A DNA stretch of 64,000 nucleotides from Streptomyces sp. R41 (lineage in GTDB: Bacteria > Actinomycetota > Actinomycetes > Streptomycetales > Streptomycetaceae): NCBI RefSeq assembly GCF_041053055.1, contig NZ_CP163443.1, forward strand, positions 10,151,001 through 10,215,000, written 5' to 3'. A program made the position numbers and the translations under genes. Numbering within the stretch: the stretch's first letter is position 1; the number at the start of each line of letters is the position of its first letter. Below, piece by piece: positions 1 through 64,000 of the stretch. Below the pieces are notes generated by a model, which was given only the letters and a program-made list of their open reading frames with translations, did no database searches and was not told where the DNA came from.

Positions 1-127
1 GGCGAGCCCGTCCGGCGCGGCTGCGATCCCCGGATGAAGGGCGATTCCTGGGTGGTACACGATGTCATCTCCCTGCGCTCGGCCGGAATCTGAATGTGCC
101 CGGATCGCCGTGCACGACCACAGATTA

Positions 128-163
128 TGGCACTGAGTGCCACCCGTAAAGGCACTCGGTACC
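128..163. promoter_or_regulatory. Palindromic operators downstream of the TetR gene
   Basis: A perfect 15-bp palindrome, TGGCACTGAGTGCCA, lies at 128-142. A degenerate relative, GGCACTCGGTACC, follows at 151-163. The same core occurs at 946-960 in front of the TetR gene, so these are probably binding sites of that regulator. Lying just beyond the 3' end of tetR, they probably control a gene that reads leftward out of the window. The palindromes are seen; the regulator assignment is inferred. Confidence 0.6.
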
Positions 164-188
164 CTCAATCCGGCTGAGTGGGGCGTGA

Positions 189-914
189 TCAGTCCCGTCC
201 GAGCGTGGACTCGATCTCCTGGACGACGCGCCACATCGGGGCGCCACGCCGGGAGATGACGACGACCACGTCCTCCCGCTCCTCGTCGGGAGTGTCGAGG
301 GGCGGGCTCCCGAAGGTGTCCCGCACATACCCGAGCGCGTGGTCCACGGCCGCGGTCGCGTCGCCCTGCCCGTCCGAGCGCAGCCAGGAGCGCAAGCCGT
401 TGTTGTGCGCGGCGACCACGGCGGCGGCGATGACGTCGGCCTGCAGCGTGCCGCCGCGCCGGCCGGCCAAGCGTCCGCGCAGATACTCCGCGAGAGCGCG
501 CTCGTAACGCCAGACGACCGACAACTCGTACGCGCGCAGGCCCGGGACCTTCTTGGTGAGTCGGTAGCGCTGGACGGAGAACGTCGGGTTCTCGGCGTAC
601 ATGCGCAGCACGAGCCGGGCGGCGTCGCAGACCCGCTGCACCGGGTCGTCCGCGTCGGCGCCGTCGCTCAGGAATGCCGTCATGTCGGCCAGGCAGCGCT
701 CGTGGTCCGGGAAGACCACGTCCTCCTTGGACGGGAAGTAGCGGAAGAACGACCGGCGGCCGACTCCGGCGAGCGCCACGATGTCGTCGACCGTGGTCTG
801 CTCGTAGCCGCGCTCCAGAAAGAGCTGGAACGCCGCCGCGACGAGGGCGTCCCGCATGGGCGGCTTCGCGGTCGGCGCGTCGGCGGCCTCGCGGCGCCGG
901 GGTCCCTCGTTCAT
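189..914 (-). CDS. TetR/AcrR family transcriptional regulator
   Basis: A 241-aa one-component repressor. The N-terminal helix-turn-helix is clear (AFQLFLERGYEQTTVDDIVALAG followed by RSFFRYFPSKEDVV, about residues 27-65), and the rest is a helical ligand-binding domain of normal family length. I chose the ATG at 914 because the TetR domain begins soon after it; the 58 in-frame codons upstream cover the operator region and look non-coding. Palindromes at 946-982 lie directly upstream and others at 128-163 lie downstream, so autoregulation and control of a neighbouring gene are likely. The ligand cannot be read from sequence. Confidence 0.9.
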   Translation of the reverse strand: MNEGPRRREAADAPTAKPPMRDALVAAAFQLFLERGYEQTTVDDIVALAGVGRRSFFRYFPSKEDVVFPDHERCLADMTAFLSDGADADDPVQRVCDAARLVLRMYAENPTFSVQRYRLTKKVPGLRAYELSVVWRYERALAEYLRGRLAGRRGGTLQADVIAAAVVAAHNNGLRSWLRSDGQGDATAAVDHALGYVRDTFGSPPLDTPDEEREDVVVVISRRGAPMWRVVQEIESTLGRD

Positions 915-945
915 GGACGGGAAACTAGCATCGAAGCGGGCGGGA

Positions 946-982
946 TGGCACTCAGTGCGCATTCCGGAGGGAACTGAGTTCC
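946..982. promoter_or_regulatory. Two operators upstream of the TetR gene
   Basis: TGGCACTCAGTGCGC (946-960) is a near-copy of the palindrome at 128-142. GGAACTGAGTTCC (970-982) is a perfect 13-bp palindrome with the same ACTSAGT core. Both sit 30-70 bp upstream of the tetR start, as expected for an autoregulated TetR gene. Confidence 0.65.
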
Positions 983-1157
983 TTGCCCAGGTTCTGCGCA
1001 GGTGAGGGGCGCGAAGGGTGCCATCGAGGGCGGCGAGGTGTGCGTGTGCGACGCCCTCACGCCCTCCGCTCGGGGCGCGGACGATCACTCCGGATCCTCT
1101 GATTCCTCATGTGGCTGAAATGTGACCACCCGTGAAGTCCTTGTGTATTCAACGAGG

Positions 1158-1186
1158 TTGACAGCCTCTGCACGGTGATCGACTAT
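1158..1186 (+). promoter_or_regulatory. Sigma-70-like promoter for the surface protein gene
   Basis: TTGACA at 1158-1163 and GACTAT at 1181-1186 are separated by 17 bp, a good match to the vegetative promoter of Streptomyces. The start codon at 1320 implies an untranslated leader of about 125 nt. Confidence 0.5.
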
Positions 1187-1319
1187 GTGGTCGCACTGTG
1201 GCCCATGTGACCAATGAGCCCAGTGTTTCTTCGACCACTTACCCCCGGTGCGGCCCCCGGCTGCTTCGTGCTGCCCTGCCGCCGTCGACCGGGTCTCGCA
1301 TCATCAAGATGGGATCTGC

Positions 1320-2246
1320 ATGTCCATAGCGAGACGTGTCACCCTTCGCTGCCTGCTGGGGACGGGCGCGGCGGTGCTCGCCCTCTCCGCGGCCACGACC
1401 ACCGCGTCGGCCACCGACAAGCCCGGTGGCGACGGATGGGACAAGGCCGCCGGCGGTTACGCGCCCGGGCAGGGCGCGGGCACGGCGACCGCGACCGATC
1501 GCTGCCAGTTCTCCCTGGACGGGACGAACTTCTACGACTCGGTCCGCGTCGACGACGAGAACCTCAAGCCCACCGACGACGGCAAAGTCCACATCAAGGT
1601 CCGTACCGCGAGCGACGCCGGCACCTGCACCGCCTCGCTGGCCGCGTACCGCACCCACGGCGCCACCTTCAAGACCTCCGGCGTCCAGGTCTTCCACGAC
1701 TTCGACACCGTCACGGTCAAGCCGGGCGCCACCGACTCGCTCGACATCTCGGTGCCCGACGCCGGCTGCTTCGCGCAGATCGACCTCTACCGTGGCGCCG
1801 TCAAGTTCGACGGCAAGTACGACGCCAATGACGGCTTCGAGCACGGTGACCTGCCCGCGGGCCCGGACCACGCGGTCATCAAGGACAAGCTGATCATGGC
1901 GTGGAACGGCGGCAAGAAGGACTGCACGACGCAGCCGACCACTCCGGAGACCCCGCCCGCCTCGACGCCTCCTGCGGAGACGCCCGGTACGCCGAGCGAG
2001 TCGACGCCCGCGACCCCGACGTCGCCCTCGGCGCCCGAGACGTCCGCGACCCCCTCGGCATCCGAGTCGACCACGCCGCCGGCTCCCTCGCCGGCCGGTG
2101 GCGAGTCGACCCCGCCCGGCGACCTCGCGGAGACCGGCGGCGGCAACACGCTGCCGATAGCGGCCGGCGCCGTGGTGGTCCTCGCGGCCGGTGCCGCGAT
2201 CACCGTCACCACCCGCCGTCGGCGCGCCGCGGGCGGCCGCTCCTGA
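1320..2246 (+). CDS. Sortase-anchored (LAETG) secreted surface protein
   Basis: A 308-aa cell-wall protein. Residues 1-31 form a Sec signal peptide ending in TASA. A cysteine-containing, beta-rich globular region follows to about residue 205. Next comes a Pro/Thr/Ser/Glu-rich wall-spanning linker, then the sorting signal LAETGGG, a hydrophobic helix and an RRRR tail. LAxTG signals are typical substrates of class E sortases in high-GC Gram-positives. The ATG at 1320 gives a proper signal peptide; the 24 codons upstream in frame do not. No catalytic domain is recognised, so its role at the surface is unknown. It is monocistronic: a promoter at 1158 and a strong terminator at 2289. Confidence 0.85.
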   Translation: MSIARRVTLRCLLGTGAAVLALSAATTTASATDKPGGDGWDKAAGGYAPGQGAGTATATDRCQFSLDGTNFYDSVRVDDENLKPTDDGKVHIKVRTASDAGTCTASLAAYRTHGATFKTSGVQVFHDFDTVTVKPGATDSLDISVPDAGCFAQIDLYRGAVKFDGKYDANDGFEHGDLPAGPDHAVIKDKLIMAWNGGKKDCTTQPTTPETPPASTPPAETPGTPSESTPATPTSPSAPETSATPSASESTTPPAPSPAGGESTPPGDLAETGGGNTLPIAAGAVVVLAAGAAITVTTRRRRAAGGRS

Positions 2247-2288
2247 CGCCCGGCGTCATCGTCATCGGCCCTCGATGACCTGCTGACG

Positions 2289-2327
2289 AGCCCCGGCACT
2301 CACCCGTGACTGAGTGCCGGGGCTCTT
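2289..2327 (+). terminator. Intrinsic terminator after the surface protein
   Basis: A perfect 14-bp inverted repeat (AGCCCCGGCACTCA at 2289-2302 with its complement at 2311-2324) with an 8-nt loop, followed by a short T run (CTTT). It lies 43 nt after the stop codon. Confidence 0.85.
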
Positions 2328-2445
2328 TCATGGCCTGGCTCTGAGCCCTCATGCTCGGCGCACCGGCCGTGAGCGGTACCGCTCCGTCGCCGCGAGCCGC
2401 ACCGCCCAGCAGAGAGGCACCCAGGACTGAGCTCGCCCCTGGTGA

Positions 2446-2735
2446 TCACGCGGGGAAAGCCGATCGCGCGAGGTCCCCGAAGTCCACCACTTGGGCAGTG
2501 GCGTTGACGCCTCTCGCCAGGTCCGAGACGAGATAGCGGACAGCCGCCGCGATCTCCTCGGGCCGGTGCACCGGGAAGGGTGCGCCGTCGAAGCCCATCT
2601 CGGTGAGGCCGAGGTCGGCACGGGACATCGGGTGTCGACGATGCTGGGCGCCACGCGGTTGACCCGGACGCCGTACTGGTCGAGGTCGGTGGCCAGCGCC
2701 TTGGCCGCATCGGCGCGCGTGGAGATCTGGGCGAA
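2446..2735 (-). pseudogene. 3' fragment of a short-chain dehydrogenase, frameshifted
   Basis: Read on the minus strand, one frame gives STRADAAKALATDLDQYGVRVNR...PSIVDT (about 2735-2630), the helix and strand after the catalytic YxxxK of an SDR. The frame then changes and continues RPEEIAAAVRYLVSDLARGVNATAQVVDFGD to the stop at 2446, the normal SDR C-terminus. The N-terminal half (Rossmann motif, catalytic Ser/Tyr/Lys) is missing and the fragment is cut off at about 2728, where an unrelated plus-strand fragment begins. It cannot encode an active enzyme. Confidence 0.75.
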
Positions 2736-3186
2736 GCTGTGGGGCCCGTCCCCGGTCTCCCACACGGGCGCGTCCTACACCTTCGGGGACGTGTACTTCG
2801 AGCCCAAGGCGTTCCGTCCGGACGGCCCGCGCCTGTGCTTAGGCGGCGCGGGCATGCACGACGCGATGGTCCGCCGGATCGTGGAGCACGGGCATGCCTT
2901 CAACCCGCTGGGAAGGCCCACACCCGAGGAGATGGGCATGCTGGCCGACGCGACGTGGGCCGCGGGACGGGACATCGCCGACGTGGAGATGACCGGCGGC
3001 ACCCGCGCGGTCTTCCCTGACGACGACTCGTGCGCGGACCTCGGCCGGGCGCTGGAGTCGATCCCGCAACAGATGGCGCAGGGCTTCACGACCTCCTGTG
3101 TGAAACCGTCGCAGTGCACCGGTGATCCGCACGGGGCCGCCGCGTTCTGCCGTGGCGTCATACGACGGGTGGAGGGGCGGGTGTGA
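2728..3186 (+). pseudogene. 3' fragment of a luciferase-like (LLM) monooxygenase
   Basis: From about 2728 the plus strand encodes VSHTGASYTFGDVYFEPKAF followed by GPRLCLGGAG, TPEEMGMLADATWAAGR and a C-terminal helix region. These are typical of the C-terminal half of F420- or flavin-dependent luciferase-like monooxygenases. No start codon or N-terminal TIM-barrel strands are present; the open frame upstream is antisense to the SDR fragment. The abrupt junction suggests an inversion or deletion that joined two truncated catabolic genes. There is no sign of expression. Confidence 0.7.
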
Positions 3187-3199
3187 CGCCGCGGCGGGC

Positions 3200-3556
3200 T
3201 CAGTGATCGTTGCAGCCCGGCGACGGCGCATCGCCTGGAAGTGGCCGGCTCTGGTGGGCCTGCAGTGCGACACTTACCAGGGTCAGCAGCAGGTCGATGT
3301 CCGAGTCGACTTCGAGATGGATGGTGACCCAGCGCGAGCCGGGCACCATCCGCACCGCGGTCGCGCCCTTGAGGTGGTCCTCGTAGCGCCGGATGGCCCG
3401 GTCCGTGAGGTGCAGGTCGACGTCGTGGTCCGTATGGAAGTGGACGATCTCGCCCTGGGCCGAGCACAGCGCCCGCCCCGTGCCACAGCTCGGCCGGGCC
3501 TCCGCCAGGTCCGGCCAACCCGCCAGTCGCGTCATGGCTCTCAGGGCCATCGTCAT
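3200..3556 (-). CDS. Luciferase-family small protein (DUF5519-like)
   Basis: An apparently intact 118-aa protein, MTMALRAMTRLAGWPDL..., with the pattern GEIVHFHTDHDVDLHLT and GSRWVTIHLEVDSDIDLLLTLVSVAL. I associate this with the small family annotated in Streptomyces as luciferase domain-containing (DUF5519). Its biochemical role is not established. There is no signal peptide or membrane segment. It sits between two decayed genes but shows no frameshift. The family assignment comes from memory. Confidence 0.6.
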   Translation of the reverse strand: MTMALRAMTRLAGWPDLAEARPSCGTGRALCSAQGEIVHFHTDHDVDLHLTDRAIRRYEDHLKGATAVRMVPGSRWVTIHLEVDSDIDLLLTLVSVALQAHQSRPLPGDAPSPGCNDH

Positions 3557-3563
3557 GCGCCCA

Positions 3564-4200
3564 TCATGACCAGCTCACCACCCGGCCACCAGAACTTGAG
3601 GAAGACGTAACCGAGCCGTAGCACCGGAATGTCCGGATACTGACCCGAAAGCCGAAGCCACTCGGCATCGGACTCCCTGGCCCACCGGGTCGGGCAAGGG
3701 TGACCTCGACCGGCAGCCGCTTGATGCCGTTGACGAAGTTCGAGCGGACGCGCGGGACCTCGCCGGCGAGACGGATGCCGGCGAGGCGCGGGATCAGCTC
3801 CTCGAACATGCTGCGGATCTCGGTGCGGGCCAGCAGATTGCCCAGGCACAGGTGGGGGCTGCCCTCGCCGAAGGTGACGTGGTCGTTGTTCTGCCGGGTG
3901 ACGTCGAAGTCGTACGGGTCGGCGAAGACCTTCTCGTCGCGGTTGCCGGAGGCGTACCCCAAGACGACCTTGTCGCCCTCCTTGAGCTGCTTGCCGCCGA
4001 GTTCGAGGTCGCGGATCGCGGTGCGGCGGAAGTGGTGGATGGGGGAGGCCCAGCTCAGGAACTCCCCGACCGCGGTCGGGGTCAGGGAGGGGCTTGGAGA
4101 CCAGGTCCGTTCCGTCGACGCCGCGCCGCTGCCCGGCCAACTCCCACCCGTACGCGAACACTTCGAGCGAAGCGGGGAGCGGAAGTGCAGGTCGCGGTAC
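3564..4200 (-). pseudogene. Cytochrome P450 remnant with internal deletion
   Basis: The frame ending at 3564 carries the P450 C-terminal half: FRRTAIRDLELGGKQLKEGD, GYASGNRDEKVF, and the heme-ligand loop TFGEGSPHLCLGNLLARTEI with its cysteine. Upstream another frame (about 4175-4110) gives FAYGWELAGQRRGVDGTDLVSK, which in P450s precedes the I-helix. The I-helix oxygen-binding region between these blocks is missing and the frames differ, so there is both a deletion and a frameshift. The C-terminus is also run-on. Further upstream (4200-4345) a fragment reading GTDYVPTLHARLEHQGNIRT could not be assigned. Confidence 0.75.
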
Positions 4201-4452
4201 TTCTCGCTCTCCTCGCTGTGCAGCAGGACGTCTGCGTAGTCGGCGGCAGTGCGGATGTTGCCCTGATGCTCCAGCCGGGCGTGCAGCGTCGGGACGTAGT
4301 CCGTGCCGTGGGCCGCGTCCTGCTCGCGCAGGCGCCACAGCGGTGTCACTCCACGACCGCCTGCCCTCCACGGCTCAACCGTCCGGGCGGTCGGTGAATT
4401 TTCCACGCGCTTCTGCTTCCCCCGGCCCGCCACGCGATCGGAAAGAGACTCC

Positions 4453-5249
4453 ATGACAACTCCGGCCTCCTCCCCCGCCGTTCCGACCGGCCGCGTCGCG
4501 GACAAGGTCTGCATCGTGACCGGCGCGGGATCCGGCACCGGCAAAGCGATCGCCCACCGGCCGGCGGAAGAGGGCGGAAAGGTTCTGTTCCCAGACCTTT
4601 ACGAGTCGACCGGCGGGAGACGGTGGCGGAGATCATCGCGGTCGGCGGGGTGGCCGAGGGGCGATCGGTAGATGTCTCCTCCGGTGCCGAGGTCGATGCG
4701 ATGGTCGATGCCGCGGTCTCCCGCTGGAAAGGCGTGGATGTGCTGGTCAACAACGTGGGCGTCAACCTGCCGGGACTGCTGCACGAGGTCCCCGACGACA
4801 TCATCGACAAGACCCTCGACGTGAACGTGAAGGGCCGGCTGTACGGTTGCCGCGCGGTCATCCCGTACATGCTCGCCATCGGCGGCGGCTCGATCGTGAA
4901 CATCTCCCGTGTCAATGGTCTGGTCAGCGAGCCCTTTCTCACTGTTTACTCTGCGTCCAAAGGTGCCGGCGTGATGCTCACCAAGGGCGTCGCGCTGGAC
5001 TACGTCAAACACGGCATCCGCTGCAACGTGATCTGCCCGGGATGGGTGGACACCCCCATCAACCACGCGCACGCCAAGCTCCTCGGCGGCCTCGACCACA
5101 TCTACGACACCATCGACTCCTTCCAGCCCATCGGGCGTCCGGGGCAGCCCCGCGAGATCGCGAACGGGGCCCTGTTCCTCGCCTCCGACGAGGCGAGCTT
5201 GATGACCGGAGGCGTCGTCGCGGTCGACGGCGGCATGACCTCCCAGTAG
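4453..5249 (+). pseudogene. Short-chain dehydrogenase with a single frameshift
   Basis: The first frame (ATG 4453) carries the cofactor motif CIVTGAGSGTGKAIA, with Thr where the usual TGxxxGIG has Ile. Between about 4605 and 4617 the frame shifts, and the rest of the enzyme (RETVAEIIAVGG..., NNVG, NIS, YSASK, CPGWVDTP, GGVVAVDGGM) continues to 5249. Together they would make a normal SDR of about 265 aa with an intact catalytic Ser-Tyr-Lys set. This is either a recent inactivating indel or a sequencing error. A permease gene follows 97 nt later, so the pair may have been one catabolic operon. Confidence 0.8.
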
Positions 5250-5346
5250 CCGATCCCCGCCGTCCACACCCGCCCGCGCCGTACACCCTCTCCACCGGCC
5301 CAGCCGCCCTTCCTCCCGAGCGGCCCAGCAGACAAGGGGACCACCC

Positions 5347-6915
5347 GTGGCTTCGGACAACGCCCTGGACAAGACCGGCTCACCCGGTCCGGTCGACACC
5401 GCAGCGCCTCAGATGACCGACGACGAGGCCCGGCTCCACGAGCTCGGCTACGCGCAGGAACTCGAGCGGAGCATGTCGCCGTTCTCGAACTTCGCCGTCT
5501 CGTTCACCATCATCTGCATCCTCTCCGGCTGCATGACGCTCTACGGCTTCGGCATGAACACCGGCGGTCCGGCCGTCATGGTGTGGGGCTGGCCCATCGT
5601 CGGTGTCCTCACCCTCACCGTCGGCCTGGGCATGGCCGAGGTGTGTTCCAGCTATCCGACCGCGGGCGGCCTCTACTACTGGGCTGCCAAGCTCGCCAAG
5701 AGCAACGGGCCGGCCTGGGCCTGGTTCACCGGCTGGTTCAACTTCCTCGGCCAGGTCGCCGTCACCGCGGGCATCGACTTCGGCCTGGCGCAGTTCCTCA
5801 ACGCCTTCCTGGACCTCCAGTTCGGCTTCGCCGCCACCCCAGGCCACACGGTGCTCCTCTTCGGGATCACCCTGCTGGTCCACGCGTTGCTCAACGTGCG
5901 CGGCGTCAAGCTCGTCGCCCTGCTGAACAACATCAGCGTGTGGTGGCAGGTCATCGGCGTGGCGGTCGTCGTCCTCGCGCTGGTGTTCCTGCCCGACCAC
6001 CACCAGTCGGCGGGCTTCGTCTTCGGACACTTCGTCAACAACACCGGATGGGGATCCTCCCTCTATGTCTCCCTGCTCGGCCTGCTGCTCGCCCAGTACA
6101 CCCTGACCGGCTTCGACGCCTCCGCCCATATGACGGAGGAGACCCACGACGCGGCCCGCTCAGGACCGCGCGGCATCGTCAACTCGATCCTCGTCTCGCT
6201 GGTCGCGGGCTGGATCCTGCTGATCGGCGTCACCTTCGCGATCCAGAGCTACGACGGCGCCCTCGGCAGCAGTACCGGAGTGCCCCCGGTGCAGATCTTC
6301 CTCGACGCCCTGGGCGAGACCGGCGGCAAGCTGCTGCTTCTCATCGTCATCGGTGCCCAGTTCTTCTGTGGAATGTCCTCCGTGACCGCCAACTCCCGCA
6401 TGATCTACGCCTTCTCGCGGGACGGCGCCCTGCCCGGCTCGAAGATCTGGCACCGGATCAGCGACCGCACCCGCACCCCGGCCAACGCGGTCTGGCTCGC
6501 CTCCGGCGGCGCCTTCCTCCTCGGACTGCCCTACTTGATCAACCCCACCGCGTACGCCGCCGTCACCTCGATCGCCGTCATCGGACTCTTCATCGCGTAC
6601 GTCATCCCGATCTATCTGCGGCTGCGCCAGGGCGACGACTTCGCCGCCGGACCGTGGAACCTCGGCCGATGGAGCAAGCCCATCGCGGTCGTCGCCGTCG
6701 GCTGGGTCGCCTGTGTCACCATCTTGTTCATGCTGCCGCAGGTCAGCCCGGTCACGGCCAAGACCTTCAACTACGCGCCGGTCGCCGTCGCGGTGGTGCT
6801 CGGCTTCGCCGGCGCCTGGTGGCTGCTCTCCGCCCGCACGTGGTTCAGCGGCCCCAAGGTCCAGGGCAGCGCGGCCGAGCTCGCCTCCATCGAACGTGAA
6901 CTCATGGGCGGCTGA
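5347..6915 (+). CDS. APC-superfamily amino acid permease
   Basis: A 522-aa integral membrane transporter with about 12 hydrophobic segments. The N-terminus, LHELGYAQELERSMSPFSNFAVSFTIICILSG, is the hallmark of the amino acid/GABA/choline permease subgroup of the APC superfamily. GGLYYWAAKL and the cytoplasmic loop SAHMTEETHDAARSGPRGIVNS are further family signatures. The GTG at 5347 is preceded by AAGGGGA at suitable spacing. It probably imports an amino acid or amine by cation symport; the substrate cannot be deduced. A 20-bp hairpin lies 12 nt after the stop. Confidence 0.9.
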   Translation: MASDNALDKTGSPGPVDTAAPQMTDDEARLHELGYAQELERSMSPFSNFAVSFTIICILSGCMTLYGFGMNTGGPAVMVWGWPIVGVLTLTVGLGMAEVCSSYPTAGGLYYWAAKLAKSNGPAWAWFTGWFNFLGQVAVTAGIDFGLAQFLNAFLDLQFGFAATPGHTVLLFGITLLVHALLNVRGVKLVALLNNISVWWQVIGVAVVVLALVFLPDHHQSAGFVFGHFVNNTGWGSSLYVSLLGLLLAQYTLTGFDASAHMTEETHDAARSGPRGIVNSILVSLVAGWILLIGVTFAIQSYDGALGSSTGVPPVQIFLDALGETGGKLLLLIVIGAQFFCGMSSVTANSRMIYAFSRDGALPGSKIWHRISDRTRTPANAVWLASGGAFLLGLPYLINPTAYAAVTSIAVIGLFIAYVIPIYLRLRQGDDFAAGPWNLGRWSKPIAVVAVGWVACVTILFMLPQVSPVTAKTFNYAPVAVAVVLGFAGAWWLLSARTWFSGPKVQGSAAELASIERELMGG

Positions 6916-6926
6916 CGCCCGTCCGT

Positions 6927-6972
6927 AACGCCGAGCGGCCCCGGACTCTACGGTCCGGGGCCGCTCGGCGTT
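6927..6972. terminator. Strong bidirectional terminator
   Basis: A perfect 19-bp stem (6927-6945 with 6954-6972), extendable by one C-G pair, with a loop of 6-8 nt. It lies between the convergent permease (ends 6915) and the DUF6445-like gene (ends 6988), so it can serve both. Confidence 0.9.
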
Positions 6973-6987
6973 GTACGCCCTCTGGGA

Positions 6988-7668
6988 TCACGCCATCCAG
7001 AAGAAGACCGCGGTCATCCGCTTGTCCTCCATGGTGCTGCCGCAGTACTCGGTGGCGCTGTGCATCAGGTTGGCGTTGTAGAGCAGCAGCCGGTTGTACC
7101 GGTGCGGTACGGCGATGTCCTCGACGAACGAGTCCGGCGGGACGAAGCGCGTGCCCAGCGCCTCGACCAGATTGTTGTGCGGGGCGGCCACCACGTTGCC
7201 GCCCAGCCGTCCGCCGGGCAGGTTCTGCCGGTAGAAGCTGGTGCCGCAGTTCTTGGGAACGTTCGGATTCAGGTAGAGCACCGCGGCGTAACGGCAGAGC
7301 GCGCGTGAGTCGGTGTGGGGGCGCGGCTCTCCCTCGTCCTTGCCGACCACCTGGATGCAGTTGTGGTTGAGGGTGGCGCCGGACGGCGTCGTCTGCTGCC
7401 ACAACTTCTGGGCACCGGTGGCCTTCTTCACCAGCCGCTCTACGCGCGTCAAGTCCTCCGGCTCCAGCCCGGGCATCGTCCGCAGGCCGGGCCAGCTCTC
7501 CGACGTGTACGGGTGGCCCTTGACCCAGTCGTCCTTGGCGACGCACCGGGCCCGGACGGTATCCACGTCGGGCAGCACATTGTCGAAGACCCAGTAGTCC
7601 CGATCGCGGGTGGGTTTCCGATAGGGGAGGACCGGGAGCGCCGGTGTTCTTGGAGGTTGTGGGGGCAT
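6988..7668 (-). CDS. DUF6445-like 2-oxoglutarate/Fe(II)-type protein
   Basis: A 226-aa soluble protein. PRPHTDSRALCRYAAVLYLN supplies an HxD pair (H118, D120), and LLYNANLMHSATEY supplies a distal His (H203). This is the iron-binding facial triad of a jelly-roll 2OG-Fe(II) dioxygenase, and an Arg at about 217 is placed to bind 2-oxoglutarate. I associate it with DUF6445, a family of uncharacterised oxygenase-like proteins. The ATG at 7668 has AGGG 8 nt upstream; a TTG at 7719 would add 17 residues. The substrate is unknown. It diverges from the L32 operon. Confidence 0.7.
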   Translation of the reverse strand: MPPQPPRTPALPVLPYRKPTRDRDYWVFDNVLPDVDTVRARCVAKDDWVKGHPYTSESWPGLRTMPGLEPEDLTRVERLVKKATGAQKLWQQTTPSGATLNHNCIQVVGKDEGEPRPHTDSRALCRYAAVLYLNPNVPKNCGTSFYRQNLPGGRLGGNVVAAPHNNLVEALGTRFVPPDSFVEDIAVPHRYNRLLLYNANLMHSATEYCGSTMEDKRMTAVFFWMA

Positions 7669-7799
7669 GCGGCAGACCCTATAGATGCCCGTGTCAGCGA
7701 TCTCCAGAGATTTGGTCAATCTTCCGTCAACTCGGCGTGTTCGTAGGGCTGTCGACCAGCGAGGGATCGCGGCGGCGCGCCGGCCATCCTTGCTTGGTA

Positions 7800-7816
7800 A
7801 TGAGATCCATTTTCAT
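7800..7816. promoter_or_regulatory. Candidate Zur box before the L32 operon
   Basis: ATGAGATCCATTTTCAT is an imperfect palindrome 44 bp before the rpmF start. The right half (ATTTTCAT) matches the half-site of actinobacterial Zur boxes as I recall them (TGAAAATnATTTTCA type); the left half is weaker, 5 of 8 matches. Zur control of cysteine-free ribosomal protein paralogues is well established in Streptomyces, which raises the prior here. Confidence 0.55.
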
Positions 7817-7859
7817 ATAGCGTGGGGTCCTGCCGCCTCATCCATCCCAGGAGATCCTC

Positions 7860-8030
7860 ATGGCCGTCCCCAAGCGGAAGATGTCCCGCAGCAACACCCG
7901 TCACCGCCGCGCGCAGTGGAAGGCGGCCACGCCGCAGCTCGTGCCGCTCACCGTCGATGGCTCGTCGTACCTGGTCCCGCAGCGGCTGGCCAAGGCGTAC
8001 GAGCGCGGCCTGCTGCGCCCGGAGGGCTGA
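7860..8030 (+). CDS. rpmF: 50S ribosomal protein L32, cysteine-free paralogue
   Basis: A 56-aa protein starting [20 protein letters not shown], a direct match to bacterial L32. It has no cysteine, so it lacks the zinc ribbon of the zinc-binding form and is the C-minus type that replaces the zinc form during zinc starvation. The start is set by AGGAG at 7849-7853. The next gene starts only 1 nt after the stop, so the two are co-translated. L32 normally sits with housekeeping genes; here it heads an operon with a P-loop ATPase and a candidate Zur box, so its expression is probably metal-dependent. Confidence 0.9.
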
Positions 8031-8031
8031 C

Positions 8032-8988
8032 GTGCGCGCCGCCTTCGTAGGAAAGGGCGGCAGCGGAAAGACCACGCTGTCGGCCCTCTTCTCCCGCCAT
8101 CTCGCGCACTCCGGAGCGCCCCTCGTCGCCATCGACGGCGACATCAACCAGCATCTGGCCCAGGCCCTCGGCCTCGACGACGACGCACTGTTCACCGCGC
8201 CGCCCCTCAGCGCGCGCCTGGGCGAGATCAAGGACCATCTGCGCGGCGACAACCCACGCATCACCTCGCGCGAGGCCATGATCAAGACCACCCCGCCCGG
8301 ACGCGGGTCACGCCTGCTGCGTCTGCTCGGCGACGACGCGGTGCACACCCACCACATCCAGGTGGTGGGCGGCGTACCGCTGATGGTCACGGGCGAGTTC
8401 GACGAGCGCGACCTCGGGGTGGCCTGCTACCACTCCAAGCTCGGAGCCGTGGAGCTCTACCTCAACCATCTCGTCGACGGGCCCGGCGAGTACGTGGTCG
8501 TCGACATGACCGCGGGCGCGGACGCCTTCGCCTCCGGGCTGTTCACCCGCTTCGACATGACTTTTCTGGTTGCCGAACCCACCCGCAAGGGCGTCTCGGT
8601 CTACCGCCAATACCGGGACCACGCCGAGGAGTTCGGCACCCCGATCGCGGTCGTCGGCAACAAGGTCACCGGCGAGGACGACCTGCTCTTCCTCAAGGAA
8701 CAGGTCGGCGATCATCTCCTGACGTACTTCCAGCACTCCTCCTGGGTACGCGCCCAGGAGCAAGGACGCCCCCAGGGCGAGCTGGAACCGCACAACATCC
8801 ACGCGCTGCGCCAACTGCGTACCGCCCTCGACGCGCGCACCAAGGACTGGAAGGCCTTCCAGGGGCATGCCGTCGTCTTCCACCTCCGCAACGCCGCTGC
8901 CTGGGCCGACCGGGCCACCGGCAGCGACCTCTCCGCCCAGGTCGACCCCGACTTCCGGCACGGCCCGGCCGCCCTCCGCACCACCTAG
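8032..8988 (+). CDS. CooC/ArsA-like P-loop ATPase
   Basis: A 318-aa cytoplasmic ATPase of the SIMIBI class. The N-terminus has a deviant Walker A (GKGGSGKTTLS, residues 7-17), then AIDGDINQHLAQALG in the switch I position, VVVDMTAGADAFASGLFTRFDMTFLVAEPTRKG as the Walker B/switch II region, and a VVGNKV base-recognition strand. This layout matches the CooC-type maturation ATPases that load metals, and MinD/ParA relatives. The GTG at 8032 follows the rpmF stop by 1 nt. Its position behind a Zur-like box and a zinc-free L32 suggests a metallocentre-related role, but no substrate is visible. Confidence 0.75.
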   Translation: MRAAFVGKGGSGKTTLSALFSRHLAHSGAPLVAIDGDINQHLAQALGLDDDALFTAPPLSARLGEIKDHLRGDNPRITSREAMIKTTPPGRGSRLLRLLGDDAVHTHHIQVVGGVPLMVTGEFDERDLGVACYHSKLGAVELYLNHLVDGPGEYVVVDMTAGADAFASGLFTRFDMTFLVAEPTRKGVSVYRQYRDHAEEFGTPIAVVGNKVTGEDDLLFLKEQVGDHLLTYFQHSSWVRAQEQGRPQGELEPHNIHALRQLRTALDARTKDWKAFQGHAVVFHLRNAAAWADRATGSDLSAQVDPDFRHGPAALRTT

Positions 8989-9007
8989 CGACAGGAACCC
9001 CCTTTTC

Positions 9008-9400
9008 ATGTCACTCGACGTCTCCCCGAAGCTGCTCGCCGAAGCCGAACGCGGTCAGGTCCGCGAAGAGGACTTCGTGGAAACGGTTCGTACGTCCCTG
9101 CCGTACGCGTACGACCTCATCGCCGGCCTGGTCGCCGAACTGCGGGACGAAGCACAAGAGTTCACCGACAACCACACCCCGCCGCCCACCGAGAAGGAGC
9201 GCGGGCAGCTGCTGCGGGCGCTGGCCAGTGACGCGATCCGCGGCAGTCTGGAGCGGCACTTCGGGGTCTCGCTGGCCTTCATGAACTGCCACCGGGTCGC
9301 GGTCTTCCGTTCCGAGGCCCACGGCGGAGAAACTCACACCCGCTTCACCTCGCTGCGGTCGCAGATCCTCAACCAGTCGCCCGAGTTCCGCGACTGCTGA
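9008..9400 (+). CDS. Protein of unknown function in the L32-ATPase operon
   Basis: A 130-aa soluble, mainly helical protein, MSLDVSPKLLAEAERGQVREEDFVETVRTSLPYAYDLI..., that I do not recognise. It begins 19 nt after the ATPase stop and is clearly the third gene of that operon. Two Cys (one in FMNCHR, one the last residue) and several His (HFGV, CHRV, AHGGETH) could bind metal, but no known motif is present. It may act with the ATPase; this is inferred from position only. Confidence 0.6.
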   Translation: MSLDVSPKLLAEAERGQVREEDFVETVRTSLPYAYDLIAGLVAELRDEAQEFTDNHTPPPTEKERGQLLRALASDAIRGSLERHFGVSLAFMNCHRVAVFRSEAHGGETHTRFTSLRSQILNQSPEFRDC

Positions 9401-9436
9401 CGTGGTGAGCCACGGGTTCGTCGCCGTGTACGTCAG
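9397..9436. terminator. Possible terminator between convergent genes
   Basis: CTGACGT (9397-9403) pairs with ACGTCAG (9430-9436), with an inner ACGG/CCGT stem. It lies at the junction of the convergent operon end (9400) and phosphatase gene end (9433). The stem is short, so this is tentative. Confidence 0.35.
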
Positions 9437-11895
9437 ATCGCCGGCTGCGTGAGGGACTGCTCGGCCCAGATGATCTTTCCCTCGGGGGTGTAGCGGGTGC
9501 CCCAGCGCTGAGTGAACTGGGAGATCAGGAACAGCCCACGGCCGCCCTCGTCGGTCGTCTTCGGATGGCGCAGGTGCGGGGCGGTGGTGCCGCCGTCGAA
9601 CACCTCGCAGATCAGGGCCTGTTCGGTGATCAGCCGCAACCGGATCGGGCCGTCGGCGTACCGGATGGCGTTGGTGACGAGCTCGCTCACGACCAGTTCG
9701 GTGGTGAAGGCGAGCTCGTCCAGGCCCCAGACGCCCAGTTGCTGGGTCGACGCCTTCCGGGCCTCGGCGACGACCGCCGGGTCGACGCGCAGGTCCCAGG
9801 TCGCGACCTGCTCGGCCCCCAGCCGCCGGGTGCGCGCCATCAACAGCGCCACGTCGTCGTAGGGACGCGTCGGCACGAGATCGTCCACGATGGTGCGGCA
9901 CAGTCCGTCCAACGGCTGCCCATGCGCCTCGAGCGCGCGGCGCAGCCGCTCACGGCCGGCCTGCGGATCCCGCCCGGTACGGGGTGTGGCGATGAGCCCG
10001 TCGGTGTGCAGGGCCAGCACGCTGCCCTCCGCCAGGGGCAACTCGACCGATTCGAAAGGCAGTCCGCCCACGCCGAGCGCGGGACCGTCGGGGAGTTCGG
10101 TGAACGTGACGGTGCCGTCGGGGGTGACGATCGCGGGCGCGGGATGGCCCGCACTCGCCATCGAGCACTGCCCGCTCACCGGGTCGTACACCGCGTACAG
10201 ACAACTCGCGCCCACCGCCTGCATGCCGCTCGTGAGGGTGTCGGCGCCCGAGCCCTCCTCCCGGGCGGCGCGGCTGACCAGGTCGTCGAGGTGGGCGAGG
10301 ACCTCCTCCGGGGACAGATCCAGGTCGGCCAGGGTCTGCACGGCGGCCCGCAGCCGTCCCATCGCGGCCGCGCCGTCGATGCCGTGCCCCGCGACCTCGC
10401 CCACCACCAGGGCCACCCGGGCCCCGGACAGCGGAATGACGTCGAACCAGTCCCCGGCGAGCCCTGTCAGCTCGTCGGCGGGCCGGTAGCAGGCGGCGAC
10501 CTCCACCGCGTCCTGCTCGGGGAAGCGGTGGGGGAGCAGATTGCGCTGCAGGACGAGGGCCGCGTCGCGCTCGCGGGTGTAGCGGCGGGCGTTGTCGAGG
10601 CACAGGGCCGCCCGGCCGACGAACTCCTCGGCGAGGCTCAGATCGTCCTCGTCGAACGGGTCCTGGCGGCCGCGCCGGAAGAACGTGGTGATGCCCAGCG
10701 TGACGCCGCGGGCACGGACGGGCACGATCATCACGCTGTGCAGCCCGAGGTCGAGGAAGGTGGCGGCCCGACCGTCGGGGGTACCCGTGGCCCACTCCCC
10801 GGACAGCGGGTCGAGCCGTTCCTCGCGCCAGGACTCGCCGTCGACCAGGCACCGGATCGGGGGAGACCCGGCCCGGTAGGACGCCACTTCGCCGATCTCG
10901 ACGGCGGTTTCGGGGACGCCGCCCTGCACCGACTGGTGTCCGGCGCGCCGCAGCGGCACCGCGTCCGTGTCCTCACCCGGACCGGGTGTCGGCTCCCCTC
11001 CCTTGAGTACGGACTCCAGCAGGTCCACGGTGACGAAGTCGGCCAGCCCGGGCACCGCGACGTCGGCCAGCTCCTGCGCGGTCTGCAGGACATCCAGGCT
11101 GCGGCCGATGTGCTGACCGGCCCGGTCCAGCAGGGCGAGCCGCCGGCGGGCACGGAAGCGCTCGCTGACGTCGACGACGGTGTAGTAGACGCCGATCGGG
11201 TGGCCGTGGGGGTCCTCCAACCGGACGAACGACATGGAGTGGGCCGTCTCGCGGTGTGGCGCGGAGCGAACGCGGCCCACGTGCTCGTATGCGACCACCG
11301 ACTCGCCGCTCTCCAGCACCCGGCGCATCTGCGCTTCGAGTCGCTCGGCGTCCAGACCGGGCTGTACCTCGGCGAGCCGTCGTCCCAGCCGCGACTGCGG
11401 TGGGCCCCCGCCGAACTGCTCCAGAGCGGCGTTCGACCACACGTACCGCAGGTCGGTGTCCACGATCGCGATGCCCACCGGGGAGCGCGCGGTCATCTGC
11501 TCCAGCACGGAGCGGCTCATGTCCCAGCCGGGACCGCCGGCCAGATCAGCGAGCAGCACCACCCAGTGCGCCGGGCCGCTGCTGCGCTGTACCGGAACGA
11601 CCCGCACCATCGAGAGGACCGGGTGTCCGTCCCGGTGGCGCACGGAAAGCAGTCCCGTCCAGCCGCTGTCTTCCTGGCACCGCTCGACCAGCTCCGGGAT
11701 CCTCGCCGCGTCCTCCGGGACCAGCAGATCGGCCGCGGGCCGTCCCAGCACCTCGGCGGCCGGATATCCCAGCAGCCGCTCGGCGTCCGCGGTCCAGCTG
11801 GTCACCGCCATCCGGGCATCGAGCAGCAGTGGCGCGGCGTCCGCCATGTCGAAGCGCTGACGGGCCAGCACGTCTCGTTCCTCGCTCGCACCCAC
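9433..11895 (-). CDS. PAS-PAS-GAF-SpoIIE-HATPase regulatory phosphatase
   Basis: An 820-aa multidomain signalling protein. PAS domains lie at about residues 15-110 (DARMAVTSWTADAERLLGYPAAEVLGRPA) and 125-245 (PVGIAIVDTDLRYVWSNAALEQFGG). A GAF domain lies at about 250-430. A PP2C/SpoIIE Ser/Thr phosphatase spans about 445-670 (AGDWFDVIPL, VVGEVAGHGIDGAA and LALHTDGLI supply the metal-binding Asp residues). A RsbW-type HATPase lies at about 690-815 (LVVSELVTNAIRYA, DEGGRGLFLIS). Such proteins control anti-sigma-factor antagonists in stress and development. The start is GTG at 11895; an internal ATG 16 codons later is possible. No anti-anti-sigma partner is adjacent. Confidence 0.9.
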   Translation of the reverse strand: MGASEERDVLARQRFDMADAAPLLLDARMAVTSWTADAERLLGYPAAEVLGRPAADLLVPEDAARIPELVERCQEDSGWTGLLSVRHRDGHPVLSMVRVVPVQRSSGPAHWVVLLADLAGGPGWDMSRSVLEQMTARSPVGIAIVDTDLRYVWSNAALEQFGGGPPQSRLGRRLAEVQPGLDAERLEAQMRRVLESGESVVAYEHVGRVRSAPHRETAHSMSFVRLEDPHGHPIGVYYTVVDVSERFRARRRLALLDRAGQHIGRSLDVLQTAQELADVAVPGLADFVTVDLLESVLKGGEPTPGPGEDTDAVPLRRAGHQSVQGGVPETAVEIGEVASYRAGSPPIRCLVDGESWREERLDPLSGEWATGTPDGRAATFLDLGLHSVMIVPVRARGVTLGITTFFRRGRQDPFDEDDLSLAEEFVGRAALCLDNARRYTRERDAALVLQRNLLPHRFPEQDAVEVAACYRPADELTGLAGDWFDVIPLSGARVALVVGEVAGHGIDGAAAMGRLRAAVQTLADLDLSPEEVLAHLDDLVSRAAREEGSGADTLTSGMQAVGASCLYAVYDPVSGQCSMASAGHPAPAIVTPDGTVTFTELPDGPALGVGGLPFESVELPLAEGSVLALHTDGLIATPRTGRDPQAGRERLRRALEAHGQPLDGLCRTIVDDLVPTRPYDDVALLMARTRRLGAEQVATWDLRVDPAVVAEARKASTQQLGVWGLDELAFTTELVVSELVTNAIRYADGPIRLRLITEQALICEVFDGGTTAPHLRHPKTTDEGGRGLFLISQFTQRWGTRYTPEGKIIWAEQSLTQPAI

Positions 11896-11986
11896 TGCGA
11901 CCCTCTCCGCTCCCCGAAGGTGGTCTTACCCCCCTCGTGCCCATTCATCACGTTGTACGACCAGAGCGCGGGTCGTTCGAGCCTGG

Positions 11987-12019
11987 TCGATCGTATTGAT
12001 CGAAAGCGATCGATACGAT
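11987..12019. promoter_or_regulatory. Operator upstream of the DeoR/LacI regulator
   Basis: An inverted repeat with 13-nt arms (ATCGTATTGATCG at 11990-12002; CGATCGATACGAT at 12007-12019) with one mismatch and a 4-nt spacer. The overlapping string TCGATCGTATTGATCG (11987-12002) recurs almost exactly at 13201-13216 before the ABC operon. It lies 83 bp before the regulator start and also upstream of the divergent phosphatase. Confidence 0.7.
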
Positions 12020-12101
12020 TGTGGGCGTACAGTGAGCACACGGGATCACGCTCCGCGTTCGCCCGCATTTCGTCCGTCCGGCCTTGCCTCAGGGGGAGCC
12101 C

Positions 12102-13193
12102 ATGCGACTGCACGTCGACCAGCGTCATGAGCGGGTACTCGAACTCGTCCGGGAGCGCGGCAGCCTCCGGGTCGCCGATCTCGCGGCCGAACTCGGCGTC
12201 TCCGCGGTGACCTTGAGGCGTGACGTGGAGACGCTCGCCGCACAGGGCCGGGTGCAGCGGCTGCACGGCGCGGTGGTCTGGCCGGGCGACGCGGCCGCGG
12301 AGCCGCAGCCCCGGCAGGAGTCCGCCGAGGGTGCCGTGATCGGAATGATCGTGCCGACCACCGTCAACATCTTCGCGGACATCGTCCGCGGGGCCCGCGA
12401 GACCATCGGCGCCCAGGGCGGCCGCCTGGTCCTCGGTATGACCGGATATGTCGACTCCGAGGACGCCGTACAGGCGGAACACCTGATCGCGGGCGGTGCG
12501 GAGGGGCTGCTCGTCGCGCCCAGCTGGTTCGGTGGCGTGCCCGTGGGGGGCCAGGAGAAGTGGCTCCTCGAATGCGCGGTGCCGACCGTCCTGGTCGAGC
12601 GCTCCGCACCGGCCGGGAACCCCGCGGCCGGCCTCGACCGGGTGCGCACGGACCGGGCGCACGGAGCGGCCGTGGCCGTGGGTCACTTCGCCTCCTTGGG
12701 GCACCGCAGGATCACCGCGGTGCTCCAGGAGGGCCCGCACGCCGCGCAGATCTCGGCGGGCTATCTGGCGGCCGTGCAGTCCTTGGGCCTGGACGTCGAT
12801 TCCGGCGCGCCGTCGGTCCGCGAGCACGGTGACTACGAGGCCAGCATCGACTACCTCGTCGAAGCGGTGGAGAAACGCGGAGTGACGGCGGCGCTCGTGC
12901 ACAGCGACGAGGACGCGATCGTGCTGGTGCCCAAGCTCCAGGCGCACGGCATCAGCGTTCCCGAGGACCTCGCGCTGATCGCGTACGACGACGAGGTGGC
13001 CGGCCTCGCGGACGTCCCCCTGACAGCCGTCGCCCCGCCCACGCGCTCGGTGGGGGAACTGGCCGCGAATCTGCTGCTCCAGCGGCTCGCGGAACGCGCG
13101 AGCGGACAGCGCCCGGCACCCCGTCAGCACCTCGAGCTTCTCCCCGAGTTGAGGATCCGTTCGTCCTGCGGTGGCGAAGCGCTCGATTCATGA
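12102..13193 (+). CDS. DeoR-type HTH / LacI-type sensor hybrid repressor
   Basis: A 363-aa regulator. The N-terminus is a DeoR helix-turn-helix: RHERVLELVRERGSLRVADLAAELGVSAVTLRRDVETLAAQG (about residues 8-50). From about residue 75 it is a LacI/periplasmic-binding sensor: IGMIVPTTVNIFADIVRGAR, GGAEGLLVAPS, VGHFASLGHRRITAV, DLALIAYDDE, and VAPPTRSVGELAANLLL. This fusion is known for actinobacterial sugar regulators. The ATG at 12102 is preceded by AGGGGGAG. Its operator-like repeat recurs before the downstream ABC operon, so it probably represses that operon and itself until a sugar binds. Confidence 0.88.
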   Translation: MRLHVDQRHERVLELVRERGSLRVADLAAELGVSAVTLRRDVETLAAQGRVQRLHGAVVWPGDAAAEPQPRQESAEGAVIGMIVPTTVNIFADIVRGARETIGAQGGRLVLGMTGYVDSEDAVQAEHLIAGGAEGLLVAPSWFGGVPVGGQEKWLLECAVPTVLVERSAPAGNPAAGLDRVRTDRAHGAAVAVGHFASLGHRRITAVLQEGPHAAQISAGYLAAVQSLGLDVDSGAPSVREHGDYEASIDYLVEAVEKRGVTAALVHSDEDAIVLVPKLQAHGISVPEDLALIAYDDEVAGLADVPLTAVAPPTRSVGELAANLLLQRLAERASGQRPAPRQHLELLPELRIRSSCGGEALDS

Positions 13194-13200
13194 GCGTTGT

Positions 13201-13261
13201 TCGATCGTTTTGATTGTCTTGGTCGAACGCTCTTGACTCTGATCGTGTGCGCACAAAGGAT
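13201..13261 (+). promoter_or_regulatory. Operator and promoter of sugar locus 1
   Basis: TCGATCGTTTTGATTG (13201-13216) matches the site at 11987-12002 in 14 of 16 positions. A larger symmetry links GAGCGTT upstream with AACGCTC at 13226-13232. Just downstream is a promoter-like pair, TTGACT (13233-13238) and AAGGAT (13256-13261), with 17-bp spacing. A repressor here would block access to the -35 region. Confidence 0.6.
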
Positions 13262-13308
13262 GTCCTGCATCCGCCTCTTCCCGTACGAGGTCTCGTAGGA
13301 GCCGTGCC

Positions 13309-14616
13309 ATGTCGCGCACTTCACGTACGTTCCGCACAGCCGCCACCGCCACCATCGCCGCCCTGGGCATGCTCGCCACCGCATGTGGCGGCGAGAATGG
13401 CTCGACCGACTCCAAGTCGGACGGCAAGCCGGTCACCATCCAGTACTGGACCTGGACCCTCGGGGCCAAGTCGACCGTCGAGGCGTTCAACAGGACGCAC
13501 AAGGACATCCAGGTCAAGTTCACCGAGATCCCCAGCTCCGCCGAGGGCTACAGCAAGCTCTCCAACGCGGTGAAGGCGGGCAACGCGCCCGACGTGGCGA
13601 CCATCGAGTACCAGATGGTCCCGGAGTTCGCGAGCCAGGGAAACCTGATCGATCTGACCAAGTACGCCGGTGAAACGGTCAAGTCGAAGTTCCCCGCGTC
13701 CGTCCAGAGCCTGGTGACCTTCGGCGGCAAGACCTGGACCGTCCCGTACGACGTCGCGCCGCAGCTGTACTACTACCGCACCGACCTGTTCAAGAAGTAC
13801 GGCATCGAAGTCCCCAAGACCTGGGACGAGTTCAAGACCGCCGCCGCGAAGGTCAAGAAGAAGGACAAGAACGCCCGGCTGGCCTCCATGCCGAAGTCCG
13901 ACCCGGCGCTGCTGGCCGCGCTGTCCTGGCAGGCCGGCGGCAAGTGGTTCGCCACCGAGGGGGACGCCTGGAAGCCCGGCGTGAACGACGCGCCCACCAA
14001 GAAGGTCGCCGCCTACTGGGACGGCCTGATCAAGGACGACCTGGTGCAGTCCTTCACCGCGTACAGCCTCGAGGAGACCAAGGCCCGTACCTCCGGCAAG
14101 ACCCTCTCCTTCCTCGGCGCCTCCTGGTCCGCGGGCGGCATGAAGACCGCGATGTCCGACCTCAAGGGCAAGTGGGCCGCCGCCCCCATGCCGAACTGGG
14201 GAACCGCGGCAAGCGGCAACTACGGCGGCACCTCCTACGGCGTCCTCAAGGGCAGCAAGCACGCCGAGGCCGCGACCGAGTTCATCAAGTGGCTCACCAC
14301 GAACAAGGCCGGCGTCGAGGCCCGGCTCGCCGACCTGGAGTCGCCCAGCAGCGCCCTGCCGGCCAACCCGGAGATGCGCGAGGTCGCCGCGGCCAAGTTC
14401 GACACCTCGTACCTGAACGGCCAGGACCTCTATCAGCTCGCCTCCGCACAGGTCGACACGATCGTCCCCGGCTGGACGTGGGGCCCGAACCAGTTGGACG
14501 TCTACACCGCGGTCCAGGACGCGACGGCCAAGTCCGGCTTCACCTCGGGAGTCGACGCGGGCCAGCAGAAGGCCGAGTCGGGGATCACGGAGCGCGGGCT
14601 GAAGCTCGCCAAGTGA
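13309..14616 (+). CDS. Sugar ABC transporter substrate-binding lipoprotein (locus 1)
   Basis: A 435-aa extracellular solute-binding protein, family 1. Residues 1-25 are a lipoprotein signal with the lipobox LATAC (Cys26). Mature features include VTIQYWTWTLGAKSTVEAFN, GNAPDVATIEYQMV, and WTVPYDVAPQLYYYRTDLFKKYGIEVPKTWDEF, all typical of oligosaccharide-binding proteins. It is the first gene of an importer operon followed by two permeases, a dehydrogenase and a beta-galactosidase, so the ligand is plausibly a beta-galactoside or related oligosaccharide. A hairpin after the gene probably gives it higher expression than the permeases. Confidence 0.92.
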   Translation: MSRTSRTFRTAATATIAALGMLATACGGENGSTDSKSDGKPVTIQYWTWTLGAKSTVEAFNRTHKDIQVKFTEIPSSAEGYSKLSNAVKAGNAPDVATIEYQMVPEFASQGNLIDLTKYAGETVKSKFPASVQSLVTFGGKTWTVPYDVAPQLYYYRTDLFKKYGIEVPKTWDEFKTAAAKVKKKDKNARLASMPKSDPALLAALSWQAGGKWFATEGDAWKPGVNDAPTKKVAAYWDGLIKDDLVQSFTAYSLEETKARTSGKTLSFLGASWSAGGMKTAMSDLKGKWAAAPMPNWGTAASGNYGGTSYGVLKGSKHAEAATEFIKWLTTNKAGVEARLADLESPSSALPANPEMREVAAAKFDTSYLNGQDLYQLASAQVDTIVPGWTWGPNQLDVYTAVQDATAKSGFTSGVDAGQQKAESGITERGLKLAK

Positions 14617-14636
14617 CCTGACGGGTCCGCCAGATC

Positions 14637-14673
14637 GCGGCCCCTGTCCGAGCGGGACTCGGACACGGGCCGC
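14637..14673 (+). terminator. Intercistronic hairpin between binding protein and permease
   Basis: A 16-bp stem with one mismatch (14637-14652 with 14658-14673) and a 5-nt loop. There is no strong T tract. Its position inside an operon suggests partial termination or mRNA 3' protection. Confidence 0.7.
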
Positions 14674-14767
14674 GGCCGGACCCCGTCACTCCGGGGCTGT
14701 TCCCGTCGCCCCGGCACTCCCGTCACCGATCGTCTCCCCGAAGCGCCCAGCCCGCCAAGGAGCCACC

Positions 14768-15730
14768 GTGGCAGTACCTCTCGCCCCCGCCGTGAAGGCC
14801 CGGCCCCACCCCTCGACGAAGCCCCCGGGCACCTCGAAACTACGGCGCAGTCAACGTCGGGCCGCCGCCCTCCTGATCACCCCGTTCTTCGTCCTGTTCG
14901 CCGCGGTCATGGCCGCGCCCATCGGCTACGCCGTGTGGATGAGCCTCTTCCAGGAGCACTCCTCGGGGCTCGGCTTCGGCGGCACAGAGCGGGTGTTCTC
15001 CGGAATCGGCAACTACACCAAGGCCCTGTCCGACGCGGGCTTCAGGGACTCCTTCGTCCACATCGCGCTCTACTGCGCGCTGTACATCCCGGTGATGATC
15101 GGCGGCTCACTCCTCCTCGCGCTGCTGGTCGACTCCGCGATGGCCCGGGCCAAGCGCTTCTTCCAGCTCGCGCTGTTCCTTCCGCACGCGATCCCGGGAC
15201 TGATCGCGTCGGTCATCTGGATCTACCTGTACACCCCGGGACTGAGCCCCGTGCTCGACTGGATCGGCGCCCTCGGCGGCTCATGGAACTTCTACAGCAA
15301 CGACCATGTGCTCTCGTCCATGGTCAACCTCTGCGCCTGGCAGTGGATCGGCTACAACATGGTCATCTTCTACGCCGCCTTGCAGGCCGTTCCGCGCGAA
15401 ATGATCGAAGCGGCCGTCGTCGACGGGGCGGGCGCCATCCGCACCGCCCTGCGGATCAAGGTGCCGATGATCGCCTCCGCGGTCGTCATGACCGTTCTGT
15501 TCACCTGCGTCGGCGCCATCCAGATCTTCACCGAGCCCAAGCTGCTCAACCAGCGCGGAGCGCCCTCCATCGACACCGAGTGGTCGCCGACCCTGTTCAT
15601 CTGGAAGGCCGGCTTCGTCCAGCACGACTACGGCCTCGCCGCCGCCGCGTCCCTGCTGCTCGCCCTGCTCGGCGTCCTCCTCTCCTACATCGTCACCCGG
15701 CTCGGCAACCGGTGGAAGGCGGCGTCATGA
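14768..15730 (+). CDS. Sugar ABC transporter permease, MalF type (locus 1)
   Basis: A 320-aa inner-membrane permease with six predicted transmembrane helices. It carries the binding-protein-dependent loop EAAVVDGAGAIRTALRIKVPM, the EAA motif that docks on the ABC ATPase. The GTG at 14768 has AAGGAG upstream. The stop overlaps the start of the next permease (ATGA), so the two are translationally coupled and form the heteromeric channel. No ATPase gene is in the operon. Confidence 0.92.
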   Translation: MAVPLAPAVKARPHPSTKPPGTSKLRRSQRRAAALLITPFFVLFAAVMAAPIGYAVWMSLFQEHSSGLGFGGTERVFSGIGNYTKALSDAGFRDSFVHIALYCALYIPVMIGGSLLLALLVDSAMARAKRFFQLALFLPHAIPGLIASVIWIYLYTPGLSPVLDWIGALGGSWNFYSNDHVLSSMVNLCAWQWIGYNMVIFYAALQAVPREMIEAAVVDGAGAIRTALRIKVPMIASAVVMTVLFTCVGAIQIFTEPKLLNQRGAPSIDTEWSPTLFIWKAGFVQHDYGLAAAASLLLALLGVLLSYIVTRLGNRWKAAS

Positions 15731-16647
15731 GCACCCTCACCCACACGACAAGCCCGGCCGAGGCACCGGCCGAGCGCACGGCCACCCGGGCCACGCGCCG
15801 CCGGACCTCGCCCAACGCGCTGCTGTCCAAGGGCGTCGTCAACGGACTGCTGATCGTCGCCGCCTTCTACACCCTGATGCCGGTCAGCTGGCTGCTCCTC
15901 GCCGCCACCAAGAACGACCGCGACCTGTTCTCCACCTCCGGCTTCGCCCTCGGCGACTTCAACCTCTTCGCCAACCTGCAGCACGTCTTCACCTTCAACG
16001 ACGGCATCTATCTGCGCTGGTTCGGCAACAGCATCCTGTACTCGGTCGTCGGTTCGGCCGCCTCGACGTTCCTGTGCATCGCCACCGGCTACGCCTTCGA
16101 CAAGTACGACTTCAAGGGCAAGGAGAAGCTGTTCGGCGCGGTGCTCGGCGGAGTCCTGGTCCCCACCACGGTGATCCAGCTGCCGATGTATCTGCTCGCC
16201 ACCAAGGTCGGGATCGTCAACACCTACTGGGCCCTGCTGCTGCCCGCCCTGGTCAACCCCTTCGGCGTCTACCTCGCCCGCGTCTTCTCCGAGGGTTATG
16301 TGCCGAACGAGGTCCTGGAGGCCGCCCGTGTCGACGGCGCCGGCGAGCTGCGCACCTTCGCCCGGATCTCCCTGCCGATGCTCGCCCCCGGCTTCATGAC
16401 CATCTTCCTGTTCTCGTTCACCGCCAGCTGGAACAACTTCTTCGGCGCCCTCGTGATGCTGAACGACGAGAATCTCTACCCGGTCAACCTCGGCCTGTTC
16501 ATGTGGAACAGCGTCACGCAGCAGCAGCCCGAGTACTACTCGCTCGTCATCACCGGCTCGCTCGTCGCCGTCGTCCCACTGATCGTCGCCTTCGTCTGCC
16601 TCCAGCGTTTCTGGCGCTCGGGACTGACCGCCGGCGCGGTGAAGTGA
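15727..16647 (+). CDS. Sugar ABC transporter permease, MalG type (locus 1)
   Basis: A 306-aa permease, partner of the preceding gene and overlapping it by 4 nt. It has six hydrophobic segments and the EAA loop EAARVDGAGELRTFARISLPML. The C-terminal LQRFWRSGLTAGAVK ending is characteristic of MalG-like sugar permeases. The N-terminal 30 residues are a cytoplasmic Thr/Ala/Arg-rich tail. Confidence 0.92.
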   Translation: MSTLTHTTSPAEAPAERTATRATRRRTSPNALLSKGVVNGLLIVAAFYTLMPVSWLLLAATKNDRDLFSTSGFALGDFNLFANLQHVFTFNDGIYLRWFGNSILYSVVGSAASTFLCIATGYAFDKYDFKGKEKLFGAVLGGVLVPTTVIQLPMYLLATKVGIVNTYWALLLPALVNPFGVYLARVFSEGYVPNEVLEAARVDGAGELRTFARISLPMLAPGFMTIFLFSFTASWNNFFGALVMLNDENLYPVNLGLFMWNSVTQQQPEYYSLVITGSLVAVVPLIVAFVCLQRFWRSGLTAGAVK

Positions 16648-16649
16648 CC

Positions 16650-20592
<3,943 letters not shown>

Positions 20593-20642
20593 CCGTCGCA
20601 CGAAGCGGTCAGTCCGTGACCGCCTCACCGAAGGGATCACCC

Positions 20643-21560
20643 ATGCCCGACGCCGTCCACCGCGTCCTGGTCGTCGGCATCGACGGCGTACGCCTCGACA
20701 CGCTGCGCCGGCTGCCCACCCCGCACCTGGACGCCCTCGCGGCCGAAGGCTTCCTCACGCCGATCGAGGTCGACGACCGCACACCCACCATGTCGGGCCC
20801 CTGCTGGGCGACGATCGTCACGGGAGTGGGCGTCGAGAAGCACGGCGTGTGGAGCAACGACTTCACCGGCCACCGACTCGACGTCTTCCCCGACTTCGCC
20901 ACCCGCCTCGCCCGGCAGAACGGCCGCCGCACCTTCGTCGCGGCGGGCTGGCAGCCGCTCATGCAGGTCCGCGACGGCGGCCCGCTCTTCCGCGCCCCGT
21001 CCAGGACCGCGTACGTCTCCCCGGCCGAGGACACCCCCGAGGCCTGGGAGAGATGCGACGAACAGATCACCGAAGAGGCGGTACGCGTCCTCGCGGGCGA
21101 CGACATGGACGCGTCCTTCGTCTACCTCGGCTCTCCTGACGAAACCGCGCACTTCCTCGGCTGCGGCGACGCCTACGACGCGGCGGTGGATCGCGCCGAC
21201 GCACGCGTGGGCCGCCTGCTGGACGCCGTACGCGCCCGGCCCGCGTACGACAGTGAACGGTGGACGGTCCTCGTCGTCACCGACCACGGCCATGTCGACA
21301 CGGGCGGCCACGGCGGCCGCTCCCCGCAGGAACGCACCGCATGGCTGATCGCAACCGGCCCCGACCTGCGCTCGGCGCCTGCGCGGGTACGCCATGTCGA
21401 CGTCGCCGCCCAGGTGTTCGCGTCGCTGGGGTGTGACACCGACCCGCACTGGACACTCGATGGCCGTCCGTTCGCGGCCATCGGGACCGCGGGTCTCCGG
21501 GCGTCGGAGGGGACGCCCGGAGACCCGCACGTTATTGTGGGAGTCGACGCCATTGTGTGA
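20643..21560 (+). CDS. Alkaline-phosphatase-superfamily phosphodiesterase
   Basis: A 305-aa protein of the type I phosphodiesterase/nucleotide pyrophosphatase fold. VVGIDGVRLDTL supplies the first metal Asp; DDRTPTMSGPCWATIVTGV supplies the nucleophile Thr/Ser region; YLGSPDETAHFLG and VTDHGHVDTGGHGG supply the remaining Asp/His metal ligands. No signal peptide is seen, so it is probably cytosolic. It lies 50 nt after beta-galactosidase in the same direction. A terminator-like hairpin lies inside the last 25 codons, so the C-terminal tail may be a late read-through extension. Confidence 0.8.
   Translation: MPDAVHRVLVVGIDGVRLDTLRRLPTPHLDALAAEGFLTPIEVDDRTPTMSGPCWATIVTGVGVEKHGVWSNDFTGHRLDVFPDFATRLARQNGRRTFVAAGWQPLMQVRDGGPLFRAPSRTAYVSPAEDTPEAWERCDEQITEEAVRVLAGDDMDASFVYLGSPDETAHFLGCGDAYDAAVDRADARVGRLLDAVRARPAYDSERWTVLVVTDHGHVDTGGHGGRSPQERTAWLIATGPDLRSAPARVRHVDVAAQVFASLGCDTDPHWTLDGRPFAAIGTAGLRASEGTPGDPHVIVGVDAIV
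21491..21526 (+). terminator. Terminator-like hairpin inside the 3' end of the phosphodiesterase gene
   Basis: A perfect 15-bp stem (21491-21505 with 21512-21526) with a 6-nt loop lies within the open reading frame that ends at 21560. It is the only good hairpin at the end of the locus 1 operon. Confidence 0.7.
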
Positions 21561-21580
21561 GCGAGACCGTGGTGGTCCGC

Positions 21581-22006
21581 TCAGAAGACCGGCTCGCCGA
21601 TGCCCAGCAGGTTTCCCTCGCTGTCGCGGAACCAGGCACCGCGTTCACCCCGTGCGCCCTTGCTCGGGTAGTTCCCGTCGATCTCGGCGATCCCGTCCTT
21701 CGTTCGCAACCCAGGTACATCGACCTCTTCGAACACCACACCGCGCCGCTTGAGTTCCGCGACCACTGACTCGATGTCGTCGACCTTCCACGCCATCTGC
21801 GTGAAGGTGCCGGGAGACGCGCCCGTCGACTGGAACACGACGAACTCCACTCCGCCGCACCGATACAGCAGCCCGCCGGGCCGTTCATCCACGGGGTCGA
21901 GACCGAGCTGCTCCGAGTAGAAACGTCGCGCCCGGTCCAGGTCCTGGGCCGGAAGCCTGGTCGCCACATCGGCCCGGGCCAGAGGGTTCCTGTCAGCTGC
22001 GTTCAT
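21581..22006 (-). CDS. VOC-family (glyoxalase/bleomycin-resistance) protein
   Basis: A 141-aa protein of the vicinal oxygen chelate superfamily: RLPAQDLDRARRFYSEQLGLDP and FTQMAWKVDDIESVVAELKRRGVVFEE with GAWFRDSEGNLLGIGEPVF, two beta-alpha-beta-beta-beta units. The ATG at 22006 follows CGGAGGAT; an in-frame ATG nine codons upstream lacks a good site. The metal ligands and substrate are uncertain. Members include glyoxalases, dioxygenases and drug-binding proteins. Confidence 0.85.
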   Translation of the reverse strand: MNAADRNPLARADVATRLPAQDLDRARRFYSEQLGLDPVDERPGGLLYRCGGVEFVVFQSTGASPGTFTQMAWKVDDIESVVAELKRRGVVFEEVDVPGLRTKDGIAEIDGNYPSKGARGERGAWFRDSEGNLLGIGEPVF

Positions 22007-22228
22007 CTGAATCCTCCGCGGATACTCCGCCATTCAGGGCGGAGAGGAAACGGACTCCTGCGGAGCAGGACAGGGGAAGGCTATTGGCCGCCGGTGCGGA
22101 TCGGCGTCCACCGACCAACTGTCCGCGGGGAATTACACGATGGGGTGTACGGTCGAGGCTCCTCATCGTGTTCGCGTGAGCGTGGGGAGGCGACCGGAAG
22201 TACGTCTGGCGCGGTGTGCGGCCTCCGA

Positions 22229-22618
22229 TCAGGGGCGGCGGCCCGCAAGGACGCAGAACTCGTTCCCCTCTGGGTCGGCAAGCGTGACCCAGCTCTCATC
22301 GCCGGTTTGGCCGACGTCGGCGTGTCGAGCACCTAGGTCGAGCAGGCGACGGACCTCTTCGTCCTGCTCCCTGTCGGTTGGGTTGACGTCGAGGTGGAGC
22401 CTGTTCTTGACGGTCTTGCCCTCGGGCACACGCGCGAAGGTCAACGTCGGTGGCACTGGACCAAGGCGGTTCTTGCCTTCGGGCACCATAGGGGAGCCAA
22501 TGATGACAATGCCGTCGTCTTCGTCTTGTACCTCGTAGTCAAGGACCGAGCACCAGAACCGGGCGAGACCGTGGGGATCGGCACAGTCGATCGCAAGCTC
22601 GGTGAACTTACTGGCCAT
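22229..22618 (-). CDS. VOC-family glyoxalase-like protein
   Basis: A 129-aa protein, MASKFTELAIDCADPHGLARFWCSVLDYEV..., with RLHLDVNPTDREQDEEVRRLLDLGARHADVG and VTLADPEGNEFCVL. This is the common actinobacterial glyoxalase-like subgroup of the VOC superfamily. It is complete and distinct from the VOC gene at 21581, from which it differs in length and sequence. No substrate is known. Confidence 0.85.
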   Translation of the reverse strand: MASKFTELAIDCADPHGLARFWCSVLDYEVQDEDDGIVIIGSPMVPEGKNRLGPVPPTLTFARVPEGKTVKNRLHLDVNPTDREQDEEVRRLLDLGARHADVGQTGDESWVTLADPEGNEFCVLAGRRP

Positions 22619-22663
22619 GTCAGGACCTCCCAGTCACGTAGCGGGTCCACCAGAGGCCACACG

Positions 22664-23110
22664 TCAATCGCAGTGTTCGACGGCGAGGGCGTTGCCGTCG
22701 CCGTCGGCGATGGTGGCGCGGTAGAGATGTGCGTACTTCAGCGTGCCGAAGAAGCGCTCGACCACGCCATTGGTTTGTGGGCTCTTCACCCGTGTGCGGA
22801 CGAGCCGGAACGGCGGGTCGTCGCCGGCGAACGCGTCGGCGAACTCGGAGAAGTCCATCTGCCGGGCCCGGTTCCGCCGGCGTGGTGGGTCTCGGAACAC
22901 CCGCTTCCGCAGCCGCGCCAGCGATCTACGGTCTGCCCGGAACCCGGTCGGCAGCAGCAGTCCGCGCCGGCGGAGGGCCCGCTGAAAGTGGAGGTGGACA
23001 CCTGGTGGCCGTCGGCACGCATGATCGCGGCGATCTTGCGGTGCCCCCAGGCGGGCCAATCCACTGCGTGCTTCGCGGCGACTGCCTCGATCGCGTCCGC
23101 TCTCGGTGGG
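22664..23110 (-). mobile_element. Degenerate transposase (DDE integrase-core) relic
   Basis: On the minus strand, WPAWGHRKIAAIMRADGHQVSTST continues after a frameshift near 22990 as FQRALRRRGLLLPTGFRADRRSLARLRKRVFRDPPRRRNRARQMDFSEF. It then jumps to RTRVKSPQTNGVVERFFGTLKYAHLYRA. These are the helix-turn-helix/linker and the C-terminal rve segment (with the catalytic-site Glu motif) of IS3/IS481-type transposases. The middle of the DDE domain is deleted. No terminal inverted repeats or target duplication were found, so this is a dead fragment. Confidence 0.8.
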
Positions 23111-23330
23111 CCATGGCCCCTTCGGCGGGGGACTCACCCCAGAAACGAAATCGAACATGTGATTGAATTTCTGCCATGGTGTGCTCTCACTTCCTTGACG
23201 ACCGGATCGGCACCCTCGGTTGTGACGAAGCACCGCGGCGAGCGCCGAGGGCTCTGGGTCCGGCGAGGCCCGGTAGTCCCGCATGCGCAGTCCGCGTGCA
23301 AGCCCGAATCGCACGAGTGAGGCTGGAAAC

Positions 23331-23555
23331 ATGCCCGAACTGCATCCTGTCGTCGTGTCTCCGCCTTCACCGGCGGGTGGCCGCCGGGTTCGAGTCCATG
23401 GCGAGAGTCTTGGTCTGGCCCACAGCCTGGAGGACCTGTCCGAATTCCTGAGGCGTGCGGGCCTGGACATTGACCCGGTGACCGTGGCCGTGTCCCCACT
23501 GATCGACTGGCGCGGCGTCGGGCCGGAGCAGTGGGGCACACAGGCGCGCGAGTGA
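23331..23555 (+). CDS. Small hypothetical protein (74 aa)
   Basis: MPELHPVVVSPPSPAGGRRVRVHGESLGLAHSLEDLSEFLRRAGLDIDPVTVAVSPLIDWRGVGPEQWG has protein-like composition, and TGAGG stands about 8 nt before the ATG. No function is recognised. It lies between the transposase relic and the PL8 gene, so it may be part of an old insertion or a small orphan gene. The length is too short for confident assignment. Confidence 0.5.
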   Translation: MPELHPVVVSPPSPAGGRRVRVHGESLGLAHSLEDLSEFLRRAGLDIDPVTVAVSPLIDWRGVGPEQWGTQARE

Positions 23556-23596
23556 ATGCCCTCGAGGGCGGCAGGTCCGGCCTGGCGACCCTCCGT

Positions 23597-26053
23597 TCAG
23601 CCGAGCTTGACGGTGATCTTCTGCGTGACGCCCGCGGTGGTGCTGAGGTCGCCGAAGGTGAGCTTCAAGGAGGAACCGGTGGTCGCAGAAGTGACGGTGG
23701 ACGGCTTGGAGGTCACCGAGGAGACCGCCTTGTTCCAGGTGAGCGTCAGGCTCGTCTGCATGCGCATCGGGTCGCTGACGCAGATGACCGCGGTGCCGTC
23801 GCTCTTCTCGTTGATCATCACGCAGCACGGATTGCTCGCCGTGAGATCGCCGACCGTGCCGCCGAACCAGAAGTTGACCCCGGTGAAACCGAGCGAAGGA
23901 ACGCTGACGCCCTGCTGGTTGTCCGTGTTGGCGAGGATCGTCAGCCAGCTCGTCGCGGCGGCGCGGGTCTGGGTCTGGGTGGCGGTCGCGCCCGGCATGA
24001 CCAGACAGGCGTACGAGGCGTTCGTCGGGTCGGTGCCGTGGTCGACGTACATCGTCAGGTATTTGCGGTTCAGGACGGTCGTGGCACCCCCCTTGTTGAT
24101 GTCGCTCCACTTGCCGTCACGCGCCTCGCGCAGCGCCTTCACGGTCGCGCCGCCGGGGAAGACGTAGCCGCCGTGGCCGCCGATGTGTGCCCACTTCGTG
24201 CCGGTGAGCGTCTCGGACCAGGGGTACGTGGTGGGCTTCGCCGTGCCGTCCACGGTGAAGGTGGTGGTGCCGGTGGGCCCGAGGTTGCGGTTCTCGACCG
24301 TCGACTCCACGGCCGTACCGTCCGTGCACTTGATCCCCGCGCCGAGACATACGATCGAGTCGTCCAGACAGAACCACGCCTTCTTCGCCAGCAGCGTGCT
24401 TTGCAGGCCCTTGAGGTACTGGCCGATCGCCGCCCGCTGCCCGTCGGTGGCGCCCCCGACCCAGTTGACGTCCGGCAGGGAGGCACCCCAGTCACCGCCC
24501 GCCGCGTCCGCGAGCACCTTGCGGGAGGCCGTGATGCCAGGCAGCCGGTAGGGGTCGACGGTGGGCCAGAAGGCGTCGCTGTACTGGCCGTTGCAGAACG
24601 TGTCGCCCCACCAGTAGAGCATTCCGGAACCGGTGTGCCAGCCGTGCAGGTTCTCGCCGTTGCCGGTCTCGTAGTACGTGATCCGCCGGTCGGCCATGCT
24701 GATCGACGCGGCCCAGCCGGGGCGGCGGTGGGTGGCCCTGGACATGTTGGTGAACAGCCGGTGCCCGGTCGGCTCGGCGATCGCGGAAACCGCGGTGTCG
24801 TCCTGAACCCCCTTGAGCCGGGCGAGGCTTGTGAGCCCGAGTGAGGGGTTGCTCATCGGCGGGCTGTAGTAGTCGCGCTGCATCCAGCCCTTCACCAGGC
24901 CGCGCCAGCGCGCGTTCTCCGTGCCGCTCGCGCCCTGTCCGAGCAACACGATCGACGCGAGGATCGGATGACCGCGCAGATGGTCGTCCTGCTGGATCTG
25001 CTTGGCGTCGGACGCGGACAGGCCCCGGCTGATGGCCCGCCCAGACACGCCGTCCATGACGAGACCGTTGTAGAGGAACGGCGCCCAGGCGTTCTCCACC
25101 GCGTCGAAGACGATCTGCCGGTTGGAGTCGGTGACCGCCCATGTGGACCCGGCGAGCAGCGCGAAGAGCATCCCGAGCCCGCCGAGCATCACAGAACCGT
25201 ACGAACCGGTGTAGGGGACGGTGGTGTGCTGGATGAACGAGCCGTCCGTGTACAGCCCGTCTCCGCCGCTCACGTACGGAAAGACGGGAGAGAGCGCGTC
25301 GCGGGCAAGGGCGATCTTCGCGGAGCTCGCACCGACGACCCCGCGCAGCGCCAACACCCGGCACAGATCGACCCTGTTGGCGCCCGTGCTCGTCCCGCTG
25401 TAGCCGGCGACCGCAGAGTCCGGCACGAAGTGGTCGACCGCGGCCAGGTAGTCGGCGATCCGCGTGGCCGACAGCTGGTCGTACATGAGGACGCATACGT
25501 CCAGCAGGGCCTGCGGTGCGCCGATCTGCCAGCTGTACCAGTTGCCGTAGCGGGCCTGGTTCTCGTTGTAGACCTCGGAGTAGAGGTGATCCAGGCCGGT
25601 CAGGATGTCGTCCCGTAGACCGGTGTCGCCGGTCAGTCCGGTGCCTTGCTGGGAGTAGGCCTGGGCCAGCGTGTTGAGCCTGTTGTAGCTGGTGTTCAGG
25701 TTGCCGGAGTAGCCGTACGACTCCTGGTCGGTGTCGGGTTCCGGGTCGGCGTACACCAGATCCGGCCACAGTGAGCCCGACGTCGGTGCCATCGTGGACT
25801 GCAACTGGCCTGCGGTGGTGCCCAGTTCGGTGAGCCGGGTCTTGAAGGGCTCGGCGGTGGGGCTGAAACCCTCGCCCAGGATCAGGGTGCGCCACTTCGC
25901 ACGCAGGGTCGCGAACTCGTCCGCGGCCTCGAAGGTCTCGGTGATGTCGGTGGAGGTGAGAGGGGTGGCATCGGCGGTGGTGTGCACCCCGAGCGCGAGC
26001 GCGGTACCGCTGCTTGCGGCCAGGAAGCCACGGCGTGACCAACGAGTCGTCAT
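23597..26053 (-). CDS. Secreted polysaccharide lyase family 8 (hyaluronate/chondroitin/xanthan lyase type)
   Basis: An 818-aa enzyme exported by the Tat pathway (RWSRRGFLAASS, residues 4-15). The N-terminal half is the (alpha/alpha) toroid, with NWYSWQIGAPQALLD, the catalytic Asn226 in TGANRVDL, and His276 and Tyr285 in DGSFIQHTTVPYTGSYG. The C-terminal half is a beta-sandwich (GENLHGWHTGSGMLYWW, GTKWAHIGGHGGYVFPGG). PL8 enzymes cleave uronic-acid polysaccharides by beta-elimination, giving unsaturated oligosaccharides. The start is the ATG at 26053. A motif shared with sugar locus 1 lies 61-71 bp upstream. Confidence 0.92.
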   Translation of the reverse strand: MTTRWSRRGFLAASSGTALALGVHTTADATPLTSTDITETFEAADEFATLRAKWRTLILGEGFSPTAEPFKTRLTELGTTAGQLQSTMAPTSGSLWPDLVYADPEPDTDQESYGYSGNLNTSYNRLNTLAQAYSQQGTGLTGDTGLRDDILTGLDHLYSEVYNENQARYGNWYSWQIGAPQALLDVCVLMYDQLSATRIADYLAAVDHFVPDSAVAGYSGTSTGANRVDLCRVLALRGVVGASSAKIALARDALSPVFPYVSGGDGLYTDGSFIQHTTVPYTGSYGSVMLGGLGMLFALLAGSTWAVTDSNRQIVFDAVENAWAPFLYNGLVMDGVSGRAISRGLSASDAKQIQQDDHLRGHPILASIVLLGQGASGTENARWRGLVKGWMQRDYYSPPMSNPSLGLTSLARLKGVQDDTAVSAIAEPTGHRLFTNMSRATHRRPGWAASISMADRRITYYETGNGENLHGWHTGSGMLYWWGDTFCNGQYSDAFWPTVDPYRLPGITASRKVLADAAGGDWGASLPDVNWVGGATDGQRAAIGQYLKGLQSTLLAKKAWFCLDDSIVCLGAGIKCTDGTAVESTVENRNLGPTGTTTFTVDGTAKPTTYPWSETLTGTKWAHIGGHGGYVFPGGATVKALREARDGKWSDINKGGATTVLNRKYLTMYVDHGTDPTNASYACLVMPGATATQTQTRAAATSWLTILANTDNQQGVSVPSLGFTGVNFWFGGTVGDLTASNPCCVMINEKSDGTAVICVSDPMRMQTSLTLTWNKAVSSVTSKPSTVTSATTGSSLKLTFGDLSTTAGVTQKITVKLG

Positions 26054-26113
26054 GACGGCGGTTTCTAGCACGCTGACGTTCAAACGCTCAATGATTCTAA
26101 CCGAATTGAACAT

Positions 26114-26124
26114 TTCGATCGTTT
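26114..26124. promoter_or_regulatory. Candidate operator upstream of the PL8 lyase
   Basis: TTCGATCGTTT here is identical to 13200-13210 in the operator of sugar locus 1 and differs at one position from the site before the DeoR/LacI regulator. An outer CAAACG/CGTTTG symmetry surrounds it. It lies 61-71 bp upstream of the PL8 start. Confidence 0.4.
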
Positions 26125-26217
26125 GCTGAGGTGTGGCGCTCGCTGAACCAGCGGGCTCCTGCCCTCGTATCACTTCACGGGGATGGCGGGAGACCGCGCG
26201 CACGGAAGGAGAGCAGT

Positions 26218-26955
26218 GTGTCGATACCGCCCGAGCCCGGGCAGCCGGAGAGGCGCCCGGCGCTCGAACCCACCCATGTCCAGCGCCGCCGCCGCTCGGA
26301 GGCGCTGGCCGAGCTGCTGAGGCAGGTGCGCGAGGACGACGGGGGAGCCGACTCGGACGAGGGGTACGAGTCGGTCGCGGTTCCGTCGACCGCGACAAGG
26401 CTGCTGCCGCCACCGGAGGAGTACGGGGCCGAGGAATACCAGACTCAAGAGCTGCCGCCGGTTCTGCCGGGGGAGGACTACGCCAGGGGCACGGGAGGGC
26501 GGTCCCCTGCACCCGGGAGGCGGTACGGGGGCGGCCATGGATTCGGGCGCGCTTCCGGCCTGCGGCGCGCCGCGATCGTCGTCGCCGTGACAGCGGCGGC
26601 CCTGGTCGGCTTCGCCCTCGCGCTCCTGTTGCCGCGCGCCGAGCAGGACGACGCACCTCGGACCGGAGCCCAGCCCTCGACCACGCCCGCCGCCCAGGTC
26701 CCGTCCCGGGCCGCCGACCCGGACGGCGCGGGCACCCTCCGCGAGGGAGACACCGGCCCCCAGGTGACGGAACTCCAGGAACGGCTCCTCCGCATCCCGA
26801 ACGTGTACGACAACGGCACCACGAGCGGCACCTACGACGCCACGCTCACCGCCGCGGTGGCCCGCTTCCAGCTCTGGTACGGCATCCGGGGCGACGAGAG
26901 CGGCGTCTACGGCAACGACACCCGCGCCGCCCTCGAATCCCGTACGACGTCGTGA
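26218..26955 (+). CDS. Membrane-anchored peptidoglycan-binding protein
   Basis: A 245-aa protein. The cytoplasmic N-terminus (about 115 residues, rich in Glu, Pro and Arg) precedes a single membrane helix, AAIVVAVTAAALVGFALALLL. A short Thr/Pro/Ala linker then leads to a PG_binding_1 domain, LREGDTGPQVTELQERLLRI...AVARFQLWYGIRGDESGVYGNDTRAAL. The GTG at 26218 is fixed by GGAAGGAG at 26204-26211. The domain would hold the protein in contact with the cell wall. The cytoplasmic part is not recognised. Confidence 0.85.
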   Translation: MSIPPEPGQPERRPALEPTHVQRRRRSEALAELLRQVREDDGGADSDEGYESVAVPSTATRLLPPPEEYGAEEYQTQELPPVLPGEDYARGTGGRSPAPGRRYGGGHGFGRASGLRRAAIVVAVTAAALVGFALALLLPRAEQDDAPRTGAQPSTTPAAQVPSRAADPDGAGTLREGDTGPQVTELQERLLRIPNVYDNGTTSGTYDATLTAAVARFQLWYGIRGDESGVYGNDTRAALESRTTS

Positions 26956-27122
26956 AACGGCCGCGAATTGAAACGGCCCTGCCGTAAGCCGCGTGCAACC
27001 GCTTGTTGTACATGTCGATGACGAGGAGGGCGAAGGTGCGCGGCACGGCGTCACGTCAGCGGCGCTCCTCCATGCGGTGAGGTGATCCGGCGGACAACAC
27101 CCGGATTCCGCGGGCGGGATGG

Positions 27123-27986
27123 TCAGTTCGTGTGCGGCGCGTGGGTGAACTCCCGGATCAGCCGGGCGAGTTCCTTCGGCTGGTCCAGGGGAATGAGGGT
27201 GTAGCTGTCCGCGACCTCGGCCAACCGGGCGTACGGAAGGAGTTCGGCGAGGCGTCGGCCGTGCTCGGGTGGCATCACGCGGTCCTCGCCGGCCCAGACG
27301 ACGAGGGCGGGCCGTTTGAAGCCGGGCAACCGTTCGGCCGCGGCCAGCAGGATGCCGGGGTCGGCCCCCACGGCTCGCAGGACGCGTACGGCGTCGCGGC
27401 GGATCTCGGGCTGCCGCAGGACCGGCGCGATCCAGCGCGCTGTCGCCGCGTCCCCACGTCGGGTCAGCCATCCGAAGGCGATCGGGAGCCGTCGGAGCAT
27501 CCTCAGCCGCATCTGCTGCATGAACAGCCCGAACAGCCGGGGCGGGAGCTTGCCGGAGAGCACGAGCGTCCTGCCCGTCAGCCCGGGCGGGAAGTTGTCG
27601 AACGCGTCGCACGAGACGAGGACGGCCCGTCCCACCCGATCCCCGCCGTCGCACATCAGCAGCTGGACGAGCGCCCCACCGGTGTCATTGCCGACGAGGA
27701 CGACATCGCGCAGATCGAGGCGGTCGAGGAACTCGGCGACCAGCCGGGCCACCCCGGCCGGCGAAAGATCGGCGTCGGCGCGCATCGCCCGGCGATGCGC
27801 GCCGAGAGGGAGCGTCGGCACGACGCATCGGTGGTCCGCGGACAGGTCGGCGACCGGTCCGTCCCACAGCGAGGCATCCATCATCAGACCGTGCAGCAGC
27901 ACCAGCACGGGACCGTCGCCGCCGGTGTCCTCGTACTCGATCGTCCCGGCGGACAGCTCGATCGCGGCCTGGACCTTCGCCTTCAT
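27123..27986 (-). CDS. Alpha/beta-fold hydrolase, haloalkane-dehalogenase-like
   Basis: A 287-aa cytosolic hydrolase. The oxyanion loop is VLLHGLMMDASLW. The nucleophile elbow VLVGNDTGGALVQLL has Asp instead of Ser, as in haloalkane dehalogenases and some epoxide hydrolases. PALVVWAGEDRVMP carries the acid-bearing strand. The start ATG at 27986 has AGGAGG upstream. The usual catalytic His near the C-terminus is not obvious (ADSYTLIPLDQP has Tyr where HFP/HLI is expected), so activity may differ from the family norm. Confidence 0.8.
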   Translation of the reverse strand: MKAKVQAAIELSAGTIEYEDTGGDGPVLVLLHGLMMDASLWDGPVADLSADHRCVVPTLPLGAHRRAMRADADLSPAGVARLVAEFLDRLDLRDVVLVGNDTGGALVQLLMCDGGDRVGRAVLVSCDAFDNFPPGLTGRTLVLSGKLPPRLFGLFMQQMRLRMLRRLPIAFGWLTRRGDAATARWIAPVLRQPEIRRDAVRVLRAVGADPGILLAAAERLPGFKRPALVVWAGEDRVMPPEHGRRLAELLPYARLAEVADSYTLIPLDQPKELARLIREFTHAPHTN

Positions 27987-28149
27987 ACGGGCCTCCTGTG
28001 AATGTCGGCATCCCCAACCAAGAGGGCTGCAGAGGGCGGGGTGTGACATCGCCGTAGAACTCACCGCTCATCGAGGCCGAAGTCCTCTGGAAGTGGCTTG
28101 AGTGGGAACAGCCGGGCAGGGAACGGCATCGGCGAGGAGCCGGCAACCG

Positions 28150-28797
28150 CTCGGGTTCAGGTGCAGTTGGTCGCCGTCGTCGATCGTGGCCAGGCTCGCC
28201 CTGCACCTCGTCCCCTGCGCCGCCCCCGCCACCAAGGCCGCCGACCGGGGCGACGGCGGATCGGCCATGTCCACCTGGTGGTCCGACACCGCGGGCCACC
28301 CGACCGGAGACACCCCCGCCTGGCTGCCGGCGACGTCCCCGCACAGCGAGACGACGCTCGCCACCGTGGCCGACACCGGGCCGGCGATGGCGATCCTGAC
28401 CGCCTGCCTCGCCGCCACTGACGCCTCCCCCCCCGCTCCCGCGGGCTCGCCCGCCCGGTCATTGCCGTCGGCACGGTGTTTCTGACCGCGCACGTCTTCC
28501 GCGTCATCGGCATCGGCGTCCTCGGCAGGAAGGAACTGCCGGGCTCGCCGCCGCACGTCCCGCTCGGCTTCATCGCTACCGTGACCGTGTTCGCGACGCT
28601 CTGGTCGCGCTCCTTCCGGCGGGGTCCGCTGGAGTGGCAGCTCGGCAGGGCCACCAAGGTCGGGGAGTGCGTGCGGTGAGGGCCCCCGCGGCCCTGGCTG
28701 CTCACGGCGGTCGCCGCGGCTGCCGTCCTGGCCGTGTTGCGCCCGGACTTGTACGCCGACGGCCTGCGCCACGTCGTCAACGCCGCCGTGGGCTGAC
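28150..28797 (+). pseudogene. DUF418 membrane protein fragment, frameshifted in a C8 run
   Basis: WLPATSPHSETTLATVADTGPAMAILTACLAATD (first frame) continues in the next frame as PVIAVGTVFLTAHVFRVIGIGVLG...LGFIATVTVFATLWSRSFRRGPLEWQLGRATK. That is the C-terminal DUF418 module of actinobacterial integral membrane proteins. The switch falls at a run of eight C (28427-28434). The N-terminal two thirds are absent. After the stop at 28679 the same frame reads a further membrane-like PWLLTAVAAAAVLAVLRPDLY. It is a decayed or slippage-disrupted fragment. Confidence 0.6.
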
Positions 28798-28875
28798 GCC
28801 ACTGACCACGCGTCGCGGCATGGCACCGTCCTGGCCGCCCGCCACCCCGCGCGCGCTGCTCAAAAGCCGTACCCC

Positions 28876-29376
28876 TCACGAACCCACGTTCTCCAGATCC
28901 AGCAGCTGCCGCTTGCGCTCCAGACCGGCGGCGTAGCCGGTGAGTGCTCCGTTCGCGCCGATCACCCGGTGGCAAGGGCGCACGACCAGCAACGGGTTCG
29001 AGCCGATCGCCGTACCCACGGCACGCACCGCGGCCCGCGACGCGCCGATCCGCGCGGCGATCTCGCCGTAGCTGGTCGTGGCCCCGTACGGGATGGTCTC
29101 CAGGGCCTTCCACACCCGCTGCTGGAAGTCGCTGCCGCCCGTGACGTACTCGATGTCGAAGTGGGTCAGCGTGCCGTCGAAGTAGGAGCGCAGCTGGGCG
29201 GCGATCTCGGCGAACGCCTGCGCGTCCTCGATCCAGTTGTCCTGGACGACGGCTCCGTGCTTCTGGCCGGGCATGGACAGCGAGGCCAGCGCCGTGCCGC
29301 CCCTCGCGGTGGCCGACTCGTCGCCCACGAGCAGCAGCTCGCCCAGGGGGCTGTCGATGGTCGTGTAGACCGTCAT
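28876..29376 (-). CDS. ogt: Methylated-DNA--protein-cysteine methyltransferase
   Basis: A 166-aa DNA repair protein that transfers O6-alkyl groups from guanine to its own cysteine. The active site is PCHRVIG with acceptor Cys135. FQQRVWKALETIPYGATTSYGEIA and GASRAAVRAVGTAIGSNPLLVV form the DNA-binding helix-turn-helix and Arg finger. The N-terminal Ada-like domain is short but complete. It is an Ogt-type single gene with no Ada or AlkA partner adjacent. Confidence 0.93.
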   Translation of the reverse strand: MTVYTTIDSPLGELLLVGDESATARGGTALASLSMPGQKHGAVVQDNWIEDAQAFAEIAAQLRSYFDGTLTHFDIEYVTGGSDFQQRVWKALETIPYGATTSYGEIAARIGASRAAVRAVGTAIGSNPLLVVRPCHRVIGANGALTGYAAGLERKRQLLDLENVGS

Positions 29377-29544
29377 GGGAAGGGTCCTCTCAAGAGTGCT
29401 TCAAGCGCTGCCGGGATCGCTCCACCAGCAATTTTGCCGCTTGTCCGGCGCTCCGTCCGGCGGGAATCGGACACCGACCTGGCGCAGGACATGCGAAGGG
29501 CCGACGGCGCCGGCCGTCGGCCCTTCACACACTCGCTGCGAGGA

Positions 29545-31485
29545 TCAGTGCTTGGTCAGCCGTACGGACAGCCCGTCGGCCGTGTACACCGGCACCGCCC
29601 GGTACCCGTCCGCCCGCACGTCGATCCGTCCGAACCGGCCCCGCAGCGCCGACGTCCGGATCACCGGAATCGTGGTCCCCGCGGCCGGCGGACGTTCGGT
29701 GTCCAGCCGCAGCGCGAGCGTGCTGCCCTGGCCCAGCAGCACCCGGCGGTCCACCTGGAGAGCGGGGGTGCGGCCCTCGCGGAGCGTCACCTCCAAGGTC
29801 GCGGACGCCTGCGCGTAGGCGCCGCGCACATGGGCGCTCGTCGCCGGAGTCACCCGCAGCGTGCCGCCCTCCACCTGGACGTCACCGTGTCCCAGCGCAC
29901 TCGAGGAACCGGCGGTCAGTACGCCCTCCTCCAGCACCGTGCCGCCCGTGTGACGGTTGGCTCCCGTCAGGGTCAGCGAGCCGCTGCCGCGCTTGACCAG
30001 GCCTCCGCAGCCCGAGATGTCGTTGCGCCAGGTGTCGGCCGCGCCGAAGCCGCCGTCGGCGGCGTCCAGGGTGACGGTCACGTCCGAGTCGAACGCGCCG
30101 TACCCGTCGGCGGCGGCGAACAGGTTGAGGCGTCCCCACTGCTCGAAGCCGTCGAGCAGCACGTATCCGGAGGGAAGCGCGGTCGTCCGCAGCACCTCGC
30201 GGCGCTGCGCGGCGTCGAGGTAGGGGAGGCGCGTCTCCAGCAGGACCTCGGCCCCCTTGGGCACGGTCATGTCCTCGGAGCGGCCGTGCCGGGTCAGGAC
30301 GTACGTCAGACGCGGCTCGAGCGCGCGGGCGTTGGCGGTCCGGTCGGCGTACGGGTCGGTGTCGACGCCGGCCGCGTGCGCGTAGGCGTACAGCGTGTCC
30401 GCCGTCGTACCGGTCTGCTGCTCGAAGTACGCGGCGGCCTGGGCGCGCGCCGCGGCCTTGAGGTCCGCGTACTGCGGATCGGCGAGCGTGGCGGCGGCCA
30501 GGGCCGTGGCCATGATCCGGCCGCCCATGACGTCGACGGGGGAGTGCATGCCCGCCATGATGCGGGTGTGGCTGAGCTCGAACGCGCGGGCCACCAGTTC
30601 CTGGAAGCGCTCCGGCACGGCGTACGCGTATGCCAGGGCCGCCAGGTGGAAGGCATTGGTGTGCCCGCTGGGGAAGCCGCCGTCGTCGGTCGGCGTCGTG
30701 CCGCGCTGCCACAGCAGTTGAGGGGCGACGATCACCTCGGAGTCGTAGACGGGGAAGCCGAGCGCGTCGACCTTGCCCGTGTCGACGACCTCGCTGTCCT
30801 CGTTCATGCGCCACGGACGCGGGTACTGGTAGGCGTACTTGGCCGGGTTGCCCGACGCGAACTGGCCACGCACCGTGTCGACCAGCTCGGCCACCTTGCC
30901 GAGCGCGGAGGTGTGCGAGCCCGCGCCGAGCGCGGAGCCGGCCGGGGCGTCGGCGGGCACCGCGTCGTTGATCTTCCCGGCGGGGGTGCCGTCGGGCGCG
31001 CTGTTGATCGACGTGACCGCCTGGGCACCCGACTTGTACAGATCGGCCAGTGGACCCAGGCCCGCGATCATCGCGTAACTCTGGTGCTGGCGGTCGTAGA
31101 TGAACGCTTCCTTGGCCTGTGCGTCGGTGCGGGCGGCGGTGATCCGGGCGCAGTAGCGCATGTTGGCGCGCAGCACCTCGGGCAGCAGCGGCGTGCCGGT
31201 GTTCCAGGCGCCGCCGGTCTTCCAGACCTTGGCCATGCCGCCGAGGATCCGGACCACCGCGTTGGTCTCGGGCGTCAGGTTGGTCAGGACGTTCGTCGTG
31301 TAGTCGTCGACGAACGCGGAGGGGCCCGTGGCCGCCTTCGCGTCGGCGGCGGCGAGCCAGGTGACGACGGTCGGAGCGGCCAGCAGACCGGCCGACGCGC
31401 CGAGAGAGGTTGTGAGGAACCCCCGCCTGTTGACGGTGAGGTGACCGGCCGACGAAGTGGCGCGGTGCCCGGCTGGTGACGGCAT
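29545..31485 (-). CDS. Secreted PAP2/vanadium-haloperoxidase-fold phosphatase with beta-strand repeat tail
   Basis: A 646-aa exported protein with a Tat signal (NRRGFLTTS, residues 19-27). The full active-site signature is visible: KYAYQYPRP (K216, R223), PSGH (272-275, His275 acid/base) and R308 with nucleophile-type His314 and Asp318 in SHTRIMAGMHSPVD. The C-terminal third (about 480-640) reads GLVKRGSGSLTLTGANRHTGGTVLEEGVLTAG, an autotransporter-associated beta-strand (PATR) repeat. It probably acts as an extracellular phosphomonoesterase. The start ATG at 31485 has AGAGAGG upstream. Confidence 0.88.
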   Translation of the reverse strand: MPSPAGHRATSSAGHLTVNRRGFLTTSLGASAGLLAAPTVVTWLAAADAKAATGPSAFVDDYTTNVLTNLTPETNAVVRILGGMAKVWKTGGAWNTGTPLLPEVLRANMRYCARITAARTDAQAKEAFIYDRQHQSYAMIAGLGPLADLYKSGAQAVTSINSAPDGTPAGKINDAVPADAPAGSALGAGSHTSALGKVAELVDTVRGQFASGNPAKYAYQYPRPWRMNEDSEVVDTGKVDALGFPVYDSEVIVAPQLLWQRGTTPTDDGGFPSGHTNAFHLAALAYAYAVPERFQELVARAFELSHTRIMAGMHSPVDVMGGRIMATALAAATLADPQYADLKAAARAQAAAYFEQQTGTTADTLYAYAHAAGVDTDPYADRTANARALEPRLTYVLTRHGRSEDMTVPKGAEVLLETRLPYLDAAQRREVLRTTALPSGYVLLDGFEQWGRLNLFAAADGYGAFDSDVTVTLDAADGGFGAADTWRNDISGCGGLVKRGSGSLTLTGANRHTGGTVLEEGVLTAGSSSALGHGDVQVEGGTLRVTPATSAHVRGAYAQASATLEVTLREGRTPALQVDRRVLLGQGSTLALRLDTERPPAAGTTIPVIRTSALRGRFGRIDVRADGYRAVPVYTADGLSVRLTKH

Positions 31486-31666
31486 GGGTGTGCCTCTCTT
31501 GAGCTCTTCGGCCGTGCGGCCGGCGGGAGGTCGTTCGATGGACCGGACGTCAGGGAGCACATGAGACGTGTCAGTCGCAGGTGTCCCGTGGCGAGGGTGT
31601 GTCCTACGAGCGAAGATCTACGGCCGAGTCATGTCGGGCCGGGTTTGGCTCGGCGTCCGAGGCGTG

Positions 31667-32566
31667 TCATACGAGTGAACGGGCCAGCGCCACCGCCCCC
31701 TCGACCGGTGGCACCTCGAGTGGCCTGGGCCGCGCTCCCGGAAGAGCTTCGGTGAGGGACGCCACGAAGGCGTCGTACAGGGCGGGTTGGGCGAGCGCGG
31801 TACCGCCCGCGACCACGACGTCGTCGACGGCGACCCCGCGTTCGGCGAGGCGCACGACGAGCGCGGCGAGCGATCGTCCGCCCTCGGCGATGACCCGGCG
31901 GGCGAGTGATGAGCCCGCCTCGGCGGCCGCGAACACGACCGGTGCGTGCCGCCCCCACTCGGCAGAGACATCCGTGGCGCCCTCCAACGCCGCGCCGAGC
32001 GCGGGCACTTCGCTCACCTCGAACGCGGCGATGAGTCCCCGGGCCAGCTCGTCCGGGTCCTCGCCCCGATCGTGCGCGGCCCACACGGCCCGCGCCGCCT
32101 CGCGGACGAGACCGGCCGAGCCGCCCTCGTCACCGAGCACCGCACCCCAGCCACCGACCTGAACGGGACTGCCGTCGACGAGCCGGCCCACCGCCACCGA
32201 ACCGGTACCGGCGACCAGCCCGACCCCCTTGTCCAACCCGGCGGCGGGCACGAGGAGTTCGGCGTCGCCGACGACCAGCGCGGGCGCGTCGAAATGCAGT
32301 TGCAGTGCGGTACGTATCTGGGCGCACTGGCGAGGGGTCTCGCAGGCGTGCCCGCCCACGGCCAGGGCGGACGGGCGTGCGAAGGTCGGCACGGCGTCGG
32401 CGACCAGCTTGGCCAGCCAACCGGCGGCGGCCACGGGATCGTGCGGCCGCCAGCCACTGCTCGTCCGGACGTGGTCGGCGACAAGGCCGTCCCCCGCGTA
32501 GGCACGGAGATGCGCCTTGGTGCCACCCACGTCGATGCCGATCACGAGGGGCGTGAAGTCCTGCAC
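31667..32566 (-). CDS. BadF/BcrA-type ATPase, probable N-acetylglucosamine kinase
   Basis: A 299-aa ASKHA-fold sugar kinase. IGIDVGGTKAHLRAYAG is the phosphate-1 loop, VGLVAGTGSVAVG the phosphate-2 loop, GGWGAVLGDEGGSAGLVREA a family signature, and VVVAGGTALAQPALYDAF the adenosine loop. This is the group annotated as N-acetylglucosamine/glucosamine kinases. The GTG at 32566 follows GAAAGAGG. It is divergent from the ROK regulator, with a palindromic operator between them, and probably phosphorylates the sugar released after import by locus 2. Confidence 0.85.
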   Translation of the reverse strand: MQDFTPLVIGIDVGGTKAHLRAYAGDGLVADHVRTSSGWRPHDPVAAAGWLAKLVADAVPTFARPSALAVGGHACETPRQCAQIRTALQLHFDAPALVVGDAELLVPAAGLDKGVGLVAGTGSVAVGRLVDGSPVQVGGWGAVLGDEGGSAGLVREAARAVWAAHDRGEDPDELARGLIAAFEVSEVPALGAALEGATDVSAEWGRHAPVVFAAAEAGSSLARRVIAEGGRSLAALVVRLAERGVAVDDVVVAGGTALAQPALYDAFVASLTEALPGARPRPLEVPPVEGAVALARSLV

Positions 32567-32695
32567 GGAACCTCTTTCGTCGTTGCGCTGAGCTGCGACG
32601 GTGGGCGAACCGTGCCTTTGGTGAACAGGAGTTGGTGAGCTAGGGAAGCCCCGGGACGGGCCTCTGACGGAGCACGGCAGGCGAGTACCGTGAAG

Positions 32696-32719
32696 TTCGT
32701 TAGGAAGTTAACTAACGAA
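32696..32719. promoter_or_regulatory. ROK-regulator operator in the kinase/regulator divergent region
   Basis: TTCGTTAG and CTAACGAA form a perfect inverted repeat separated by 8 nt (32696-32703, 32712-32719). Inside it is a second palindrome, AGTTAACT (32706-32713). AT-rich 24-bp dyads of this kind are typical ROK/NagC-type operators. It lies in a GC-rich 285-bp divergent promoter region, which makes it stand out. Confidence 0.75.
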
Positions 32720-32850
32720 GTAGAGTGCGTCAAGAGGCATCGCGTACCCGACCACCGGGACCACCGTCCGGGCCGCCGCGTGGCGGGAACGTGTGATGCC
32801 GGGCATCCCATCGCCGCATCCCGTAGACACCCTCGTCCCGGGAGCGGCCC

Positions 32851-34014
32851 GTGACCTGTGGGAGAACTGTGGAACACGATGTGGCGGAAGCCCACCGCCT
32901 GACCGAGAGCGCGAGCGCGGTGTTCGCCGTGCTGGCCGGGGCGGGCAGCGCGACCCGGCCGCAGCTCGCGAGCCTGGCGGGCCTGTCCAAGCCGACGGTG
33001 TCCTCCGCCGTCGCGGAACTGGAGAGCGCCCGGCTCGCCGCCCACTCCGGCACCGCCTCCAGCGGCACGGGCCGGAACGCTGCCGTTTACCGCCTCGGAC
33101 CGGCGGCCGGGGCCGTGCTCGCCGTCGATCTCGGCCCCGCCCACACCCGGGTGCGCGGCTGCGCCCTGGACGGCACCCTGCTCGCCGAGGCCACCGGCTC
33201 CCGGGCGGAGGCCGCCGACGCCGTACGCCAGGCCCTTGCCGCGCTGCCCGCGGGTGCTCCCCTGCGCACCATCGTCGTCGCCGTCGGCGACGTCACCGCG
33301 CGGGACCGGGAGGGCACCGGCATACGCCCCGCCACCGCCAAGGCCGGGCCCGTCTTCGACGCCATGGCCGTCTCGCTGCCGCCGGGCGTTCCGCTCCACC
33401 TCGAGAACAACGTCAACTGCGCCGCGCTCGCAGAGCTGCACGAGGGCGCCGCCCGAGGTCGCGACACCTTCGGCTATCTGCGGATCGGCGTGGGTATCGG
33501 CCTCGGTGTCGTCATCGGCGGTCAGGTGCTGCGCGGAGCGAACGGAGCCGCCGGAGAGGTGGCCCGGCTGCCCTACCCCTGGGACGCCGGCCGTGAGCCG
33601 CGCCGCGAGGCCCTGGAGGAGCACGTCGGCGCCCGCTCCCTCCTGCGGAGGGTCGCGGAGGCCTGGCAGGACGCCGACGGCCCGTGCCCCGGCACCACCG
33701 AGCGGCTCTTCGCCCTCGCGGGGGAGGGCTCGGCCACGGCCTGCGCCGTCGTCGGCCGCCATGCCGCCGACGTGGGCCGGCTCGCCGCCGCCGTGGCCGC
33801 CGTGCTGGATCCGGGACTGATCGTGCTGGGCGGCAGTACCGGCGCGGATCCGCAGATCCTGCCCGGTGTACGGGCCGAACTGGCGCGACTGAGCTGGCCC
33901 ACCGAAGTGGTCAGCAGCACGCTCGGGGACCTGGGCACCGTCGTCGGCGCCGCCCGGCTCGCGGTCGCCCGGGGAGTCCAAACCGTGACCGAGACCGCGG
34001 GGGCGAAGGATTGA
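32851..34014 (+). CDS. ROK-family transcriptional regulator
   Basis: A 387-aa repressor. The N-terminal winged helix-turn-helix is SASAVFAVLAGAGSATRPQLASLAGLSKPTVSSAVAELESARL. The sensor half is a ROK sugar-kinase-like domain: LAVDLGPAHTRVRGCALDG, LENNVNCAALAELHEGAARG, GIGLGVVIGGQVLRGANGAAGEVARLP, and DPGLIVLGGS. The zinc-binding cysteine cluster of ROK proteins is not obvious. The start is GTG 32851 or GTG 32869, and both have a GGGAG site. It is divergent from the sugar kinase and upstream of the locus 2 importer, which it probably controls. Confidence 0.88.
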   Translation: MTCGRTVEHDVAEAHRLTESASAVFAVLAGAGSATRPQLASLAGLSKPTVSSAVAELESARLAAHSGTASSGTGRNAAVYRLGPAAGAVLAVDLGPAHTRVRGCALDGTLLAEATGSRAEAADAVRQALAALPAGAPLRTIVVAVGDVTARDREGTGIRPATAKAGPVFDAMAVSLPPGVPLHLENNVNCAALAELHEGAARGRDTFGYLRIGVGIGLGVVIGGQVLRGANGAAGEVARLPYPWDAGREPRREALEEHVGARSLLRRVAEAWQDADGPCPGTTERLFALAGEGSATACAVVGRHAADVGRLAAAVAAVLDPGLIVLGGSTGADPQILPGVRAELARLSWPTEVVSSTLGDLGTVVGAARLAVARGVQTVTETAGAKD

Positions 34015-34046
34015 CGGCCTCCGACTCGGTCTGCCAATGTCCGGAC

Positions 34047-34098
34047 AAGCGCTTTCTAAGCCGGCCGGGACGCCGGCTTGGGGTGAGCGTCCCGGCCG
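34047..34098. promoter_or_regulatory. LacI-type palindrome AAGCGCTT followed by an 11-bp hairpin
   Basis: AAGCGCTT (34047-34054) fits the AAnCGnTT core of LacI-family operators. It is followed by an 11-bp perfect stem (34062-34072 with 34088-34098, loop 15 nt). The hairpin is 48 nt after the ROK stop and could end that transcript. If the promoter of the importer lies upstream, it would instead sit in its 5' leader. Confidence 0.5.
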
Positions 34099-34285
34099 TA
34101 CGCGACGTACGGCAACCGCACGAGGGCGTGCTCGTGCGGCGACGGCCCTGGAGGCCGGGGATCCCACCCGTCAGGACGGCGCGGCCGGGCGAGGCCGTGC
34201 CCCCGGGAGGCGTATTCCGAGCACCATGCACCCGTGCCGCAGCGACCGGCCGGGAAATCTTTCACGCACATCCAGGGAGGACCCG

Positions 34286-35617
34286 GTGGGTCACCAGATC
34301 TCGCGCAGAACCCTCTTCCGCACCGCGAGCGGTCTCGCCGTCGCCGGCGCGCTCGGCAGCATCCTCAGCGCCTGTGGTGGAGGCACCGGAGCCGGTACCA
34401 CCAGCGGCAAGCTGACCATGACGTGGTGGGGCAGCGACGACCGTCACAACGCCTATAAGAAGGCGCTCAAGTACTTCCAGGAGAAGAACTCCAAGATCAA
34501 GATCGAGGAGCGCTACCAGGGTTACGACGGCTATTTCGACAAGTTCAACACCAACGTCGCCGGCGGCAGCGCCCCCGACCTGCTCCAGATGGACACCGCG
34601 CTGGTCGCCCAGTACGCCCGTAAGGGAGTCCTCGCCCCGCTCGACTCCTACGTCGGCAAGACCCTGGACCTCACCGGCTTCTCCAAGACGCTCCTCGCCG
34701 CCGGCACCGTCGACGGCAAGCTGTACGGCGTCCCGTCCGGCATAGGCGTCAACCAGCTCACCGTCAACCGCAGTGGCCTGGAGAAGCTGGGTCTGAAGCT
34801 GCCGGACCGTGAGTGGACCTGGGCCGACCTGAAGAAGATCGCCCAGGACGTCTACAAGAAGAGCGGCGGCAAGATCTACGGCGTCGACGACGGCGGCGGC
34901 TCCACCCTCCAGTGCTTCGAGATCTTCGCCCGGGAGAAGGGCCAGACCTTCTTCTCCGACGACGGCAAGAAGCTCGGCTTCACCTCCGACACCCTTCAGG
35001 AGTGGTGGGAGTACTGGGCCGAGATGCGCAAGACCCACGCCTCGCCGCCGCCGGCGATCACCTCGGCCGCGCACAACGACCTCACCAAGAACGCGGTCGT
35101 CATCGGCAAGGCCCTGTTCACCTTCGACTCCGGCGTCTACGGCGCGGGCGGCTCCATCACCGACGCGCAGCTGGACTTCCTGCCCACCCCGCAGGGCGAC
35201 TTCTCCGGCGCCCGCGAGGGCAACTTCGTCAACGGCGGTGTACTGCTGAGCGCCACCAAGGCCAGCAAGAAGGTCGCCGACTCCGTCAAGATCATGTCGT
35301 TCTTCGCGCAGGACGCGACGGCGATCAAGGACATGCAGTTGCTGCGCGGCATCCCGCCGACGGACAAGGCCCGCAAGCTCATCTCCTCGGGTCTGACCGA
35401 GACGGACAAGCTGAACATGGAGAACGCCGACTACATCTCCCAGCGCGTCTCGAAGGCGGCCAACGCCCTGCCCGCTCCGGTGCCCCCGCCGCAGGGCGCC
35501 GACCAGATCTGGGATCTGCTGTTCCAGGCCAACCTCGCCGTCGCCTTCGGCAAGAAGTCGATCAAGGCGGAGCTCGGCGAGTTCTTCGACCAGGCGGCCG
35601 GCGTCCTCGCGCAGTAG
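34286..35617 (+). CDS. Sugar ABC transporter substrate-binding lipoprotein (locus 2)
   Basis: A 443-aa family 1 solute-binding protein. The signal peptide carries both a twin-arginine pair (SRRTLFRTAS) and a lipobox LSAC (Cys30), as is common for Streptomyces lipoproteins. Motifs include LTMTWWGSDDRHNAYKKALKYFQ, GGSAPDLLQMDTALVAQYARKG, and YGVPSGIGVNQLTVNRSGLEKLG. The GTG at 34286 is fixed by AGGGAGGA. The gene heads the locus 2 importer operon downstream of the ROK regulator. The ligand is unknown; the nearby GlcNAc-kinase-type gene suggests an amino-sugar-containing oligosaccharide. Confidence 0.92.
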   Translation: MGHQISRRTLFRTASGLAVAGALGSILSACGGGTGAGTTSGKLTMTWWGSDDRHNAYKKALKYFQEKNSKIKIEERYQGYDGYFDKFNTNVAGGSAPDLLQMDTALVAQYARKGVLAPLDSYVGKTLDLTGFSKTLLAAGTVDGKLYGVPSGIGVNQLTVNRSGLEKLGLKLPDREWTWADLKKIAQDVYKKSGGKIYGVDDGGGSTLQCFEIFAREKGQTFFSDDGKKLGFTSDTLQEWWEYWAEMRKTHASPPPAITSAAHNDLTKNAVVIGKALFTFDSGVYGAGGSITDAQLDFLPTPQGDFSGAREGNFVNGGVLLSATKASKKVADSVKIMSFFAQDATAIKDMQLLRGIPPTDKARKLISSGLTETDKLNMENADYISQRVSKAANALPAPVPPPQGADQIWDLLFQANLAVAFGKKSIKAELGEFFDQAAGVLAQ

Positions 35618-35656
35618 AGGCGCGGCGCATCCGAACATCGGGAGAGGGCCAGGGAG

Positions 35657-36640
35657 ATGAGTATGACCACCGCGAAGACCGACGAGGTCGTGAAGGAGCC
35701 GCCGGCTCCGGCGACCCCGTCCGACCAGCGGGAGCGCGACCGCATGCGCCGCCGCCTCGCCCGACGGCGGGGCGGGGGGTGGTGGCCCTACCTCTTCCTG
35801 GCTCCCTGGTTCGTCGGCCTGTTCGGGTTGACGATCTACCCGATGCTCGACTCGCTGTACCTGTCCTTCACCAACTTCGACCTGCTCACCCCCGCCAAGT
35901 GGGTCGGCATGGACAACTACGACCGCATGTTCACCGACGACCCCGTCTTCTGGGACTCGGTGCACGCCACGCTCCTGTACGTCGTGGTCTCGGTGCCGCT
36001 GAAGCTCGCACTCGCCCTCGGTGTGGCGATGCTGCTCAACCGCGACCTGAAGGGCATCGGCCTCTACCGGGCTGCCTTCTACCTTCCCTCGCTACTCGGT
36101 GGGGCGGTGGCCGTCGCCATCGTGTGGCGGCAGGTCTTCGGCGGAGACGGCCTGTTCAACGACTTCCTCGCCTGGTTCGGCATCAAGGGCCAGGACTGGA
36201 TCTCCAGCCCCGACACCGCGCTGTACACGCTGATCCTGCTGGCCATCTGGCAGTTCGGCACCCCGATGGTCATCTTCCTCGCCGGTCTGAAGCAGCTGCC
36301 CAAGGACGTCTACGAGGCGGCCGCGATCGACGGTGCCAGGCCCGTCACCCGGTTCTTCAAGATCACCCTGCCCCTGCTGACCCCGATCGTCTTCTTCAAC
36401 GTCGTCCTGCAGATCATCGACGCGTTCAAGACGTTCACGCCCGCCTTCGTGATCAGCAACGGCTCGGGCGGACCGCTCAACTCGACCATGCTGTACTCCC
36501 TCTACCTGTACAAGAAGGGCTTCACGGACCTGCAGATGGGGTACGCCTCGGCGCTGGCCTGGGTGCTGTTCCTGGTCATCGCGGGCTTCACGGCGGTCAA
36601 CTTCATCGCCAGCCGCTACTGGGTCCACTACGACGACTGA
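35657..36640 (+). CDS. Sugar ABC transporter permease, MalF type (locus 2)
   Basis: A 327-aa six-helix permease with the EAA loop EAAAIDGARPVTRFFKITLPLL. It begins 39 nt after the binding protein. The Arg-rich cytoplasmic N-terminus (RERDRMRRRLARRRGGG) precedes the first membrane helix. Together with the next gene it forms the membrane channel of the importer. Confidence 0.92.
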   Translation: MSMTTAKTDEVVKEPPAPATPSDQRERDRMRRRLARRRGGGWWPYLFLAPWFVGLFGLTIYPMLDSLYLSFTNFDLLTPAKWVGMDNYDRMFTDDPVFWDSVHATLLYVVVSVPLKLALALGVAMLLNRDLKGIGLYRAAFYLPSLLGGAVAVAIVWRQVFGGDGLFNDFLAWFGIKGQDWISSPDTALYTLILLAIWQFGTPMVIFLAGLKQLPKDVYEAAAIDGARPVTRFFKITLPLLTPIVFFNVVLQIIDAFKTFTPAFVISNGSGGPLNSTMLYSLYLYKKGFTDLQMGYASALAWVLFLVIAGFTAVNFIASRYWVHYDD

Positions 36641-36659
36641 GCGAGGAGTCCTTCACCCC

Positions 36660-37538
36660 ATGTCCGCCATCACCCCGTCCACGTCGCCGTTGCAGAAGCT
36701 CCGCTCGGCCACCGGCACCCGCCGCATCTTCATCCACACCGTGCTCATCGGTGTCGCGGTCGTCATGCTGTACCCGCTGCTGTGGATGCTGAGCAGCTCG
36801 CTCAAGCCCGACACCGAGATCTTCACCCACCCCGGGCTCATCCCGAACGCGCTGCGCCCGGACAACTACTCCGAGGGCTGGAGCGGCTCCGGCAACTCCT
36901 TCTCCCTCTACATCACCAACTCGCTGATCGTCACGATCGGCGCGGTGATCGGCAACGTGATCTCCTGCTCGCTGGCTGCCTACGCCTTCGCGCGCTTCGA
37001 GTTCCGCGGAAGGAAGATCTGGTTCGGCCTGATGCTCGGCACGCTGATGCTGCCCACACAGGCCGTCCTGATCCCGCAGTACACGATCTTCTACAACCTG
37101 ACCTGGATCAACACCTACCTGCCGCTGATCGTGCCGAAGTTCCTCGCGGTGGACGCCTTCTTCATCTTCCTGATGGTTCAGTTCATCCGCTCCATCCCGC
37201 GCGAGCTGGACCAGGCGGCCATGATGGACGGTGCCAATCCCTTCCAGATCTACTGGAAGATCATCCTGCCGCTGATGAAGCCGGCTCTGGTCACCACCAC
37301 GATCTTCACCTTCATCTGGACGTACGACGATTTCCTCCACCAACTCGTCTACCTCCAGCAGAACGACAAGTTCACCGTGCCCCTCGGCCTGACCCTGTTC
37401 CTCGACCAGACCAGCGGCTCCTCGTACGGCGCGATGTTCGCCATGTCGACACTCGCGCTCCTGCCCACGCTCATCTGCTTCCTCGTCTTCCAGAAGAGGC
37501 TGGTAGAGGGCCTGGCGACCTCCGGTATGAAGGGCTGA
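36660..37538 (+). CDS. Sugar ABC transporter permease, MalG type (locus 2)
   Basis: A 292-aa six-helix permease. The EAA-type loop reads DQAAMMDGANPFQIYWKIILPLM, with DQAA replacing the usual EAA; the conserved Gly is present. The C-terminus, FQKRLVEGLATSGMKG, is typical of MalG proteins. The downstream enzyme gene starts 6 nt after the stop, so it is in the same operon. Confidence 0.92.
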   Translation: MSAITPSTSPLQKLRSATGTRRIFIHTVLIGVAVVMLYPLLWMLSSSLKPDTEIFTHPGLIPNALRPDNYSEGWSGSGNSFSLYITNSLIVTIGAVIGNVISCSLAAYAFARFEFRGRKIWFGLMLGTLMLPTQAVLIPQYTIFYNLTWINTYLPLIVPKFLAVDAFFIFLMVQFIRSIPRELDQAAMMDGANPFQIYWKIILPLMKPALVTTTIFTFIWTYDDFLHQLVYLQQNDKFTVPLGLTLFLDQTSGSSYGAMFAMSTLALLPTLICFLVFQKRLVEGLATSGMKG

Positions 37539-37544
37539 GAGCAC

Positions 37545-39377
37545 GTGCATCTCCTTCACCAGCGCGGGCCGTTGCACGACCTGCCGGACACCCCGGAGGC
37601 CTACGACGCTGTCCTGGCCGACGTCGCCGAGCAGGCCCTGGCCCGGCTGACGCCGGAGGGCAACCTGGAACACCCCGACTGCCTGGACGACATCGGCGAC
37701 ACTTCGCTCGGGATCACGTCCCTGCTGGTGCTCGCCTGGCAACGCACCAGGGACCCGCGTCTGCCGGAGGCGGTGCAGCGCAGCCTCGCCTTCCATCTGC
37801 GCGAGCGGGTGTACCGGGACGACAACCCCGGCTACCCGAATCTGAAGGTGCGCAACTCCGGCCTCCCGTACGCCCGTTACGTCCTTCAGGCCGGGGCACA
37901 CCCCATCGGTGACTGGCCGAGCACGGTGTGGGCGCTGCTCCAGGCGGTCAACGTCCTCGACACGGCGGACGGCCTGATCGACGAAGACCAGCGTGCGGAG
38001 CTGCTGGAGGTGGCGCGCGGCTACTGGCGCTGGCTGAGCGAGGCGACCTTCTTCAACCCGCAGGAGGCCGGCAACCAGGCCATCGGCTGCGTGGTCGGCG
38101 GACTGATGCTGGCGCGTCATCTGCCGTCGCCGCAGGGCGAGTCGGTCCGCTCGCGGGCCATCGGCCTGTACCTCGACGAGATCCGCGCCCACCGCGTCCG
38201 CGACCGGGGTGCCCTTCTGCCCCCCGAGCACGGCGGCGCCTACGACAACAACTACGGCCCGATCTCCCTCTCCTTCCTCGCCCAGGCCCACCGGGTCAGC
38301 GGTGAGGAGGTCTTCGCCGAGGACGGTGACGCGCTCGCCCGTTACATCGACGCCCGCCTCACGGGCGGCGGCTTCGACAACGGCGGCCCCCGCTACAGCG
38401 AGCAGCACTCCGGCTTCGAGTCGGTCCTGGGCCTGCGCTACTTCAGTGCCCGCATCGGCTCCGACCTGGGCCGCTACCGGGGCGACACCCGCTGGGGCCG
38501 GCACGCGGTCAAGGCCGACGGCGGGGTCGACGGCCACTTCGCCTGGATGCTGGTCTGGCAGATCCAGGACCAAACACGCTGGCACCGCACACCGTCCACC
38601 TCGGCCGCGCGCCACCAACTGCGCGCGGGCACGGTCTCGGTGGCCTTCGACGACCGGATGACCCCGTCGCTGGTCGAGGCCGCGGGCACGTACCACCTGC
38701 CCGCCGCGGTCAACCGCCAGCACGGCTTCGGACCGGTCGCCGACGGCTTCCTGCTGTGCCGCCCCATGGGCGAGGTCCGCGTACGCGACCTCCGTACCGA
38801 CACGCTGACGGCCAAGCTGGTCACCAAGCCGGTCGTAGGCCGCGACCACGTCCTGCGCCACCTCAGGTCCCTGTACGTCACGGACGGCACGAGCCTGTGG
38901 GTGACGGTCGCCGTGGAACGGCTCGACGGGACTCCGTACCTGCTCGCCGGGCTGCCGTACGCCACGGACGACGGCGACCGGGTGCGCCGAACCGCGGAGT
39001 CCGACATGACGTCCGCCGGTGCACTGCGGTTGACGCACCCGCGGGCGGAGAGCGTGGACCACTTCGACGCGCGCTCGGAGACGACCCAGGAGCTGGCGGC
39101 CTTCGCCCTGGCGGCCGACCCGCGCGGCTACGGCAACCCGGACGACGGCTGGCGACACCTCGTCGCCTCCACGGCCCTCGAGGCGGACCCGGCTCCCGGC
39201 GCTCCGGAGGACCTGCACGTCTTCGCGGTGCGTTATGGCCCCGGCGGCTCCTTCACCCCCGCCTTCGAGCGGGACTCGGTCGAACTGACCATCCGCACCG
39301 AGGCGTTCACCGCACGGATCGGCGATCCCGCGGGCGATCCGCGAGGGGAACCCGAACTGGAGCTCCACCCTCGATGA
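37545..39377 (+). CDS. Unassigned 610-aa enzyme-like protein of sugar locus 2
   Basis: I cannot place this protein in a named family. Residues 1-340 are helical with repeating Trp/Tyr/Asn/His-rich turns (GITSLLVLAWQRTRD, WPSTVWALLQAVNVLD, NPQEAGNQAIGCVVGGLMLA, EHGGAYDNNYGPISLSFLAQA, GGPRYSEQHSGFESVLGLRY), as in (alpha/alpha) toroid enzymes. The C-terminal 260 residues look like a beta-sandwich (GTVSVAFDDRMTPSLVEAAGTYHLP, GTSLWVTVAVERLDG). This two-part layout resembles several polysaccharide lyase and uronyl hydrolase families. It has no signal peptide, so it would act on imported oligosaccharide. GTG start, 6 nt after the permease. Confidence 0.65.
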   Translation: MHLLHQRGPLHDLPDTPEAYDAVLADVAEQALARLTPEGNLEHPDCLDDIGDTSLGITSLLVLAWQRTRDPRLPEAVQRSLAFHLRERVYRDDNPGYPNLKVRNSGLPYARYVLQAGAHPIGDWPSTVWALLQAVNVLDTADGLIDEDQRAELLEVARGYWRWLSEATFFNPQEAGNQAIGCVVGGLMLARHLPSPQGESVRSRAIGLYLDEIRAHRVRDRGALLPPEHGGAYDNNYGPISLSFLAQAHRVSGEEVFAEDGDALARYIDARLTGGGFDNGGPRYSEQHSGFESVLGLRYFSARIGSDLGRYRGDTRWGRHAVKADGGVDGHFAWMLVWQIQDQTRWHRTPSTSAARHQLRAGTVSVAFDDRMTPSLVEAAGTYHLPAAVNRQHGFGPVADGFLLCRPMGEVRVRDLRTDTLTAKLVTKPVVGRDHVLRHLRSLYVTDGTSLWVTVAVERLDGTPYLLAGLPYATDDGDRVRRTAESDMTSAGALRLTHPRAESVDHFDARSETTQELAAFALAADPRGYGNPDDGWRHLVASTALEADPAPGAPEDLHVFAVRYGPGGSFTPAFERDSVELTIRTEAFTARIGDPAGDPRGEPELELHPR

Positions 39378-40002
39378 CCGCCGCATCGACGACCAGGTCG
39401 GCGCGCTCCCGTGTCGCGGCGACCAGGTCGGCGTTGCGCTGGTCCGTGCCGAGCACCCACGCCACCGCCGTGTCGTGGTCCTTGCCGAACTCCTCGTGCC
39501 GTGCGACCAGACGCCGTACGCGTTCGGCTTCGTCCAGCTCGCAGAACCAGACCTCGTCCAGCTGCGCCCGCGCGCGAGCCCAGGCGGCATCCCGAAGGAG
39601 CAGGTAGTTGCCCTCGGTGACAACAAGGCGGGCGGTGCGGGGCACGGGGACGGCACCCGCGATCGGTTGTTCCAGGGTCCGCTCGAAGCCGGGCGCGTAG
39701 ACGAGGTCGTCCCCGTCCTCGCGCAGCCGGCGCAGCAGTGCCGCGTAGCCCGCCGTGTCGAACGTGTCGGGGGCACCCTTGCGGTCGCGGCGGCCCAGGC
39801 GGTCCAACTCGACGTCCGCGAGATGGAACCCGTCCATCGGCACATGGGCGACCCAGGCGGGCCCGGCAGCGTTCAGCCCGCTCACAAGGCGTTCGGCGAG
39901 CGTCGTCTTGCCCGCGCCCGGGCTGCCGGCGATACCGAGGAGGGCGCGCTGCCCCGGACGCACGAGCGATGCCGCGCGCTCCAGGAGATCGTCGAAGGTC
40001 AT
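39307..40002 (-). CDS. Nucleoside/nucleotide kinase family protein
   Basis: A 231-aa P-loop kinase of the uridine kinase/pantothenate kinase-like group. GIAGSPGAGKTTLAERL is the Walker A motif (residues 23-39). Substrate-handling stretches are VPMDGFHLADVELDRLGRRDRKGAPDTFD, VYAPGFERTLEQPIAGAVPVP, VVTEGNYLLL, and a lid region ERVRRLVARHEEFGKD. Family members phosphorylate sugars such as fructose as well as nucleosides. Its 3' end overlaps the end of the convergent locus 2 enzyme by 71 bp; both frames read to proper stops. Confidence 0.85.
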   Translation of the reverse strand: MTFDDLLERAASLVRPGQRALLGIAGSPGAGKTTLAERLVSGLNAAGPAWVAHVPMDGFHLADVELDRLGRRDRKGAPDTFDTAGYAALLRRLREDGDDLVYAPGFERTLEQPIAGAVPVPRTARLVVTEGNYLLLRDAAWARARAQLDEVWFCELDEAERVRRLVARHEEFGKDHDTAVAWVLGTDQRNADLVAATRERADLVVDAAVIEGGAPVRVPLADRPRDRRSVR

Positions 40003-40052
40003 GCGGGCCCCGGTCTCCCCGGCTTCCTGTTCCGCTTCCACCGACGCCACTC

Positions 40053-40373
40053 CTACCGGCCGGCCCGCGGCATCCGCACGACCGCGGTCCCACCGTCCAG
40101 ATCGACCGTCGTCCGGTTCGGCGGCGCTCCGTCCTCCGCGTCGTCCCGCATCAGCAGCGCCGACTGCCGTTCCTTGAGCTCGTTCTGCTTGCCCGGCGAC
40201 AGACTCGCGTGCAGCTGCTCGAACCCGGTCGCGGATATCTGGCCCTGCCGCGCACTGTTCCGCCAGGGCAGCAGTCCTGCCCGCCCGGCCCGGAGCAGCA
40301 GCTGATCCGCGAAGGCCACCACGGTCAGCAGGATGACCAGGCCGGGCAGGGTCATGAAGACGGCGAATTGCAT
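40053..40373 (-). CDS. Small membrane-anchored protein (DUF6191-like)
   Basis: A 106-aa protein with one N-terminal hydrophobic helix (MQFAVFMTLPGLVILLTVVAFADQLLL). A soluble tail follows with ISATGFEQLHASLSPGKQNELKERQSALLMRDD, a pattern I associate with the Streptomyces family DUF6191. No function is known. The start ATG at 40373 gives the membrane segment immediately. It lies 50 nt upstream of the kinase on the same strand, so the two may be co-transcribed. Confidence 0.7.
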   Translation of the reverse strand: MQFAVFMTLPGLVILLTVVAFADQLLLRAGRAGLLPWRNSARQGQISATGFEQLHASLSPGKQNELKERQSALLMRDDAEDGAPPNRTTVDLDGGTAVVRMPRAGR

Positions 40374-40437
40374 GGCCCCAGTATCCGTGTCGAGCAGTGG
40401 TTGAGAAGTCCCGGACGGGACGGGGCATGCATGGACC

Positions 40438-40836
40438 ATGAACGACAATGACCAGGAACAGATCCGTACCCTGATCGAGCGCTGGGCCGCCGCCGTTCAC
40501 CAGCGTGACCTCGACGGCGTGCTGGTGGACCACACGGACGACATCGTGATGTACGACGTGCCGCCGCCCTACGAAGGCGTACACGGCATCGACGCGTACC
40601 GCGACACCTGGCCGCCGTTCTTCGAGTGGCAGGCGCAGGGCGCGTCGTTCGAGATCGAGTCCCTCGATGTCACCGCGGGCGAGGACGTGGCGTACGCGCA
40701 CGCCCTGCTGCGCTGCGGAACCGCGAAGGAGTTCGCCGAACAGCCCGACCTCCGCCTGCGGCTCACGCTCGGACTGCGCAAGGAACAAGGGCGTTGGAGG
40801 GTCGCCCACGAGCACCATTCGTATCCGCACGACTGA
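40438..40836 (+). CDS. SnoaL-like/NTF2-fold small protein
   Basis: A 132-aa protein of the cystatin-like NTF2 superfamily: MNDNDQEQIRTLIERWAAAVHQRDLDGVLVDHTDDIVMYDVPPPYEGVHGIDAYRDTW..., ending QGRWRVAHEHHSYPHD. Such proteins are often ketosteroid-isomerase-like or of unknown ligand. No operon partner is evident; the phosphoglucomutase starts 71 nt later. Confidence 0.85.
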   Translation: MNDNDQEQIRTLIERWAAAVHQRDLDGVLVDHTDDIVMYDVPPPYEGVHGIDAYRDTWPPFFEWQAQGASFEIESLDVTAGEDVAYAHALLRCGTAKEFAEQPDLRLRLTLGLRKEQGRWRVAHEHHSYPHD

Positions 40837-40907
40837 TCCGACGCGATGCGGAGTGGCGCTCGCCCCCGCCACCCACTGGCCGCGGGCCCCCGGGGCACAC
40901 TTCACGT

Positions 40908-41648
40908 ATGACAGAGCTCGGTCTTCCCAAAGAAATCCAGGCCTGCCTCTTCGACCTCGACGGGGTCATCACCAAGACCGCCGTCGTCCACGCGGCGGCC
41001 TGGAAGCGGACGTTCGACGACTTTCTGCGGCAGCGCGACGGCGACGATTTCCGTCCCTTCGACGACGCCGCCGACTACGACGAGTACGTGGACGGACGCC
41101 CCCGCGCCGACGGCGTCCGCACCTTCCTCGCCTCGCGCGGCATCGAACTGCCCGAGGGAACGCCCGACGACCCACCCGACCGCACGACCGTCCAGGGCCT
41201 GGGCAACCGCAAGAACGACCTGCTGCTGGAGCTGATCCGCAGCGACGGCGTCGAGGCGTACGACAGCACGCTTCGTTACGTCGAAGCGGTGCGCGCGAGC
41301 GGGCTGCGGACCGCGGTCGTCTCCTCCAGCACCAACTGCCGCGACATCCTGCGCTCGGTCGGCGCCGAGTCCCTCTTCGACGTAACGATCGACGGCGTCG
41401 TCGCCGCCGAGCGACGATTGCCCGGCAAGCCGCACCCGGACACCTTCCTGGCCGCCGCGCGGGACCTCGGCGTCGAGGCCTCGGAAGCCGCCGTCTTCGA
41501 GGACGCGCTGGCCGGCATGGACGCGGGCCGCTCCGGCCACTTCGGGTACGTCGTCGGAGTCGACCGCGTCGGACAGGGCGCCGCCCTGCGCGCGCACGGC
41601 GCGGACATCGTCGTACGGGATCTGGCGGAACTGGGGGAGCGGGCGTGA
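40908..41648 (+). CDS. HAD-family beta-phosphoglucomutase
   Basis: A 246-aa HAD hydrolase. CLFDLDGVITKTAVVHAAAW carries the nucleophile Asp16 and Asp18. VVSSSTNCRDIL is motif II, LPGKPHPDTFLAAARDLGV motif III, and AVFEDALAGMDAGRSGHFGYVVGVDR motif IV. The cap region NRKNDLLLELIRSDG matches beta-phosphoglucomutases. It converts beta-glucose 1-phosphate to glucose 6-phosphate. Its stop overlaps the GTG of the GH65 phosphorylase (GTGA), a standard pairing since GH65 inverting phosphorylases release beta-glucose 1-phosphate. Confidence 0.93.
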   Translation: MTELGLPKEIQACLFDLDGVITKTAVVHAAAWKRTFDDFLRQRDGDDFRPFDDAADYDEYVDGRPRADGVRTFLASRGIELPEGTPDDPPDRTTVQGLGNRKNDLLLELIRSDGVEAYDSTLRYVEAVRASGLRTAVVSSSTNCRDILRSVGAESLFDVTIDGVVAAERRLPGKPHPDTFLAAARDLGVEASEAAVFEDALAGMDAGRSGHFGYVVGVDRVGQGAALRAHGADIVVRDLAELGERA

Positions 41649-43990
41649 TCACCCACACGTCGTACGGCGTCGAGCCCTGGACCCTGCGCGAGAACGACCT
41701 CCACCTCGACCTCCTGCCGCAGAGCGAGTCCGTGTTCGCCCTCTCCAACGGCCATGTCGGCTGGCGCGGAAACCTCGACGAGGGCGAACCCCACGGCCTT
41801 CCGGGCTCCTATCTGAACGGCGTCCACGAAGTCCACCCGCTGCCCTACGCCGAGGCGGGATACGGCTACCCGGAGTCCGGCCAGACGGTCATCAACGTCA
41901 CCAATGGCAAGATCATCCGTCTGCTGGTCGACGACGAGCCGTTCGACCTGCGCTACGGACGACTGCGCTCCCACGAACGCGTACTCGACCTGCGCACCGG
42001 CCTGCTCACCCGGACCTGCGAGTGGACCTCGCCGGCCGGCTCCACGGTCCGGGTGCGCTCCACCCGGCTGGTGTCCTTCACCCAGCGGGCGATCGCCGCC
42101 GTCGCGTACGAGGTGCAGGCCGTCGACGCCCGGGTCCGCGTGGTCGTGCAGTCGGAACTCGTGGCCAACGAGCAGTTGCCCGACCGCAACGGCGACCCGC
42201 GGGCCGCGGTCGCCCTGCAGGCGCCGCTGGAGGCGGAGGAGCACTTCGCGGCGGGTCGGCGGCTCCGGCTCGTGCACCGCACCCGGCGCAGTGGACTGCG
42301 GGTCGCCGCGGCCGCGGACCACGTCGTCCATGGGCCCGAGTCGACGACCACGAGCAGCGAGAGCGGCGACGACGTCGCCCGGCTCACCGTCACCTCGCTC
42401 CTGGCACCCGGCCAGAAGCTGCGTCTGGAGAAACTCGTCTCGTACGGCTGGTCGAGCACCCGGTCACTGCCCGCCGTACGCGATCAGGTCGACGCGGCGC
42501 TCGCGGCGGGCGAGCACGGCGGCTGGCAGGCGCTCGTCGACGAACAGCACGCCTATCTGGACGACTTCTGGGCGCGCGCCGACGTCGAGGTGGAGGGCGA
42601 CGAGGAGATCCAGCAGGCCGTCCGCTTCGCCCTCTTCCACGTCCTGCAGGCCGGCGCCCGCGCCGAACAGCGCGCGATACCCGCCAAGGGGCTCACCGGC
42701 TCCGGATACGACGGCCACGCCTTCTGGGACACCGAGACCTTCGTCCTGCCCCTGCTCACCTACACCTCGCCCGGCGCCGTCGCCGAGGCACTGCGCTGGC
42801 GCCAGAACACCCTGCCCGCCGCACGCGAGCGGGCGGTCCAACTCGGCCTGCGGGGCGCCGCGTTCCCCTGGCGGACCATCGAGGGCTCGGAGGGCTCGGC
42901 GTACTGGCCCGCCGGCACGGCCGCCTTCCACGTGAACGCCGACATCGCCGACGCCGTGGTCCGCTACACAGCCGTCACCGGCGACGCGCGCTTCGAACGC
43001 GACACCGGGGTCGAGCTGCTGGTCGAGACGGCACGCCTGTGGCGCTCGCTCGGCCACCACGACCACCAGGGGAAGTTCCACATCGACGGGGTGACAGGAC
43101 CCGACGAGTACAGCGCGGTCGCCGACGACAACACGTACACCAACCTCATGGCCCGTACGAACCTCCTGGCCGCCGCGGACATCGTCGAGCGTCACCCGCG
43201 GCGGGCCGCGGAACTGGGCGTCGACTCCGAGGAGAGCGCGACCTGGCGCGACGCCGCCGACGCCATGCACATCCCCTACAACGACGACCTCCGGGTCCAC
43301 GAACAGCACGCCGGATTCACCCGCTACCAGCGCTGGGACTTCGCCGCCACCCGGCCCGACCAGTACCCGCTGATGCTGCACTTCCCGTACTTCGACATCT
43401 ACCGCAAACAGGTCGTCAAGCAGGCCGACCTGGTACTCGCGATGTACAAGTGCAGCCCGTTCTTCGACGAGGAGCACAAGGCCCGCAACTTCGCCTACTA
43501 CGAGCCCCTCACCGTCCGGGACTCCTCCCTGTCGGCCTGCTGCCAGGCCGTGATCGCGGTCGAGGCCGGCCATCCCGGTCTCGCCTACGACTACTTGGTG
43601 GAGGCCGCGCTCATGGATCTGGAGGACCTGGAACACAACACCCGCGACGGCCTGCATATCGCCTCGCTCGCCGGGACCTGGATGGCCCTGGTCGCCGGTT
43701 TCGGGGGCATGCGCCACCACGGCGACACCCTGGACTTCGCGCCCCGGCTGCCGGAGCGGTTCAGCCGCCTCGCCTTCTCCCTGGAACTCCTCGGCCGCCG
43801 TCTGCGCGTGGAGATCGAACCCGGCGTCGCCACGTACACGCTGGTTGCCGGAGAGCCCCTGGAGATCCGCCACTACCGTGAAACCGTCACCGTCGACGGC
43901 GACAAGCCCCGGGGCCTGCCCATCCCGGCCCAGAGGCTGCGCCCCGCCCCCGACCAGCCGCCGCACCGGCGGCCGAACCGTCAGGGGTGA
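41645..43990 (+). CDS. GH65 alpha-glucoside phosphorylase (trehalose/maltose/kojibiose type)
   Basis: A 781-aa cytosolic inverting phosphorylase of normal family length. It has an N-terminal beta-sandwich (ESVFALSNGHVGWRGNLDEGEPHGLPGSYLNG), an (alpha/alpha)6 barrel (PAKGLTGSGYDGHAFWDTETFVLPLLTY), and acid catalyst Glu488 in DGVTGPDEYSA. The phosphate-binding region includes HIASLAGTWMALVAGFGGMR. It would cleave an alpha-linked disaccharide with phosphate to beta-glucose 1-phosphate plus glucose, coupled to the phosphoglucomutase it overlaps. The exact linkage cannot be read from sequence. Confidence 0.93.
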   Translation: MITHTSYGVEPWTLRENDLHLDLLPQSESVFALSNGHVGWRGNLDEGEPHGLPGSYLNGVHEVHPLPYAEAGYGYPESGQTVINVTNGKIIRLLVDDEPFDLRYGRLRSHERVLDLRTGLLTRTCEWTSPAGSTVRVRSTRLVSFTQRAIAAVAYEVQAVDARVRVVVQSELVANEQLPDRNGDPRAAVALQAPLEAEEHFAAGRRLRLVHRTRRSGLRVAAAADHVVHGPESTTTSSESGDDVARLTVTSLLAPGQKLRLEKLVSYGWSSTRSLPAVRDQVDAALAAGEHGGWQALVDEQHAYLDDFWARADVEVEGDEEIQQAVRFALFHVLQAGARAEQRAIPAKGLTGSGYDGHAFWDTETFVLPLLTYTSPGAVAEALRWRQNTLPAARERAVQLGLRGAAFPWRTIEGSEGSAYWPAGTAAFHVNADIADAVVRYTAVTGDARFERDTGVELLVETARLWRSLGHHDHQGKFHIDGVTGPDEYSAVADDNTYTNLMARTNLLAAADIVERHPRRAAELGVDSEESATWRDAADAMHIPYNDDLRVHEQHAGFTRYQRWDFAATRPDQYPLMLHFPYFDIYRKQVVKQADLVLAMYKCSPFFDEEHKARNFAYYEPLTVRDSSLSACCQAVIAVEAGHPGLAYDYLVEAALMDLEDLEHNTRDGLHIASLAGTWMALVAGFGGMRHHGDTLDFAPRLPERFSRLAFSLELLGRRLRVEIEPGVATYTLVAGEPLEIRHYRETVTVDGDKPRGLPIPAQRLRPAPDQPPHRRPNRQG

Positions 43991-44006
43991 GGCGCGGCGC
44001 GAGCGG

Positions 44007-45335
<1,329 letters not shown>

Positions 45336-45442
45336 CTACGCGCCGGAAGGGCGCGCGGGTTGCATTGCCCCGGGATGCATCAGAATCGGTGAATTCGAAT
45401 CGGTGAATTGGCGGAAAGGCACTGCCGGGCAGCACGCATGGG

Positions 45443-46807
45443 TCAGCCGCCGAAGAGCTGCGTCCAGTACGTGCCCGCCTTGCCGCCTCCGGCGAGGCCG
45501 ATGCCTATGTGGGTGAAGTCGGGCTTCAGGATGTTGGCGCGATGGCCGGGGCTGTTCATCCAGCCGCGGACGACCTCGGCGGGCGAGCGCTGCCCGCAGG
45601 CGATGTTCTCGCCGATGGTCCGGCGGGTGCTGCCAGCGGCGGCGGCCCTGTCCCAGGGCCGGCTGCCGTCGGGAGAGGTGTGGGAGTAGAAGGCGCGGGC
45701 CACCATGTCGGCGCTGTGCGCCTGGGCCGCGGTGGTGAGGAGGAGGTCGCCGGACAGGGGCGGCAAACCGGCCGTGGTCCGTTCGGCGTTGGTGAGCGCG
45801 ATGACCTCATTCGCTGTCCGGGACAGCTCCGCGGGGCTGAAGGGCCGCGCCCACAGCGCCGTCCAGTACATGTCGCCGGAGCGGCCGTCGGCGACGTACG
45901 CCAGACCCGCCTGACTGAACACCGGGTCGCACAGCGTGCGCCGGGACTGCTCGGCGGAGAGGCAGTACTCCACGAACTCGCCCGGTGTGCGCGGGCCGGA
46001 GACCAGGTGCTCGCCGACGGTGAGATACGGGTATCCGGCCGAGGTGACCCGCTGGTAGACGGAGATGCCGTCCGGACTCTCGGAGCCGAGGAGTCCGCGA
46101 GCGGCCATGGCGGAGGCATGGGCCCGTGCGGCGGCCGTCAGCCGCGCGTCGAGCGACACGGGCGGGGAACCGGCCGCGGCGCGGGCGGAGTTCACCAGGC
46201 CGAGGAACCCGTCCGTGTCAGGCAATCCACCCGGCGCCGCACCCGGCATTCCGTCCGGCGGTGTACGTCGCGCAACGCCCGGCGCCGCACCTGGCGTGGC
46301 TCCCGGCGGAGTGCCCGGCATCGCGTCGTCCTCGGTGACCTCGACCCCGAAGTCCCGGGCGATGCCCGCCAGTCCGTCCGCGTACCCCTGGCCCAGGGCG
46401 CGGAGTTTCCAGGCGGTGCCGCGCCGGTACAGCTCGGCGAGCAGCAGCAGCGTCTCCCGCTGTGGTCGTGGCGGGGTGAACCGGGCGAGGTGACGACCGT
46501 CCGGTGCGCTGACGTGCAGGGTGGGCGCGGGCAGGTGACCCAGGGGCATCGCGGGGTCGGCGGGGCTGACGACCACGGTGACGCGGCTCGCGCCCGGCCG
46601 CAGCCTCGGTGGATCGATCGTCAGGTGCTCGCCCTGAAGTCGGGCGCCGGGCGCGGTCGGCTGGTTGTAGAACACGAAGTCGCCGTCTCCGCGCACCTTC
46701 CCGCTGTCATCGGTGATGAGTGCCGACACGTCGAAAGGGCCCGGCACCCTGAGGGTCAGGATGCCGCCCGGCAGGGGCATGTTGCCCCCGGGAACCAGCT
46801 CGCTCAT
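45443..46807 (-). CDS. TerD domain fused to two CAP/SCP domains
   Basis: A 454-aa protein with an unusual layout. Residues 1-158 are a TerD-type domain (GGNMPLPGGILTLRV, RVTVVVSPAD, ETLLLLAELYRRGTAWKLRALGQGYADGLAGIARDFGVEV). A Pro/Gly/Ala-rich linker (162-198) follows. CAP domain 1 spans 200-320 (GFLGLVNSARAAAGSPPVSLDARL...GEHLVSGPRTPGEFVEYCL) and CAP domain 2 spans 332-453 (VIALTNAERTTAGLPPLSGD, HTSPDGSRPWDRA, GENIACGQRSPAEVVRGWMNSPGHRANIL). There is no signal peptide, although CAP domains are usually extracellular and TerD domains cytosolic. The start ATG at 46807 fits the TerD N-terminus. Confidence 0.85.
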   Translation of the reverse strand: MSELVPGGNMPLPGGILTLRVPGPFDVSALITDDSGKVRGDGDFVFYNQPTAPGARLQGEHLTIDPPRLRPGASRVTVVVSPADPAMPLGHLPAPTLHVSAPDGRHLARFTPPRPQRETLLLLAELYRRGTAWKLRALGQGYADGLAGIARDFGVEVTEDDAMPGTPPGATPGAAPGVARRTPPDGMPGAAPGGLPDTDGFLGLVNSARAAAGSPPVSLDARLTAAARAHASAMAARGLLGSESPDGISVYQRVTSAGYPYLTVGEHLVSGPRTPGEFVEYCLSAEQSRRTLCDPVFSQAGLAYVADGRSGDMYWTALWARPFSPAELSRTANEVIALTNAERTTAGLPPLSGDLLLTTAAQAHSADMVARAFYSHTSPDGSRPWDRAAAAGSTRRTIGENIACGQRSPAEVVRGWMNSPGHRANILKPDFTHIGIGLAGGGKAGTYWTQLFGG

Positions 46808-46842
46808 GGTGCCGCCCGTCGACGTGGTGCTCGATACAGACG

Positions 46843-47157
46843 TCAACGTCCCGTCGGCGCACGCGGGTTCCCGTGTTCCGTGGCCAGCGGTTCCTTCGGT
46901 ACGGCGCGCAGCGACCGCAGGGCCAGCAGCAGCACGCCGATGTCGTCGAGATAGACGGGGTCGGGCAGCAGGTCGGCCGGGAGCACGAGGTAGAGGACGG
47001 CGCCCCAGAAGACCCAGCGCGGCCCGGACGGCAGTCCGGCCCGCCGCAGGTCGCGGCGTGCGCGGACGAGCCGGACCAGAAGCGCGATCGCCACCGCGAG
47101 CGCGGCGGCACCCAGCGCCGCGACGACGAGGATCAACGTCCACGCTGTGGAATCCAT
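46843..47157 (-). CDS. YkvA/DUF1232 small membrane protein
   Basis: A 104-aa protein. An N-terminal membrane helix (LILVVAALGAAALAVAIALLVRL) is followed by the DUF1232 signature VLYLVLPADLLPDPVYLDDIGVLLLALRSL. The function of this widespread family is unknown. It ends 35 nt before the TerD-CAP gene on the same strand, so the two are probably one operon. Confidence 0.85.
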   Translation of the reverse strand: MDSTAWTLILVVAALGAAALAVAIALLVRLVRARRDLRRAGLPSGPRWVFWGAVLYLVLPADLLPDPVYLDDIGVLLLALRSLRAVPKEPLATEHGNPRAPTGR

Positions 47158-47256
47158 GAGACCGTCCAGTCCGCTCGTCGGGCTGTTCGCTCTCCGTCTT
47201 CCCGCCCACGCCGTTTCCTATCGTGCCCGCTTGGGCCATTCGCGGGCATCGGCGCC

Positions 47257-48168
47257 TTAGTCTCCGTCCGGAGTGTCGCGGTGGCAGATCACGAAGTCGT
47301 CGAACACATGGCGTCCCGGCCGGTCGCCGACCGTCTCGATCGCCGCTCGGATGTCACGCAGTTGATCCGTCGTCATCTGCAGCGGCGGCTCGTCGGGCTG
47401 ATAGGTGGTGCGCACCGGATAGTCCCGGCCCTGCTGCCGGGTCATTTCGATGTGGCATCCGAGGACGTGGGTGACCGGCCGGGTGGCACAGAAGTCGATC
47501 AGGCGGTCGATGGTGCGGGTGAAGGCCGGCCAGTCCTCGACGTACAGGCGGCCGGGATAGACCGTGTCGCCGGTGAGCAGGAACCCGGTCCAAGGGTCGA
47601 AGAACGTCACCGCCGCCTTGTGATGCCCCGGCGTCGCCAGGCATTCGAGGACGCGGCCACCCAGGTCGACCCGGGCGACGACCTCGGAATCGTCGCGGAA
47701 GCCGAAGAACTCCCATGCCCTGTCCAGGGCCCCGTCCACGACTCTGGTGCCGGGACGGTCGGTGAACTGACCGTCCCCCGCGATGTGGTCGCCGTGCGGA
47801 TGCGTGTGCAGCACCAAGAGTTCGTAGCCGTCCCGGGGGTGTGCGGTCAGCCAGTCCTCCATCACCTCGTCGACCACGCGACGCAGCGGGAAGTACTCGG
47901 CCGATGCGGTGGCGCCGGTGTCGATCAGAACGGCTCGTTCCTCGCCGAACAGCAGGAACATGAAGGGCGCTTCGTAGTCGATCGCCATGTTCTGCCGAAG
48001 GATCACCGTGTGCGCGTCGTACGCGTGGACCTGGATGTCGGGATCGGTGTTGTGCTTGGCCGACGGCGAGCCGTGAATCCACCGTACGTCGAGGGTCCGC
48101 GCCGGTACGGATCCCCCGGCTTCCCCCGCTCCACCTGCGACAACATGCGGCGGCCTGTGCGTGTCCAC
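47257..48168 (-). CDS. MBL-fold metallo-hydrolase
   Basis: A 303-aa zinc hydrolase. The metal motif HTHPHGDH lies at residues 121-128. Further ligands are in LATPGHHKAAVTFFD, GFLLTGDTVYPGRLYVEDW and LGCHIEM. There is no signal peptide. The substrate could be a thioester, a lactone or another ester; the fold alone does not decide. Confidence 0.88.
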   Translation of the reverse strand: MDTHRPPHVVAGGAGEAGGSVPARTLDVRWIHGSPSAKHNTDPDIQVHAYDAHTVILRQNMAIDYEAPFMFLLFGEERAVLIDTGATASAEYFPLRRVVDEVMEDWLTAHPRDGYELLVLHTHPHGDHIAGDGQFTDRPGTRVVDGALDRAWEFFGFRDDSEVVARVDLGGRVLECLATPGHHKAAVTFFDPWTGFLLTGDTVYPGRLYVEDWPAFTRTIDRLIDFCATRPVTHVLGCHIEMTRQQGRDYPVRTTYQPDEPPLQMTTDQLRDIRAAIETVGDRPGRHVFDDFVICHRDTPDGD

Positions 48169-48220
48169 GGCGACTCCTCGGTGACGGTCCTGCCGGAACC
48201 ATCACACAGGCCCCGGGACC

Positions 48221-48604
48221 TCAGTTTCGCGCGGCGTTGCCGTCCGTCAGAGCGTGGGTCACCGCGCGGATGCTGCGGGCGATGTGCTGGAGCTGCATGA
48301 CCTCGGCGGCGTACAGCTTGATGGTGTGCTCGATGACCCCTTCGTGCAGGCCGAGAGCGGGGAGTTCGGCCCGGGCGGTCTGCAGGGCGGTGCGGGCGAC
48401 CCGTATCTCGTGCTGCACCTGGATCTGGGCGTGGCGGGCGAGGAGCACGGGGTGCTTGAGCAGGACGGGGTAGCTCGCGTAGCGGCTCGGCACGAGCTCG
48501 CGCAGCCATCTGACCGCGGATCGCTCCCAGTCGAAGCTGCCGGGGGTCTTGACCTGGCACGGCCAGTCCGAGGTGATCGGTGAGTATGTCAGGGCCATGT
48601 TCAT
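48221..48604 (-). CDS. Conserved-looking protein of unknown function (127 aa) behind a structured leader
   Basis: MNMALTYSPITSDWPCQVKTPGSFDWERSAVRWLRELVPSRYASYPVLLKHPVLLARHAQIQVQHEIRVARTALQTARAELP... is a helical, soluble, probably coiled-coil protein that I do not recognise. GGAAG stands just before the ATG at 48604. About 200 nt of leader with two perfect hairpins precede it, followed further upstream by an AT-rich promoter-like stretch, so it is likely transcribed alone under some form of leader control. Confidence 0.65.
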   Translation of the reverse strand: MNMALTYSPITSDWPCQVKTPGSFDWERSAVRWLRELVPSRYASYPVLLKHPVLLARHAQIQVQHEIRVARTALQTARAELPALGLHEGVIEHTIKLYAAEVMQLQHIARSIRAVTHALTDGNAARN

Positions 48605-48845
48605 CGCTTCCGGGTTACGTCGGCGGGAAAGGGTCGTGGGGGGTCTGGGGCGGCCCCGGTCTAGGGGATGACCGGGGCCGCCACCACGGGCGCTCGCGCA
48701 GGCGGGGCCCGTCTGAACACCCGGGACCCGATGCGGGTAGGAGCGGACGGTCCCGGGTGGTCGTCGGACGTGACCCGGAGGCCTCCTGGTCACGATCCGC
48801 GAGAAGTATTTATATATACCGCCGGATGCGCAAGAACATGAAAAC
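48605..48845 (-). promoter_or_regulatory. Structured 5' leader with two perfect hairpins and an AT-rich promoter
   Basis: Reading leftward toward the gene: an AT-rich patch (TATATATAAATA on the minus strand, about 48808-48819) with TTGCGC upstream is a plausible promoter. Then comes an 11-bp hairpin (48749-48759 with 48718-48728, loop 20), then a 13-bp hairpin (48670-48682 with 48649-48661, loop 8) ending about 45 nt before the start codon. The remaining part of this 417-bp intergenic region (48846-49021) has short CCTCA/TGAGG repeats and no gene. Confidence 0.55.
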
Positions 48846-49021
48846 ATTCATGCGCGAATTGATGTGAATGATCCCGTGATGCCGTGGTGACAGGCGGTGC
48901 GGGGAAGGGCTTTCTGCAAGGGTCGCGCGGCAGCCCCCTACGGCCGCGGCCAGGGGACGCCGCCGCAGGAGGCACGCCTCAGCCGTTGAGGAAGCAGCCT
49001 CACCCTTTGACGAAGAAGGTC

Positions 49022-49945
49022 TCAGTCCTTGAGGAAGAACTGGTGCTGCTCGGCGACCTGCTCGTACTCCTCCAGGCGGGCCTGCGTCCGCTCCGGATCG
49101 GCGTCGGTCATGGCCTGCAGCAGCGCCGCCGACATCACGACCGGCGCCGCGTAGGAGTCGAAGACGAGGCGTGACCCGGTGCCGATGGTGAAGGTGACGT
49201 CGGCCTCGTCCGCCAGCGGTCCGAGCCCCAGGTCGGTGATCAGGGCCACCTGCAGCCCCGCGCTGCGCGCGACCCGCAGGGCCGTGAGCGTCTCCTGGGC
49301 GTGCCGCGGCATCCCGAAGGCCAGTACCCAGGTGCCGCCCGCCTCGCGCGACTGCAGCAGCGCGTCGTAGGCGACGCTGCCGCCCCGGGTCACCAGCCGT
49401 ACGTCCGGGTGGATGCGCCGCGCGGCGTACGCGAAGTACTCGGCCAGCGACACGGAGATCCGCAGCCCGAGGACCGTCAGCGGCGTCGACTTCGACAGCG
49501 CCCGGCCGACACGGATCACCTCGTCCGGATCGGCGAAGTCCCGCCGCAGGTTCTCCAGGTTCTCGATCTCGGCGTCCACCGCCGCCTGCAGCTCGTTGCT
49601 CGTGGCCTCCGCGAGCGCGGGCGGCGTGCTGCCGAGGACGCTGAGCGCGATCGACTGGAGCCTCTCCCGTAGCGCGGGGTAACCACTGAAGCCGACCGCC
49701 GCCGCGAAACGGGTGACCGAGGGCTGGCTGACGCCGACGCGCTCCGCGAGATCCGTGATCGACAGGAACGCCGCCTCGGTGATGTGCTCGATCAGGTACT
49801 GGGCGATGCGCCGCTGTCCCGGGGAGAGCCGTGGTCCGTCGAACAGTTCCCTGAGCTGGGACGTGGGAGCCACGCTCGCCTCCGGAGCCTTCTTGCCCGA
49901 GGTGATCGCGGATGCCTGTGCGCGTGACTGCTGCGGCGATGGCAC
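49022..49945 (-). CDS. RpiR/MurR-family regulator (HTH plus SIS domain)
   Basis: A 307-aa regulator. The N-terminal HTH_6 domain contains LSPGQRRIAQYLIEHITEAAFLSITDLAERVGVSQPSVTRFAAAVGFSGY. The C-terminal SIS sugar-phosphate-binding domain contains TPLTVLGLRISVSLAEYFAYAARRIHPDVRLVTRGG, WVLAFGMPRHAQETLTALRVARSAGLQVALITD. The GTG at 49945 is preferred because AAGGAGGCG lies 6 nt upstream; an ATG ten codons earlier is possible. The nearest candidate targets (49022 leftward or 50132 rightward) show no carbohydrate genes, so its regulon is unclear. Confidence 0.87.
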   Translation of the reverse strand: MPSPQQSRAQASAITSGKKAPEASVAPTSQLRELFDGPRLSPGQRRIAQYLIEHITEAAFLSITDLAERVGVSQPSVTRFAAAVGFSGYPALRERLQSIALSVLGSTPPALAEATSNELQAAVDAEIENLENLRRDFADPDEVIRVGRALSKSTPLTVLGLRISVSLAEYFAYAARRIHPDVRLVTRGGSVAYDALLQSREAGGTWVLAFGMPRHAQETLTALRVARSAGLQVALITDLGLGPLADEADVTFTIGTGSRLVFDSYAAPVVMSAALLQAMTDADPERTQARLEEYEQVAEQHQFFLKD

Positions 49946-50131
49946 CGGTGCGCCTCCTTCATGTCCCACGAGCACTCAACATAGCTCACGGAACGTGTTG
50001 ACCTGGGGGTGTCTCACCACACGTGGCATGCGCGCGAGGCCGTTTCACTCGCGCCTGCGGGGTACCCGCGACAACGCAAGGACTCGCCTGTTCGAAGGTG
50101 AGATCCCCGTGCGAGAGGGGAGAGGATTTCC

Positions 50132-50530
50132 ATGAGCGCGCATCCGCTGCCCGGATCGCAGGTCCAGGTGGTGCTCAGCGACTGTTCGGCGGCCGACGCC
50201 GGGCACCTGTTCGCCGTCCTGTGCAGTCGCTTCGCCTCGGACCGGTGTGCCGAGGACGAGGTCCGAGAGGCCGAGGGCCACCACCCGACGGTGTGGACCG
50301 GCACCTTCGACACGGAGGACGCGCCCGAGAACGCGGCCATACCAACGGGCCGGCTCTCGGGACCGGTGACGGCGGAAGTACAGGGCACGCCCCACGCGGT
50401 GCAGCTCGTGCGGGAGACCCTGCGCGGGGCCTTCGCCGTGTCCGAACTGGGTGAAGACGCGGGAGACCAGGAGGTTCAGGTCCAACTGCGGCTGGAAGCT
50501 GTCCCGGCGCACGAGTCCGAGTCCGTGTGA
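50132..50530 (+). CDS. Hypothetical protein co-transcribed with a DUF1206 protein
   Basis: A 132-aa acidic soluble protein (MSAHPLPGSQVQVVLSDCSAADAGHLFAVLC...). I see no known motif. Its stop overlaps the GTG of the DUF1206 membrane protein (GTGA), so the two are translationally coupled and probably act together. GGGGAGAGGA lies before the ATG. Confidence 0.7.
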   Translation: MSAHPLPGSQVQVVLSDCSAADAGHLFAVLCSRFASDRCAEDEVREAEGHHPTVWTGTFDTEDAPENAAIPTGRLSGPVTAEVQGTPHAVQLVRETLRGAFAVSELGEDAGDQEVQVQLRLEAVPAHESESV

Positions 50531-51366
50531 ACGCCGACGCGGTGACCCGGAGCGGTCGGCTCCGGGCCCGTCGGGCCGCGACGGGATCGGCCTTGGAGGG
50601 CGCGGCCAGGGCGGGGCTGGTCGCACGAGGCGCGATCTATCTACTGGTGGGCGCACTGGCGCTGCGGATCGCCTTCGGGGACGGCGGGCGCCAGGCGGAC
50701 CGGAGCGGCGCGCTCGAAGAGATCTCGACGAAGCCCTTCGCGGCCGTCCTGCTGTGGGCCCTGGGCGCGGGACTAGTCGGTATGGCGCTGTGGCGGCTGT
50801 CCGAGGCGCTCTTCGGTGCGGCCGGACGGGACGGCGGTACCGCGCGGAAGCGACTGCTGTCGGCCGTGCGCTGTGTCTTCTACGCGTTTGTCGCCTACTC
50901 CGTGCTCTCCTTCGCCGCGGGCGCGGGCGCGGGCGGCACAGGCTCCAGCGACCGGCAGTCCCGGGATGTGACGGCCAGGGCGCTGGAGCGGCCGGGAGGT
51001 CAGTGGATCGTGGGCGCGGCGGGCGCCGCCACCGTCGTGGCGGGTGTCTGGATCGCCGCCCGAGCCGTGCTGCGCAAGTACCGCGACCAGCTGAAGCTCG
51101 GGGAAATGTCGCGGCGCGTGCGGCGAGCCGTCGACACGACGGGCGTGGCGGGCGGGGTCGCGCGCGGGCTGGTGTTCGCCGCGGCGGGGGCCTTCGCGGT
51201 GCGGGCCGCCGTCGACTACGAACCCGACAAGGCCAAGGGCGTGGACGACACGCTCCGCTCATTCACCGACACCCCGTTGGGCCCGTGGCTGCTGGCCTGT
51301 GTCGCCGTGGGGCTCGTCCTGTTCGGGACGTTCTCCTGCGCGATGGCGCGGTGGCGGAGGGTGTGA
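50527..51366 (+). CDS. DUF1206 integral membrane protein
   Basis: A 279-aa protein with about six hydrophobic segments in three repeated pairs, the DUF1206 pattern: LEGAARAGLVARGAIYLLVGALALRIAFG; RLLSAVRCVFYAFVAYSVLSFAAG; VAGGVARGLVFAAAGAFAVRAAVDYEPDKAKGVDDTL. The function of the family is unknown. GTG start within the stop of the upstream gene. Confidence 0.85.
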   Translation: MNADAVTRSGRLRARRAATGSALEGAARAGLVARGAIYLLVGALALRIAFGDGGRQADRSGALEEISTKPFAAVLLWALGAGLVGMALWRLSEALFGAAGRDGGTARKRLLSAVRCVFYAFVAYSVLSFAAGAGAGGTGSSDRQSRDVTARALERPGGQWIVGAAGAATVVAGVWIAARAVLRKYRDQLKLGEMSRRVRRAVDTTGVAGGVARGLVFAAAGAFAVRAAVDYEPDKAKGVDDTLRSFTDTPLGPWLLACVAVGLVLFGTFSCAMARWRRV

Positions 51367-51468
51367 GAGGCGCGGTCTGAGCCACCGTGGCAGCCGGGCT
51401 GTACGAGGCCGGCCGAGGACTCCCAGGGGCGTGGTCCTGGTTCTGCGACGTGAATGGATTCCGATTTG

Positions 51469-51715
51469 GGTTGAACTCCACCCCGTTCAGGAAAAGTTGA
51501 CGGCAAGCCATGGACGAAGCGTGGGGCGGGAGTTGAGGCGGTGAGGCCGCCTGTCCGTAGGAGCTCACACGGACAGGCGACGCCTGCGTGTCCGGCGAGG
51601 CCGCTCTCACCGCCTTCGCCGCCGTCGTTGCCTCGCCGACCGGCACCGCGCAGGCCGTCGCCTTCGCCGCCTCGCTCGGGCGTCTGGCGAGGGCCGAGAT
51701 CACCGCCGTGCTGGG
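51469..51715 (+). pseudogene. Decayed copy of a GH105/GH88 gene leader and 5' end
   Basis: The segment 51494-51538 matches 61157-61201 in 36 of 45 positions, with an identical 14-base end GGCGGGAGTTGAGG. The similarity continues through CCGTAGGAG and GACGCCTG. In translation, TGTAQAVAFAASLGRLARAEITAVL (51588 frame) parallels TGTAQAAPRAASPGLPPRAEITAVL of the intact GH105 gene. The copy has no usable start and stops after about 50 codons, where it meets the end of the sialidase-fold gene. It is a degenerate paralogue relic. Confidence 0.8.
51548..51579. terminator. Hairpin between convergent genes
   Basis: An 11-bp perfect stem (CGCCTGTCCGT at 51548-51558 with 51569-51579), loop 10 nt. It lies within the GH105 relic, between the DUF1206 gene and the convergent sialidase-fold gene, and could terminate either transcript. 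Confidence 0.5.
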
Positions 51716-51758
51716 GGCGTCACGTTTCACTTTTGTGAGGTTCCCGGGGGGTGGGCGC

Positions 51759-53563
51759 CTACCGGACGAGCTCCCAGTCCTGCGAGCCGTCCGCGACCGC
51801 GTTCCGTAAGGTGAGCGCTGCCCCGTCGGATGCACCGGTCAAGTACAGACTCGTGTTCTTGGCTGCTTGCAATGTGTAGAACCCGTCGTCGGTCTTGATG
51901 AGGTTCCAGCTGCCGGTGGCGCTGTCGTCGACCCATTGGCCGATCTTCTGGCCGGCCGTCGCGTTGCCTGTCCAGATGGCTGCGGCGCGTCCGCCCGACT
52001 TGTTGAGTAGCGTCACGCCGCCCTTGGGTGAGGTCACCACGTGCCAGTACTGGGTGTCCGTGTTGGTCGCCGAGCCGGGGTCCTCCAGGACGACGTCAGG
52101 GCGTCCCCGTTGCCGATGTTCGCGTCGTTGGTGTTGTTTCCGGTGCCGATCACCTGGTCGGTCTTCCGGTTGACCAGCTGGTAGTAGGCGCCGTCCGAGT
52201 GACCGAGATCGACCTCGGCGTACGCGAGCGTCGATGTGCCCTGGTTGCGGAGGATCGCGATGCGGCCGGTGCCCTCGACGTACTGCAGATTGCGGCTGTA
52301 TCCGGGTCCCAGGGTCGTCTGGTATTCCTTCCACGCGCCGTTGCTGCGTCCGCTCTCGTTGACCCAGACGTTGCCGCTGCCGGCGGCGTTGTAGACCAGG
52401 CGTCCACCGGGAAGCCTGATGATGACCGGACTGCCCCCGGTGGCGAGGGCACGGGAGCCGGCGTCGATCGGCAATGAGATGATGGACTCGCCCGTGGGGG
52501 AGCCGCGGTAGAACTCCAACGGGTTGTCGGCGAGCGTGTACCTGGTGTTGGCTCCGCCGCCCCAGTACTCGTAGGTCAGGAGCCACTTGCCGTCCGTCGT
52601 CCGGACGACGTTCGTCATGCCCGGCCGCCCGCCGCCGATCTCCGTCTTCCCGCCTCCCATGTCCTGGGTCAGTCCCGCGAGGTCGACGACGGGCGCGCTC
52701 CACGTCGCGCTGCGGCCGTCCCAGGTCTTGTGGGCGAGGATCTGGCCGTGCGAATCCGGGGCGGTGTCGTTCGCGGGGTCCAGTGTCGGGACGCCGGTGG
52801 CCGGATCGAAGCCGGTGTAGTCGTTCTCGTCCGAGTAGTAGCAGACGAGCTTGCCCTTGTAGACCGTCAGGTACGGCTCCCAGAGGGGATCCACCTGCTT
52901 GTTCGTGTTCGCGCCCGCGATGTTCTGGCCGGTCGCGCCCGCGCTGCCGCCCTGCCAGCCGCCTGTCGCGACGACGTTGACGACCTTCCACGTCGTGCCG
53001 TCGTCGGTGCTGGAGTACAGGGCGATCGCCAGATCCTTGCGGTCTCCGTCGTTGGCCGGCGTCCAGTTCGGATCGGCTGCCTTGTGCTCGCGGTAGTAGT
53101 AGTCGTCGCCGGACACGACACTCGCGAGGAGGAGCGTGCCCTGCTTCAGGTTCCCGACATCTTGCGGAAGCGTGTAGAGGTACGGGTTCGTCCAGTTGCT
53201 CGTGTACCTCGCGTACGTGGGGTCGCTGGAGAGGTACGCCGGAGCCTTGACCTGCGACAGCGGCTGCCACGTCGTTGCGTGGTCGTCGCTCTTGTGGACC
53301 GGGAGGGTCTGTCCGTCGGCGCTGCCCGTCTCCGGTACGACAGTGGACTTCTCGAACGACGCGACCAGGCGTCCGCTCGGCAGCTGGGCCGACTTCGGGT
53401 AGATCGCGCAGTTGCCCCGCCCTTTCAGGCACGGTTCGTTTCCGAGCTGGTAAAGGATCCCGCCGGTCGGGTTGTATGCCTGCGCACTGCCCATGGGTAT
53501 CGCCAGCATCGCGGATGCCGCGATGAAGGTTCCCAGCGCTCTCGCCGGCCTTCCTGTCTGCAT
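51759..53563 (-). pseudogene. Secreted sialidase-fold glycoside hydrolase with ricin-type domain, frameshifted
   Basis: From the ATG at 53563 the frame encodes a Sec signal (IAASAMLAIPMGSAQA) and a six-bladed beta-propeller: SDDHATTWQPLSQV and STDDGTTWKVVNV (Asp-box-like repeats), DPLWEPYLTVYKGKLVCYYSDE, and GRPGMTNVVRTTDGKWLLTYEYWGG. Near 52085-52100 the frame shifts, then continues EDPGSATNTDTQYWHVVTSPKGGVTLLNKSGG...LYLTGASDGAALTLRN, a ricin B/RICIN lectin-like domain, to 51759. The combined product is about 600 aa. The fold fits GH33 or GH93 enzymes (sialidase or exo-arabinanase); the exact family is uncertain. The frameshift separates only the lectin domain. Confidence 0.8.
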
Positions 53564-53710
53564 AGCTTCTCCTTCGGGGACGACCGCGGTGATGCTCGGG
53601 TTCTTCGGTCACCGTTGCGGTGACGAGGTCTGCGGGTTTCGCGCTTCGTCGGCTCGGCAATCTGCTCAGGCGCTCAGCTGACGCGGTGCTCCGTCCCGTG
53701 CTGGGCTGCG

Positions 53711-55894
53711 TCAGGAGCGATGGCCCGCTTCAGGTGCCGAGGCGCCGTCGGCCAAGGCGGAGACGAGCACGCGTACATCCCACGGGCCGAGGTCCAGCGG
53801 CGTGCCCACGGGAAGGGACGTGCCGTTCAGGGCGTCGGAGAGCTCTGTCGGGGCGGGAACGCTCGCGGGTTCCCAGCTCCAGTTGTGGACGATGTGGACG
53901 CGGCGTCCGTCCTGGGAGGTGCCGGTCGTGGCGGTCACGGACGCCGGGAGGTCCCGCCATCCGCTGCCCGCGGTGGGCACCAGCCACTGGGCGATCGCCT
54001 GGGCCAGGTCGCGCCCGGGAACCGTACCGACGTACGTGACGCGGCCCTCCCCGTGTGGCCGGGTGGTGAGGGCCGGCCAGCGGCCGAAGTGCGGGTGGTC
54101 GTACGAGGCGAGGATGTCTGCGTCGGCGACGATCAGGCCTTCGGCCCAGTGCGTTGCCGTCGCCGTCTCCGGCAGCGTCAGCGGGCTGCCGGGCTCGGGG
54201 CACAGGGGAACGTCGCGTACAAGGTTGCTGAACTCGTCGTAGTGAACCCCCGCGGCGTCGACCAACCGTCCGGGGGCCGACTCGTGCCGCGCGCGGGCCT
54301 CGTGGTCGGCATAGCCGGTGCGCGGGCCGAGGACCAGGTGGCCGCCGGCGTGGGCGTAGGCGGCGAGCCAGTCGAGGGTCGTGTCGGCGGCGATGTAGAG
54401 AGCTGGGACGACGAGGACGGGGTGGCGGCGGGCGGCCTCTTCCGGTGCCACGCCTTCCCGTTCGCCACGCGGGTCGTGCAGTTGACGGCTGTGGACGATG
54501 CGTACCTGGCGGCCTGCGTCGAAGGCGCCGCGGTAGAACGGGTCGAAGATGCGGTGATAGGCGGCGGGATCGGGTTCACCGTCGGGGGTGGAGAGCGGCG
54601 GGTGGTTCTGCATGAGCCACTTGCTCGGCATCGAGTAGACCATCGTGATGTCGGCGTCCGGCTCGATCCCGGCGACGAGCGGGCCCGCAGTCTCGAACTC
54701 CGCGCCGAGACGGGCGATTTCGGCGTACGTGCGGCCCGGTCTGCCGGTGTGCGGGAGGACGCCGCCCCAGTAGGTCTCCGCGCCGAAGCGCAGCGTCTGC
54801 CACTGCCAGTACTCGATCATTCGTGCCCCGCGCCCGACATGGGCCCAGGCGGCCTGCCGCCATTGGCCGTCGTAGCCGGGCCGGTTGTCCCACGCGAAGC
54901 CGATGGAGTTGGCGTTGGTCTCGGTGACCAGGAACGGCTCCTGGCGCGAGGAGAACATCGAGTCCGCCGTCCGGTACATCGACCAGACCCCGGTGGTCTT
55001 CCAGATCTGCTCGTGGTCGTCGGGCGTGGGGTCGGGCAGCAGGAGGCCGTCCTGCATGTCGTAGTAAGGGTTGCCCGAGGCGATGTCGAGGCGGTCGGTC
55101 AGCTCATCGTCCTCCACCCCTTGGCGGGTGTAGGAGATGCAGGTCGTGACGAACTGCTCGGGGGTGGCGTACTCGCGGACGATGTCGGCCTGCCAGCCGA
55201 TGAACTCGGTGACCTGCCGGGCCTGGAATTCCCGCCAGGCGACGTCGTACTGCGGCTGGGCGTTGCCATCGGGCGTCCATAGGTCGGCCCAGGTGGAGAG
55301 CCGGTGGGACCAATAGACCAGTCCCCACTCGCGATTGAGGGTCTCGACGTCGCCGTACTGGGCGCGCAGGTGGTCGGTGAAGCGCTGGAAGACGCCGTGG
55401 TTGTGGAAGAGGTGCAGGCCGGGCTCGTTGTCGACCTGGAAGCCGATGACGGCCGGGTGGTCGGCGTACCGGGCGACGATCTTGCGGATCACGCGTTCGG
55501 CGTGGAAGCGGAAGGCGGGGTGGGTGAAGTCCGCCTCCTGGCGGGCGCCCAAGCCGAGGCGATGCCCCGTGGCCTGCTCGCCCGTGATCTCCGGGTACTG
55601 GCGGGCCAGCCACGGCGGCACCGCGTACGTCGGCGTCCCGAGGATCACCGATATGCCTCGCTCGTGTGCGCCGTCCAGCACCGGCTGGAGCCAGTCCAGG
55701 TCGAACCGCCCGTTCTCCGGCTCCCAGGTCGACCAGACCGACTCGCCGACCCGGATCACGGTGAAGTGGGCCTCGGCCATCAGGTCGAGGTCGGTCTTGA
55801 GCTGTTCGTCGGGCAGCAACTGGGCGTCGTAGGCCGGTTGGTACTCGTGGTAGTACGCGGCGCCGAACAGGACGCGGGCGGGCAGAACCGCCAT
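53711..55894 (-). CDS. GH42 beta-galactosidase
   Basis: A 727-aa cytosolic enzyme of normal GH42 length. It begins LFGAAYYHEYQPAYD with DLDLMAEAHFTVIRVGESVWSTWEPENGRFDLDWLQPVLD. The acid/base is Glu157 in FQVDNEPG and the nucleophile Glu325 in FLVTETNA. The barrel ends IEYWQWQTLRFGAETYWGG, followed by the trimerisation and beta domains. It hydrolyses terminal beta-galactose from short oligosaccharides such as beta-galactans or arabinogalactan pieces. It lies downstream of the locus 3 importer on the same strand. Confidence 0.95.
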   Translation of the reverse strand: MAVLPARVLFGAAYYHEYQPAYDAQLLPDEQLKTDLDLMAEAHFTVIRVGESVWSTWEPENGRFDLDWLQPVLDGAHERGISVILGTPTYAVPPWLARQYPEITGEQATGHRLGLGARQEADFTHPAFRFHAERVIRKIVARYADHPAVIGFQVDNEPGLHLFHNHGVFQRFTDHLRAQYGDVETLNREWGLVYWSHRLSTWADLWTPDGNAQPQYDVAWREFQARQVTEFIGWQADIVREYATPEQFVTTCISYTRQGVEDDELTDRLDIASGNPYYDMQDGLLLPDPTPDDHEQIWKTTGVWSMYRTADSMFSSRQEPFLVTETNANSIGFAWDNRPGYDGQWRQAAWAHVGRGARMIEYWQWQTLRFGAETYWGGVLPHTGRPGRTYAEIARLGAEFETAGPLVAGIEPDADITMVYSMPSKWLMQNHPPLSTPDGEPDPAAYHRIFDPFYRGAFDAGRQVRIVHSRQLHDPRGEREGVAPEEAARRHPVLVVPALYIAADTTLDWLAAYAHAGGHLVLGPRTGYADHEARARHESAPGRLVDAAGVHYDEFSNLVRDVPLCPEPGSPLTLPETATATHWAEGLIVADADILASYDHPHFGRWPALTTRPHGEGRVTYVGTVPGRDLAQAIAQWLVPTAGSGWRDLPASVTATTGTSQDGRRVHIVHNWSWEPASVPAPTELSDALNGTSLPVGTPLDLGPWDVRVLVSALADGASAPEAGHRS

Positions 55895-55943
55895 GGAGAA
55901 ACCTCCGGTAGGTAGAGGGACAGGAGCAGCGCGCGTAGGCGCG

Positions 55944-56894
55944 TCACTGCTTGACGCCGCCGGCGGCCAGCCCGCTCTGCCAGTACCGCTGGAGCAGGAG
56001 GAAAGCGATGACGAGCGGGAGGATCGAGATGAGGGAGCCCGTTACGACGAGCGCGAGCATGTCGCTGCTGCTACCCGCCCCTCCGTTCTGGGCCTGGGCG
56101 GCCCAGGAGGACAGCCCGACGGTGATCGGGTACAGGCTCGGGTCGTTGAGCATGATCAGCGGCAGGAAGTAGTTGTTCCACGTCGCGACCAGTGTGAAGA
56201 GCAAGACCGTCACCAGACCCGGTGCCAGGAGTCGCAGGGCGATCGTGAAGAAGATCCGGGCCTCTCCCGCGCCATCGATGCGAGCCGCCTCGAGGATGCT
56301 GTCGGGGACGGCGTCCTGGGCGTAGACGCGCATGAGGTAGAGACCGAAGGGGTTGACCAGGGAGGGCAGGATGATGGCCCAAGGCGTGTTGACGATGCCT
56401 GCCTTGGCGAACAGCAGGTAGGTCGGGATGGCCAGGGCGGTTGCCGGGACCATGACGGCGCCGAGGACAAGGTTGAAGGCGGCGCGGTCGCCGCGGAAGC
56501 GGAACTTGGCGAACCCGTACCCGGCGGCGGCCGCGAGCAGGGCGGCGCCGACGGCGCTGACGACGGCGTACATGACCGTGTTCAGCAGCCAGTGCGCGAA
56601 CACCCCGTCGTCCTGGGTGAAGGTCTCCCTGATGTTCGTCAGCAGCTGCGGGGCGTGCGAGAACCACAGGCCGAAGCTGTTGAACAGGTCCTGCGTGCTC
56701 TTGGTCGAGGCGACGGCCAGCCAGAACAGCGGCAGCAGGAAGTAGGCCAGGGCGGCCAGCATGGCGATCGTCAGGGGGGTGCTGCGGCGCCGGGACGCCG
56801 ACGGACGGCGACGGCCGTGCGCCACGGATGTCCGACCCCTCGCCGCGGCGCTCGCGGTCGCCGCGGGCGTGGCTGTCGCAGTGGTGGTGGTCAC
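55944..56894 (-). CDS. Sugar ABC transporter permease, MalG type (locus 3)
   Basis: A 316-aa six-helix permease. The EAA loop is EAARIDGAGEARIFFTIALRLL, and the C-terminus LQRYWQSGLAAGGVKQ is typical of MalG. The GTG at 56894 follows AGGAGG and overlaps the stop of the MalF partner by 4 nt. The N-terminal 35 residues are a Thr/Ala/Arg-rich cytoplasmic tail. Confidence 0.92.
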   Translation of the reverse strand: MTTTTATATPAATASAAARGRTSVAHGRRRPSASRRRSTPLTIAMLAALAYFLLPLFWLAVASTKSTQDLFNSFGLWFSHAPQLLTNIRETFTQDDGVFAHWLLNTVMYAVVSAVGAALLAAAAGYGFAKFRFRGDRAAFNLVLGAVMVPATALAIPTYLLFAKAGIVNTPWAIILPSLVNPFGLYLMRVYAQDAVPDSILEAARIDGAGEARIFFTIALRLLAPGLVTVLLFTLVATWNNYFLPLIMLNDPSLYPITVGLSSWAAQAQNGGAGSSSDMLALVVTGSLISILPLVIAFLLLQRYWQSGLAAGGVKQ

Positions 56895-57835
56895 GGGGTC
56901 CTCCTGCGGTTCGCGGTGAGCAGCACGGCGTAGGAGGCGATCACGATGACGAGGCCGAGCAGGAAGGACACCGTGGCCGCGTAGTTCAGCTGCTGGCCGG
57001 TGAAGGCGAGGGAATAGGAGTACAGGTTGGCGGTGTAGGAGCTGCTGATGACGGCCGGGGCGATCTTCATCAGCAGGTTCGGCTCGTTGAACAGCTGGAA
57101 GCTGCCGATCACCGAGAACAGCAGGGTGAGCATCAGCGCCGGGCGGAGAGCGGGCAGTTTGACGGACCAGGCGACCCGCCAGGCGCCCGCTCCGTCCACC
57201 GCGGCCGCCTCGTAGAGTTCCTGCGGAATGGTCCGCAGGGCGGCGTACAGGATGATCATGTTGTAGCCGACGAACTCCCAGGTCACGATGTTCGCCAGGC
57301 TGCCGAGCATCCAGCCGTCGCTGAGGAAGTGCGGAGCCGGCAGGTCCAGCTTCCGGCTCAGCTGGGCGAACGGGCCGAAGTCCGGCCCGTAGAGGTAGCC
57401 CCACATGAGGGTGGCGACCACGCTCGGGACGGCGTAGGGGACGAAGATGCCCAGCCGGATGACACGGGCGAGGCGCAGCAGGCCGCTGTCGAGTGCGAGG
57501 GCGAAGAGCAGGGCCAGCACGAGCATCAGCGGGACCTGGATCACGAAGAACAGCGCGACGCGTCCGACGCCGTGGATCAGGAGCGGGTCCTGGAGGGCCT
57601 GGACGTAGTTGTCCAGGCCGACGAACACGGTCCCGCCGATGAGGCGTTGCTCGAACAGGCTGAGGTAGGCGGCATAGCCGAGTGGGGCGAGGAAGAGCAG
57701 GAGGAAGAGCACCAGGAACGGCGCGACGAACAGCGGCCCCGCCGCACCCTGGCGGCGCACGCCAGCGGGCCCGCGGCGCGTCGGTCCTGCCCGGTGTGGG
57801 CCCTTGGGGGAGGCCGCGGTTGTGGCAGTCATCAT
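56891..57835 (-). CDS. Sugar ABC transporter permease, MalF type (locus 3)
   Basis: A 314-aa six-helix permease with EAA loop EAAAVDGAGAWRVAWSVKLPAL. The start at 57835 (a double ATG) follows AGAAAGG. It lies between the binding protein and the MalG partner in the order SBP-MalF-MalG-GH42. Confidence 0.92.
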   Translation of the reverse strand: MMTATTAASPKGPHRAGPTRRGPAGVRRQGAAGPLFVAPFLVLFLLLFLAPLGYAAYLSLFEQRLIGGTVFVGLDNYVQALQDPLLIHGVGRVALFFVIQVPLMLVLALLFALALDSGLLRLARVIRLGIFVPYAVPSVVATLMWGYLYGPDFGPFAQLSRKLDLPAPHFLSDGWMLGSLANIVTWEFVGYNMIILYAALRTIPQELYEAAAVDGAGAWRVAWSVKLPALRPALMLTLLFSVIGSFQLFNEPNLLMKIAPAVISSSYTANLYSYSLAFTGQQLNYAATVSFLLGLVIVIASYAVLLTANRRRTP

Positions 57836-57917
57836 CGGGCCTTTCTGAGGGGTGGGACTGTCCCGGCGAGGGGACGGGTCCCGCGCCGGAGCGCGGAAGC
57901 GCGGGACCCGTCGGCGG

Positions 57918-59303
57918 TCACGATGACTTGACGGTGAAGCCCTGGTTCTTGGCGTATGTGGTCAGCCGCGACTGCCACGTGCCGAGGGCGCGGACCGTGT
58001 CGGATTTGTCGGCCAGGGACTTGCCGACGGTCTCGGTCCAGTCCGTCGCCGCCTGGTCGAGGAACGGCGGCCACTGGAAGGAGGAGTTGACGGTGCCGCC
58101 GATGTCGGCGAAGAGCTGGTTGACCTTCTGGCCGCCGTAGAAGGACGGCGCGTCCCCGACGAACTCGGGGTCCGTGAGCAGGGCTTTCGTCGCCGGAAAG
58201 AAGAACTGCTCGGTGGCGAACATCTTGGCGCTGGCGGGGTTGCTGTTGAGGAACTGCGCGAACATGGCCGCCGCGATGGGGTTCTTGGTCGACCGGATGA
58301 CCGCTGTGGTCGAGCCGCCCCAGTTACCGGAGCTCGGCTTGGCGGCGTCCCACTGCGGCAGCGGGGCCGCCCGCCACTTGCCCGCGGTGGCCTTGGCCGA
58401 TCCGGAGAGGAAGACCGGGCCCCAGGCCGCGGTGAGCCAGGTGGCGTACTTGCCCTTGTTCAGTGCGGCGTACCAGGCGTCGGTGAAGTCCGGTTCGACG
58501 CCGATGACTCCCTCATCCGCCAGAGCGCCCCAGTACTCGCCGAGCTTCCTGGAGACCGGGTCGTCGACGCTGATGGTGATGTCGCTGCCGGAAGTGACGT
58601 AGGGCTTGGCGCCCGCCTGCCACAGCAGCCCGTGCCAGGCGGCGACCTGGTTGGCCGCGAGGTTGGTGAGGTAGACGTCCGGATCGGTCTTGTGGAGCTT
58701 CCGGGCCGCCGAGGCGAACTCGTCCCAGGTCCCCGGCACTTCGATGCCGTGCTTGTCGAAGATGTCCTTGCGGTACAGCATGCCCATCGGACCGGTGTCC
58801 TGCGGGATCGCCCAGACCTCGCCCTTGGGGCCGCTGACTTGGCCCCACGTCCAGTCGACGAACTTGTCCTTCAGCGCGGATGCGCCGTACGGCCGCAGAT
58901 CCAGCAGGCTGTTGGTGATGGTGAAGGTCGGGATGGCCTGGAACTCGACCTGCACCATGTCCGGGGCCCCGCTGCCGGCCTTCAGCGCCGTGCGCAGCTT
59001 GGTGTACTGCGGGGTGCCCTGGCCGGCGTTGACGACCTTGACCTTGATGGCCGGGTACTTCTCCTCGAAGAGCGCGATCTCCTGGGCGATGTTCGGGACC
59101 CAGGTCCAGAACATCAGCTCGGTCGGGGTCGTCATCGCCTTGTCGATGTCGGCCTGGCTGACCGGCTTGGAGGAAGAGGACGCGCCGCCCGAGTCGCCGC
59201 CGCACGCGGACAGCGCGGCGCCGAGGGACACGGCCCCCGTCGCGGTGAGAAAGAGCCGACGGCTCATCGGGGTGGAACTGGCAGAGGATCCGGATCTGGG
59301 CAT
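57918..59303 (-). CDS. Sugar ABC transporter substrate-binding lipoprotein (locus 3)
   Basis: A 461-aa family 1 binding protein. The signal has a twin-arginine-like MSRRLFLTATG and a lipobox LSAC (Cys34). Typical motifs are ELMFWTWVPNIAQEIALFEEKYPAIKVKVVNAGQG, GSGAPDMVQVEFQAIPTF, and VWAIPQDTGPMGMLYRKDIFDKHGIEVPGTWDEF. It shares the WTW...YRKDIFDKHGIEVPGTWDEF pattern with the locus 1 binding protein (13309), which suggests related ligands. The ATG at 59303 follows GGGAG. Confidence 0.92.
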   Translation of the reverse strand: MPRSGSSASSTPMSRRLFLTATGAVSLGAALSACGGDSGGASSSSKPVSQADIDKAMTTPTELMFWTWVPNIAQEIALFEEKYPAIKVKVVNAGQGTPQYTKLRTALKAGSGAPDMVQVEFQAIPTFTITNSLLDLRPYGASALKDKFVDWTWGQVSGPKGEVWAIPQDTGPMGMLYRKDIFDKHGIEVPGTWDEFASAARKLHKTDPDVYLTNLAANQVAAWHGLLWQAGAKPYVTSGSDITISVDDPVSRKLGEYWGALADEGVIGVEPDFTDAWYAALNKGKYATWLTAAWGPVFLSGSAKATAGKWRAAPLPQWDAAKPSSGNWGGSTTAVIRSTKNPIAAAMFAQFLNSNPASAKMFATEQFFFPATKALLTDPEFVGDAPSFYGGQKVNQLFADIGGTVNSSFQWPPFLDQAATDWTETVGKSLADKSDTVRALGTWQSRLTTYAKNQGFTVKSS

Positions 59304-59716
59304 GGTGAACTCCCGCCGTGGCGAAGGTGACGGCACGCCTGGCGAGGGCGTGCGGAACAGGGGTGAAGACGAGGAGAGGGAGGGAAAGCGCGGGCGTGAC
59401 GACCATGCGGTGGAGACTTACGCGGTCGGGGGCACGTCCTCGCGGACCGGGACCGGTGTGCGTTCCACGTGCTGCGGAGGTGGAACGCCGCGGCCGACAG
59501 GAGAAGGCGGTATGGGGCAGAGACCGGCGCGGCAGTCTGGCTCAGGGCCGACTGGCGAAGGAGAGGTCCCGCGTCGCTCGTGATTCGGGGTCGTCCGGCA
59601 GAGCGGTGCGCGGCAGTAAGAAGGGAGTGACCAGCGGCCGGTACGGCGGCTCGCCTTGGGATCACACGTCAGCCATGAGTTCTGTTGGCCGGGGTGATCG
59701 GGCTGGTCAGCGTTCG
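59304..59716. promoter_or_regulatory. 413-bp promoter region of the locus 3 importer
   Basis: No gene is visible here. A perfect 9-bp inverted repeat, GCGTTCCAC/GTGGAACGC (59460-59488, spacer 11), stands 157 bp before the binding-protein start. It could be an operator or the terminator of the upstream lacI-type gene. I did not find the TGACTGCGCAGTCA palindrome that precedes the regulator gene. Confidence 0.4.
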
Positions 59717-60832
59717 TCAGTGGTCAGTGGAACGAGCCTCCCTTCGGGAACGCGGGGCACTGCGCTGTCCGCGGCCCGGGGTCGTCCGGGGCGGCGGGGG
59801 CGCGGTCGAGGCACGGATGATGAGGTCGACCGGTGGGTCAGTCGCCGGCAAGGGATCTGCCTGCGGATTCTCGATGGAGTGCACGAGACGCTTGAGTCCC
59901 TCCCGCGCCACGGCGTCGAACGGCTGACGCACCGTGGTCAGCGGAGGACTCACATAGCCGGCGACCGGAATGTCGTCGAAGCCGACGACGCTCACGTCCT
60001 CCGGCACCCGTCGGCCGGCTTCCGTCAGCGCGCGGATGAGACCGATGGCCATGTCGTCGTTGGCGGAGAACACCGCGGTCACGTCGGGGTCGGCGGCCAG
60101 GGCGCGGCCTGCCTCGTATCCGGACGCGGCCGACCAGTCGCCCTCGACGACCGGCGGGACGTCCCTGCCCCGTTCGGTGAGCGCGGCTCGCCATCCCTCG
60201 AGGCGGTCCCGGGCGGCGTACCACCGCTGCGGACCGGCGAGGTGGTGCACGGTCGCGTGGCCAAGGTCCAGCAGATGATCGGTCGCGGCCTGCGCCATCA
60301 GGTCGGCGCCGCCGCCCGCGACCAGCACCGTGGAAGCGGCGAAGGGCGGCGGCGCGCCGATGACCAGGATCGGCACCTCGACACGGACGGACATGTCCTC
60401 GCCGTCTCCGTCCTCGTCGATGGGCTCGGAGATGACGATGCCGTCCACACCCTGGTCGAGGAGTGAGTCGAGGGCGCCGGCGATGCCCGCCGGGTCGCCT
60501 TCCATCGTGTTGACCACGCGCAGCGCGTACCCCGTGTCCCGGACGATCCTCTCGACACCCATGAGCAAGGTGGCCGGCCCGTACAGCGCCGTGCCCAGCG
60601 TCACCACACCGATGGAGCGGGTCCGTCCCGAGGCCAGCGCCCGGGCCGCGTTGTTGCGCCGGTAGCCGAGCTGCTCCGCGGCGTCGAGGACGCGGCGGCG
60701 CACATCGGCGGAGACATACGGCTCGTCGTTGAAGACCCGTGACACGGTCTTCTGCGAGACCCCCGCCAGCCGGGCCACGTCCACGCTGCGCGGCGCGGCG
60801 GAGCTCCCGCCTCGCTCCGTCCCTCGCGTCAT
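59717..60832 (-). CDS. LacI-family transcriptional regulator (locus 3)
   Basis: A 371-aa repressor. The N-terminal HTH is SVDVARLAGVSQKTVSRVFNDEPYVSADVRRRVLDAAEQLGYRRNNAARALASGRT (about residues 15-70). The C-terminal sensor has SIGVVTLGTALYGPATLLMGVE, GVDGIVISEPIDED, VFSANDDMAIGLIRALTEAG, and VVGFDDIPVAGYVSPPLTTVRQP. The ATG at 60832 is used because GGGAGA lies just upstream; an ATG 23 codons earlier is not preferred. It probably controls the importer and GH42 downstream and perhaps the divergent GH105 gene. Confidence 0.92.
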   Translation of the reverse strand: MTRGTERGGSSAAPRSVDVARLAGVSQKTVSRVFNDEPYVSADVRRRVLDAAEQLGYRRNNAARALASGRTRSIGVVTLGTALYGPATLLMGVERIVRDTGYALRVVNTMEGDPAGIAGALDSLLDQGVDGIVISEPIDEDGDGEDMSVRVEVPILVIGAPPPFAASTVLVAGGGADLMAQAATDHLLDLGHATVHHLAGPQRWYAARDRLEGWRAALTERGRDVPPVVEGDWSAASGYEAGRALAADPDVTAVFSANDDMAIGLIRALTEAGRRVPEDVSVVGFDDIPVAGYVSPPLTTVRQPFDAVAREGLKRLVHSIENPQADPLPATDPPVDLIIRASTAPPPPRTTPGRGQRSAPRSRREARSTDH

Positions 60833-60886
60833 GGTGTCTCCCGGTGGCCGACGGTCGAGCCCGATTGTGTCAGACCTACGCTGGGC

Positions 60887-60914
60887 TGACTGCGCAGTCA
60901 TGTCTACGCAGTCA
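60887..60914. promoter_or_regulatory. Operator palindrome of the LacI-type regulator
   Basis: TGACTGCGCAGTCA (60887-60900) is a perfect 14-bp palindrome with a CG-containing centre typical of LacI operators. A further half-site, ACGCAGTCA, follows at 60906-60914. It lies 55-82 bp upstream of the regulator start within the 400-bp divergent region shared with the GH105 gene. Confidence 0.7.
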
Positions 60915-61156
60915 TACGGCGGCCGTCAAGAGTCCGGACCGTATCCGTGACGTCACGCCGGGGGCGGGAGCGCGGGGACTCCAGGGATCAGCGTTCCGGG
61001 GAGTAACCGCGGTGCGAGAGCGTGACCCGGCCCGAGGCGCGCCGAAAAGGGCGCGGCTCGACGTGGGACGCAACTACAGAGCTGCCGGGGTGTGCGCGAC
61101 CATGGTTCTAGGGTCTGAACCAGGTTTGGTGACCTGAACTCCCTTTGATTCGCGAC

Positions 61157-61232
61157 AAGTTGATGACGAGCCATGGACAGCCTGTGAGGCGGGAGTTGAG
61201 GATGGGAGTCCCCATCCGTAGGAGTTGTTCAC
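61157..61232 (+). promoter_or_regulatory. Conserved leader of the GH105/GH88 gene
   Basis: This leader has a decayed copy at 51494. It contains GGCGGGAGTTGAGG, a small hairpin (GGATGGG/CCCATCC) and TAGGAG as the ribosome binding site 8-9 nt before the ATG at 61233. Confidence 0.45.
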
Positions 61233-62381
61233 ATGCATAGACGACGCCTGCTCTCCGGTGCTGTCGCGCTCGCGGCCTCCGCATCCCTCCTGCCCTCGCT
61301 GACGGGCACCGCACAAGCCGCCCCGCGCGCCGCCTCGCCCGGACTGCCGCCGAGGGCCGAGATCACCGCAGTCCTGCGGCGCGTGGCCGACCAGTGGATC
61401 GGCGCCCACACGGACCCCGGTGACAACGGCTGGGCCAACGCCACCTTCTTCAGCGGGCTGCTCGCCCTCCAGCGCCTGACGGGCAGCGCCCGCTACCTCT
61501 CCTACGCCCGCGGCTGGGCCGAGAAGCACGCGTACGGCCTCAACGGCGGCGTGACCACCCGCCACGCCGACAACCACAATGCCGGGCAGGCCTACCTCGA
61601 TCTCTACGAGAGAGAACCCGAGGAGCGGAAGCTCACCGCGATAGAAACGTCCCTGCACCGCATGGTCTACGAGGATCAGCCGGACAAGAACGACGACTGG
61701 TGGTGGGACGACGCCCTCCACATGGCCATGCCGCCCTTCGCCCGCCTGGGCGCCCTGCGCAAGGACACCCAGTACTGGGAGAAGCTGTACGCCCTCTACA
61801 ACCACACCAAGCGCATCGAGGGCGGCCCCGGCCTGTACGACCCCACCACGGGCCTGTGGTACCGCGACAAGCGTTTCCTGCCCGGCGGGATCGCTTCTCC
61901 CACGGGCAAGCCGGTCGTGTGGTCGCGAGGCAACGGATGGGTGACCGGCGGACACGTCAAAACCCTCAAGGCCCTGCCGCCCGGCGAACGGCACACCGCC
62001 GAATACCGCGACACCCTGACCCGTCTGGTGACGGCCGTGGCCGGCGTACAGCGCGGCGACGGCTTCTGGAACGTCAACCTCGCCGACGCCGCGCACCTGC
62101 CGGGCCCCGAGACCAGTGGCACGTCCTTCTTCCTGTACGGCACGTCGTACGCGATCGGCGCGGGCCTGGTCGACCGGGCCACCTACCTCCCGGTGGCGGC
62201 CCGGGCCTGGAACGGCCTCGTCACCAGCGCCGTCCATCCCGACGGCTTCCTGGGATACGTCCAGAACGTCGGTGACCGCCCGGAGTCCAGCCAGCCCGTC
62301 ACCTACGAGAGCACCGCGAACTTCGGCGTGGGTGCCTTCCTGCTCGGCGGCAGCGAACTCGCCCGCGTGGCTGGCTACTGA
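61233..62381 (+). CDS. Secreted GH105/GH88-type unsaturated uronyl hydrolase
   Basis: A 382-aa (alpha/alpha)6-barrel enzyme with an N-terminal signal (RRRLLSGAVALAASASLLPSLTGTAQA). Family features are DNGWANATFFSGLLALQRLTG, HADNHNAGQAYLDLYER, DDWWWDDALHMAMPPFARLGAL, VVWSRGNGWVTGGHVKTLK, and PETSGTSFFLYGTSYAIGAGL. GH88/GH105 enzymes remove the unsaturated uronic acid from oligosaccharides released by polysaccharide lyases. It is divergent from the locus 3 LacI regulator. The secreted form is less usual for these families, which often work in the cytoplasm. Confidence 0.88.
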   Translation: MHRRRLLSGAVALAASASLLPSLTGTAQAAPRAASPGLPPRAEITAVLRRVADQWIGAHTDPGDNGWANATFFSGLLALQRLTGSARYLSYARGWAEKHAYGLNGGVTTRHADNHNAGQAYLDLYEREPEERKLTAIETSLHRMVYEDQPDKNDDWWWDDALHMAMPPFARLGALRKDTQYWEKLYALYNHTKRIEGGPGLYDPTTGLWYRDKRFLPGGIASPTGKPVVWSRGNGWVTGGHVKTLKALPPGERHTAEYRDTLTRLVTAVAGVQRGDGFWNVNLADAAHLPGPETSGTSFFLYGTSYAIGAGLVDRATYLPVAARAWNGLVTSAVHPDGFLGYVQNVGDRPESSQPVTYESTANFGVGAFLLGGSELARVAGY

Positions 62382-62397
62382 CACGAGGACACACAGG

Positions 62398-62425
62398 GCC
62401 CCCGTCGCTGGAATGCGGCGGGGGC
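62398..62425. terminator. Bidirectional terminator between GH105 and ThuA genes
   Basis: An 11-bp stem (GCCCCCGTCGC at 62398-62408 with GCGGCGGGGGC at 62415-62425, one G-T wobble), loop 6 nt, between genes that converge here. Confidence 0.8.
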
Positions 62426-62442
62426 TCCCTTGCGCTGATCGG

Positions 62443-63735
62443 TCAGGGCTGTGCGGTGAGCGTGAAGCTCTGTGCCGCAGAGCCGTCGCAGGTGCGCTGG
62501 GTGAGCTGCACGCTGTTCGTCGAGGCGCTCGCCGCGGTCAGACACTTGCCGCTGTGCCGGGCCGTGAAGTGGTAGCGCCCGGTGCTCTCCTTGACCGGGA
62601 GCCACTGCTGGTTCTGCCCGCCCCCGTAACTCCACAGCTGGAGCGGCGCGTTGTCGGCAGTCGAGACACCGGTCACGTCGATCACCTGCTGCGGGTTGCC
62701 GCGGATGCCGACCTGGCGGTAGCCGCTGTCGGTCGAGCGGAACTGGAACTGCTGTGCCTGAGTGCCGTTGCAGGCGTACTGCTGGATCGCGGTCCCGTTC
62801 GCCGTGGCGGCCGAACGGGCGTCCACACAGGTGCCGTTGCCGGCATTCGTCAGCGAGTACCAGGCGGTCTCGGAGATCGAGTCCGCCGGCGGGGTGGTGG
62901 TGTCGGCCCCGCCCAGCCACTTCAGCCCGTCCAGCAGGAACCGGTTCTGTGTCTCACTCGCGAAGGTCGACGACAGACGCGTGTTGGTCGAGTAGTCCAT
63001 GGCGTTGTGGCCGAAGTTCGCGTACAGCATCTTGTACTTCGTGTTGGTCCACAGAATCGGGTAGTAGCCGCTGTACCAGGTCTGGTTGGGATCGGTGCCG
63101 ACCGGGAAGCTGCTGGGGTCGATCGAGGCCAGGATCTTGATGTCCGGGTTCTGCCGCAGGTCGTTGGACCAGCTGTACCACTCGCTGACCGACGAGGTGA
63201 ACGCGGCCGGCAGATTCTTGGTGGACGGGTGTGTACGGTCCTCGACCTTCAGGACCGCCGTCGTCGGACCCCAGGTGTTGGTCCGGAAGTTGCCGCTGCC
63301 GAGGAACTGGTTGTGGTACCAGGGCCAGCCCGCAGCGTTGGTCGTGAAGGCCGCGACATGGAAGCCCATCCAGGCACCCCCATTGCGCATGTACGTCTCG
63401 AAGCCTGTCCGTTGGGCCGATGTCTGCGGCAAGTCGTCGAGAAACAGCACGACTTGGTACGCGTTGACGCCGCCGCTGCTGAGCAGGTCCCAGTTGTTGC
63501 TGGCCGTGTAGGTGAAGCCGTTCGCCGCGGCCTGCTTGGGGAACCAGTCGTTCGCCTCCTTGACGAAGTCGATGTGCGCCGCGTCCCAGGTGCCGTTGTA
63601 GAGCGCCAGCACCTTGAACGGGGTCGCCGCCGTGCCGGCCTGGGCGGCGGGTGGCGCCGCCAGGCCGAGCAGCGTCGCCAGGAGGAGGAGAACCCGCAGG
63701 GCCGAGCGCGCCGGACCGGATCTGATCGTGTGCAT
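62443..63735 (-). CDS. Secreted ThuA-domain protein with ricin B-type carbohydrate-binding domain
   Basis: A 430-aa exported protein. Residues 1-33 are a Sec signal (LLLLATLLGLAAPPAAQAG). The ThuA domain (about 38-265) has KVLALYNGTWDAAHIDFVKEANDWF, YQVVLFLDDLP, GFETYMRNGGAWMGFHVAA, and LYANFGHNAMDYS. The C-terminal RICIN/CBM13 domain (about 280-430) has GTCVDARSAATANGTAIQQYACNGTQAQQFQF repeats. ThuA is a trehalose-utilisation/glutamine-amidotransferase-like fold of uncertain activity. Start: the ATG at 63735 gives the signal; a GTG at 63765 overlaps the stop of the upstream gene. Confidence 0.85.
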   Translation of the reverse strand: MHTIRSGPARSALRVLLLLATLLGLAAPPAAQAGTAATPFKVLALYNGTWDAAHIDFVKEANDWFPKQAAANGFTYTASNNWDLLSSGGVNAYQVVLFLDDLPQTSAQRTGFETYMRNGGAWMGFHVAAFTTNAAGWPWYHNQFLGSGNFRTNTWGPTTAVLKVEDRTHPSTKNLPAAFTSSVSEWYSWSNDLRQNPDIKILASIDPSSFPVGTDPNQTWYSGYYPILWTNTKYKMLYANFGHNAMDYSTNTRLSSTFASETQNRFLLDGLKWLGGADTTTPPADSISETAWYSLTNAGNGTCVDARSAATANGTAIQQYACNGTQAQQFQFRSTDSGYRQVGIRGNPQQVIDVTGVSTADNAPLQLWSYGGGQNQQWLPVKESTGRYHFTARHSGKCLTAASASTNSVQLTQRTCDGSAAQSFTLTAQP

Positions 63736-63761
63736 GGGTTGATCGATCCCTTCTGTGCGGG

Positions 63762-64000
63762 TCACGGGTAGCTGACGAGGTTGGCGACGTTGGTGGAGGA
63801 GTTGGACGGGCCGCCCTTGTCGTTGATGACGTGCCGGATCGTGCCGACGCCGCCCAGGGAGACCGTCACCATGTCCTTGAACTTCACGTTCGCGGTGTTG
63901 GGTGCCTCGATGGCGTGCTCGGCGGCCACGCTCGAGTTGGTGCTGAAGTAGCAGTAGCTGCCGAATCCGTACACCTGATGACTCGTCACCGAGTTCGCGA
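63762..64000 (-). CDS. C-terminal part of a secreted protein, cut by the window edge
   Basis: The frame is open to the window end and reads ANSVTSHQVYGFGSYCYFSTNSSVAAEHAIEAPNTANVKFKDMVTVSLGGVGTIRHVINDKGG... to the stop at 63762. It resembles the C-terminus of large secreted Streptomyces beta-helix/glycan-active proteins that I recall as poorly annotated. The stop overlaps a possible GTG start of the ThuA gene (GTGA), so the two are likely one operon. The main part lies outside the window. Confidence 0.55.
   Translation of the reverse strand, partial: ANSVTSHQVYGFGSYCYFSTNSSVAAEHAIEAPNTANVKFKDMVTVSLGGVGTIRHVINDKGGPSNSSTNVANLVSYP

Follow-up and report, generated by a model that had tools for sequence, protein, structure and literature searches.

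What purpose might be served by the gene for a CooC-related P-loop ATPase one nucleotide behind a gene for a zinc-free ribosomal protein L32, with a box of the Zur type ahead of both? The locus that raises this question lies in what we call the window, the whole stretch of 64,000 nt of Streptomyces sp. R41 DNA that was analyzed (assembly GCF_041053055.1, contig NZ_CP163443.1, positions 10,151,001 to 10,215,000, forward strand). The R41 genome is a single contig of 10.46 Mb, and the contig ends ~247 kb beyond the right edge of the window. Between positions 7798 and 9400, the plus strand carries, in this order, the Zur-type box, the gene for a cysteine-free (C-minus) L32, the ATPase gene, and a gene of the SCO5389 family. 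All three genes have a second paralogue in the R41 genome; throughout, paralogues of the window type are termed accessory, and the box-less, constitutive Streptomyces paralogues are termed core.

To our knowledge, bacterial Zur-linked zinc chaperones are known mainly from COG0523. Members of that family are P-loop GTPases that are under Zur in actinobacteria and have been proposed to be zinc insertases, according to the excerpted text of PMC2823685 (see also excerpts of PMC2770081). Among the records listed by searches of mainly open-access literature, none reported a CooC-like ATPase or an SCO5389-family protein under Zur, and SCO5389 itself appeared in one paper of that literature, in a table of proteins. 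We argue here from comparative sequence analysis that the window operon would be a Zur-repressed zinc-limitation unit in which the CooC-derived ATPase handles zinc, with the SCO5389-family protein acting as its partner or client, a reading to which we assign a probability of about one in two.

Gene order in the window

The L32 gene (7860 to 8030, plus strand) encodes a 56-amino-acid protein of the rpmF2 type that scores above cut-off against both PF01783 (40.4 bits) and TIGR01031 (41.1 bits). It has 0 cysteines, in agreement with the zinc-free L32 of the earlier note, versus four in the product of the other R41 L32 gene, at 7456296. The window L32 is an ordinary C-minus paralogue with the usual promoter, and control of C-minus L32 by Zur is already known. 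What distinguishes it from the other C-minus ribosomal paralogues of the Streptomyces Zur regulon, among which it is otherwise an ordinary member, is the accessory ATPase gene that comes directly after it (8032 to 8988, plus strand; 318 amino acids): the GTG start at 8032 follows the L32 stop at 8030 with a gap of 1 nt, just as had been described. The accessory SCO5389-family gene (9008 to 9400, plus strand; 130 amino acids, ATG start) begins after a gap of 19 nt from the ATPase stop.

Predicted Zur boxes in the R41 genome

The Zur-type box, TAATGAGATCCATTTTCAT, occupies 7798 to 7816 on the plus strand, where the earlier note had placed it; its 15-bp core, TGAGATCCATTTTCA, spans 7801 to 7815, and a TATAGC -10-like hexamer, recognized by eye, lies directly 3' of the box. 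The palindrome TGAWAATSATTWTCA, with 3 mismatches allowed, matched once in the window and also matched in 17 of 100 shuffles. For this reason, and because the published motif often picked sites out of register, we judged a simple palindrome too weak alone and used a trained matrix instead. This 19-bp matrix was trained on 26 C-minus L32 promoters without ATPase linkage, so that all ATPase loci were held out of it; 25 of the 26 training promoters fit, the misfit being L144 (14.4 bits, at -158). By this matrix, the window box scores 39.7 bits, versus 9.4 bits for the best other nonoverlapping site in the 64-kb window.

A genome-wide search with ATGNNATNCATTTTCA returned two exact sites and two with one mismatch over the 10.46 Mb, and the reversed control pattern returned 0. 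One of the four belongs to the window operon (L32-ATPase-SCO5389). The second (L252) lies in the divergent rpmG2/rpmB2 promoter, between genes for C-minus L33/L31 and L28/S14, and the third (L254) lies in the promoter of a ZnuA-like gene, these genes having been named by eye. The fourth (L255; 4952676 to 4952691 of the R41 genome, one mismatch) is near a gene that by eye resembles phosphoglycerate mutase, and it may be due to chance or be an additional target.

The kinds of genes marked by these sites have a history in Zur biology. Excerpts of PMC5472717 and PMC2823685 list the rpmF, rpmG/B, and znuA kinds as established Zur targets in S. coelicolor, for which the ChIP-chip list excerpted from PMC5472717 comprises 172 sites. 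Zur of that species binds the rpmF2 promoter with a Kd of 68.3 nM (excerpted from PMC6103462), so C-minus L32 promoters are a class with known Zur binding. A different account of the window box is that it is read by some other Fur-family regulator or is nonfunctional, L32 being there by chance. The R41 genome does contain five Fur-family genes, and L32 is rarely adjacent to the ATPase gene (see below); the matrix, however, derives from C-minus L32 promoters, the very class bound by S. coelicolor Zur (PMC6103462, in excerpt), and the R41 znuA and rpmG2/rpmB2 promoters carry the same pattern, and we regard this account as highly improbable. One of the five Fur-family genes, at 3607796, is ~2.7 kb from the znuA box and is taken as Zur by its genomic place. 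We predict with near certainty that the box of the window operon is a functional Zur box. Zur regulation of the operon, as the earlier note had proposed, is strongly supported as a prediction by the comparative evidence, to which we now turn.

Conservation of the box across Streptomyces and other families

We picked 80 named Streptomyces loci by similarity to the window ATPase. L32 lies directly 5' of the ATPase gene in 5 of these 80 (L039, L042, L043, L044, and L066), plus the window, and the three-gene order was dropped as the conserved unit on these grounds. L32 is an occasional companion of the ATPase, and the L32-led arrangement of the window is a rarer local form. What does hold as a unit is the ATPase gene followed by the SCO5389 gene, with its own Zur-type box: downstream of the ATPase, 68 of the 80 loci encode an SCO5389-family protein of at least 120 amino acids, 1 encodes one of 118 amino acids, 1 is fragmentary, and 10 are without a match, among which one contig ends at the ATPase.

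Conservation of the box was scored in the 74 of 80 loci that are without L32 directly upstream and have enough upstream sequence. In 73 of these 74 held-out accessory loci, a box of at least 12 bits stands no more than 150 nt from the start of the ATPase gene (median, 24.5); random 150-mers from the same loci reach 12 bits in 51 of 2972 cases, an upper bound with true sites left in. The sole miss, L051, has its box (39.9 bits) before L32, in the order box, L32, COG0523, ATPase, SCO5389. Where L32 is lacking, the box is often ACATGACATTCATTTTCAA and stands downstream of what by eye is a TTTGACA...TAnnnT-like promoter. Core upstream regions present another picture: at a threshold of 8 bits or more, no box is seen upstream of the ATPase (0 of 21) or of SCO5389 (0 of 30), and matrix scores for ten more core ATPase upstream regions are below zero. 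Since the 80 loci had been picked by similarity, we also made an even draw of 150 genomes over the genus, at least 34 of which have an accessory ATPase (at least 73% identity). Within this sample, the box is present in 29 of 29 loci besides the window locus, and an SCO5389 gene lies 50 to 217 nt 3' of the ATPase gene in 24 of the 29.

For loci of other families, we counted how many of the fixed positions of TGANAANNNTTNTCA (10 in all), the core of an actinobacterial consensus quoted in an excerpt of PMC5472717, were matched within 150 nt. At least 8 of 10 were matched in 22 of 26 ATPase loci, a level attained by 1.1% of mono-shuffled controls and by 3.1% of random 150-mers of the same loci, the latter an upper bound with true sites left in. 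The 4 of 26 loci without a box at 8/10 (L224 and L235, with 7; L225 and L229, with 5) are a counterpoint to the reading of the operon as a zinc unit. All 11 loci examined in two further families of the order reach 8 to 10 of 10, which brings the Zur-type box to 33 of 37 examined loci in the other families combined. By these counts, and in these samples, the Zur-type box travels with the ATPase family, and the core Streptomyces copy is the exception.

Two further features of the upstream regions deserve mention. In 10 loci (e.g., L099, L101, and L112), a near-palindrome, TGCACATCATATGCA, which is not a Zur-type box, recurs ~115 to 181 nt 5' of the ATPase gene. In the window, a DUF6445 gene (6988 to 7719, minus strand; PF20043, with a weak 2OG-oxygenase match) diverges from the operon and starts ~80 nt from the Zur-type box, which might serve the operon and this gene alike; a DUF6445 homologue occurs in 4 of the 80 accessory loci and is the divergent neighbor in 3.

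A CooC-related ATPase with a C-x-H motif

The best PDB relative of the ATPase is CooC (3kje), the protein of Ni-CODH maturation, with an E value of 7.1e-9 for the single sequence and 1.9e-14 for the profile; the comparative sequence evidence in this respect backs the metallochaperone-type ATPase recognized earlier. Its score for CbiA is 27.3 bits (cut-off, 25.4), and Pfam gives no match to cobW (PF02492, the nucleotide-binding domain of COG0523) at E values up to 1. Beyond sequence homology, the window ATPase has in common with CooC a deviant Walker A motif, GKGGSGKTT (8050 to 8076, plus strand), which shows no variation across the 42 sequences of alignment A2, a D-M-x-A-G motif, and a Cys at the metal motif. 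The metal motif itself differs, being C-x-H and not C-x-C, and the window ATPase further departs from CooC in its Zur-type box, in its partner, and in a genome with no CooS family. The Prismane/CooS-type CODH family (PF03063) had no match in the R41 genome, the only one searched; this absence rules against a role in CODH maturation, which we consider unlikely on that account.

An HMMER profile alignment to 3kje matches C132-Y-H134 (8425 to 8433, plus strand) to the C-x-C of CooC, which we take to be the CooC metal site. Across the other-family, core, and accessory sequences, Cys132 is conserved in 26 of 26, 21 of 21, and 79 of 80, respectively, and His134 in 26 of 26, 21 of 21, and 80 of 80. 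Other Cys and His positions separate the paralogues. H105 and H108 (8344 to 8355, plus strand) are both His in 80 of 80 accessory ATPases, versus Tyr/Phe and Cys, respectively, in 21 of 21 core copies; His197 is likewise present in 80 of 80 accessory ATPases, where core copies have Tyr. The predicted structure has a pLDDT of 50.4, too low to place H105, H108, C132, H134, and H197. Judged by alignment, the differences in Cys and His between accessory and core copies hint at an altered metal site, and binding of zinc by the ATPase at C-x-H is somewhat favored. The core paralogue in the R41 genome (5710390 to 5711355) is 62% identical to the window protein. A tree of 76 ATPases groups the accessory copies in a single clade (100/99) and the core copies in a second one (100/100); the other families fall between these clades, and the root is not fixed.

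The SCO5389-family protein and its core paralogue

The earlier note saw no recognizable family in the 130-amino-acid protein, and here it was wrong: the protein is a full-length match to NF040488 (SCO5389 family; 203.8 bits, cut-off 75) and to PF20704 (KH_NucS_shadow; 211.8 bits, cut-off 27). Its fold gave no safe match in a Foldseek search of the PDB plus a viral library, and a profile search of PDB sequences with the SCO5389 family gave nothing below an E value of 0.24. The core SCO5389 paralogue of R41 (7178238 to 7178627) is 68% identical to it. At 3210 to 4631 of our locus L003, in the R41 genome, that core copy lies divergent from a gene that is, by its place, presumably nucS. Because the core gene is divergent from this putative nucS, the label "NucS shadow ORF," in the sense of an antisense frame, does not fit here. 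Unlike that core copy, the window gene is a second paralogue that lies outside the core locus, within an operon headed by a Zur-type box; this location is an argument for SCO5389 as a genuine protein family and against a "shadow" frame.

C94-H95 (9287 to 9292, plus strand) is kept in every SCO5389-family group examined. At position 26 (codon 9083 to 9085, plus strand), Thr is found in 68 of 69 accessory proteins, versus Cys26 in every core (30/30) and every other-family (15/15) protein. This substitution would suit the idea that the accessory pair are zinc-free stand-ins that do a non-trafficking job of the core pair minus a needed zinc ligand, in the manner of the C-minus L32, as would the presence of box-less constitutive paralogues of both the ATPase and SCO5389 and two replacements in the accessory ATPase, His108 versus core Cys108 (21/21) and Tyr143 versus Cys in 18 of 21 core copies. 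Position 26, however, is the only conserved Cys/His position that SCO5389 loses, with C94, H95, and C130 all staying, and the ATPase C-x-H is kept in core and accessory copies alike. The idea is further countered by the other families, whose proteins keep Cys26 though their ATPase gene is Zur-boxed, so that the box does not track Cys loss. We consider such stand-ins unlikely.

Co-occurrence and genomic neighborhood

In the even draw over the genus, the SCO5389 family is present in 149 of 150 genomes. Two SCO5389 copies occur in 26 of the 150, and all 26 are among the at least 34 genomes with an accessory ATPase (Fisher 2e-22, a value that is not independent of gene order, since the ATPase and SCO5389 genes are mostly linked). 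C-minus L32, which occurs in 71 of the 150 genomes, is enriched with the accessory ATPase (24/34 versus 47/116; p 0.002), the 34 being those among the matches listed. A sample of 246 genomes from the class contained the ATPase in 46, the SCO5389 family in 60, and both in 45 of the 46 ATPase genomes. Outside the genus, the SCO5389 family was found in 24 of 25 ATPase genomes versus 14 of 199 genomes without the ATPase. SCO5389 is not solely a partner of the ATPase, since 14 of the 38 class-sample SCO5389 genomes outside the genus have no ATPase match. The two genes stand close together (SCO5389 within 230 nt 3' of the ATPase) in 10 of 26 other-family loci and in 3 of 11 loci of the two further families. 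We consider it very likely that the ATPase and SCO5389 serve a common process.

Genes of the zinc-limitation response (in flanks of up to 6 kb) accompany 22 of the 80 accessory loci, some of which come from related strains, so that the counts are not independent events. These genes comprise L32 in 10 loci, ZnuC-type in 9, ZnuA, COG0523, and Zur-like genes in 7 each, ZnuB-type in 4, S18 in 3, L33, L31, and L28 in 2 each, and S14 in 1; their domains were confirmed for examples. As a control, we examined 21 core ATPase loci together with one for core SCO5389; the latter had a generic ABC ATPase gene, and nothing else turned up. Coverage differs between the two sets, 20 of the 21 core ATPase loci being covered to 2 kb or less per side and accessory loci to up to 6 kb; compared like for like, with a gene lying wholly within 2 kb, the count is 16 of 80 accessory versus 0 of 21 core ATPase loci. 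In L049 (S. prunicolor), a stretch of 7 kb contains the ATPase and SCO5389 together with ZnuA, ZnuC, L32, COG0523, and a Zur-like gene. Beyond Streptomyces, 9.5 kb of L218 (SCO5389 closest to Frankia proteins) contain the ATPase, SCO5389, and a Zur-like gene along with rpmB2, rpmG2, rpsN2, rpsR2, L32, and rpmE2. The process in which the ATPase and SCO5389 take part probably concerns zinc.

A proposed model and its relation to known systems

In the model that we propose, zinc-loaded Zur would bind the box and repress the operon at adequate zinc. As zinc falls, the operon would be derepressed and transcribed; zinc-free L32 would be made, sparing zinc, and the CooC-derived ATPase and the SCO5389-family protein would be made alongside it. 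The ATPase would most likely bind zinc via C-x-H, at the position that holds the metal site in CooC and probably at the interface of two subunits, and might deliver or salvage zinc with ATP, the SCO5389-family protein being its putative partner or client. The two would then be starvation-time paralogues of the constitutive Streptomyces pair. That the action is that of a metallochaperone or of salvage is about an even bet. A translation-side role, in which the ATPase and SCO5389 act on ribosomes that contain C-minus proteins or are exchanging them (by remodeling, zinc release, or protection), seems to us distinctly unlikely.

The nearest functional parallel to the ATPase of our proposed zinc-limitation unit is COG0523 (CobW/YciC-type), likewise a Zur-regulated P-loop NTPase. 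A COG0523 gene occurs in 7 of the 80 accessory loci, and in L051 it separates L32 from the ATPase, apparently as part of the same operon; the window ATPase differs in having no cobW match and in falling on the CooC/MinD side. What we rate as new here is a predicted Zur-controlled metallochaperone-like NTPase of a lineage other than COG0523, together with its candidate partner. More tentatively, Zur-controlled zinc metallochaperones may come in a second kind, represented by these loci: an ATPase derived from CooC, with a C-x-H site and an SCO5389 partner, that is a regular component of the zinc regulon of several actinomycete families, in parallel to COG0523, and that has constitutive and starvation forms in Streptomyces. 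With so widely conserved a Zur-type box, a CooC-type ATPase would bring a second lineage to the Zur-linked zinc chaperones and would offer a clue to the function of the SCO5389 family, nearly universal in the Streptomyces genomes sampled and argued here to be real in spite of its Pfam "shadow ORF" name. It would also make the need for ATP-driven loading in bacterial zinc trafficking testable with named genes.

Other recurrent neighbors

Several other genes recur around the accessory loci. Upstream of and divergent from the ATPase in ~30 of the 80 (e.g., L050) are genes for an SBP_bac_5 solute-binding protein (31 loci) and for a BPD-type permease in two stretches (30 loci), a pair that is possibly a metallophore or peptide importer. 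A GNAT gene recurs beside the ATPase in 22 of the 80. In L083 and 9 other accessory loci, a gene whose start by eye resembles that of an elongation factor G paralogue recurs, most often 3 genes downstream and on the opposite strand. Finally, five Streptomyces genomes (G009, G026, G098, G123, and G129) have one ATPase match each, of the accessory type, and the core copy is seemingly absent from them.
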